Assembly: GCA_017303995.1 (NCBI GenBank)
Contig: JAFLBE010000047.1
Span: 1 to 34,363 of the forward strand
Source: Bacteroidota bacterium
GTDB lineage: Bacteria; Bacteroidota; JABWAT01
Length of the DNA stretch: 34,363 nt
Direction of reading: 5' to 3'
Shown: one piece after another, positions 1 to 34,363 of the stretch
Layout: each line of letters starts with the position of its first letter
Numbering within the stretch: position 1 is the stretch's first letter
Program-made: the position numbers and the translations under genes
Notes under the pieces: generated by a model
Seen by the model: only the letters and a program-made list of their open reading frames with translations
The model's database searches: none
Told to the model about the DNA's origin: nothing

Positions 1-101
1 ACAATGTCGCCAATAAACTGTTAAAAGTTGCTTGCGCAGTTTGGAATTCAAATACTCCTTTTGATAAAAACTTTGTGTCAAAATTTGCCCAAAATACTTG
101 A
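1..101 (+). CDS. Probable IS110-family transposase, C-terminal tail (partial)
   Basis: The third forward frame is open from the window edge to a TGA at 99-101 and encodes about 32 residues beginning NVANKLLKVACAVWNSN and ending SKFAQNT. The VANKLL...PFD pattern resembles the extreme C-terminus of IS110/IS116/IS902 (DEDD-type) transposases as I recall them. Only this tail is visible, so the catalytic part must lie to the left of the window. If correct, an insertion element or its remnant ends just upstream of the BrkB gene, and its right end should fall within about 102-184. The call rests on a short, moderately characteristic segment and could be wrong. Confidence 0.5.
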   Translation, partial: NVANKLLKVACAVWNSNTPFDKNFVSKFAQNT

Positions 102-134
102 CTTAGTCATAGTATTCAGCATGACAATATCAGG

Positions 135-160
135 GTTTCCATTTTAAATTAAATGGAAAC
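135..160. other. Perfect 10-bp inverted repeat upstream of the BrkB gene
   Basis: GTTTCCATTT (135-144) and AAATGGAAAC (151-160) are perfect inverted arms around a 6-nt loop. The structure lies between the IS110-like tail and the TTG start at 185. It has no T-tract, so it may be an element-end structure, a leader hairpin or an operator. A second small palindrome, TGACTtAGTCA, lies at 99-109. Confidence 0.5.
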
Positions 161-184
161 AGAAAACACAACAGGATTAATAAA

Positions 185-1129
185 TTGAGTACTCTCTCAA
201 AAGGAAAAACGGTAATAAGACAAGTGAAAATTCATTTGAAAAATCTGGTCGCCATTTCAAAAACCGCTTTCAAAAAATGGTGGAAAAAAGATCCGTTTCG
301 TGACAGTGCGGTTATTGCCTATTATTCCATCTTTGCCCTTCCGGGATTGCTGGTCGTCATCATTTCACTTTCGGGTTATTTTTTCGGACGCGATGCCGTT
401 AACAGTCACCTTGCGGGACAAATAACCCAAATGTTTGGGGCTGATACTTCGGTTCAGATTCAGGAAATGGTGATCAAAGCCAGTACGATGAAAAATACGT
501 TTCTGGCCACATTACTGGGCATCATCACCATTTTCATTGGGGCAACCGGCGTTTTTGTTGAGTTTCAGAAGTCTTTAAATCTGGTTTGGGAGGTAAAAGC
601 CTATGAATCGGACTCAGGTCTCTGGGATATTATCAGAGTCAGGCTTTTTTCTTTCGGGCTGATTCTTTCTTTTGCTTTTATATTGATCGTTTCTCTTGTG
701 ATTTCGGCAACAATGGCGGCATTGGGTACCTGGCTTTCAGGATACTTTTCTGATTCATTTGTTGTCCTGCTTTTATCGGTCAATTTTGTGCTTTCCTTTT
801 TAATTCTTGCGGTTTTATTTGCGCTCATGTTTAAAGTTTTACCAGATGCAAAAATTCAATGGAAGCATGTTTTCATTGGATCAATGGTGACAGCTTTTCT
901 GTTTGAAATCGGAAAGTTCTTCCTGAGTTTTTATTTCGGAAAAGCGAATCCGGGAACGGGATACGGTCCGGCCGGATCAGTGATTCTGATTTTAATCTGG
1001 GTTTCCTATTCCTCAATGATCGTTTTTTACGGTGCTGAATTTACCCATGCATTTGCAAATAAATACTCGGGGAAAATTGCACCCAAACCCAATGCTATGC
1101 CAATTGAACCAGAGGTACCAAGGTTATGA
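185..1129 (+). CDS. YihY/BrkB family inner-membrane protein
   Basis: This is a 314-residue integral membrane protein of the YihY/virulence factor BrkB family, once misnamed ribonuclease BN. The family signature is clear: KWWKKDPFRDSAVIAYYSIF near residue 31, followed by about six hydrophobic segments and a late GYGPAGSVILILIWVSYSS stretch (near 260-280). The length is typical. The frame starts with TTG at 185, with GTG at 224 as an alternative; no in-frame ATG precedes the conserved core. Its stop overlaps the next gene by four bases (ATGA, 1126-1129), so it is probably the first gene of a coupled three-gene operon. The biochemical role of the family is not settled; transport or envelope functions have been proposed. 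Confidence 0.88.
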   Translation: MSTLSKGKTVIRQVKIHLKNLVAISKTAFKKWWKKDPFRDSAVIAYYSIFALPGLLVVIISLSGYFFGRDAVNSHLAGQITQMFGADTSVQIQEMVIKASTMKNTFLATLLGIITIFIGATGVFVEFQKSLNLVWEVKAYESDSGLWDIIRVRLFSFGLILSFAFILIVSLVISATMAALGTWLSGYFSDSFVVLLLSVNFVLSFLILAVLFALMFKVLPDAKIQWKHVFIGSMVTAFLFEIGKFFLSFYFGKANPGTGYGPAGSVILILIWVSYSSMIVFYGAEFTHAFANKYSGKIAPKPNAMPIEPEVPRL

Positions 1130-2988
1130 AACACTTTTTTTTATCAACACTTTCTACCTGGGGATTTTTCATCGCCGTTTTTCTTTTACTAACGGTTGGC
1201 GTTTTGGTAACCTTAACGATGAGGTCGCTGGTAGAAAGTAATGAATCAGTAACTCACACGTTGGTTGTACTTGATAAATTGACAAAAACACTGACTCTTC
1301 TGATTGATGCCGAAACCGGACAAAGAGGTTTTATCATAACGGGTGAAGACCAATATCTGGAACCCTACCATACAGCTATGGCATCTGAAAACTCCATCAG
1401 CAAAAACCTTCAGGAACTCCGTCTGCTAACCAGTAATAATCCAGACTTGCAAAACCTTCTGGATTCTCTGGAAGTTTCAGTCAATCAAAAAGTTTTGTTA
1501 CTTCAGGAAGGGATCATTCTACGACAAAAGATAGGGTTTGAGGCCGCTCAAAAGGCAATTTCTTCAGAAGCTGGAAAAACCATGATGGATAAGATCAGAC
1601 GTTTGACAGGAAAAATGGAGGCATTTGAGGCTGGACTTTTAATTAGCCGGACGGAAACTGCCCTTTCAAATTTGCACCAAACAATTCTGGTAATAGTTGC
1701 AGGTGCAGGATTCAGTCTTCTTTTTCTTGTTCTTTCTTTTTTTCTTCTTCATCGTGAAGTGAAGGTTAGACAACAGGCTGAAGTGGAATTGTTGGCAAGC
1801 AATAAAGAACTTGATCGGCATGTCATCAAACTGGCAGAAGCTAAAACTTTAATAGAACAGCAATTGAACCGGTTAAAATCACTGCATACCATTGATATGG
1901 CAATTTTGGGTTCCACCGATTACCGGCTGGCTTTAAAAACGGTTTTAGAAGAAGTCACCCAGCGACTTCATGCAGATCTGGCTGTCATTTATCTGTTCAG
2001 TAATGAAACCCTCATGCTAACCCCCGCTTCAGTACTCGGGAATAAAAGTCAGGAAATAACCCGGTTTGTGGGTCGTTTGGGTGAAGGAGTTATCGGGAAA
2101 GCTGCCCAGGAACGTGCGACAATCAGCATCCCCATTGTCAAAGAAACAAAAGTCTCTGTAAACCACCCAACTGCAACAGATGCAGAAGGTATTCAATCAA
2201 CTTATGCAACACCACTTATCGCAAAAGGAATTCTGGTTGGCGTATTAAAAGTGAGTTTCAGAACACCATACGAAGCTGATGCAGACTGGATTGACTTTTA
2301 CGAAGCACTTGCAGCTCAGGCAGCAATGGCAGTCGAAAGCGGAAAGTCATCTGACGATTTACAACGATCGCATATTAATTTAAAACTGGCCTATGATACG
2401 ACCATTGAAGGTTGGTCAAAAGCACTGGATTTAAGAGATAAAGAAACGGAAGGACATTCTCTGCGCGTAACTGACATGACATTGAAGCTGGCCCGGATTG
2501 CCGGAATGACGGAAACAGAACAAGCTCATATCAGACGAGGGGCTTTACTGCATGATATCGGAAAAATGGGCGTTCCGGATAATGTTCTTCAAAAACCTGA
2601 TCAGTTAAATGACGAAGAACTTGCAGTCATGCGAATGCACCCAACTTATGCGCATGAATTGCTGTCACCCATTGCGTATCTTGCACCATCTTTGGATATT
2701 CCCTATTGTCACCATGAAAAATGGGATGGCACAGGCTATCCGAACGGATTGAAGGGTGAAGAAATTCCGCTTTCTGCCCGTCACTTTGCCATTGTTGACG
2801 TTTGGGATGCGCTCCGGTCTGACCGCGTTTACCGTAAAGGCTGGTCAGATGAAAAAGTACTTGATCTGATTAAAGCCGGAAGCGGAACTCACTTTGACCC
2901 CAGAGCTGTTGATTTGTTTCTAAACGTCATTCATGACGAAGCTGATAAACACCGGAAACTTAAATCTGAAAACGCTGTGACCTTATGA
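1126..2988 (+). CDS. Membrane c-di-GMP phosphodiesterase, CHASE3-GAF-HD-GYP
   Basis: This 620-residue protein is predicted to hydrolyse cyclic di-GMP in response to periplasmic and cytoplasmic cues. A transmembrane helix (about 12-32) is followed by a periplasmic CHASE3 sensor with the typical DAETGQRGFIITGEDQYLEPY stretch (61-81), a second helix (about 186-208), a short coiled coil, a GAF domain (about 265-405) and a C-terminal HD-GYP domain (about 425-605). The HD residues are H476-D477 within HDIGK, and the HHExxxGxGYP signature runs from H529 to P539. All metal-binding motifs I can check are present, so it should be active. It overlaps both neighbours by four bases. The partnership with a BrkB protein and a lipocalin is unusual and suggests envelope-related signalling. 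Confidence 0.93.
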   Translation: MKHFFLSTLSTWGFFIAVFLLLTVGVLVTLTMRSLVESNESVTHTLVVLDKLTKTLTLLIDAETGQRGFIITGEDQYLEPYHTAMASENSISKNLQELRLLTSNNPDLQNLLDSLEVSVNQKVLLLQEGIILRQKIGFEAAQKAISSEAGKTMMDKIRRLTGKMEAFEAGLLISRTETALSNLHQTILVIVAGAGFSLLFLVLSFFLLHREVKVRQQAEVELLASNKELDRHVIKLAEAKTLIEQQLNRLKSLHTIDMAILGSTDYRLALKTVLEEVTQRLHADLAVIYLFSNETLMLTPASVLGNKSQEITRFVGRLGEGVIGKAAQERATISIPIVKETKVSVNHPTATDAEGIQSTYATPLIAKGILVGVLKVSFRTPYEADADWIDFYEALAAQAAMAVESGKSSDDLQRSHINLKLAYDTTIEGWSKALDLRDKETEGHSLRVTDMTLKLARIAGMTETEQAHIRRGALLHDIGKMGVPDNVLQKPDQLNDEELAVMRMHPTYAHELLSPIAYLAPSLDIPYCHHEKWDGTGYPNGLKGEEIPLSARHFAIVDVWDALRSDRVYRKGWSDEKVLDLIKAGSGTHFDPRAVDLFLNVIHDEADKHRKLKSENAVTL

Positions 2989-3506
2989 AATCAAAACTGA
3001 TTGTTTTTTCCATTTTACTCGTTACACTCATGTCAACCCAAATAAAATCACAACCACTCGAAACCGTTCCAAACGTAGATCTGAAACGATATGCCGGCAA
3101 ATGGTACGAAATTGCTTCCTTCCCGCAATTTTTTCAGAAAGGTTGCCATTGTACGACGGCCGAATACACACTTACAGACGAAGATTATGTGATTGTTGAA
3201 AACCGGTGTAAAAAGGATAGTGTGAACGGAAAAGAAACCTCGATAAAGGGCAAAGCTTTCGTGGTTGAGAATTCAGGGAACGCCAAACTTAAAGTTCAGT
3301 TTTTCTGGCCGTTTTCTGGAAAATACTGGATTATTGATCTGGCAGAAGATTACAGTTATGCCGTTGTGAGCCATCCTGACCGTGATTATTTGTGGATTCT
3401 TTCAAGAACGCCCAAAATGGATGATGTTGTTTACAAGCAGATTCTTGAAAGATTGAAAACAAAAGGTTTTAAACTCGATAAACTGAAACTTACTGAGCAA
3501 ATCTGA
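2985..3506 (+). CDS. Exported Blc-like lipocalin
   Basis: This is a 173-residue lipocalin of the bacterial Blc/apolipoprotein D type. The N-terminal 22 residues form a signal peptide. The lipocalin first motif appears as KRYAGKWYEIASFPQFFQKG (35-53), and the late SHPDRDYLWILSRTP stretch matches Blc closely. Unlike E. coli Blc there is no lipobox cysteine, so it is predicted to be periplasmic or secreted, not lipid-anchored. C54, C56 and C75 could form a disulfide. Lipocalins of this class bind fatty acids or lysophospholipids and have been linked to envelope stress. The ATG overlaps the stop of the HD-GYP gene (2985-2988), so it is the last gene of the coupled operon. Confidence 0.92.
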   Translation: MKSKLIVFSILLVTLMSTQIKSQPLETVPNVDLKRYAGKWYEIASFPQFFQKGCHCTTAEYTLTDEDYVIVENRCKKDSVNGKETSIKGKAFVVENSGNAKLKVQFFWPFSGKYWIIDLAEDYSYAVVSHPDRDYLWILSRTPKMDDVVYKQILERLKTKGFKLDKLKLTEQI

Positions 3507-3594
3507 ATTAGAATTGTTTTGGTTTTTCTGATAAAAAGTAACACCGAATTAGTTGTATCACCGATTGATATGTAACACCGACATTAACTGTATC

Positions 3595-3796
3595 ACCGAG
3601 CTCCTGCTCGGTTTATTAAATTTCCAATTCTTACCGACCGGGAGGTCGGTGTTACAAAACTTCATACCCCAATTTTTCTCTCCAATCCATTTCAAATTTT
3701 TCAAAATCTTGAATCCTTTCCGGAATTGATCTACATTAAGGTTTGAATCAATTTTCTTTTCAATTATCAGAAATGTAACACCGACCTCCTGTCGGT
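3595..3796. repeat. Orphan palindrome cluster with GTAACACCGA tails
   Basis: The 339-base gap between the lipocalin and the dehydrogenase holds three strong hairpins: 3595-3612 (ACCGAGC/GCTCGGT), 3633-3650 (ACCGACC/GGTCGGT) and 3780-3796 (ACCGAC/GTCGGT), each with a 4-5 nt loop. Degenerate half-copies at about 3541-3590 repeat GTATCACCGA or GTAACACCGA. The tail TGTAACACCGAC, or its complement GTCGGTGTTACA, is constant. GGTCGGTGTTACAAAAC at 3644-3660 recurs exactly at 33534-33550. No transposase lies beside this cluster, and nothing else is recognisable in the gap. Confidence 0.75.
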
Positions 3797-3845
3797 TGCG
3801 TTTTAGAATTTTATCAATCTTCTTTTCAATTTTCAGGGGTTTTAA

Positions 3846-4985
3846 ATGAGTAAAATCATCGTTTTAGGCGCTGGAATGGTCGGCAGTGCTATGGCAATTG
3901 ATCTGGCAAAAAAACATCAGGTTACACTTTGTGATTTAAGTTTGCAACGCCTTAATCACATCAAAGCAAAATGTGAATCCCTAGCCATTTTACAGGTAAA
4001 TGTCACCGATAAATCTGCACTCACTTCAGCGCTGAAACCCTTTGATCTTGTTGTTTTGGCAGTTCCTGGTTTTCTCGGATTTGAAACCATTAAAACCGTG
4101 ATTGAGGCCGGAAAAAATGTAGTTGATATTTCGTTCTTCCCCGAAAATTCACTCGATCTCGATCAGCTCGCCAAAGAAAAAGGCGTTACTGCTCTGGTTG
4201 ATTGCGGAGTAGCTCCCGGCATGCACAATATTATTCTCGGCAGGTACAACGAGCTGCTGAAACTAACCGATTTTGAAACTTTGGTTGGCGGACTTCCGAA
4301 AGTAAAGAAATGGCCTTTTTACTACAAAGCACCGTTTTCACCTGTTGATGTGATTGAAGAATATACGAGACCTGCCCGGTATGTTGAAAATGGAAAAATT
4401 GTCGTTCGGGAAGCTCTTACCGATTGCGAATATCTCGAGTTTGACAAAGTCGGCACACTGGAATCGTTCAATACAGACGGACTCAGAACCATTCTTTTCA
4501 CCATGTCACACATCAAAAACATGAAGGAAAAAACCCTTCGCTATCCTGGACATGTTGAACTTATTAGAGCTCTTAAGGAAAGTGGTTTTTTCAAAACTGA
4601 AAAAATAAATGTCAATGGTGCGGAAGTTTCTCCGCTTGACGTAACCAGCAAAATTCTGTTTAGTGAATGGAAACTGGGTGAAACTGAGCCAGAAATTACG
4701 GTGATGCGGGTGACGCTTAGAGGTGAAAATCCTGCCGGGAAAACAGAAGAAGTTGTTTACAATCTCTATGACGAATATTCACCCGAAACACAAACCTCGT
4801 CCATGGCGAGAACGACCGGTTACACTGCAACGGCAGTTGTGAATTTGTTTCTGGAAGGACTTTTCCCAGATAAAGGTGTTTTCCCTCCAGAATTCATCGG
4901 AAAAAGTGAAAAGTGTTTCACCTACATTCTGAATTATTTGAAAGAGCGGAATGTAATCTATATAAAGACAGTAAAACAAATTTAA
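3846..4985 (+). CDS. Saccharopine dehydrogenase-family oxidoreductase, perhaps L-lysine 6-dehydrogenase
   Basis: This is a 379-residue NAD(P)-dependent enzyme of the saccharopine dehydrogenase/lysine dehydrogenase superfamily. The N-terminus is a Rossmann fold with GAGMVGSAMA (8-17). VVDISFFPEN and LVDCGVAPGMHN follow, both characteristic of the family. The later NTDGLRTILFT and MKEKTLRYPGH segments resemble single-domain lysine 6-dehydrogenases more than the bifunctional lysine-degradation enzyme. Length fits the single-domain group (about 370-390). ATG 3846 is taken because the Rossmann strand starts directly after it. Substrate cannot be fixed from sequence: saccharopine, lysine or carboxynorspermidine-type substrates are alternatives. 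Confidence 0.85.
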   Translation: MSKIIVLGAGMVGSAMAIDLAKKHQVTLCDLSLQRLNHIKAKCESLAILQVNVTDKSALTSALKPFDLVVLAVPGFLGFETIKTVIEAGKNVVDISFFPENSLDLDQLAKEKGVTALVDCGVAPGMHNIILGRYNELLKLTDFETLVGGLPKVKKWPFYYKAPFSPVDVIEEYTRPARYVENGKIVVREALTDCEYLEFDKVGTLESFNTDGLRTILFTMSHIKNMKEKTLRYPGHVELIRALKESGFFKTEKINVNGAEVSPLDVTSKILFSEWKLGETEPEITVMRVTLRGENPAGKTEEVVYNLYDEYSPETQTSSMARTTGYTATAVVNLFLEGLFPDKGVFPPEFIGKSEKCFTYILNYLKERNVIYIKTVKQI

Positions 4986-5007
4986 AAAATGGGTTATACC
5001 CGATTTT
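4985..5007 (+). terminator. Possible weak intrinsic terminator
   Basis: Directly after the dehydrogenase stop, AAAAATGGGT and ACCCgATTTTT can pair around a TAT loop with one bulged G, leaving a short T-run. The position fits a terminator, but the stem is short. Confidence 0.4.
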
Positions 5008-5163
5008 TGCCGAATTCAAATTCAACCGATTCTCAGACACAAGTTTGCTGACTTGCTTGGTTTTTTTTACCTTCGTGCACAAAAAACCGGGCAATCTGAT
5101 TCCAGACAAAATGAACCAGGACTGCCATTCCGTTGTCAGTCACTACTATATCCAGGAAAAACC

Positions 5164-6354
5164 ATGATCATCGAACCAAAAATGCGCGGATTTATATGTT
5201 TAACCTCTCATCCGGACGGGTGCGAACAAAACATTATAAATCAGATCAATTACGTTAAATCAAAAGGACAGATTAAAGGTCCGAAAAAGGTTTTGGTAAT
5301 CGGTGCATCTACAGGATTTGGTCTTTCTTCCCGGATCACAAGTGCTTTCGGTTCTGATGCTTCAACCATCGGTGTTTTTTTTGAAAAACCTCCGATGGAA
5401 GGCAAACCCGCAACGCCCGGGTATTACAACAGTCTCGCCTTTCAAAAACATGCAGAAAAAGCAGGACTTTACGCCCGCAGCATCAACGGAGATGCCTTTT
5501 CTGATGAAGTAAAAAAAATCACTATTGATCTGATTAAAAAAGATTTGGGTCAGGTTGATCTCGTTATTTATAGTCTAGCTTCCCCGGTCAGACAACACCC
5601 CGTAACCGGCGTTCTTCACCGGTCCGTTTTAAAACCGATCGGTGTGCCGTTCAGCAATAAGACTGTTGATTTCCATACCGGAATTGTCTCCAACGTTACC
5701 ATCGACCCCTGTTCAGATGAAGATATTCTGAATACCGTTGCGGTTATGGGTGGTGAGGATTGGGACATGTGGATTTCTGAACTCATGAAAGCCGGTGCCC
5801 TTTCAGAAAATGCCCTGACTCTTGCCTATTCTTATATCGGACCCAGCCTGACCGAAGCCGTTTACCGCAAAGGAACCATCGGACGGGCAAAAGATCATCT
5901 TGAAGCCTCAGCTTTTTCCATCACCGAAAAAATGAAATCACTCAATGGAAAAGCTTTTGTTTCAGTAAATAAAGCACTTGTCACCCAGGCCAGTTCTGCC
6001 ATTCCGGTTATTCCGCTGTACATTTCCCTGCTTTATAAAATTATGAAGGCTAAGGGAATTCACGAAGGTTGCATCGAACAGATTCAACGGTTATTTCAGG
6101 ATCGGTTGTACACCGGAAATGAAATTCCAACTGACGAAAAAGGAAGAATCCGCGTTGATGACTGGGAAATGAGAGCAGATGTTCAGAAAGAAGTAGCTGA
6201 CTTGTGGGTGAAAGCAACCACAGAGAATATTGCTGAAATCGGCGATCTTGCCGGATATAAAACTGACTTTTTGAATCTTTTCGGATTCAATTTTCCGGAA
6301 GTTGATTATTCAAAAGATGTGAATGAAAACGTTGAAATTGCAGGACTTCTGTAA
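5164..6354 (+). CDS. fabV: Trans-2-enoyl-CoA/enoyl-ACP reductase, FabV type
   Basis: This is a 396-residue NAD(P)H-dependent enoyl reductase that would complete each fatty-acid elongation cycle or reduce trans-2-enoyl-CoA. The start is ATG 5164 (MIIEPKMRGFICLTSHPDGC), which matches the conserved FabV N-terminus. The frame is open further upstream, but that extension has no family resemblance. The cofactor loop VLVIGASTGFGLSSR lies at 43-57. The FabV-specific catalytic Tyr-x8-Lys is present as Y234...K243 (YRKGTIGRAK). Length is normal for FabV (about 395-400). FabV enzymes are the triclosan-tolerant alternative to FabI. The next gene starts only 6 bases after its stop. Confidence 0.95.
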   Translation: MIIEPKMRGFICLTSHPDGCEQNIINQINYVKSKGQIKGPKKVLVIGASTGFGLSSRITSAFGSDASTIGVFFEKPPMEGKPATPGYYNSLAFQKHAEKAGLYARSINGDAFSDEVKKITIDLIKKDLGQVDLVIYSLASPVRQHPVTGVLHRSVLKPIGVPFSNKTVDFHTGIVSNVTIDPCSDEDILNTVAVMGGEDWDMWISELMKAGALSENALTLAYSYIGPSLTEAVYRKGTIGRAKDHLEASAFSITEKMKSLNGKAFVSVNKALVTQASSAIPVIPLYISLLYKIMKAKGIHEGCIEQIQRLFQDRLYTGNEIPTDEKGRIRVDDWEMRADVQKEVADLWVKATTENIAEIGDLAGYKTDFLNLFGFNFPEVDYSKDVNENVEIAGLL

Positions 6355-6360
6355 AATAAA

Positions 6361-7383
6361 ATGACACCATCTTCAGTTCAGGACTTTATCAAAGGCATTC
6401 CAAAGGCAGAACTTCATCTTCACATTGAAGGTTCGTTTGAACCGGAGCTGATGTTCAAAATTGCCAAACGGAATGGCATCCGAATAAAGTATCAATCAAT
6501 TGAAGAAATCAAAACGGCATATCAGTTCGATAACCTTCAGGACTTTCTTGATATTTATTATGAAGGCGCCGGTGTTTTAATTCACGAACAGGACTTTTAC
6601 GATCTCACCTGGGCCTATCTCGAAAAAATCCATGCAGAAAATGTACTTCATACCGAGATATTCTTCGATCCGCAAACCCACACCGACCGTGGAATTCCAT
6701 TCGAAACCGTCATCAATGGCATTCACCATGCTTTGGAAGATGGCAAAACCAAACTGGGGATCACGTCAAAACTGATTTTGTGTTTTCTCAGGCATCTTAA
6801 TGAAGAAGCTGCTTTTGCAACTCTAAAATCAGCACTTCCCTTTAAAGATTGGATTGTTGGTGTAGGTTTAGATTCTTCAGAATTGGGTCATCCGCCATCC
6901 AAATTTCAGCGGGTTTTTGAGTTAGCCTTAAAAGAAGGTTTTCTGACCGTTGCCCATGCTGGCGAAGAAGGTCCGGCAGCATATGTCTGGGAAGCATTGA
7001 ACTTGCTCCTGGTTTCAAGAATTGATCATGGAAACCGGTCATTAGACGACGACAAGCTCGTTGCAGAACTCGTTCACCGGAATATGCCTTTAACTGTTTG
7101 TCCGCTCTCTAACCTCAAACTAAAAGTTGTCAAAGATTTGAAAGACCATCCGCTCAGAAAAATGATGGATGCCGGCTTGCTGGCAACCCTTAATTCTGAC
7201 GATCCGGCCTATTTTGGCGGCTACCTTACCGAGAATTACCTCGCCGTTGCAGAATCATTAAATCTGTCAAAAGCCGATATTTATGAACTTGCTGTCAATT
7301 CATTCAAAGCCAGTTTTCTGGATGAAGAGAGCAAAAACATGATGATTCACAAAGTCACGGTTTATTATCAGCAGAATTCTTAA
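6361..7383 (+). CDS. Adenine deaminase of the adenosine-deaminase superfamily
   Basis: This 340-residue metal-dependent deaminase is predicted to convert adenine to hypoxanthine in purine salvage. The zinc ligands are visible: H19-x-H21 in [10 protein letters not shown]199 in HAGEEGP with catalytic E202, H223 in RIDHGNRS, and D280-D281 in [25 protein letters not shown] (167-181) and [12 protein letters not shown] (247-258) are features I associate with the adenine-preferring branch (yeast Aah1 and Pseudomonas PA0148 type), not true adenosine deaminases. It lies 6 bases downstream of fabV, so co-transcription is likely, although no functional link is obvious. Confidence 0.88.
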
Positions 7384-7405
7384 ACGGGTTTATTTTGTTG
7401 ACGTT

Positions 7406-8035
7406 CGACCCCAACGGGGTCGTATGTACGGGTCTGTTCATCATTTCCTATAAACATGTCATCCCGTTGGGATGAAAATCAAACAACGGTTTTTGCTCGA
7501 CCCAGAATGGGTCGTATGTTTATAGCCTTTGCCGTAATCAAAAGACGTTCGACCCCAACGGGGTCGTATGTACGGGGTGTGTTCATCATTTCCTATAAAC
7601 ATGTCATCCCGTTGGGATGAAAAACCAGGCGCTGGATTTAGCCACTATTTTCAAATTTTAGTAAATTTGTTCGTTCATTCCCGATTGTTTACCTGAATCC
7701 TTTAACAACAAGAATTTCAATGACCCAAACGGGGTCATATGTTTATAGAATAATTGCAAATTCACGAATTTTCGACCCAGAATGGGTCGTATGTTTATAA
7801 CCTTGATGAAATCAAAAGACGTTCGACCCCAACGGGGTCGTATGTACGGGTGTGTTCATCATTTCCTATAAACATGTCATCCCGTTGGGATGAAGAACTA
7901 TCAACGGTTTTGCTCGACCCAGAATGGGTCGTATGTTTTTAGCCATAACGAAATCAAAAGACATACGACCCCAACGAGGTCGTATGTCTGGTTTGTTTAT
8001 CTGTTTCCCTATAAACATGCCATCCCGATGGGATG
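7406..8035. repeat. Array of twelve REP-like hairpins upstream of RAYT 1
   Basis: This fills the 680-base gap before the transposase. Hairpins of type A (CGACCCC-AAC-GGGGTCG) lie at 7406-7422, 7550-7566, 7824-7840 and 7966-7982 (one mismatch). Type B (CATCCC-GTT-GGGATG) lies at 7460-7474, 7605-7619, 7878-7892 and 8021-8035 (GAT loop). Type C (CGACCCA-GAA-TGGGTCG) lies at 7498-7514, 7773-7789 and 7915-7931, and a degenerate copy at 7721-7737. A and B form a fixed pair joined by GTATGTACGG...CTATAAACATGT; C is followed by GTATGTTTATAG. A-hairpin spacing is 144, 274 and 142 bases, so the array grew by tandem duplication of a unit of about 140 bases. Open frames inside it are by-products of the repeats. 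Confidence 0.92.
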
Positions 8036-8064
8036 AAAAACTTAAAAACAAATATCCATTTCCT

Positions 8065-8523
8065 ATGTCAACTTATTCCCAAATTTATATTCATATCGTA
8101 TTCGCTGTAAAGGGAAGAGAAAACCTGATCAAACCAGATTGGGAAGAACAACTTTTTAAATACATAACAGGTATTGTTCAGAATAAGGGTCAGAAAATGC
8201 TCGCTATTAACGGTATTCCTGACCACATCCATTTTTTAATCGAACTGAAACCAAATTGTAACTTATCCGATTTGGTGCGGGAAATAAAAAAATCATCTAA
8301 CGTTTTCATTAATGAAAATCACTTTACCAGATTCAATTTTTCATGGCAGGAAGGTTTTGGAGCATTTTCATACAGCTATTCTCAAATTGATGATGTTTGT
8401 AAATACATATTAAATCAAAAAGATCATCATAGAAAAAGAACATTCCGGGAAGAATACATTGATTTACTAAATAAATTTAAAATTGAATTCAATGAGCACT
8501 ATTTATTTGATTGGATTGAATAA
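8065..8523 (+). CDS. IS200-like Y1 transposase, REP-associated (RAYT 1)
   Basis: This 152-residue single-domain HUH/Y1 transposase cleaves and joins single-stranded DNA at hairpin-containing sites. The HUH metal motif is H54-I-H56 in GIPDHIHFLIEL. The catalytic tyrosine is predicted to be Y114 in CKYILNQKDHH, with Q118 completing the YIxxQ signature. The start is ATG 8065 (MSTYSQIYIHIVFAVKG); the frame extends upstream only through repeat DNA. It lies 30 bases after the last hairpin of the adjacent array, which would form its leader. All key residues are intact. No TnpB partner gene is present. It is homologous to the gene at 28485-28949. Confidence 0.93.
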   Translation: MSTYSQIYIHIVFAVKGRENLIKPDWEEQLFKYITGIVQNKGQKMLAINGIPDHIHFLIELKPNCNLSDLVREIKKSSNVFINENHFTRFNFSWQEGFGAFSYSYSQIDDVCKYILNQKDHHRKRTFREEYIDLLNKFKIEFNEHYLFDWIE

Positions 8524-8640
8524 GCGACATCCGGCACTGAATAACAAGAAATGCCCCTCCGCCTATTTTATATTAATGGAACTTTCTCCTCAATTTTTTG
8601 ATTATTCAAAAAAGTCTTTAAAACAAAAAGCAGGGAACCG

Positions 8641-9057
8641 ATGAAAAACAACAAAATTACCGTTCAAACCACCGTTGCAGCAGATATTAATAAAGTTTGG
8701 TCGTCCTGGACATTACCCGAACATATCACAAAATGGAATGCTGCTTCTGACGATTGGCATTGCCCAGCTGCAACCAATGATCTGAGAGCCGGTGGTCGTT
8801 TCTGTGCAACCATGGCCGCAAAAGATGGCTCAATGAGTTTCGATTTTGAAGGTATTTATGATGAAGTGATTCATCACCGGAAAATCACCTATTCTCTTGC
8901 AGACGGAAGGCAAGTAAGTATTGAATTTGAAGCTATTGGAGATAAAACCCGGGTAATCGAAACCTTTGACCCAGAAAATGAAAATTCAATGGAGCTTCAA
9001 CGGGACGGATGGCAATCGATTCTCGACAATTTCAAGGCCCACACAGAAAAAAATTAA
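8641..9057 (+). CDS. SRPBCC/AHSA1-domain protein
   Basis: This is a 138-residue START-like (SRPBCC superfamily) protein of the AHSA1/CalC type. Typical features are TTVAADINKVWSSWTLPEHIT near the N-terminus, the GGRFCATM turn, FEGIYDEVIHHRKITYSL and the C-terminal amphipathic helix GWQSILDNFKAHTE. These helix-grip proteins bind small hydrophobic ligands, and some are co-chaperone-like, but no ligand can be named here. It is a single gene followed by a strong terminator at 9084-9120. Confidence 0.88.
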   Translation: MKNNKITVQTTVAADINKVWSSWTLPEHITKWNAASDDWHCPAATNDLRAGGRFCATMAAKDGSMSFDFEGIYDEVIHHRKITYSLADGRQVSIEFEAIGDKTRVIETFDPENENSMELQRDGWQSILDNFKAHTEKN

Positions 9058-9083
9058 TGATTTCTGTCCTCACTCCTTTTTCA

Positions 9084-9120
9084 TAAACTAAAAAACCCGC
9101 CAAACGGGTTTTTTAGTTTA
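9084..9120 (+). terminator. Strong intrinsic terminator after the SRPBCC gene
   Basis: Perfect 16-bp inverted arms (9084-9099 and 9105-9120) surround a CCAAA loop. The core is AACCCG/CGGGTT, flanked by A- and T-runs on both sides, so it could act on either strand. Confidence 0.88.
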
Positions 9121-9193
9121 TGCCCTGCCTTTGACTTCCATCGCAAACTTTCCGACGTTTACCCATCCTTTTTACCTTATTTCCCTGGTTACC

Positions 9194-10597
9194 ATGAAAA
9201 CTATCTCTTTGCTCTTTTTTACTGTTTTGTTTACATCCCAATTGATGTCCTGCAGCAGAACTCAGGAAACAACTCAAACAACTTCCAACGCAGAAATCCC
9301 GGTCAATCCGGACTTTGAGTATAAAAACTACACACCGAAATCAACCGACAGGATTATTTCACGGGAAAACTATCTGAATCAGCTTTACGGATTCTGGTTG
9401 GGCGAATCAATTGCAAACTGGACCGGTCTGGTGACTGAAATGGATAAAATCGGAACCATCGGTGAAATCAAAACCGGAGATTTTTACACCCGAACTGATT
9501 GGGGAAAACCCGATCAGCCCAATATTTGGAGCGGAACCAACCCCAGTCACCTATCGCCCACCATTGATTTTGTCTTTGCAAAAGACGGCGAACCCTGGGG
9601 TTCAGACGACGATACCGACATTGAATATATGTATCAATATTTACTCTTTACTGAAAAAACCAGTGTACTTTCAGGCGAGCAAATCAAAAACGGGTGGCTT
9701 AAACACATCAAAAAGGAAGAAGAAAACTATCTGTGGGTTTCAAACCAGAAAGCCTTTGATCTGATGACTCAGGGATATGCGCCACCGGCCACATCCGACC
9801 CGATAAATAATCCTGAATTTGAAATGATCGATGCTCAGCTTACAACCGAGATTTTTGGTCTGTTTGCTCCCACTCGGCCAGATGTAGCATTGAAACTTGC
9901 CCATCTCCCCATTCAAACAACAGCTAGAAAAGAATCAGAGTGGATTTCAGAGTTTTATGTATTAATGTATTCCCTTGCATCAGATGGTGACCAAAGCCTT
10001 GCTATGAAAAACAGAATCATGATTATGGCAGATCAGGCCCGGAATCGGCTTCCTGAAAATTCTTATCCAGCCGGGATGTATGATTTTGTGAAAGGCCGAT
10101 TTCTTGCGGGAATTTCCTGGGAACAAACCCGTGATGAAGTTTATGACCGTTACCAGATTCAGGAAAAGGATGGGTATAATCTGACCTCACGGAAATTGTA
10201 TTGTAATGGCTGTTTTGCTGCCGGAATCAACTTTGCTTCCAGTTTGATCAGTTTGTTTTATGGTGAGGGCGATCTGAAAGAAACCATCAAAATTGGCTCA
10301 CTTTGCGGCTGGGATTCTGATAACCCGACAGCCACCTGGGGCGGATTACTGGGATTTATGATCGGAAAGGATGGCATTGAAAAAGTATTTGACCGAACCT
10401 TTTCTGATAGGTTTAATATTCACAGAACCCGTATCAACTTTCCCGGAGATGGAATTGATTCATTTGAAAACATGGCCAAAACCGGCGTTTTTGTGACCGA
10501 CCAGGTGATTCAGGAAGAAATGGGCGGAGGAGTGGATCTGAAAAAAAATGTCTGGTACATCCCGGCGTCAAATGGTGAAATCGAACCCGGTAAGTAA
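9194..10597 (+). CDS. ADP-ribosylglycohydrolase-family lipoprotein
   Basis: This 467-residue protein carries a type II signal peptide with a lipobox ending at C20 (SQLMS-C), so it is predicted to be lipid-anchored in the envelope. ATG 9194 is chosen because it places the signal peptide at the N-terminus; the frame is open to 9131. The body matches the ADP-ribosylglycohydrolase (DraG/ARH) fold: YGFWLGESIANWTG (65-78), an acidic DDDTDIEY segment (138-145) and LCGWDSDNPTATWGGLLG with D374 and D376. These correspond to the family's Mg-binding GDaxG, DDT and GDTDTxA motifs, here with W-D-S-D variation. Most family members are cytoplasmic, so an exported version may act on external or surface ADP-ribose-like or glycosidic substrates. 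Confidence 0.82.
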   Translation: MKTISLLFFTVLFTSQLMSCSRTQETTQTTSNAEIPVNPDFEYKNYTPKSTDRIISRENYLNQLYGFWLGESIANWTGLVTEMDKIGTIGEIKTGDFYTRTDWGKPDQPNIWSGTNPSHLSPTIDFVFAKDGEPWGSDDDTDIEYMYQYLLFTEKTSVLSGEQIKNGWLKHIKKEEENYLWVSNQKAFDLMTQGYAPPATSDPINNPEFEMIDAQLTTEIFGLFAPTRPDVALKLAHLPIQTTARKESEWISEFYVLMYSLASDGDQSLAMKNRIMIMADQARNRLPENSYPAGMYDFVKGRFLAGISWEQTRDEVYDRYQIQEKDGYNLTSRKLYCNGCFAAGINFASSLISLFYGEGDLKETIKIGSLCGWDSDNPTATWGGLLGFMIGKDGIEKVFDRTFSDRFNIHRTRINFPGDGIDSFENMAKTGVFVTDQVIQEEMGGGVDLKKNVWYIPASNGEIEPGK

Positions 10598-10638
10598 AAT
10601 TCCTCCTAACCTGCTTTATATTAAAAAAAAAGCCCCCA

Positions 10639-11157
10639 ATGTTGCCAGAACCGATTGAAACTGAACGTTTAATCCTCAGACAGTTTACACTGGCGGATGC
10701 TGAATTTATCATTCAGTTGCTCAACTCCCCAGGCTGGCTAAAATATATCGGTGACAAAAAGGTAAAAACCACTCTTGAGGCCCGTCATTATCTGCAAACA
10801 GGCCCGTTTAAGAGTTACAAGGAAAATGGTTATGGTCTTGGTTTGGTTTCCCTGAAACCCCGAAATATGCCGATTGGGATGTGTGGTATGATAAAAAGGT
10901 CAGACTTGCCCAATCCTGATCTGGGTTTTGCCTTTCTTCCCGAATTTACCGGTTTGGGTTATGCCAGAGAAATTGCTTTGAAAACAGTCGAACTTGCATT
11001 CACTCAACTAAATCAGAAAAAAATACTGGCAATTACTCTTCCGGAAAATAAACCTTCCATTCACCTTCTCGAAAAAATCGGGTTTCGTGTTGATGGAATT
11101 TATTCACCTGCCGACAAAGCTGAACAATTACTGCTTTTTTCTCTTTTAAATCCGTAA
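10639..11157 (+). CDS. GNAT N-acetyltransferase, RimJ/RimL-like
   Basis: This is a 172-residue acetyltransferase. ETERLILRQFTLADAEFI at the N-terminus is the usual opening of RimJ/RimL/SpeG-type GNATs. The acetyl-CoA loop is visible as LPEFTGLGYAREIAL (about 105-119), followed by LAITLPENKPSIHLLEKIGF, the classic late GNAT block. Acceptor specificity (ribosomal protein, antibiotic or polyamine) cannot be read from sequence. The pentapeptide gene follows closely on the same strand. Confidence 0.9.
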   Translation: MLPEPIETERLILRQFTLADAEFIIQLLNSPGWLKYIGDKKVKTTLEARHYLQTGPFKSYKENGYGLGLVSLKPRNMPIGMCGMIKRSDLPNPDLGFAFLPEFTGLGYAREIALKTVELAFTQLNQKKILAITLPENKPSIHLLEKIGFRVDGIYSPADKAEQLLLFSLLNP

Positions 11158-11185
11158 CAAAATGGATTCCCTTATTGAAAATTAG

Positions 11186-11803
11186 TTGTTTGTCCCTGAA
11201 CTTGCTGGTTCTTCACAATCAGAGACTTTTTTGAACAACCGGCAATTCGAAAACCAGACTTTTACGAAACAGGATTTCACCAAAACAAAACTGGCTTTTG
11301 GCGATTATGACTCCTGTATTTTTACAGATTGCATTTTTTCGGAAGTCAGTTTATCCGGATTTTCATTCACTGACTGCCAGTTCATCGACTGCAACCTGAG
11401 TCTTGTTCGATTGGATAAAACGGCATTGAAGGAAGTTAGCTTCATCAATTGTAAACTGTTAGGTGTTCATTTTGAAACCTGCAATGATTTCCTTTTTTCA
11501 GTTTCATTTGAGTCCTGTATTCTGAACCTTGCCTGCTTTTACCGGTTAAGTTTGAAAAAAATTCGGTTTTCAGGATCCAGTCTGAAAGAAACTGATTTTA
11601 CTGAAACAGATTTATCTGGTGCTGATTTTGATCACTGTGATTTGAACGGCGCTGTTTTTGTAAACTCCAATCTTGAAAAGGCGGATTTCAGAACTGCTTC
11701 TCATTTTTCCCTTGATCCTGAAAAAAACAAACTAAAAAAGGCGAAATTTTCAGTTTCGGGGCTTCCTGGACTTTTAGATAAATATCAGATTGAGATTTCG
11801 TAG
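11186..11803 (+). CDS. Pentapeptide-repeat protein (Qnr/McbG-like)
   Basis: The protein is a right-handed quadrilateral beta-helix built from A(D/N)LxF-type repeats. Runs such as CIFTDCIFSEVSLSGFSF, CQFIDCNLSLVRLDKTAL and TDFTETDLSGADFDHCDL repeat every five residues with F or L at the centre. Relatives include Qnr/McbG proteins that mimic DNA and shield gyrase, but most family members are uncharacterised. The start is uncertain. The frame as given uses TTG 11186; TTG 11231 (LNNRQFENQTF) would better match where the repeats begin. An ATG at 11162 in the same frame is cut off by TAG at 11183, which may indicate a degraded original start. Confidence 0.82.
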   Translation: MFVPELAGSSQSETFLNNRQFENQTFTKQDFTKTKLAFGDYDSCIFTDCIFSEVSLSGFSFTDCQFIDCNLSLVRLDKTALKEVSFINCKLLGVHFETCNDFLFSVSFESCILNLACFYRLSLKKIRFSGSSLKETDFTETDLSGADFDHCDLNGAVFVNSNLEKADFRTASHFSLDPEKNKLKKAKFSVSGLPGLLDKYQIEIS

Positions 11804-11900
11804 AAATTTCTTCGTCGTTATTCTTCTTATTTTTATGCTCAGTAAATTATCAGTCCCTTTTCCTTTGTTCCTCCCCGTATCTACTTCTGACGTGTGATAA

Positions 11901-11958
11901 ATGTAACTCTTTCTAAAAGTTATGTAACACCTCCAGACCTTCATTCCCCTACCTTTAC
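11901..11958 (+). promoter_or_regulatory. Shared promoter architecture, copy 1 (UspA-like gene)
   Basis: ATGTAACT at 11901 and ATGTAACAC at 11922 are direct half-sites exactly 21 bp apart. A 20-nt gap then leads to ACCTTTAC at 11951-11958, preceded by T to give TACCTTTAC, like the Bacteroidota -7 box TAnnTTTG. The ATG of the stress-protein gene is about 60 bases downstream. The 35-base upstream part (11896-11930) is identical at 33 positions to 18941-18975. The rest of 11804-12018 shows nothing recognisable. Confidence 0.65.
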
Positions 11959-12018
11959 TTCTAACCTATAAATCTGGAAAATTCAGATTATTTACTTATT
12001 AGCTAAGGGGAAATTACC

Positions 12019-12501
12019 ATGAAAGCAAAGAAAATTACAACCGTTTTGGTCGCTTTAGATTACAATCCGACCTCGCAAAAAGTTGCTGAAGCAGGATTTG
12101 CACTTGCCCAAAGCATGGGAGCAGAATGTATTCTGGTTCATGTTATTTCAGATCTGATCTATTATACCACTCCCGGTTATACTTCAATCATGGGCTTCGA
12201 TGGTTTTCCTGAGACAGGACTTTGGGCCTCAGATACGATTGATGAATTAAAAAAAGGAACACTGAATTTTCTTGATAAAACCAGAGTGCATCTGGGCGCC
12301 CCAACCCTTCAAACTGTGATTGCCGAAGGTGATGTAGCTGAAAGTGTTCTAAAAACGGCCACTGAATTTAATGCGGATGTTATCGTGATTGGCAGTCACA
12401 GTCAGAAATGGCTCGAAAGTATCGTGATTGGAAGTGTTGCAGAGGAAATTCTAAGACAAACCCCAATTTCACTTTTCATTGTTCCGACTAAAAAGAAGTA
12501 A
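12019..12501 (+). CDS. Universal stress protein, UspA family
   Basis: This is a 160-residue single-domain USP. It opens with TTVLVALDYNPTSQKVAEAG, the usual first strand and nucleotide loop, and ends with VIGSHSQKWLESIVIGSVAEEIL...SLFIVP. That ending is the ATP-binding G2xG9xG(S/T) motif, but the second glycine is replaced (GSHS), so ATP binding is plausible rather than assured. A GGGGAAA-type ribosome site precedes the ATG. It has the promoter architecture shared with the OmpA-like and beta-barrel genes, which suggests co-regulation in a stress response. The exported protein gene follows after 20 bases. Confidence 0.92.
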   Translation: MKAKKITTVLVALDYNPTSQKVAEAGFALAQSMGAECILVHVISDLIYYTTPGYTSIMGFDGFPETGLWASDTIDELKKGTLNFLDKTRVHLGAPTLQTVIAEGDVAESVLKTATEFNADVIVIGSHSQKWLESIVIGSVAEEILRQTPISLFIVPTKKK

Positions 12502-12521
12502 AACTAACCCAAATTCTTTAT

Positions 12522-13727
12522 ATGAAACTTAAAATTACCTGGCTTCTTTTGCTTATCGTTTTGGGAACGTCCAGTTCCTGGGCACAAATGAAATCAACCG
12601 TTCTTATCCAATCGTCAGATGAAGATGAACGGGTTGATGTTTCCATTGATAAATCGATTTACTTTCCTGGCGATACCGTCATCGTTGGTGTTAACCGCCG
12701 TGATAGCGTTACTTCTGCAGTAATTACAACAAGTCTGATGATTGAAGGTACGACCTTAAAATATATTGGGAAAAGTAAATACAGAGCCATATTACCTGCA
12801 AATGTAACACCCGGCATTTACCCGATCAGGCTCAGTGTAAAAGATTCCGAAGGTCGCCGTTACCGCTATGATACTGAAATTACAGTCACCATCGAAGAAT
12901 TTCAGGATGTAGAAAAACTTAAAAATTTCATTGTGCTTACCCCAACAGCCGGAAGTCCAGACATCAGGAATGCAAAGACGTTAGACCGTGATGAAGTTAG
13001 AAATATCAGCGTTAAGTTTAACCGGGACAGCATAAAAACCCAGATGGGACCCCAGTTCGTCAGAATTACCACTTCTGTTTTACTTAGGGACGGCATATCG
13101 GCATCATCTTATGAGCGTCGTGTCATGACATTCAGAAGCCATGGCGATGCGAAAAAAGATCGGGCAATGTTCATTCAATACCGAACTGCATACGGCCAGT
13201 ACGCCAACATCCGGACAGAAGAATTGGATCAGGTCATGGTACCGGTTGATTCCCTTCCCGATTGGGCAATTCTTGGTATTCACATTGAACCCGATTATAC
13301 AATTAAAATTGGAGCTGTAGACCGTTCGAACACACTTACTCAATATTACCGGGTCAGAGGTCCAGCTATAGAAGTAGGATTTTCACTGGCAGTTCCGAAA
13401 GTTTTGTATGATACCCGTCCCAACGATCCTGTTGATTACGGAAATTCGAGTGCCATGATCCGGTTTTATTTCATCAACAAGAAGACCGGAAATCAATTTC
13501 CAGTCAGTGCCGGATTAGGCGTCTTCGGGGTGAATTCCCCCATTGATGTCGGTGAAGGACGAGGTGGATTTGCCTTGTCATCTTTTCTCGATATGGCAGA
13601 AATGATCAGAATTTTAAATGTTGGCTTTACCAAGAAAATCAATTTTGGACTGGAACTGGATCCGTTTTTCCCAATTAAAAGAAAAATGCGTGTTTTACTT
13701 GTCGCCCAGGCAGGTTTTTCATTTTAA
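12522..13727 (+). CDS. Exported protein with Ig-like N-terminus, unknown function
   Basis: This is a 401-residue protein with a clear signal peptide (cut after about residue 21, SSWAQ). I do not recognise its family. Residues about 35-128 read like an Ig-like or macroglobulin-like beta-sandwich (DKSIYFPGDTVIVGV, PGIYPIRLSVKDSEGRRY). The C-terminal half is rich in alternating aromatic/hydrophobic strands and ends in phenylalanine (VAQAGFSF), as outer-membrane-associated proteins often do. It lies 20 bases after the UspA-like gene and probably shares its promoter, pointing to a stress-linked envelope role. It could be a surface protein or part of a larger outer-membrane assembly. Confidence 0.7.
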   Translation: MKLKITWLLLLIVLGTSSSWAQMKSTVLIQSSDEDERVDVSIDKSIYFPGDTVIVGVNRRDSVTSAVITTSLMIEGTTLKYIGKSKYRAILPANVTPGIYPIRLSVKDSEGRRYRYDTEITVTIEEFQDVEKLKNFIVLTPTAGSPDIRNAKTLDRDEVRNISVKFNRDSIKTQMGPQFVRITTSVLLRDGISASSYERRVMTFRSHGDAKKDRAMFIQYRTAYGQYANIRTEELDQVMVPVDSLPDWAILGIHIEPDYTIKIGAVDRSNTLTQYYRVRGPAIEVGFSLAVPKVLYDTRPNDPVDYGNSSAMIRFYFINKKTGNQFPVSAGLGVFGVNSPIDVGEGRGGFALSSFLDMAEMIRILNVGFTKKINFGLELDPFFPIKRKMRVLLVAQAGFSF

Positions 13728-13792
13728 ATATAAAACAGCGAACTGTTTGCTGAATTCAGAACAGTTTTTAAGGAAAGAAAAAGGCAATCTGA

Positions 13793-14905
13793 ATGAAACC
13801 ACTGAAATTATTTACACCCGCGATTATTGGATCTGTCACCCTTGATAACCGGATTGTTCTTGCCCCCATGACCCGGTGCCGGGCAATCGGAAATGTTCCC
13901 AATAAGATAATGGCTGATTATTACAGGCAACGGGCCAGTGCCGGTTTGATTATTACCGAGGGCACATCACCCTCACCCAACGGACTTGGATATGCCCGCA
14001 TTCCTGGAATTTTTTCAAAGGCGCAGATTGAAGCCTGGAAAAAAATCACATCCGCCGTTCATAATGAAGGCGGTAAAATCGTCGTTCAGCTTATGCACAC
14101 CGGAAGAATAAGTCACCACCTGAATATGCCCGAAGGATCGCATATTCTGGCACCTTCTTCAATAAAAGCTGCAGGGAAAATGTGGACCGATTCTAAAGGG
14201 TTACAGGACTACCATGTTCCCAAAGGAATGAGTGCCGATGATCTTGAAAAAACAAAAACAGAATATACAGATGCCGCAAAATATGCGGTTCAGGCAGGTT
14301 TTGACGGCGTTGAACTCCATAGTGCAAACGGATATCTGCTAGAACAATTTTTATCACCGGTAACCAATATACGAAAAGATAACTATGGCGGAAGCCTTGA
14401 AAACAGGTGCCGGTTTGTCCTCCAGGTCGTCTCTGCCGTTGCTGAAACAATCGGAAAAGGAAAAACCGGCATTCGTTTATCGCCTTATAGTTTAGCTGGA
14501 GACATGCAGCCTTACCCCGAAATTGACGAAACCTATATGTATCTGGCTGAGCAACTCAACAAACTGGACATTGCCTACATCCATTTGGTAGATCATTCTG
14601 CCCAAGGTGCTCCTGTAGTTCCCTATGGTATCAAAAACGCAATCAGAAATAAGTTTAAAAACACGATTATTCTGACGGGTGGCTATAACCGGGAAAGTGC
14701 CGAGGAAGACATTCAAATTGGCTTAGCTGATCTCATTGGGTTTGGCCGTCCGTTCATCAACAATCCAGATCTTGTTGACCGGTTAAAAAATGACTGGCCG
14801 TTATCAAAAGATCTCAAGGCGGATTTATTTTATACTGCAGATGAAAAAGGATATACTGATTATCCGTTTTACACCAAAAAAACAATTGAAACTTACGCAA
14901 AATGA
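13793..14905 (+). CDS. Old yellow enzyme family ene-reductase, NemA-like
   Basis: This is a 370-residue FMN-dependent NAD(P)H:alkene oxidoreductase. LFTPAIIGSVTLDNRIVLAPMTRCRA at the N-terminus and GVELHSANGYLLEQFLSP (172-189) are diagnostic. H176 and N179 would bind the substrate carbonyl or nitro group, and Y181 would donate the proton. NYGGSLENRCRF follows, as in N-ethylmaleimide reductases. Such enzymes reduce activated alkenes, nitro compounds and quinones. The stop overlaps the PIG-L start by four bases, so it heads a coupled block with sugar-modifying genes. That makes a dedicated biosynthetic role possible instead of general detoxification. Confidence 0.94.
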   Translation: MKPLKLFTPAIIGSVTLDNRIVLAPMTRCRAIGNVPNKIMADYYRQRASAGLIITEGTSPSPNGLGYARIPGIFSKAQIEAWKKITSAVHNEGGKIVVQLMHTGRISHHLNMPEGSHILAPSSIKAAGKMWTDSKGLQDYHVPKGMSADDLEKTKTEYTDAAKYAVQAGFDGVELHSANGYLLEQFLSPVTNIRKDNYGGSLENRCRFVLQVVSAVAETIGKGKTGIRLSPYSLAGDMQPYPEIDETYMYLAEQLNKLDIAYIHLVDHSAQGAPVVPYGIKNAIRNKFKNTIILTGGYNRESAEEDIQIGLADLIGFGRPFINNPDLVDRLKNDWPLSKDLKADLFYTADEKGYTDYPFYTKKTIETYAK

Positions 14906-15555
14906 ATTGGTTTGGAAAAACAAACACAAAAAGAGTTGGAATCATTGTAGCGCACCCGGATGATGAAACCCTTTGGGGTGGCGGCACAATTCTCAGCAAT
15001 CCCACCTGGAAATGTTTTATTGTCTGTCTTTGCAGGGCAAGTGATGCAGAACGTTCAGCCAAGTTTGCAAAAACAGTCAGAAGTCTCAAATCAGAAGGGG
15101 TCATGGGTGACCTTGATGACGGAATCAATCAGCATCCGTTACAAGAAGATGAAGTTGAAACGGCCATTCTGAATTTGCTTCCACAAGAGGATTTTGATCT
15201 GATTCTTACTCATGATCCGGCCGGTGAATACACCAAACATCTCCGCCATGAAGAAATAAGCAAGGCTGTCATTTTGCTTTGGCATACCGGGAAAATCAAA
15301 ACCAATGAACTGTGGACATTTGCCTATGAAGATGGCGGGAAAAGCTACCTTCCAAGAGGAATCCCTTCTGCATCCATTTATAAAAATATATCCTGGTGGT
15401 GCTGGAAAAAAAAATATTTACTTATTACCAAAACATACGGATTTGAACCCGACAGTTGGGAAGCTGAAACAACACCAAAATCTGAAGCGTTCTGGCGATT
15501 TACTAATCCGGAAACTGCAGTTAAATGGCTTGAACGTGGAGAAAGTGTAAAATGA
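14902..15555 (+). CDS. PIG-L (LmbE) family deacetylase
   Basis: This 217-residue zinc-dependent deacetylase belongs to the family that removes acetyl groups from N-acetylglucosaminyl conjugates and related compounds. The metal/catalytic motif AHPDDE is at 17-22. A second cluster, THDPAGEYTKHLRHEE, supplies the later histidines. It overlaps the neighbours on both sides by ATGA, a strong sign of translational coupling to the ene-reductase and the glycosyltransferase. With a GT4 enzyme next to it, the expected substrate is an N-acetylated glycoside made by that enzyme. The pair does not look like BshB/BshA of bacillithiol synthesis, mainly because the glycosyltransferase N-terminus differs. Confidence 0.9.
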   Translation: MNWFGKTNTKRVGIIVAHPDDETLWGGGTILSNPTWKCFIVCLCRASDAERSAKFAKTVRSLKSEGVMGDLDDGINQHPLQEDEVETAILNLLPQEDFDLILTHDPAGEYTKHLRHEEISKAVILLWHTGKIKTNELWTFAYEDGGKSYLPRGIPSASIYKNISWWCWKKKYLLITKTYGFEPDSWEAETTPKSEAFWRFTNPETAVKWLERGESVK

Positions 15556-16694
15556 AAGTATTAGTGCTTTATGACTATCCGCCCTCACCCGGTGGACTTG
15601 CAACTCAGGGCGATTTGCTTTACAAAGGGTTGCTTGAACTGGGTATCGATGCACATGCGGTGCATTTTGAATCTGCACAGGAAAAAGAATGGTATTACCG
15701 TTGGTTTGAACCTGATGTTGTAGTTGGTGTCGGATATTGGGGGCACACGCCCCAGTTGGTTCTTCATCCGCAACGATATGGTGCGAGGCCGGTTCCCTGG
15801 CTGGTTGCTGATGGGTACATTGCCAATTATCAGGAAGTTCTGAATGCGCTTCCCCTCATTCTGGTGACGTCGAACTGGGTGAAAGAAATGTACGTTAGAG
15901 ATGGAATAAATCCACAAATAATCGAAGTTTTACCTGTTGGATGTGACACCGATTCCTTTATTCCGTTTAAAAAGAATGATCCGAAAATTTTAGCTGTTCG
16001 TGAATCACTTGGGGTTTCTCCAGATCAGCTTATGATTTTGACCGTTGGTGGTGATGCAGCATCAAAAGGGGCTCAGGAAGTCATGCAGGCACTTGCCATT
16101 ATTGACACCAAAGCGCCCGACTGGAAATATGTGTGCAAAGTCTGGCCACAACCCCGAACCAAACTTCAGAATCTGGCCGACCTTGAAATGGCAAGGGATC
16201 TTGGAATTGATAAAAATATAACTTACGCAACCAATACCATTTCACGTACTTTTATGCCCTACCTCATTGGTGCCTGCGACATTTATGCAGCCCCATCAAG
16301 GCTTGAAGGATTCGGCATGCCACAAGTTGAAGCCGGAGCCTGCGGGAAACCCGTTCTCAGTTTACGTGCGATGGGCATGCTCGATACCCTTATTCATGGT
16401 GAAACGGCTCTTCTTGCTGAAGTGGCACAAAGAATAGTAGTCAATAACGTTACTCTTGGCGTTGAATCGGGTTACGAAGACAAACATCTGGTTGAATTCA
16501 CTGAACCCAGAACTGTCGATTACCGCGCCAATGTGCAAGATATTGCCAACCATTTGTTAACCCTGATGAATGATGCCGATTTACGTGATAAAATGGGAAA
16601 AGCTGGCCGTGAACGGGTTGTGAAAAACTTTGATTACCGGGTCGTGGCCAAAAAATTTGTTCAAATAATGAATGATAAATTGGGAATAACATAA
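15552..16694 (+). CDS. GT4 family glycosyltransferase
   Basis: This is a 380-residue GT-B fold transferase. It begins MKVLVLYDYPPSPGGLATQG, typical of the acceptor domain of family 4. The donor-binding E-x7-E motif is E252...E260 in LEGFGMPQVEAGACGKPVL, preceded by ILTVGGDAASKGAQEVMQAL. These features indicate a retaining transferase using a nucleotide-activated sugar. It overlaps the PIG-L gene by four bases and is followed after 12 bases by a glycosidase gene. The acceptor is unknown; a soluble glycoside or glycolipid made and trimmed by the cluster is a reasonable inference. Confidence 0.9.
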   Translation: MKVLVLYDYPPSPGGLATQGDLLYKGLLELGIDAHAVHFESAQEKEWYYRWFEPDVVVGVGYWGHTPQLVLHPQRYGARPVPWLVADGYIANYQEVLNALPLILVTSNWVKEMYVRDGINPQIIEVLPVGCDTDSFIPFKKNDPKILAVRESLGVSPDQLMILTVGGDAASKGAQEVMQALAIIDTKAPDWKYVCKVWPQPRTKLQNLADLEMARDLGIDKNITYATNTISRTFMPYLIGACDIYAAPSRLEGFGMPQVEAGACGKPVLSLRAMGMLDTLIHGETALLAEVAQRIVVNNVTLGVESGYEDKHLVEFTEPRTVDYRANVQDIANHLLTLMNDADLRDKMGKAGRERVVKNFDYRVVAKKFVQIMNDKLGIT

Positions 16695-16706
16695 GTTGTA
16701 AAAACC

Positions 16707-17894
16707 ATGAAAACAGAACACCTCATTGAAATTGAAGCTGCAAAAAAAGCAGCAATTGAAGTCTTGCTTCACAATTCTCATGGCCCGTTTCATGGACTTC
16801 CAAGAACTGCCGGCTGGGGATACCCTGAGCCATACACCCGTGATCTTATGTTTTCAATTCTGGGAATCGCCGTAACTGAGAATCAAAAATTGCTCGGCAG
16901 TATCAGAAAAGTTTTAGAAACTCTGGCAAAAAATCAGACGCCGCGAGGTCATATTCCGTCGCTGGTTCACGACAAAGAAGACCGGGGATCAAGTGATACG
17001 ACTCCCTTATTTTTACTGGGCGTTGGCATATTTAGAAAAAAAACGGGTGAAACCGATTTCCTTCAACCTGCAGTTTTAAAAGCCTTATCCTGGATGGAAC
17101 ATCAGAGTCCGTCAGACCGGTATTTAATTGCCCAGCAACCCACCAGTGATTGGCGTGATGAACAATGGGTAACCGGTTATGGTTTGTTTGTAAACACTTT
17201 GGTTTACAGTTATTTACAGATTCTTGGTTTCCATGAAAATGCAGATAAAATCCGCCAAGAAATGGGACGTTTTACCATCACCGGCGGAACCATTCATCAT
17301 CATGTTCATGAAGGCCTTGCTGTCAGACATAAACCCTATTATGCCTTCTGGTCGTACAAAATTCACAGCAGTGAACGGTTTGATCTGCTCGGGAACAGTC
17401 TGGCAATTCTATCAGGAATCGCTTCAAAATCCCGTGCAGAAGACATTATTTCATGGATAGAGGATGAATGTACAGAAATGAAAAAGCGGGATGAACTGGT
17501 AGGCGACCTTCCGCCCAATTTCTTTCCCTTTATCAAAGCGCAGGATCCTGACTGGCATCCGCGTTATGCTGAATTTAACAGGCCTGGCGATTATCACAAT
17601 GGCGGAATCTGGCCGTTCATTTGCGGCGTCTACATTGCAGCCCTGGTTGCAGCAAAAAAATACACACTTGCAGGTGAAAAACTGGTTGCTTTAACCTGTT
17701 GTATAAAGAGTTCAGCAACTGGAAATGTTGAATTTGGATTTAATGAATGGATAAAAGCCCAGGATGGAAAACCAATGGGGCAAGACTGGCAAACCTGGAG
17801 TGCTGCTCTTTATTTATATGCAGCAAAATGTGTTGAAGAAAAGCATACACCCTTTTTTGATGAAATCAGAAAGCCAGAAAACCACGAAAAATAA
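16707..17894 (+). CDS. (Alpha/alpha)6-barrel glycosidase, GH100/amylo-1,6-glucosidase-like
   Basis: This 395-residue protein looks like an (alpha/alpha)6 toroid glycoside hydrolase. GWGYPEPYTRDLMFSILGIA (36-55) with its central aspartate, FNRPGDYHNGGIWPFICGVY and FNEWIKAQDGKPMGQDWQTW are the kind of motifs seen in neutral invertases (GH100) and in debranching amylo-alpha-1,6-glucosidases. Candidate acid/base residues are the aspartate in YTRD and the glutamate in FNEW. No signal peptide is present, so it acts in the cytoplasm. It is the last gene of the block with ene-reductase, PIG-L and GT4. Exact family and substrate are uncertain. A 7-bp hairpin at 17912-17929 follows its stop. Confidence 0.7.
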   Translation: MKTEHLIEIEAAKKAAIEVLLHNSHGPFHGLPRTAGWGYPEPYTRDLMFSILGIAVTENQKLLGSIRKVLETLAKNQTPRGHIPSLVHDKEDRGSSDTTPLFLLGVGIFRKKTGETDFLQPAVLKALSWMEHQSPSDRYLIAQQPTSDWRDEQWVTGYGLFVNTLVYSYLQILGFHENADKIRQEMGRFTITGGTIHHHVHEGLAVRHKPYYAFWSYKIHSSERFDLLGNSLAILSGIASKSRAEDIISWIEDECTEMKKRDELVGDLPPNFFPFIKAQDPDWHPRYAEFNRPGDYHNGGIWPFICGVYIAALVAAKKYTLAGEKLVALTCCIKSSATGNVEFGFNEWIKAQDGKPMGQDWQTWSAALYLYAAKCVEEKHTPFFDEIRKPENHEK

Positions 17895-17937
17895 TTTAAA
17901 GGGTTCAACCTGGTTTATCATTATAAACCTGTGATTT

Positions 17938-17995
17938 ATGTAAATAATCTGAAGGAATATGTAACACAATACTGATCAGATTGCCGCACCTTTAC
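17938..17995 (+). promoter_or_regulatory. Shared promoter architecture, copy 2 (OmpA-like gene)
   Basis: ATGTAAAT at 17938 and ATGTAACAC at 17959 are 21 bp apart. A 20-nt gap leads to ACCTTTAC at 17988-17995, about 57 bases before the ATG of the OmpA-like lipoprotein. The first half-site is less perfect than in the other two copies, and the DNA between half-sites is unrelated to theirs. The sequence AACCTGTGATTTATG just upstream (17926-17940) resembles the 15-nt repeats at 19724-19783. Confidence 0.6.
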
Positions 17996-18051
17996 ATCAG
18001 AGACATTCAATAAAAACACCTCGTGAAAACGGGCAAAAAAATAAAACAAAA

Positions 18052-18828
18052 ATGAAAAATACAGTTTTCTCCATCATCAGCACCACAACCCTTCTTGGTT
18101 TAGCCCTTACCGGTTGCGGACCCAGTGATGAACTTTTAAGTTCACGTGCCAGAGTTGACCGTCTTCAACAGGATAGTGTAAACACTCACGTACTTCTGAA
18201 TGATTGTAACATGACCGGGAAAAATCTCCGTCAGGAAAAAGCCTCGGTTCAAACCGATTTAAACGTTCTGACCAGTGAATCAAAAATGACCATTGCGGAT
18301 CAGGCAAAACGGTTAAAGACCATGCAGGATATCATTCAATCCCAAAAAGATGTGATGGGTCGCCTGAAAACTTCCATTGCTGATGCCCTTTTAAATTACA
18401 AAACTGATGAACTGAATGTCTACATTAAAGAGGGTGCAGTCTACGTTTCCCTCGAAGAAAAATTGTTATTTAAATCAGGCAGCGATGTTATCGATCCGAA
18501 GGGAAAAGAAGCATTAAAAACCCTGGCTGCTGTTCTTAAAAGCACAAAAGACATTACCGTGATGATTGAAGGTCATACTGATAACGTTCCCATTAAAACA
18601 GGTAAGTTTAAAGATAACTGGGATCTGAGTACCTCAAGGGCAACTTCAATCGTGAGAATTCTGACAACAGATTTCGGATTTGATTCAAACCGTATCACTG
18701 CATCAGGTAAAGGGCAGTTTCACCCGGTAAAATCAAATGAATCTGCAGATGGCCGCTCAGGAAACAGAAGAACCGAAATTATTCTAACACCTGACATGAA
18801 AGAATTATACAATTTGTTTTATCTGTAA
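18052..18828 (+). CDS. OmpA/MotB-domain lipoprotein
   Basis: This is a 258-residue outer-membrane lipoprotein with a lipobox at LALTG-C22. A helical, probably coiled-coil stalk (about 35-115) separates the anchor from a C-terminal OmpA-like peptidoglycan-binding domain (about 130-250). The domain shows the standard signatures FKSGSDVIDPKGKEAL, IEGHTDNVPIKTG, NWDLSTSRATSIVRIL and SGNRRTEIIL, including the aspartate and arginine that hold diaminopimelate. It should tether the outer membrane to the cell wall. It is a single gene with the shared promoter upstream and a strong terminator downstream (18891-18927). Confidence 0.94.
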   Translation: MKNTVFSIISTTTLLGLALTGCGPSDELLSSRARVDRLQQDSVNTHVLLNDCNMTGKNLRQEKASVQTDLNVLTSESKMTIADQAKRLKTMQDIIQSQKDVMGRLKTSIADALLNYKTDELNVYIKEGAVYVSLEEKLLFKSGSDVIDPKGKEALKTLAAVLKSTKDITVMIEGHTDNVPIKTGKFKDNWDLSTSRATSIVRILTTDFGFDSNRITASGKGQFHPVKSNESADGRSGNRRTEIILTPDMKELYNLFYL

Positions 18829-18890
18829 TAGAGAATTGCGTACTTAAATTCCTCCCTTGTTTGTAAGTATTGTAATTACAGATAAAAACA

Positions 18891-18927
18891 AAAAAACCCG
18901 TTCAATCAAATGAACGGGTTTTTTTTT
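18891..18927 (+). terminator. Strong intrinsic terminator after the OmpA-like gene
   Basis: A 14-bp perfect stem (18891-18904 with 18911-18924, core ACCCGTTCA/TGAACGGGT) and a run of nine T. The A-run on the left arm makes it potentially bidirectional. Confidence 0.88.
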
Positions 18928-18945
18928 AACCCTTATGTGGGATAA

Positions 18946-19003
18946 ATGTAACTCTTTTAAAAAGTTATGTAACACTTAAAAGTGCAAAGAGTGGCACCTT
19001 TAC
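18946..19003 (+). promoter_or_regulatory. Shared promoter architecture, copy 3 (beta-barrel gene)
   Basis: ATGTAACT at 18946 and ATGTAACAC at 18967, 21 bp apart, then 20 nt, then ACCTTTAC at 18996-19003; the ATG lies 45 bases downstream. Between the half-sites, CTTTTAAAAAG also makes a near-palindrome with the flanking TAACT/AGTTA. The block directly follows the terminator of the OmpA-like gene. Confidence 0.65.
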
Positions 19004-19047
19004 ATCGTAACAATAAATACCATAATGATTCTTAAAATTAAAATAAA

Positions 19048-19701
19048 ATGAAAAAATATTTCCTCGCCTTTTCATCAGTTCTGCTCTTTCTGGCAGCGAT
19101 TCAGACTCAGGCATTGGCTCAATTCAATTTCCCTTTATTCGGCTTAAAAGGCGGAGTTAATTTCTCCACTTTATATGCTGAAGATGTAGAAAATACCAAA
19201 ATGATTGGTGGATTTAATATCGGTTTTTTCAGCAAATTACCGGTTTCTGATTTCATTGCTATTCAACCTGAATTCTACTATACAACAAAAGGTGGTGAAG
19301 CTACCTATAAAAATGCCTTTCTTGACGGAACCGCCAGTTTCAAAACTGATTATGTAGAATTACCCATCCTTCTGATTTTAAATGTAACCGAAAATCTAAA
19401 CCTCCAGGTAGGTCCCTATTTATCATACCTGCTTAGCGGTAAAGTTAAAAACGTTTCAAGTAATTCTTACTTTGACTTTGAAGACAATATTGACACTGAA
19501 GATTTTAATCGGTTTGAAGGCGGAGTTGCTGTTGGTGCCGGTCTTGATTTAGGTGCCCTTGGAGTTGGAATTCGCTACAACCATGGTCTGACTAAAGTTG
19601 GTAAAGAAAAAACCTTTATGGGATATAAATATACCTTCCCGAATGCCAGTAATGGTGTTATCAACGTTTATGCTTCATTTGCCCTCACGGGTGGCAATTA
19701 A
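19048..19701 (+). CDS. Outer-membrane beta-barrel protein (PorT-like fold)
   Basis: This 217-residue protein has a signal peptide (cut after about residue 24, ALAQ) and a small beta-barrel of the OMP_b-brl type common in Bacteroidota. GLKGGVNFSTLY opens the barrel. FIAIQPEFYYTTKGGEAT, TDYVELPILLILN and LQVGPYLSYLLSGKV are the expected alternating strands with tight turns. Function of such small barrels is usually unknown. Its promoter is nearly identical to that of the universal stress protein, so stress induction is inferred. Confidence 0.88.
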   Translation: MKKYFLAFSSVLLFLAAIQTQALAQFNFPLFGLKGGVNFSTLYAEDVENTKMIGGFNIGFFSKLPVSDFIAIQPEFYYTTKGGEATYKNAFLDGTASFKTDYVELPILLILNVTENLNLQVGPYLSYLLSGKVKNVSSNSYFDFEDNIDTEDFNRFEGGVAVGAGLDLGALGVGIRYNHGLTKVGKEKTFMGYKYTFPNASNGVINVYASFALTGGN

Positions 19702-19723
19702 ATACCTGATTCGCTCAATTGAG

Positions 19724-19783
19724 TGACCTGTGATTTTATGACCTGTAATTCTATAACCTGTGATTTTGTGACCCGTAACCAGT
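19724..19783 (+). repeat. Four tandem 15-nt repeats
   Basis: TGACCTGTGATTTTA (19724-19738), TGACCTGTAATTCTA (19739-19753), TAACCTGTGATTTTG (19754-19768) and TGACCCGTAACCAGT (19769-19783) follow head to tail, losing similarity toward the last. They end 21 bases before the start of a small membrane-peptide gene and occupy its expected promoter/leader. A related single copy lies at 17926-17940. Confidence 0.8.
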
Positions 19784-19804
19784 TTTAAAAAAAAGGAATC
19801 TATC

Positions 19805-19957
19805 ATGAGCAATTTACTTTACACCATCGCCATCATTCTGATCATTTTATGGGCTATTGGGTTTTTGGGATTTAACGCTGGAGGAATTATTCACGTTCTT
19901 CTCGTTATCGCCGTTGTAGCCATTCTTTTGAGATTAATCAGGGGAAGCCGGCTGTAG
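19805..19957 (+). CDS. 50-residue DUF5670 (lmo0937-like) membrane peptide
   Basis: ATG 19805, preceded by an AAAGGAA-type ribosome site, opens a 50-residue frame ending TAG at 19955-19957. The peptide MSNLLYTIAIILIILWAIGF...GGIIHVLLVIAVVAILL...GSRL has two hydrophobic helices around a glycine-rich turn. This is the pattern I know from the lmo0937/DUF5670 family. Its size, composition and position are all typical. Function is unknown; small membrane peptides of this kind are often stress-induced. It lies between two beta-barrel genes, just after four tandem repeats. Confidence 0.8.
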   Translation: MSNLLYTIAIILIILWAIGFLGFNAGGIIHVLLVIAVVAILLRLIRGSRL

Positions 19958-20101
19958 TCGGATTTGATCACCTAATTTCAGTAAGAATCTGATTCTTGTC
20001 TTTTTTTCTGTTCTGTTATCGTGGAGTCGAGAAACCACAATAAAAAACTGGGCGTTACCGAAAAGCCTTATGAGTAGGACTGTTCAATTTAACTTACAAT
20101 C

Positions 20102-20602
20102 ATGAAAAAATTATTACTAGCTGTCTCTTTTTTACTTGTTTTTGGACTTTCTTTCGCTCAAAGTCCACTTGGTGTTGGTGCAACCCAGGTGAATATTGGT
20201 GTGGGAATGTCGAACTGGGGTGTTCCCTTCTATGCCGGATTTGATTACGGATTCCACCGGGATTTTACCTTTGGTGCTGAATTTTCTTATCGCGGATACC
20301 GTGAAAACTGGAAAAATAAATACTATGATCACAGCATCATGGGATTTTCTGGAAACGGTAACTACCACTTCAATACCATTCTGGGTCTTCCACGTCAATT
20401 TGACTTTTATGCCGGACTTAATATTGGGTTTTTCGTTTGGTCATCACCAGATGAATACAACGGAAGCCACAATTCAGGTCTTGGTCTTGGCGGACAATTG
20501 GGCGGCAGATTTTATTTCACCGACAGACTCGGCCTTAACGTTGAATTTGGCGGAAGTAATGCCTTTTCAGGCGGTAAAGTTGGTTTAACCATTAAAATGT
20601 AA
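20102..20602 (+). CDS. Small outer-membrane beta-barrel protein
   Basis: This 166-residue protein has a signal peptide (cut after about residue 19, SFAQ) and an all-beta body. Strands alternate aromatic and polar residues (YAGFDYGFHRDFTFGAEFSY, FDFYAGLNIGFFVW, GLGGQLGGRFYFTDRLGLN), as in small OmpW- or OmpX-like eight-stranded barrels. The C-terminus GKVGLTIKM is a plausible final strand, but it lacks the terminal aromatic residue of classical porins. No promoter box of the shared type is seen upstream. A terminator follows at 20624-20654. Confidence 0.82.
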   Translation: MKKLLLAVSFLLVFGLSFAQSPLGVGATQVNIGVGMSNWGVPFYAGFDYGFHRDFTFGAEFSYRGYRENWKNKYYDHSIMGFSGNGNYHFNTILGLPRQFDFYAGLNIGFFVWSSPDEYNGSHNSGLGLGGQLGGRFYFTDRLGLNVEFGGSNAFSGGKVGLTIKM

Positions 20603-20623
20603 AAACCCGCTCCCCTGAATTTC

Positions 20624-20654
20624 AAAAAAGACGCATGACCTGCGTCTTTTTTTT
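20624..20654 (+). terminator. Intrinsic terminator after the second beta-barrel gene
   Basis: AAAAAAGACGCA and TGCGTCTTTTTT pair perfectly over 12 bp around a TGACC loop and run into a total of eight T. Confidence 0.88.
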
Positions 20655-20787
20655 AAACCTCAAAATTAGATTACACAACAATTTTGCAGTAGAAAGACTT
20701 AAAAGAGGGTGGCGGGGGGCTAAATAATTGGGTAAATTTACAAGGATTCATTAACGATTATTCTTCTTTCTTATTTCAAGCTGACAA

Positions 20788-21684
20788 GTGAAAAAAACGA
20801 AACTCATTCTTCCGGATTATAAAGAAATCAATGATTTTCTTGAGTCCATTCAAGCAGAGTCCCGTACGTCAAACCCTAATTTATACTGTCTGCGGCTAAA
20901 AGAAAACGAAGGTTCAATTACCAATTATAAACCTCCATTCCGAAAAGATTTTTATTTTATCGCTTTAGTTACCAATGCAGGTGAAACTAAAATTATCTAT
21001 GACAACACAAGCGAAACCAATCTGAATTCCTTTCTTGTTTTTCAATCACCAGGCTTGTTGTACAGTTTTTATCGTGACAATTCTGCCAACGGATTCCTTA
21101 TTTATTTCAAACCGGAATGTTTTTCATTTTTCAAACCTGATTTTGAAAAGGAATTTCCGTTTTTCAACATTCTTCATACTCATTTTTTCAAGTTTAATCA
21201 TTCAAGATTTAAGGAATTCACTCCCCTCTTTGAAGACGTATTCAGTGCTTTTGAAAATTCGAAGGACAACCAACACACCATTGCCTCAGTAAAATTACTG
21301 GCACTTTTATATCAGCTCAAAGAGTTCACAACGGCTTCGAATCAGTGGGAACAGGGTTTCACAACACCTCAGCAACTTTTGGTTAAAAAATTCATTCAGT
21401 TGATCAATAACTTCTACATTGAAAAACGTACCATTGAAGAATATGCAGATCTGCTTTTTGTAACGCCCAATTATCTGTCGCAGTCAGTAAAATCTGCCAC
21501 TGGCAAAAATGCCCTTTCCTTTATTAATGACCGGATTATGACCGAAGCAAAATCCCTTATCCAGTTTACCGATTTTGATATTGCTGAGATTGCCTGGCAG
21601 CTCAATTTTTCAGATCCTGCTAATTTTGGAAAATTCTTCAAGAAACATACCGGACTTACCCCCCTCGAGTTCAGAAAAACCTGA
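20788..21684 (+). CDS. AraC-family transcriptional regulator
   Basis: This is a 298-residue regulator with a GTG start at 20788. The N-terminal part (about 1-165) is a cupin-like sensing region with a conserved YKPPFRKDFYFIALV segment. The C-terminal part (about 195-298) is the double helix-turn-helix of AraC: IEEYADLLFVTPNYLSQSVK for the first, and FDIAEIAWQLNFSDPANFGK followed by HTGLTPLEFRKT for the second. This form, with the hydrophobic PNYLS signature, is common in Bacteroidota. The reductase gene lies 112 bases downstream on the same strand and is the obvious candidate target. Confidence 0.92.
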   Translation: MKKTKLILPDYKEINDFLESIQAESRTSNPNLYCLRLKENEGSITNYKPPFRKDFYFIALVTNAGETKIIYDNTSETNLNSFLVFQSPGLLYSFYRDNSANGFLIYFKPECFSFFKPDFEKEFPFFNILHTHFFKFNHSRFKEFTPLFEDVFSAFENSKDNQHTIASVKLLALLYQLKEFTTASNQWEQGFTTPQQLLVKKFIQLINNFYIEKRTIEEYADLLFVTPNYLSQSVKSATGKNALSFINDRIMTEAKSLIQFTDFDIAEIAWQLNFSDPANFGKFFKKHTGLTPLEFRKT

Positions 21685-21796
21685 ACCAAAGTAATTTACC
21701 ATTTCATCCAAGTTTCTGACCATGTTGGTTAACCGGGGTCTCCCGACCTTTGTATAGTTAACTAAACAAACAGAAAAATAAAAAGGAAAAGAACCT

Positions 21797-22495
21797 ATGA
21801 AAACTATTGCAATCCTCGGAACCGGCGGCGTTGGGCAGACTTTCGCTTTAAAATTCGCTTCACTTGGTTATGAGGTCATGATCGGAACCCGGAATGTAGC
21901 AGAAAAATTAGCAAGTATAGAAAAAGATGGTTACGGGAATCCTCCATTCAGTGAATGGTATGCTGCAAATAGGAAAAGTGTAAAATTGGGGACTTTTGCA
22001 GAAGCTGCTGCTTTTGGTGAAACCATCTTAAATGCAACTATGGGTGGAAGTTCAATTCAGGTTTTAAACCTGGCCGGGGCAAATAATCTGGCTGGTAAAA
22101 TCCTGATTGATGTTGCCAATCCGCTTGATTTCAGCAAAGGAATGCCACCTTCACTCTTAACTGAACTGTCAAATACGAATTCACTGGGCGAAGAAATCCA
22201 GAAAAGCTTCCCGGATGTAAAAGTGGTAAAAACCCTGAACACGATGTGGTGTGGTCTAATGGTTAATCCGGGAATGATCAATAACGGTGACCATACCAAT
22301 TTTATCTGCGGAAATGATGCAGGTGCAAAATCCAACGTTAAAGAAATTTTGAAATCCTTTGGGTGGGCGGAAAAGAATATTCTGGATCTTGGAGAAATCA
22401 GTGCAGCAAGAGGAACTGAGGCCGTTCTTCCTGTTTGGCTGAGAATCTGGGGTGCAACCCAAAACGGTGCCTTCAATTTAAAGGTTGTAAGCTAA
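21797..22495 (+). CDS. NADP-binding reductase, F420-dependent oxidoreductase-like
   Basis: This 232-residue protein has an N-terminal Rossmann fold with GTGGVGQTFA (8-17) and MIGTRN, where the T-R pair favours NADP. Residues VKVVKTLNTMWCGLMVNP and IWGATQNGAFNLKVV are typical of the NADP oxidoreductase coenzyme F420-dependent family. In bacteria lacking F420 these proteins reduce other substrates. AAGGAAAAGAACCT forms the ribosome site. An ACCTTTGTATAG box at 21746 is a likely -7 element. It is paired with the upstream AraC regulator and is followed by a 12-bp hairpin at 22508-22534. Confidence 0.85.
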   Translation: MKTIAILGTGGVGQTFALKFASLGYEVMIGTRNVAEKLASIEKDGYGNPPFSEWYAANRKSVKLGTFAEAAAFGETILNATMGGSSIQVLNLAGANNLAGKILIDVANPLDFSKGMPPSLLTELSNTNSLGEEIQKSFPDVKVVKTLNTMWCGLMVNPGMINNGDHTNFICGNDAGAKSNVKEILKSFGWAEKNILDLGEISAARGTEAVLPVWLRIWGATQNGAFNLKVVS

Positions 22496-22507
22496 AAAAA
22501 ACCTATT

Positions 22508-22534
22508 GGGGAGATGCCGAACCGGCATCTCCCC
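22508..22534. terminator. Perfect 12-bp hairpin, probable terminator
   Basis: GGGGAGATGCCG (22508-22519) and CGGCATCTCCCC (22523-22534) pair around an AAC loop right after the reductase stop. There is no T-run on the + strand; A-rich sequence on the left would give a loose T-run on the - strand. Its position favours a terminator or transcript-stabilising role. Confidence 0.65.
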
Positions 22535-22544
22535 TGATATCTGC

Positions 22545-22576
22545 TTGATTGATAATTCCAACAACCCTACCTTTAT
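22545..22576 (+). promoter_or_regulatory. Probable housekeeping promoter of the DUF3788 gene
   Basis: TTGA at 22545-22548 and TACCTTTAT at 22568-22576 have 20 nt between TTG and TACC, and the ATG is about 55 bases downstream. The same spacing occurs at 29330-29360. Confidence 0.4.
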
Positions 22577-22630
22577 ATCCTGAATTAAGTTCCTTTCAAA
22601 TCGCATATCTACTTAACTAACAACTTTTTC

Positions 22631-23053
22631 ATGGAAAAACCTTCCCTGAACAACCCCGATCGTTTCCCTGATGAAAAGGAACTTTCACCTGTACTTGGTG
22701 ATGCTTTTGAAGCATGGAACCACTTTCAATCCCTTCTTAAAACTCATTTTCCTGATTTAAAACCCGAATGGAATTTCTACAAAGACGGAAAATGCTGGCT
22801 TTGTAAAGTGATTTATAAAAAGAAAACGATATGCTGGATTTCTGTCTGGGATGGATTTTTTAAAGTCACCGTTTATTTTCATATCAACAATGAAACTGAA
22901 GTTTTGCAACTGGATTTCAATGAAGATCTGAAGGATCAATTCCGGAATGCAAAACCTTCCGGTAAGATTAAACCGTTTACCCTCAGTGTTCCCGATTCTG
23001 ATTCTTTAACTGTCATTGTTAAAATCATGAAATTAAAACTGGAAGTAATATGA
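22631..23053 (+). CDS. DUF3788 family protein
   Basis: This is a 140-residue protein. EKPSLNNPDRFPDEKELSPVLGDAF at the start, EWNFYKDGKCWLCKVIYKKKTICWISVWDG in the middle and FKVTVYF afterwards match the DUF3788 family as I recall it. Family function is unknown; members are small soluble proteins found singly in Bacteroidota and Firmicutes. The stop overlaps the methyltransferase start by four bases (ATGA at 23050), so the two are co-translated and may work on a common substrate. Confidence 0.85.
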   Translation: MEKPSLNNPDRFPDEKELSPVLGDAFEAWNHFQSLLKTHFPDLKPEWNFYKDGKCWLCKVIYKKKTICWISVWDGFFKVTVYFHINNETEVLQLDFNEDLKDQFRNAKPSGKIKPFTLSVPDSDSLTVIVKIMKLKLEVI

Positions 23054-23811
23054 AACCCTGGTATGAATCGTTGTTTGAAAACTATGGTCAGAAATATGAT
23101 CAGGAAAATTTTGCTCAGGGAACCTTGGGTGAATGTGATTTTATTGAAAGTGAACTCAATTTCGAAAAATCTCTCAGCATTCTCGACATCGGATGCGGAA
23201 CAGGCAGGCATTCAATCGAATTGACGAAACGGGGATATCAGGTCACCGGCATAGATTTATCTGATTCTATGCTTCAAAAAGCAAAAGAAAAAGCGACCGC
23301 GCTAAACCTGACTATCACTTTTCAGAAACAGGACGCCAGAAACCTTCCCTTTTCAAACCAGTTTGATGTGGCTTTAATGCTTTGCGAAGGCTCCTTTCCG
23401 CTGATGGAAACGGATGAAATGAATTTTGAAATCCTTAAAAGTGCCTCAAAATCATTAAAAGAAAATGGAAAATTCATTTTCACCACCTTGAACGGATTGT
23501 TTCCGCTTTATCATTCTGTCGAACAATTCTGCGGGACAAATACGGCAGACGGCAATGCAACCTATAAAAGCAATACTTTCGATCTGATGACGTTCAGGGA
23601 TCACAATATCACAACCGTAGAAGATGATTCAGGCAACAAAAAAGAACTGATCTGCAACGAACGGTATTACGTTCCCAGTGAAATCACGTGGCTTTTGAAA
23701 TCGGTGGGGTTTAAGAAAATTGAAATTTTTGGGGCGAAACTCGGGGCATTTTCAAGATCCGATCAGTTGACCACAGAAGATTTTGAAATGCTGGTTGTGG
23801 CTGAAAAATGA
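23050..23811 (+). CDS. Class I SAM-dependent methyltransferase
   Basis: This is a 253-residue methyltransferase. Motif I is ILDIGCGTGRHSIELTKRGY (about 44-63), and the acidic post-I end is VTGIDLSDSML. FQKQDARNLPF is motif II/III and FDVALMLCEGSFPLM is motif IV. The substrate cannot be assigned; the overall shape is the UbiE/SmtA-like small-molecule group. It is coupled by ATGA overlap to the DUF3788 gene upstream and followed after 12 bases by the deacylase gene, suggesting one transcript for all three. Confidence 0.9.
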   Translation: MKPWYESLFENYGQKYDQENFAQGTLGECDFIESELNFEKSLSILDIGCGTGRHSIELTKRGYQVTGIDLSDSMLQKAKEKATALNLTITFQKQDARNLPFSNQFDVALMLCEGSFPLMETDEMNFEILKSASKSLKENGKFIFTTLNGLFPLYHSVEQFCGTNTADGNATYKSNTFDLMTFRDHNITTVEDDSGNKKELICNERYYVPSEITWLLKSVGFKKIEIFGAKLGAFSRSDQLTTEDFEMLVVAEK

Positions 23812-23823
23812 GGTTTTAAAATC

Positions 23824-24297
23824 ATGTCAATTGAACCTGTAAAAGCCTTTTTTAAAACTCTTGATCAGGATTACCCGATTTTGGAATTTGATCAGTCAAG
23901 CGCAACGGTTGAATTGGCCGCACAGGCGTTGGGGGTCATTCCCGGGCGGATCGCAAAAACCCTATCTCTGAAAAAAGATGACACAGCTTTTCTGATCGTG
24001 ACAGCCGGGGACGTCAAACTCGACAACCAAAAGTTCAAAGCTGAATTCGGATTTAAAGCAAAATTCCTTTCCCCGGAAGAAGTCTTGCATTTTACCGGAC
24101 ATGAAATTGGTGGCGTTTGTCCGTTCGGATTAAAAGAAAAACTTGATGTTTTTCTGGATGAGTCACTTCAGAATTTTACAACCGTTTTTCCTGCCTGCGG
24201 AAGCAAGAATTCTGCCGTCGAACTTACCTGCGATGAACTTGACCGGTATTCGATGCCCGTAAAATGGATAGATGTCTGCAAAATGAAGACTGAGTAG
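23824..24297 (+). CDS. YbaK/EbsC-like aminoacyl-tRNA deacylase
   Basis: This is a 157-residue trans-editing enzyme of the YbaK/ProX-like superfamily. TAGDVKLDNQKFKAEFGFKAKFLSPEEV and FTGHEIGGVCPFGLK form the conserved core, with a lysine in the KLDNQKF stretch and the GGVCPFG loop near the active site. Such proteins hydrolyse mischarged Ala-, Cys- or other tRNAs released by synthetases; the exact specificity is unclear here. It lies 12 bases after the methyltransferase gene. Confidence 0.9.
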   Translation: MSIEPVKAFFKTLDQDYPILEFDQSSATVELAAQALGVIPGRIAKTLSLKKDDTAFLIVTAGDVKLDNQKFKAEFGFKAKFLSPEEVLHFTGHEIGGVCPFGLKEKLDVFLDESLQNFTTVFPACGSKNSAVELTCDELDRYSMPVKWIDVCKMKTE

Positions 24298-24391
24298 TAT
24301 CCCACAGCAATTCAAACAAAACACCTTTCTATCCGTAAACCTTTTTGACCTAAATCAAAAATTGAACTAATTGGGTAAGGAAGGGAAAATC

Positions 24392-25912
24392 ATGAAAAAG
24401 ATCTTCATTCTCTTAACTTTGGGTTTTAGTTTAATTTCAGTCGTCCATGCACAATCCGAACCTGAAAAGATTGACTCTCTTTTAGCAGCCTACGCATCAG
24501 ATGAAAGTTTTAATGGAGTTGTCCTGGTTTCAGTTAAAGGAAAAATCCTGTTTAGAAAAGCCTATGGACTAGCCGACAGAGAATGGCATATTCCCACAAC
24601 ACCAGAAACCAAATTCAAAATTGCCTCTATCTCAAAACCATTTACTGCTCTGATTATGCTTCAGTTGGTAGAAGAAAATAAAGTTCGTCTTGAGGGAAAA
24701 ATTACCGATTATATTCCGGACTATTCCGGAAAAAAGGGAAATGAAATTACAATTTATCACTTGCTCACCCATACTTCCGGGATTTTGGAAAGCCTGAATC
24801 CGGAGCAGGAAAAAAGTCAGGAGCGGTTGCCACATAATCTTAGCGAAATGGTTGGCTATGCTGAAAAGGCCGACTTGTACTTTGAACCTGGAACCGGATA
24901 TCATTACAGCAATCTGGGATATTCCATTCTTGCCCAAATTGCCGAAACGGTTACTCAAAAACCATTTCATCAACTTCTTGAAGCGCGAATCACCCAACCG
25001 ATTGGTATGAAAGATACCCGCCATTTTTCTGCAAATTTCATTGAAATAAATATGGCAAGAGGATATGAATACAACTTATTGAGCGGATTTGAAAATGCTT
25101 CGTTTTTTGATCCTTCTTACCCAGTTGGTGCAGGAAGTATGATTTCAACTGTTGATGACCTGTTAAAATTTGACCAGGCCCTATCTGGCAAGATTCTGTT
25201 AGGCGAAAAGTTGACACAAGTGATGTTTTCTCCCACAAAATTAGCTACCTACGGATGTGGCTGGGAAATTAACAAAAAGAAATATGCTTCAGCGTCAGAT
25301 TCAGTGACCATTTACTCGCACTCGGGCAGTATTAACGGATTCGGTTCATTTATGGCAAGAATTGAAAGGGATTCTGTTTTTGTCGCTGTGTTAAAAAATA
25401 GCCGATCAAATACTTATATCAGCCCGGCTTTTGCTCCTGCAATCGGCCATGACATTCTTTCCATTCTTTATGGTAAAGATGTTCTCATACCGAAAAATTC
25501 GATTGCAAAACGACTTGGTTTTCTGATTGGAACAAAAGGAATTGATACTGCAATTGCAGACTATTATCAATTAAAAAAAACAAAATATAATCAGTTTAAT
25601 TTAGAGAAATCAGAATTAAATAAATTGGGAATTGAATTACTGTTTAAATACAAAATGAATGAAGCTGCATTAAAAGTATTCGAAATTAACATGAAAGAAT
25701 TTCCGGAATCATATAACACCTATGACAGCTATGCCTATGTTTTAATGCAAATGGGTGAATTTTCAAAATCAATTTATTATTATAAAAAGGGATTTCAGAT
25801 TGCTGAAAAATACCCGGATAAAAATAATTCTGATTCCGTAAAAAGTGACATTATAAATGCACGTAAATCAACTCAGGAAATGGAAATTAAATTGAAAGAA
25901 AAACATAATTGA
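24392..25912 (+). CDS. Secreted serine hydrolase (beta-lactamase/AmpC-like fold) with TPR tail
   Basis: This is a 506-residue protein with a signal peptide cut after A20 (VVHA-Q). ATG 24392 with AAGGAAGGG upstream is preferred over a TTG seven codons earlier. The class C beta-lactamase/penicillin-binding fold is complete: nucleophile S79 and K82 in SISK, Y172-S-N174 in HYSNLGYS, and H310-S-G312 in SHSGSINGF as the KTG-equivalent box. Residues about 410-490 form TPR-like helices (ESYNTYDSYAYVLMQMGEFS, YYYKKGFQIAEKYPD). The general class acts as esterase, D-aminopeptidase or DD-peptidase, not usually as a true beta-lactamase. It acts outside the cytoplasm. Confidence 0.9.
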   Translation: MKKIFILLTLGFSLISVVHAQSEPEKIDSLLAAYASDESFNGVVLVSVKGKILFRKAYGLADREWHIPTTPETKFKIASISKPFTALIMLQLVEENKVRLEGKITDYIPDYSGKKGNEITIYHLLTHTSGILESLNPEQEKSQERLPHNLSEMVGYAEKADLYFEPGTGYHYSNLGYSILAQIAETVTQKPFHQLLEARITQPIGMKDTRHFSANFIEINMARGYEYNLLSGFENASFFDPSYPVGAGSMISTVDDLLKFDQALSGKILLGEKLTQVMFSPTKLATYGCGWEINKKKYASASDSVTIYSHSGSINGFGSFMARIERDSVFVAVLKNSRSNTYISPAFAPAIGHDILSILYGKDVLIPKNSIAKRLGFLIGTKGIDTAIADYYQLKKTKYNQFNLEKSELNKLGIELLFKYKMNEAALKVFEINMKEFPESYNTYDSYAYVLMQMGEFSKSIYYYKKGFQIAEKYPDKNNSDSVKSDIINARKSTQEMEIKLKEKHN

Positions 25913-25968
25913 TTTTCAAAATAAAACAAGGTTTCTTTAATTTGTCAAAGTAAAAAGGAAAAACCTGA

Positions 25969-26370
25969 ATGAAACTATTTCTTAATTCCCTTGCCTTTCT
26001 TCTTCTGTTACTTAACGGTACAGGTGCAATTTACGGCGGATGGCTTCTCATCACTTCCCCGGATGGCAGCAGCCTTCAGCTTCCGCTGGATTATCTTAAA
26101 AGCTCACCCTTTGAGACGTATCTGATTCCGGGAATTATCCTTTTCACTGTAAATGGTCTGTTTAGTTTCCTGACTTTACTACTCATGATTCTGAAAAATA
26201 AGAAAGTACCCTGGTTTATTCTGGCTCAAGGCGTGATGCTGACAGGTTGGATAATAGTTCAGGTGATCATGATTCAGGTTTTCCACCCTTTTCAGTTGAT
26301 TTTTGGTATTGTTGGAATAATCCTGATGGGAATTGGCTGGAATGGAAAAGCAAAAACGCAAAGTGAATAA
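25969..26370 (+). CDS. Small four-helix membrane protein, unknown function
   Basis: This is a 133-residue protein with four predicted transmembrane segments at about 5-27, 51-75, 81-104 and 107-124. An AAAAAGGAAAAACC ribosome site precedes ATG 25969. The short external loop after the first helix (SPDGSSLQLPLDYLKSSPF) is the most distinctive part. I do not recognise a characterised family; similar small proteins occur singly in Bacteroidota. It stands between the serine hydrolase and the cyclase genes with about 50 bases on either side. Confidence 0.7.
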   Translation: MKLFLNSLAFLLLLLNGTGAIYGGWLLITSPDGSSLQLPLDYLKSSPFETYLIPGIILFTVNGLFSFLTLLLMILKNKKVPWFILAQGVMLTGWIIVQVIMIQVFHPFQLIFGIVGIILMGIGWNGKAKTQSE

Positions 26371-26418
26371 AATGGTGAACCTTGTCGATCCATAAATTGA
26401 TAATATAAATGAGTCATT

Positions 26419-27696
26419 ATGCTTCAAAAAACCTATGAATTAATAAAAGTCCGTGAAATTCAGGGTATTTCAGTAACCTTATATGGTAAAATCCTGATAC
26501 TGGCAAGTACCATTATCATTATGCTGATAACAACTCACAATTTTCAGGAAATTGTCATTGTTGTTTCTGTATTTTTTCCCTGTTTACTGATTTTAATTTA
26601 TTTCGCTTTTCATCTGAAGGAAAAAAGGGACGTCAATTTTATTGGCTATTCTTCTCTTATTATCGATTTGATTATTGTCTGGCTTCTGCCCTTTTTGTGG
26701 TATGACTCAAATGGTGGAGATGTCATTGCAAGAACTTATTTGCTGAAGACTTCAATTCCAATGGTTATTTATACCCTTTTGGTGATAAATTCATTGGCTC
26801 TAAACCCGTATTATCCTCTGTTTTTTTCTATTGGCTCATCTGCGCTTTATTTGGTTCTTTACATTTATGCGATTCAGGATCCCAGAGTGTTGATTTCTGA
26901 TGATTTTCTTTTGCCTTACATGGATGCATATGTGAATACGACCATGTATTTCATAAATGTATTTCTTACCCTAATGGTTGGGTTTGTCTTGTTTCTGATT
27001 TCATCCAGAGCAAGAAAAACCATCATTGAGTCGTCAAGCTTCGAAGTAAAAACAAGTCAGTTATCCCGTTATTTTTCACCGAATGTTGTAAAAACCATCA
27101 CCCAGAGTGAACTGCCTTTTTTTCAGCCAGGGGGAAAAGTGCAGCATACGGTCGTATTATTCAGTGACATCCGGAACTTTACCAATCTGTGCGAAGTTCA
27201 TCCGCCTGAAGAAATCATTTCTATGCTTGCTGATTATCATCAGTTTATGGTTTCAGTCATTTTTGAACACAATGGCACCTTAGATAAATTTATTGGTGAT
27301 GGAATTATGGCAACTTTCGGTACTCCGAATCCGACAGAACATGATGTTCTTGATGCGGTTACTTCTGCACTTGCCATGCGGGAAAAACTTTACCAGTTTA
27401 ATGCGGTCAGAAATGAAAAGGGTTTGTTTAAAATCCAGCACGGAATAGGAATTCATACCGGACCTGCAATTGTTGGAAATGTTGGCACTGAAACCCGCCT
27501 TGAATACACAGTTATTGGTGACACTGTAAATATTGCAAGCAGAATCGGTAGTCATTGCAAGGTTGCCGATGAAGATATTCTGCTTTCAAAAGATGTGCAG
27601 GAATTAATTGAAAACTATTTCCCTACAAAGAGTTTTGGAAAAATTCAGTTAAAGGGCAGAAAAAAAGAAATTGAATTATTTGGTGTCTGGAGATAA
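26419..27696 (+). CDS. Membrane class III adenylate cyclase
   Basis: This 425-residue cyclase has a hydrophobic N-terminal half of about six helices (residues 18-195), a short linker (about 205-240) and one catalytic domain (about 243-425). Every catalytic position is present: metal-binding D250 (LFSDIRNFT) and D294 (FIGDGIMATFG), adenine-recognising K290 and D368 (VIGDTVN), and transition-state N371 and R375. The K/D pair predicts cAMP, not cGMP, as product. One catalytic domain means it works as a homodimer. The six-helix sensor resembles other FCB membrane cyclases, but its signal is unknown. No cAMP receptor gene is visible in the window. Confidence 0.93.
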   Translation: MLQKTYELIKVREIQGISVTLYGKILILASTIIIMLITTHNFQEIVIVVSVFFPCLLILIYFAFHLKEKRDVNFIGYSSLIIDLIIVWLLPFLWYDSNGGDVIARTYLLKTSIPMVIYTLLVINSLALNPYYPLFFSIGSSALYLVLYIYAIQDPRVLISDDFLLPYMDAYVNTTMYFINVFLTLMVGFVLFLISSRARKTIIESSSFEVKTSQLSRYFSPNVVKTITQSELPFFQPGGKVQHTVVLFSDIRNFTNLCEVHPPEEIISMLADYHQFMVSVIFEHNGTLDKFIGDGIMATFGTPNPTEHDVLDAVTSALAMREKLYQFNAVRNEKGLFKIQHGIGIHTGPAIVGNVGTETRLEYTVIGDTVNIASRIGSHCKVADEDILLSKDVQELIENYFPTKSFGKIQLKGRKKEIELFGVWR

Positions 27697-27737
27697 CAGG
27701 CGAAACTAGAAACCTTTCATTTTAAAAAGTGAAATTT

Positions 27738-28271
27738 ATGCAATATCAGCGAAAACTTGTCCTTTACATTGCCATGAGTCTCGATGGCTATATTGCCACC
27801 AAAAACGATGATCTTTCTTTTCTTTCAGTTGTTGAAAAGGAAGGTGAAGATTACGGATATCAGGCGTTTACTGATACCGTTGATACTGTCATCCTTGGGC
27901 GCAAAACTTACGATAAAGTAATGACCCTGGTTGACACATTTCCTCATGCAGAAAAAGAAACTTATGTGATCACCCGAACACAACAACCATCTATTGGGAA
28001 TGTGAACTTTTACACCGGTGATTTGAATGACCTGGTTTCAGGTTTAAAAAGTAAACCTGGAAAAACCATTTTTTGTGATGGTGGAGCAGAACTTGTGAAT
28101 GAACTGCTGAAGTTGGATATATTTGATGACCTGATCATTTCGATAATTCCGGTTTTACTAGGTGACGGAATCCCTCTATTCAAACCGGGAAGGCATGAAG
28201 GAAAGTTGAAATTGGTGAGTTCAAAGTCGTTTGAAACGGGATTGGTTCAGGTTCATTATTTGAGGGATTAG
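27738..28271 (+). CDS. RibD C-terminal/DHFR-like reductase
   Basis: This is a 177-residue dihydrofolate-reductase-fold protein. RKLVLYIAMSLDGYIATKNDDLSFL is the typical opening, DTVILGRKTYDKVM follows, and FCDGGAELVNELLKLDIFDDLIISIIPVLLGDGIPLF is the diagnostic late block shared with the riboflavin reductase domain. ATG 27738 is preferred; a GTG three codons upstream is possible. Stand-alone members are usually annotated as dihydrofolate reductase family proteins of unknown substrate. The gene is followed directly by the repeat block flanking RAYT 2. Confidence 0.92.
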   Translation: MQYQRKLVLYIAMSLDGYIATKNDDLSFLSVVEKEGEDYGYQAFTDTVDTVILGRKTYDKVMTLVDTFPHAEKETYVITRTQQPSIGNVNFYTGDLNDLVSGLKSKPGKTIFCDGGAELVNELLKLDIFDDLIISIIPVLLGDGIPLFKPGRHEGKLKLVSSKSFETGLVQVHYLRD

Positions 28272-28302
28272 TTCGAGCACAAATTTGGTGTAAAAATCTA
28301 TT

Positions 28303-28473
28303 CCGCTCCTCCGGAGCGGGAGAACGTTGTTGGTGGCATTTTTCTACCAATATGTGGCTCCGCTGGAGCCAATTGCCTACGGATATTTATTGTTTTGTTT
28401 TCGCACCAGAGGTGCGAAATATTGGTAGAAAACAACAACTACAAAAAATTCAATTACCGCACCAGCGGTGCGG
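28303..28473. repeat. Left four-hairpin block flanking RAYT 2
   Basis: Four hairpins occur in order: 28303-28319 (CCGCTCC-TCC-GGAGCGG), 28355-28371 (TGGCTCC-GCT-GGAGCCA), 28401-28417 (TCGCACC-AGA-GGTGCGA) and 28457-28473 (CCGCACC-AGC-GGTGCGG). TTTCTACCAATAT at 28341-28353 and its complement ATATTGGTAGAAA at 28419-28431 bracket the two middle hairpins, giving a large inverted structure. The block ends about 12 bases from the transposase stop codon. Confidence 0.9.
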
Positions 28474-28484
28474 AATGTGATTTT

Positions 28485-28949
28485 CTAATCTTCAAAAAAT
28501 TCGAAAGCATATTTGGTGTCATATTCAATATCAAATGTTTTCAAAAACGATAAATATTCTTCCCGGAATGAATGTTTCTTGTGATGATCTTCCTGATTGT
28601 TTATATAACGGATAACAGTATCACGTTGTGAACGGCCGTATGAAAAAGCCCCATATCCTTCCTGCCATGAGAATTTGAATTTTGATGGAAATTTACTGTT
28701 GATGAAAAGAGTAGAATCTGATTTTAAATCCCTAACCAGATCACTCAGACAAATCGTAGGGGTCATTCCGAAAAATAAATGAATGTGGTTGGTTGTCCCG
28801 TTTATTGCCAGTAATTTTTGACCTTTTTTTGCCAGAATACCCGATAAATATTTGTATAATTCATCCCTGAATTCCGGACGAATTGATGATTCCCGGTTCC
28901 TGACAGCAAAAATCACCTGAATGGAAATTTGTGAATAAGTATCAGCCAT
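28485..28949 (-). CDS. IS200-like Y1 transposase, REP-associated (RAYT 2)
   Basis: This is a 154-residue HUH/Y1 transposase on the - strand. The HUH motif is H55-I-H57 in GTTNHIHLFFG, and the predicted catalytic tyrosine is Y115 in IRYINNQEDHH with Q119. SWQEGYGAFSYGRSQRD and HSFREEYLSFL are shared almost word for word with RAYT 1, showing common descent, although the two have diverged elsewhere. All key residues are present. It is flanked on both sides by matching four-hairpin blocks and lies between a reductase and the glucanase gene. There is no TnpB partner. Confidence 0.93.
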   Translation of the reverse strand: MADTYSQISIQVIFAVRNRESSIRPEFRDELYKYLSGILAKKGQKLLAINGTTNHIHLFFGMTPTICLSDLVRDLKSDSTLFINSKFPSKFKFSWQEGYGAFSYGRSQRDTVIRYINNQEDHHKKHSFREEYLSFLKTFDIEYDTKYAFEFFED

Positions 28950-29112
28950 TAGGCCTTCCTTTAATGATTCAATTGGAAATAGGTTAGGGGTTTTTCCCCG
29001 AGATCAGAAACAAATATCTGACATTCACCCGAAAAAATAAATTGATTGCATCACCTGAGGTTGATTTTTTAACAAAAATTGGGTTCACAAATGGTTTTAA
29101 ACAGAATCTATT

Positions 29113-29281
29113 CCGCTCCTCCGGAGCGGGTGTAATGTTGTGGATATGGCTATTTTCTACCACTATTTGGCTCCTCTGGAGCCAAATTCATGCAAAATTA
29201 GCGTTTTTTCCTCACCCCAACGGGGTGACATATTGGTAGAAACACAACCACAAACAATTCACCAACCGCACCAGAGGTGCG
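29113..29281. repeat. Right four-hairpin block flanking RAYT 2
   Basis: This block has the same order and orientation as 28303-28473. Hairpins lie at 29113-29129 (identical to the first left hairpin), 29168-29184 (TGGCTCC-TCT-GGAGCCA), 29212-29228 (TCACCCC-AAC-GGGGTGA) and 29267-29281 (CGCACC-AGA-GGTGCG). Start offsets are 0, 55, 99 and 154, against 0, 52, 98 and 154 on the left. ATATTGGTAGAAA follows the third hairpin (29230-29242), and AAATGTGATTT follows the fourth. The 468 bases between RAYT 2 and the glucanase otherwise hold only the putative glucanase promoter. Confidence 0.9.
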
Positions 29282-29329
29282 AAATGTGATTTGCATTCTC
29301 CTCCCCCAAAAAACCTGCCTGCACTCAAC

Positions 29330-29360
29330 TTGTTAGAAATCCCGGAATAGTCTACCTTAC
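29330..29360 (+). promoter_or_regulatory. Probable promoter of the GH81 gene
   Basis: TTG at 29330-29332 and TACCTTAC at 29353-29360 have a 20-nt gap, with the ATG 57 bases downstream. Spacing and boxes match the putative DUF3788 promoter. Confidence 0.4.
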
Positions 29361-29417
29361 CGCATCCGTGCTTTATGCACATTCCGCCTTTTTACCTAAC
29401 TGTCCTCGGAGTCCAAC

Positions 29418-32400
29418 ATGAATCACCTCAAAACCTCTCTCAGAGCGTTTATTCTGCTCATTTTTACCCTTTCACTGACTTCTCTGCCTGTTTTTTCCCA
29501 AATTACCGTTGGCAGTGGAAGTTACTCTACCGTTCTTCCGCCAAAAGCAGTCGGACCTTCAGATTTTCAGGGAACACCCGTTTCTCCGAAAGTGTCAGCG
29601 TCCTTCAATCAGCCGGTTCAGACCAACGATTACTGGAGCAGCCTGATTTTTCCATTTTACAAAAGTCAGTTTTCAAACACCCTTTATGTTCACCCCCTGG
29701 TGGTAAAAGCGGATGCAACCGGTCTTGGGATCGGCTATACCAAAGACCCGGTTTTTGCTGCCGCCGATTATTTGTACCCATATCAGCAACAACTTCAGGT
29801 TGGAGTTGAAGGATTAACCGCCGCCAAAACACTTGTCGAAAGCTACAGTGACTGGGCAGTGACGTCGTCATGGACAAACGGAACCAAATCCCTCAAAGCA
29901 ACTATTGGTCACGGACTTCCCTTCGTTTATTTCACCGTCACCGGCGGATCGGCAACAGTTCTCTCCAAAGAAACACCAACAATTTGGTCCAATCAGGATG
30001 GCGTTGTCGGGTTAACAGTTGGTGGCCGCCATTATGGTGTTTTTGGTCCGGCCGGTTCGGTCTGGACGGGAACAACCACATTAAAATCCACGCTAAATGG
30101 AAAAGATTTTCTCTCAGTTGCGATCCTTCCTGATAAAACTCCCGAAACCCTTGAATTCTACCGGAAACGGGCTTACGCCTTTGTAACCAACAGCATCGTT
30201 ACCTGGAATTACGATCAGGAACAGGCAAAACTCATTTCAACTTTTACCCTGACCACTGAACTAAAAGAATCAGGCAACGGAAATCTGAACAACACGCTGA
30301 CTGCACTTTACCGGCATCAATGGCTGAATACGTCAAATCCGCTTACTGCCTATTCCTATGTTTCCGTTCACGGCGCCATGAAGATTTTTGACGGAAATGA
30401 ATTCACCACCAAGCTGGATTACAACGGTGTGTTGCCGGCCCTTCCTAATGAAGGTATTTACAATCCAACATTGCTCAATTCCTACATCAATAAAGTTGCC
30501 AAAGAAACCATTCCTGCCGGACCGATTTACGAAAACGGAAAACTCATGGCCCGGTTTGCCAACGTTGTTCATATCGCCGATCAGCTTGGAAATATTACTG
30601 CACGTGATTATTTCATCGCCCAGATCAAAAAGAGAGTAGAAGCCTGGCTGACTGCCGGTGGCGTCGAAGAAATATCCTACGTTGCAAAATGGAATACTTT
30701 AATCGCCTATCCGTCTGGTTACGGTGCTGACAACCAGCTCAACGACCACAATTTTCACTACGGATATCTGATCATGGCAGCTTCCACTGTTGCTCAATAT
30801 GATTCAGCCTGGGCATCTCAACCCAAATGGGGCGGCATGGTGAATATGCTGATCAAAGATTGTGCAAACTGGGACCGGAATGATTCCCAATTTCCTTTTT
30901 TAAGAGGATTTGATGCCTACGCCGGACATTCCTGGGAAGCAGGACACGGCGATTTTGGCGACGGAAACAATGAAGAATCCAGCTCAGAATCCATGAATTT
31001 TGCAACTGCTTTGATTTTGTGGGGTTCAGCAACCCAGAATAAGGAAATCCGTGATCTGGGAATTTTCCTTTATGCCAATGAACGGTCAGCCATTGAACAA
31101 TATTGGTTTGATATCGACAATGCCGTTTTCCCTTCAACTTACGGTTATCAGGCCCTGGGTATGGTCTGGGGTGGAAAAGGTGTTCACTCAACCTGGTTTG
31201 GTGCTGATCCGGAATTTATCCATGGAATCAACATTTTACCGTTAAATGGCGGATCGATGTACCTTGGCCGTCATCCTGAATATGTAATCAAAAACTACAC
31301 AGAAATGACAAAAGAAATTGGCAGTCTTCCCAGAAAATGGAAAGATATCATGTGGGGTTATCTGGCCTTTGCAGATCCGCAGACGGCATTGAACCAATAT
31401 TATGCAGATCCAACCTACGAACAATTCGACGGAGAAACCCAGGCACACACTTATCACTGGTTGGGAAATCTGAAAAAAATAGGAAAAGTAAGTAATACGA
31501 TAACCGCCGACATCCCGACTTATGCGGTTTTCACCAATTCAGACGGAATCAAAACCTACGTTGCGTGGAATCCGGAACGAGATTCGGTGAGAGTCCATTT
31601 TTCTGACGGATTTTCAATGAACGTACCGGCCAGAAAACAAGTTTCGTACAACACCGATACCGCTAATGAAAACGCACCAATTGCCGTTACCCTGACGAAT
31701 GTTTCCACCGGGAAAGCGCCGCTTAGAGTCACCTTTACCGGAAGTACCAGTTTCGACAAAAACGGTACCATCGAATCGTATCATTGGGATTTTGGTGACG
31801 GATTTTCTGCAAACCATGCCGATACGGTTCACGTTTACCCAACACCGGGAACCTACACCGCCACCTTAACCGTAGTGAACAACCAGAATATTACCGGGAA
31901 AGGTGAGATTTTGATTTCAGTTATCGGAAACGGAACACCTTACAAAGGAACCCCCATTTCATTGCCCGGAACGGTTCAGGCTGAAGAATACGATTTGGGC
32001 GGTGAAGGAAAAGCCTATCATGATTCCGATCCGAAAAACATCGGAGTTCCCTTCCGTGCGAGTGAAGGTGTAGATATTGAAAATTGCAGCGACACCGGCG
32101 GCGGTTATGATGTGGGCTGGACGGCAACAGGTGAATGGCTGGAATATACCGTTGATGTTGCGGAAGCCGGAAATTATGATATTTCGGTTCGGACGGCTTC
32201 TGTTCCCGGAATCGGTGCATATCATATCGAATTTAACGGACAGAATGTAACCGGGAAAAAACTGGTTCCGTCAACCGGTGGCTGGCAATTCTGGAAAGAT
32301 GTAACCTCAACGAAAGTTGCCCTGAACAAAGGCAAACAGATCATGCGTCTGGCTATTGAATCACCTGAATTCACGATCAATTCAATCACCGTGAAGAAAA

Positions 32401-32702
32401 GCATTGGAGTTGGTGTTGATGATGACTCCAATCAGCCGGCCACTTATGCATTGGGTCAGAACTATCCAAATCCGTTTAATCCGACAACCATGATTCCCTT
32501 TTCTCTGCAGCTACAAGGGAAAGTGTCAATCAAGATTTACAATGCAATAGGTGAAGAAATTGCTGTTTTGTTATCGGGGAATTTACCTGCCGGAAATCAT
32601 GAAACCCAATGGGATGCCTCAACTGTCACAAGCGGAATTTATTTCTGCCGGATGCAGTCGGGATCATTCAGTTCAACGAAAAAGTTGATCCTGGTGAAGT
32701 AG
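29418..32702 (+). CDS. Secreted GH81 endo-beta-1,3-glucanase with PKD, CBM6 and T9SS sorting domains
   Basis: This is a 1094-residue modular enzyme that should cleave beta-1,3-glucans (laminarin, callose, fungal wall glucan) outside the cell. A signal peptide (about 1-27, PVFSQ) precedes the GH81 catalytic module (about 35-725). Its signature residues are D443 in LNDHNFHYGY, E507 in GHSWEAGHG and the acidic cluster E519, E520 and E524 in GNNEESSSESMN. A PKD domain follows (about 752-835, YHWDFGDG), then a CBM6-like sugar-binding domain (about 853-1000, QAEEYDLGGEG and TGEWLEYTVDV). A type IX secretion sorting domain ends the protein (about 1010-1094, NYPNPFNPTT to STKKLILVK). A terminator follows at 32774. 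Confidence 0.95.
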   Translation: MNHLKTSLRAFILLIFTLSLTSLPVFSQITVGSGSYSTVLPPKAVGPSDFQGTPVSPKVSASFNQPVQTNDYWSSLIFPFYKSQFSNTLYVHPLVVKADATGLGIGYTKDPVFAAADYLYPYQQQLQVGVEGLTAAKTLVESYSDWAVTSSWTNGTKSLKATIGHGLPFVYFTVTGGSATVLSKETPTIWSNQDGVVGLTVGGRHYGVFGPAGSVWTGTTTLKSTLNGKDFLSVAILPDKTPETLEFYRKRAYAFVTNSIVTWNYDQEQAKLISTFTLTTELKESGNGNLNNTLTALYRHQWLNTSNPLTAYSYVSVHGAMKIFDGNEFTTKLDYNGVLPALPNEGIYNPTLLNSYINKVAKETIPAGPIYENGKLMARFANVVHIADQLGNITARDYFIAQIKKRVEAWLTAGGVEEISYVAKWNTLIAYPSGYGADNQLNDHNFHYGYLIMAASTVAQYDSAWASQPKWGGMVNMLIKDCANWDRNDSQFPFLRGFDAYAGHSWEAGHGDFGDGNNEESSSESMNFATALILWGSATQNKEIRDLGIFLYANERSAIEQYWFDIDNAVFPSTYGYQALGMVWGGKGVHSTWFGADPEFIHGINILPLNGGSMYLGRHPEYVIKNYTEMTKEIGSLPRKWKDIMWGYLAFADPQTALNQYYADPTYEQFDGETQAHTYHWLGNLKKIGKVSNTITADIPTYAVFTNSDGIKTYVAWNPERDSVRVHFSDGFSMNVPARKQVSYNTDTANENAPIAVTLTNVSTGKAPLRVTFTGSTSFDKNGTIESYHWDFGDGFSANHADTVHVYPTPGTYTATLTVVNNQNITGKGEILISVIGNGTPYKGTPISLPGTVQAEEYDLGGEGKAYHDSDPKNIGVPFRASEGVDIENCSDTGGGYDVGWTATGEWLEYTVDVAEAGNYDISVRTASVPGIGAYHIEFNGQNVTGKKLVPSTGGWQFWKDVTSTKVALNKGKQIMRLAIESPEFTINSITVKKSIGVGVDDDSNQPATYALGQNYPNPFNPTTMIPFSLQLQGKVSIKIYNAIGEEIAVLLSGNLPAGNHETQWDASTVTSGIYFCRMQSGSFSSTKKLILVK

Positions 32703-32773
32703 GGTGGGAACAGAAGATAGAATGTAGAAGTTAGAAGCGGGGGAAAATGAAATTCCTTCGAATGATTAATCTT

Positions 32774-32800
32774 AAAAACCGCCCCAATGGGGCGGTTTTT
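32774..32800 (+). terminator. Intrinsic terminator after the GH81 gene
   Basis: AAAAACCGCCCC and GGGGCGGTTTTT pair perfectly over 12 bp around an AAT loop, with a short T-run. It could also serve opposite-strand transcription. Confidence 0.85.
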
Positions 32801-32891
32801 GTTTATTGAGGTTGAATATTCTACCAAGATTTCACCCTTTTAACCCGCGACCATAGGTCTTGGGCGCTGGGGTTTCAAAATGCATTTTTCC

Positions 32892-33540
32892 TCACCACAG
32901 CGTGGTGATATGTTTGTAGCCCCGGGTAAAACCCGGGGAAAAGTATCCAAAAACATAATCCGCACGGCCACAGCTCTTCATTATTTCAATGCCCTTGTTC
33001 CGTGCGGAAAATAGCCAAACAGACGGGTGTATTCCGCCCGCACGAGGTTATCATTTCATATTGGGATTTGTAGCCGGGCGGGTTGGGTTCATGGGTTTCT
33101 GTTTTCTATAAACATTTCACCCCGTTGGGGTGAGGAACAAACAACGACAATTTCGTTATTGGTAATTTGGCTCCAGCAGAGCAGAATATTGGTAGAAAAA
33201 CAATCCTCAACAAAAATAAACCGCTCCAGAGGAGCGGATTAAACATGAATATCAATCCAATTGGCGAAACCAACATTCCGCACCTCTGGTGTGGTAATCC
33301 CTTTATTGGTTATGTTTTCTACCAATATTTCACCCCGCCGGGGTGAGTTGGGTTGTGTGTTGTTCTTACCACCGGGTTTCCACCCGGGGCTATTCATATA
33401 CCACCCCGTTGGGGTGAGGAACATATCCAATCCTGTATTTCACCAACAAATTGTATTTATCCTGATTATCCCGAATATCCCTGTACGAAGGACCCGCGCT
33501 TTAGCTTGGGTTAAAATACAAATACCGACAAGAGGTCGGT
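32892..33540. repeat. Mixed orphan hairpin array in a gene-free kilobase
   Basis: The 1030-base gap after the glucanase holds at least nine palindromes: 32892-32908 (TCACCAC/GTGGTGA), 32920-32938 (CCCCGGGT/ACCCGGGG), 33117-33133 and 33402-33416 (CACCCC-GTT-GGGGTG), 33221-33237 (CCGCTCC/GGAGCGG), 33278-33294 (one mismatch), 33331-33345 (CACCCC-GCC-GGGGTG), 33372-33387 (CCGGGT/ACCCGG) and 33524-33540 (ACCGAC/GTCGGT). A decayed copy lies at 33168-33185. Tails of all three types occur: CTATAAACAT (33106-33115), ATATTGGTAGAAA (33186-33198, inverted at 33316-33328) and GTGTTACAAAAC (33539-33550). Long-loop arms lie at 32960-33007 and 33034-33081. Open frames here are repeat by-products. Confidence 0.88.
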
Positions 33541-33691
33541 GTTACAAAACAATCAACATCCCCCATCCAGCTAAAGCCGGATTTCCCCTCCTGAAAGTGT
33601 TTCCATGCTTCGCCGAATCCGCGGTTCGTAACCGAACCTTGGACGGGATCTTCGTCTTCAAAGGGGGACTAATCGCCTTATGAATTTTCCT

Positions 33692-33755
33692 AACAGCCAA
33701 TAGCTAATAGCTAACAGCTTACGCCTTAAACCTTATACCTTATGCCTTATGCCTT
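33692..33755. repeat. Short degenerate tandem repeats (AGCTAATAGCTA and CCTTATGCCTTA)
   Basis: AACAGCCAATAGCTAATAGC continuing to CAGCTTA (33692-33721) is a run of AGCTAAT-like heptamers. It passes into CCTTAAACCTTATACCTTAT and two further CCTTATG copies up to 33755. The second run enters the 3' end of the - strand AraC gene and supplies its last codons and stop. Confidence 0.75.
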
Positions 33756-34363
33756 CCACACTGACCGACCTGAATTCTGTGGGGGTAAAGCCTGTCTCAT
33801 TTTTAAACATCCTGCTAAAATGCTGTGGATATTTAAAGCCCATCTCATAGGCTATTTCACTTATGGTTTTTCGGTGATCATGCATCCGTTCTCTGGCAAG
33901 GGTCATGACTTTCAGATGGATATTTTCCTGCGCCGATCTTCCCGTTTCCTTTTTAATCAGATCACCAAAATAATTTACCGAAAGATAAAGCTGATCTGCA
34001 CAATATTTTACGGTTGGCAAACCAGCAGTTCTGACAAGTTCAGATTGAAAATAGCCATCAAGTACCTGTTCAAATTTGGCAAGAATATCTTTGTTTACAT
34101 CCCGCCGGGTAATAAACTGACGGTCATAAAACCGCAAACAATAATTAAGAAACAATTCAATTTGATTTGAAAGAAGGGTTTTGCTGTGTTTATCAACCGG
34201 CTGCTGAATTTCATGTTCAAGTTTATCAAAACAATCCAAAACCAGGTTGCGTTCTTTCTCTGATAAATGAAGAGCCTCAGTCGTACCGTATGAGAAAAAG
34301 CTGTATTTATTCAGTGTTTGACCCAGAGGCGTTCCCTGTACCAGGTCAGGGTGAAAGATAAGT
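33733..34363 (-). CDS. AraC-family transcriptional regulator (5' end beyond window)
   Basis: The frame is open from the right window edge, so the visible 209 residues are the C-terminal part of a regulator that should be about 300 long. The apparent start at 34239 is internal. The visible N-terminal part reads LIFHPDLVQGTPLGQTL and YSFFSYGTTEALHLSEKE, characteristic of the sensing domain's end. IELFLNYCLRFYDRQFITR follows. The two helix-turn-helix units are VKYCADQLYLSVNYFGDLIK and ISEIAYEMGFKYPQHFSRMF, ending NETGFTPTEFRS. The last residues (EGIRHKV) and the TAA stop are encoded by a CCTTATG-type tandem repeat, so the natural C-terminus may have been altered. A target gene probably lies outside the window. 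Confidence 0.93.
   Translation of the reverse strand, partial: LIFHPDLVQGTPLGQTLNKYSFFSYGTTEALHLSEKERNLVLDCFDKLEHEIQQPVDKHSKTLLSNQIELFLNYCLRFYDRQFITRRDVNKDILAKFEQVLDGYFQSELVRTAGLPTVKYCADQLYLSVNYFGDLIKKETGRSAQENIHLKVMTLARERMHDHRKTISEIAYEMGFKYPQHFSRMFKNETGFTPTEFRSVSVEGIRHKV

Follow-up and report, generated by a model that had tools for sequence, protein, structure and literature searches.

A Subclass 1.2 Y1 Transposase Gene Between Palindromic Hairpin Blocks in a Bacteroidota Genome and a Candidate Partner Repeat Beside Its Relatives

Organization of the RAYT 2 Locus

The analyzed window is a stretch of 34,363 nt (Bacteroidota bacterium, GenBank assembly GCA_017303995.1, contig JAFLBE010000047.1), which makes up a complete contig of a draft genome of 4.3 Mb, designated here as G000; the congeners (sister species) are designated as G001 and G002. 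A transposase gene (28485–28949, minus strand) was located between two blocks of four hairpins each (28303–28473 and 29113–29281). The following features were distinguished, where R is a tag followed by a 6–7 bp stem with a 3-nt loop, and C is a hairpin with a CCGCnCC stem followed by AAT:

28295..28483, no strand: left palindromic block C'R/R'C (repeat comparison, hairpin scan, fold)
28303..28319, minus: C hairpin, T subtype (H1, left block)
28337..28373, plus: R element, TTTTCTACCAATAT tag and GGCTCC hairpin (H2, left block; hairpin 28355–28371; model R1, 51.6 bits)
28399..28435, minus: R element, CGCACC stem (H3, left block; hairpin 28399–28419; model R1, 52.8 bits)
28457..28473, plus: C hairpin, A subtype (H4, left block)
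28485..28949, minus: Y1/HuH transposase gene, 154 aa (RAYT 2), TnpA_Y1 subclass 1.2 type (Pfam, NCBIfam, 2xm3, motif alignment)
29105..29292, no strand: right palindromic block C'R/R'C (repeat comparison, hairpin scan, fold)
29113..29129, minus: C hairpin, T subtype (H1, right block)
29150..29186, plus: R element, GGCTCC stem (H2, right block; hairpin 29165–29187; model R1, 51.6 bits)
29210..29246, minus: R element, CACCCC stem (H3, right block; hairpin 29212–29228; model R1, 50.7 bits)
29267..29281, plus: C hairpin, A subtype (H4, right block)

The left and right blocks matched over their full length (identity = 78%, E-value = 1 × 10−33). The 26-nt junction AATCTATTCCGCTCCTCCGGAGCGGG was identical in both, as the junction words listed in a sequence-only reading of this DNA had indicated, and the remaining common stretches were 73–87% identical. 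The hairpin offsets given in that reading (0/52/98/154 and 0/55/99/154) were reproduced when counted by stem cores, and the change of the hairpin-3 stem (GCACC/GGTGC versus CACCCC/GGGGTG) with retention of its tail proved to be real. In both blocks, H3–H4 was the reverse complement of H1–H2 in layout and in unpaired tails, and the tail TTTTCTACCAATAT after H1 paired with ATATTGGTAGAAAA after H3 (inverted repeats, fold). Thus, each block consists of two-hairpin units arranged as a palindrome, C'R/R'C, and the flanks, previously described as directly repeated with their symmetry overlooked, are both directly repeated and inverted. Since the R and C parts were ordered R'C/C'R elsewhere, the arrays simply alternate. 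Folded as single-stranded DNA, the blocks had energies of −44.5 and −42.2 kcal/mol, whereas shuffled sequences had −21.5 and −19.6 kcal/mol (z = −7.9 and −6.5, respectively); consequently, the block structure is not due to chance. No Rfam family matched the hairpin blocks, and the search found only an unrelated DUF805 RNA (RF03081; 20016–20084, score above the Rfam gathering threshold).

The Transposase

The RAYT 2 product matched the Pfam Y1_Tnp family (1.4 × 10−25) and exceeded the NCBIfam IS200 cut-off (NF033573, 71.5 bits versus 55), whereas it had no match to REP_Tyr_transpos (NF047646), for which RAYT 1, the other transposase of the window, had 33 bits against a cut-off of 80. The catalytic residues were intact: the HuH motif NHIH, the WQ motif, and Tyr115 within YINNQEDHH were identified, and the catalytic His pair and Tyr aligned with those of the solved transposase 2xm3 (E-value = 3 × 10−12). 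Relative to the DH[IV]H motif of subclass 1.2, RAYT 2 carried the variant NHIH and RAYT 1 carried DHIH. Filed by its Y---Q--HH motif, which differs from Y---NP, RAYT 2 is a subclass 1.2 enzyme and not a class-2 RAYT, and the name given to it in the sequence-only reading fails in the strict sense. A second copy of RAYT 2 was not found in the genome.

The Repeat Unit and Its Stems

Among 42 R elements of three species, which had been chosen as hairpins, stem covariation was 0.496 versus 0.163 in shuffled data, and both-sided changes were found in six of the seven stem pairs. Selection by tag alone, added as a second test, revealed a hairpin of at least 6 bp after 37 of 57 tags versus 0.4% in shuffles; several of the remaining tags belonged to degraded copies. 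R elements of the GGCTCC type (GGCTCA and AGCTCC variants included) were paired with a CCGCTCC C hairpin in 17/17 cases, whereas only one of the 21 other pairs had a CCGCT C hairpin (p = 6 × 10−10). The R–C pair, with a tag-to-hairpin spacing of 22–28 nt, behaves as the unit. Free swapping of stems was ruled out by this linkage of R and C subtypes, so that only part of the earlier idea of a scaffold with interchangeable stems was retained, namely, compensatory substitutions in the stems with a constant tag.

Copies and Arrays in the Genome and Its Congeners

Model R1, trained on G000–G002 only, detected 65, 21, and 44 R copies in G000, G001, and G002, respectively, and had no match in seven other genomes; these copy counts rest on model searches. 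The 65 copies of G000 formed roughly 42 clusters (counted from the match table). Five of them, in two clusters, had a Y1 gene at a distance of at most 1 kb (four at RAYT 2 and a weak one near C65), whereas the other 60 were more than 1 kb away from any such gene. The distance of most arrays from Y1 genes is one of the observations that, according to the sequence-only reading, would refute a composite unit. Seven Y1 genes were present in G000, of which six, divergent in sequence, had the subclass 1.2 motif and one (C49) a class-2-like motif, and a flanking array was missing at four of the six subclass 1.2 genes. Two further arrays were found in the window:

7406..8523, plus: second system of the same layout, a subclass 1.2 gene (RAYT 1) preceded on its 5' side by a hairpin array that carries the CTATAAACAT tag
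33099..33348 (33117–33416 in the G002 comparison): hairpin array of the R family with no transposase beside it (R1 matches at 33099, 33166, and 33312)

The RAYT 1 gene occupies approximately 8071–8523, and the ORF start listed at 7924 is probably too far upstream; the R element adjoining this gene was oriented opposite to the canonical direction. Another hairpin family, ACCGACC...GGTCGGT with GTAAC/GTTAC flanks, was observed at 3595–3796 and 33524–33540 of the window; its large arrays surround the class-2-like Y1 gene (motif ending in ENP) at G000:C49 (L007) and probably represent a separate REPtron. A long interrupted hairpin, TTCACCCTTTTAACCCGCGACC...GGTC...TGGGGTTTCAAA, preceded by an R tag, was conserved in all three species (window 32819–32910; L034 6866–8810; L039 5467).

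Three Y1 gene pairs of G000 and G002 were syntenic (RAYT 1, C1/C29, and C35/C21), so that such genes mostly stay in place by inheritance while the arrays beside them grow and change. The RAYT 1 array was several hairpins longer in G000 than in G002, the gene-less C87/C1 array differed between the species by roughly one four-hairpin unit (~234 bp), and most of the gene-less array at 33117–33416 was absent at the orthologous place in G002.

RAYT 2 is the exception in this respect. Genome G002 keeps both neighbors of the RAYT 2 segment, RibD-C-like on the left and a GH81 protein on the right (identity 87–89%), and between them carries an antiporter-like gene (so called by inspection of its sequence alone), with no block and no transposase; homology breaks off close to the segment on both sides, ~30 bp from its left and ~5 bp from its right edge. 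The same genome keeps CTACC arrays among its R copies without a RAYT 2-type gene. In G001, the single Y1 gene is 88% identical to RAYT 2 and has 11 of the 21 R copies within 1.1 kb, but it has different neighbors, shares only the gene core 28468–29048 at the DNA level, and stands in reversed phase, with R and R' on its sides where the G000 gene has C and C'.

These data bear on the earlier proposal that the block–RAYT–block segment of ~1 kb transposes whole as a composite unit with the four-hairpin blocks as its ends. The sandwich itself is real, its blocks and gene are jointly absent in G002 with breakpoints close to its edges, and the G001 homologue lies at a different place; however, no clean empty site was found in the related genomes, as the G002 site holds the antiporter-like gene and that of G001 is not syntenic. 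Moreover, the segment is present in a single copy, most arrays contain no gene, and the gene–array phase is reversed in G001, with homology limited to the core, so that the composite explanation is only partly supported and is considered unlikely.

Several other arrangements were observed in the course of this comparison. An array-edge segment (window 32878–33122, corresponding to L025 1988–2242) was present on two G000 contigs and once in G002, which suggests rearrangement between arrays. In G002, a subclass 1.2 gene was flanked on both sides by the identical 25-nt hairpin GAACATAGGGTGCAGCCCTATGTTC without a tag (L021 1271–1998, G002:C15), and another lay between long arrays of yet another multi-hairpin unit (L023 1018–2396, G002:C35). 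Hairpins AGAGACGGGTCT were found around a Y1 gene with an NNNP motif (L024, G002:C14; L029 126–150) and were also dispersed.

Tag and Hairpin Beside Relatives in Other Genera

The comparison included 80 relatives, which were the best tblastn matches and not a random sample; one of them was G001 and was excluded from the tag and model counts (79 loci). These loci were mostly on MAG contigs, and some of the phylum labels may be binning errors. The density of hairpins (G001 included) decreased from 1.5–2.5 per kb in the 300 bp beside the gene to ~0.1–0.5 per kb beyond 1.5–2 kb, with shuffled values at or below ~0.3 per kb throughout. Model R1 matched 19 of the 79 loci, and in 18 of these the nearest match was no more than 600 bp from the Y1 gene, whereas only 22% of non-gene bases were within this distance. 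From these matches, a wider tag was derived, about [TA]CTA[CT][CAT]A[AC]NA[TG], followed by a hairpin. The corresponding expression, tuned, unlike model R1, on loci that were later counted, gave 56 matches at up to 600 bp from the gene and 17 at greater distances (0.62 versus 0.052 per kb, ~12-fold), and 14 of the 17 distant matches belonged to one locus, L087. Matches were present in 32 of the 79 loci (0.1 expected in shuffles), and the strict motif was missing near the gene in the other 47 (~60%).

The position of the tag was also regular. In a count that also admitted G before CTA, upstream copies clustered 46–79 nt from the start and downstream copies 47–78 nt from the stop, and in 30 of the 34 copies within 80 nt of the gene, on both sides, the tag was on the side of the gene and the hairpin pointed away from it. 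Such close copies lay mostly about 50–65 nt away. On the transposase tree, tag variants required 9 changes versus a shuffled mean of 17.2 (0/200 as low); near-copies inflate this clustering, but the CTATA clade spans several families. RAYT 1 belonged to the CTATA clade and RAYT 2 was grouped with a CTACC sister; each transposase of the window carries the tag variant that its clade predicts. The tag and hairpin beside relatives across several phyla point to an enzyme-and-repeat partnership of which no earlier description was found in the open-access literature.

The RAYT 2 locus can be read against this architecture. The R element of H3 in the left block (28399..28435) has its tag toward the gene, 57 nt beyond the stop-codon side, which is the canonical position; the R element of H2 in the right block (29150..29186) likewise has its tag inward and lies 208 nt from the start codon, on the upstream side. 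Given this downstream distance and the right orientation of the upstream R, the core unit is best read as R'C-gene-C'R:

28399..29187: putative minimal unit R'C-gene-C'R, inverted dimers with tags facing the gene (from the local anatomy and the canonical architecture in other genera)

The outer dimers, 28303–28371 and 29212–29281, are then best read as extra copies, one inverted dimer per side.

An explanation that attributes the spread of the arrays to homologous recombination and to slippage of replication at palindromes, with the transposase as a bystander, agrees with the differences of gene-less arrays by whole units between species and with the array-edge DNA that is doubled in G000 and single in G002, and array growth as such could be plain recombination; but it does not predict tags with hairpins that are ~12 times as dense next to subclass 1.2 genes in several phyla, keep a fixed orientation and distance, and co-vary with the enzyme tree, and it is judged less probable still than composite transposition. 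A role of the hairpins as ordinary elements at the RNA level (terminators or stabilizers of mRNA) for the gene or its neighbors is very improbable, because, although they are GC-rich, intergenic, and in some cases located just 3' of genes, they match no Rfam family and their tags are conserved on either strand, upstream and downstream, with one variant per enzyme clade.

Proposed Mode of Action

The preferred reading, to which we assign a probability of roughly 0.7, is a system like REPtrons and BIMEs: a Y1 transposase of subclass 1.2 would work in trans on the tagged hairpins that belong to it. Y1 enzymes of IS200/IS605 and TnpA_REP bind single-stranded hairpins and cleave nearby (PMC6006769, PMC8266576). 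For the present enzyme, we infer binding, nicking at the tag, dimer action, and mobilization as follows. The enzyme would bind single-stranded R, namely, the 11-nt tag (~YCTAYMAAYAK) and then the short GC-rich hairpin, probably as a dimer on an inverted R pair; by analogy with IS200/IS605 and TnpA_REP, a pair joined through complementary tags may form the site for this dimer. The enzyme would introduce a nick close to the tag and then join the strands again, with CTA(C/T), 6–8 nt from the hairpin foot, as a candidate cleavage or guide site. Through such nicking and rejoining, R–C pairs would be spread, inverted, and multiplied in trans, giving intergenic arrays. The gene would be retained beside an inverted R pair (here R'C-gene-C'R), and a further inverted pair gained at each end would give the two palindromic blocks. 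Because a tag and a hairpin, and not the stem sequence, would be kept, stems could drift by paired changes. Against this reading stand the 47/79 loci without the strict motif, the 4/6 array-less genes, the opposite phase in G001, the reversed R at RAYT 1, and the gene-less CTACC arrays of G002.

When subclass 1.2 was separated in 2018, it was placed near IS200 transposases but credited with neither IS properties nor REP partners (PMC6006769), which left it without a known substrate. The tag and hairpin, conserved and constant in place and orientation, are a concrete candidate for this substrate. With such a substrate, transposase domestication accompanied by dispersed hairpin repeats would have arisen beyond the RAYT class as well, and the short GC-rich hairpin arrays in intergenic DNA of Bacteroidota would be accounted for. 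A broader proposal, toward which we lean only slightly, is that subclass 1.2 owns a third large REP-like superfamily beside GTAG and CGTC, with the tag YCTAYMAAYAK by a hairpin, in Bacteroidota, Ignavibacteria, and Acidobacteriota/Verrucomicrobiota/Planctomycetota MAGs, where each clade would read its own variant. No earlier report of a partnership between a subclass 1.2 enzyme and a repeat was found in the open-access literature, and the papers listed in a search with the tag letters were unrelated.

Comparison with Known Systems

In REPtrons, a RAYT/TnpA_REP gene lies between inverted REPs, which are also dispersed as alternating tandem arrays (PMC3116915, PMC3733652). The present system resembles REPtrons and BIMEs in that inverted hairpin repeats flank a single-copy Y1 gene and also occur dispersed, in alternating tandem clusters; however, its enzyme belongs to class 1, subclass 1.2, and not to class 2, and its unit contains two different hairpins, R and C. 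Neither GTAG nor GTGG adjoins the hairpin foot on its 5' side: the tag CTAC lies 6–8 nt 5' of the foot, with CTAY before and RTAG after the hairpin, whereas GTAG of REPs lies 0–2 nt 5'. As in REPINs and BIMEs, inverted hairpin-repeat pairs were found that are extragenic, dispersed, and tandemly clustered, and, as in REPINs, two inverted repeat–tag units form one large hairpin and are spread without the gene; in contrast to REPINs, the repeat is an R + C hairpin pair, and both its sequence and the enzyme class are different.

With TIRtrons/TIRYT (PMC3733652), the system shares a Y1 gene between inverted repeats that are not GTAG REPs, but TIRYT proteins form another group, and some of their repeats share the motif GGGGWSAS. 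The fold, the HuH and Tyr residues, and hairpins near both ends are common to TnpA of IS200/IS605; unlike those elements, whose left and right hairpins are single and lie on one strand, the ends here are symmetric and inverted, and dispersed arrays occur in place of a high copy number of near-identical elements. With TnpA_Y1 of subclass 1.2, RAYT 2 shares Y---Q--HH, WQ, a length of ~150 aa, a low copy number, and occurrence in Bacteroidota. The published description of subclass 1.2 gives Y---Q--HH, a low copy number, the absence of REPs, and, in general, a lack of terminal structures (PMC6006769), whereas REP-like repeats and terminal structures are present here; the published trait is a reported absence and not a defining residue.
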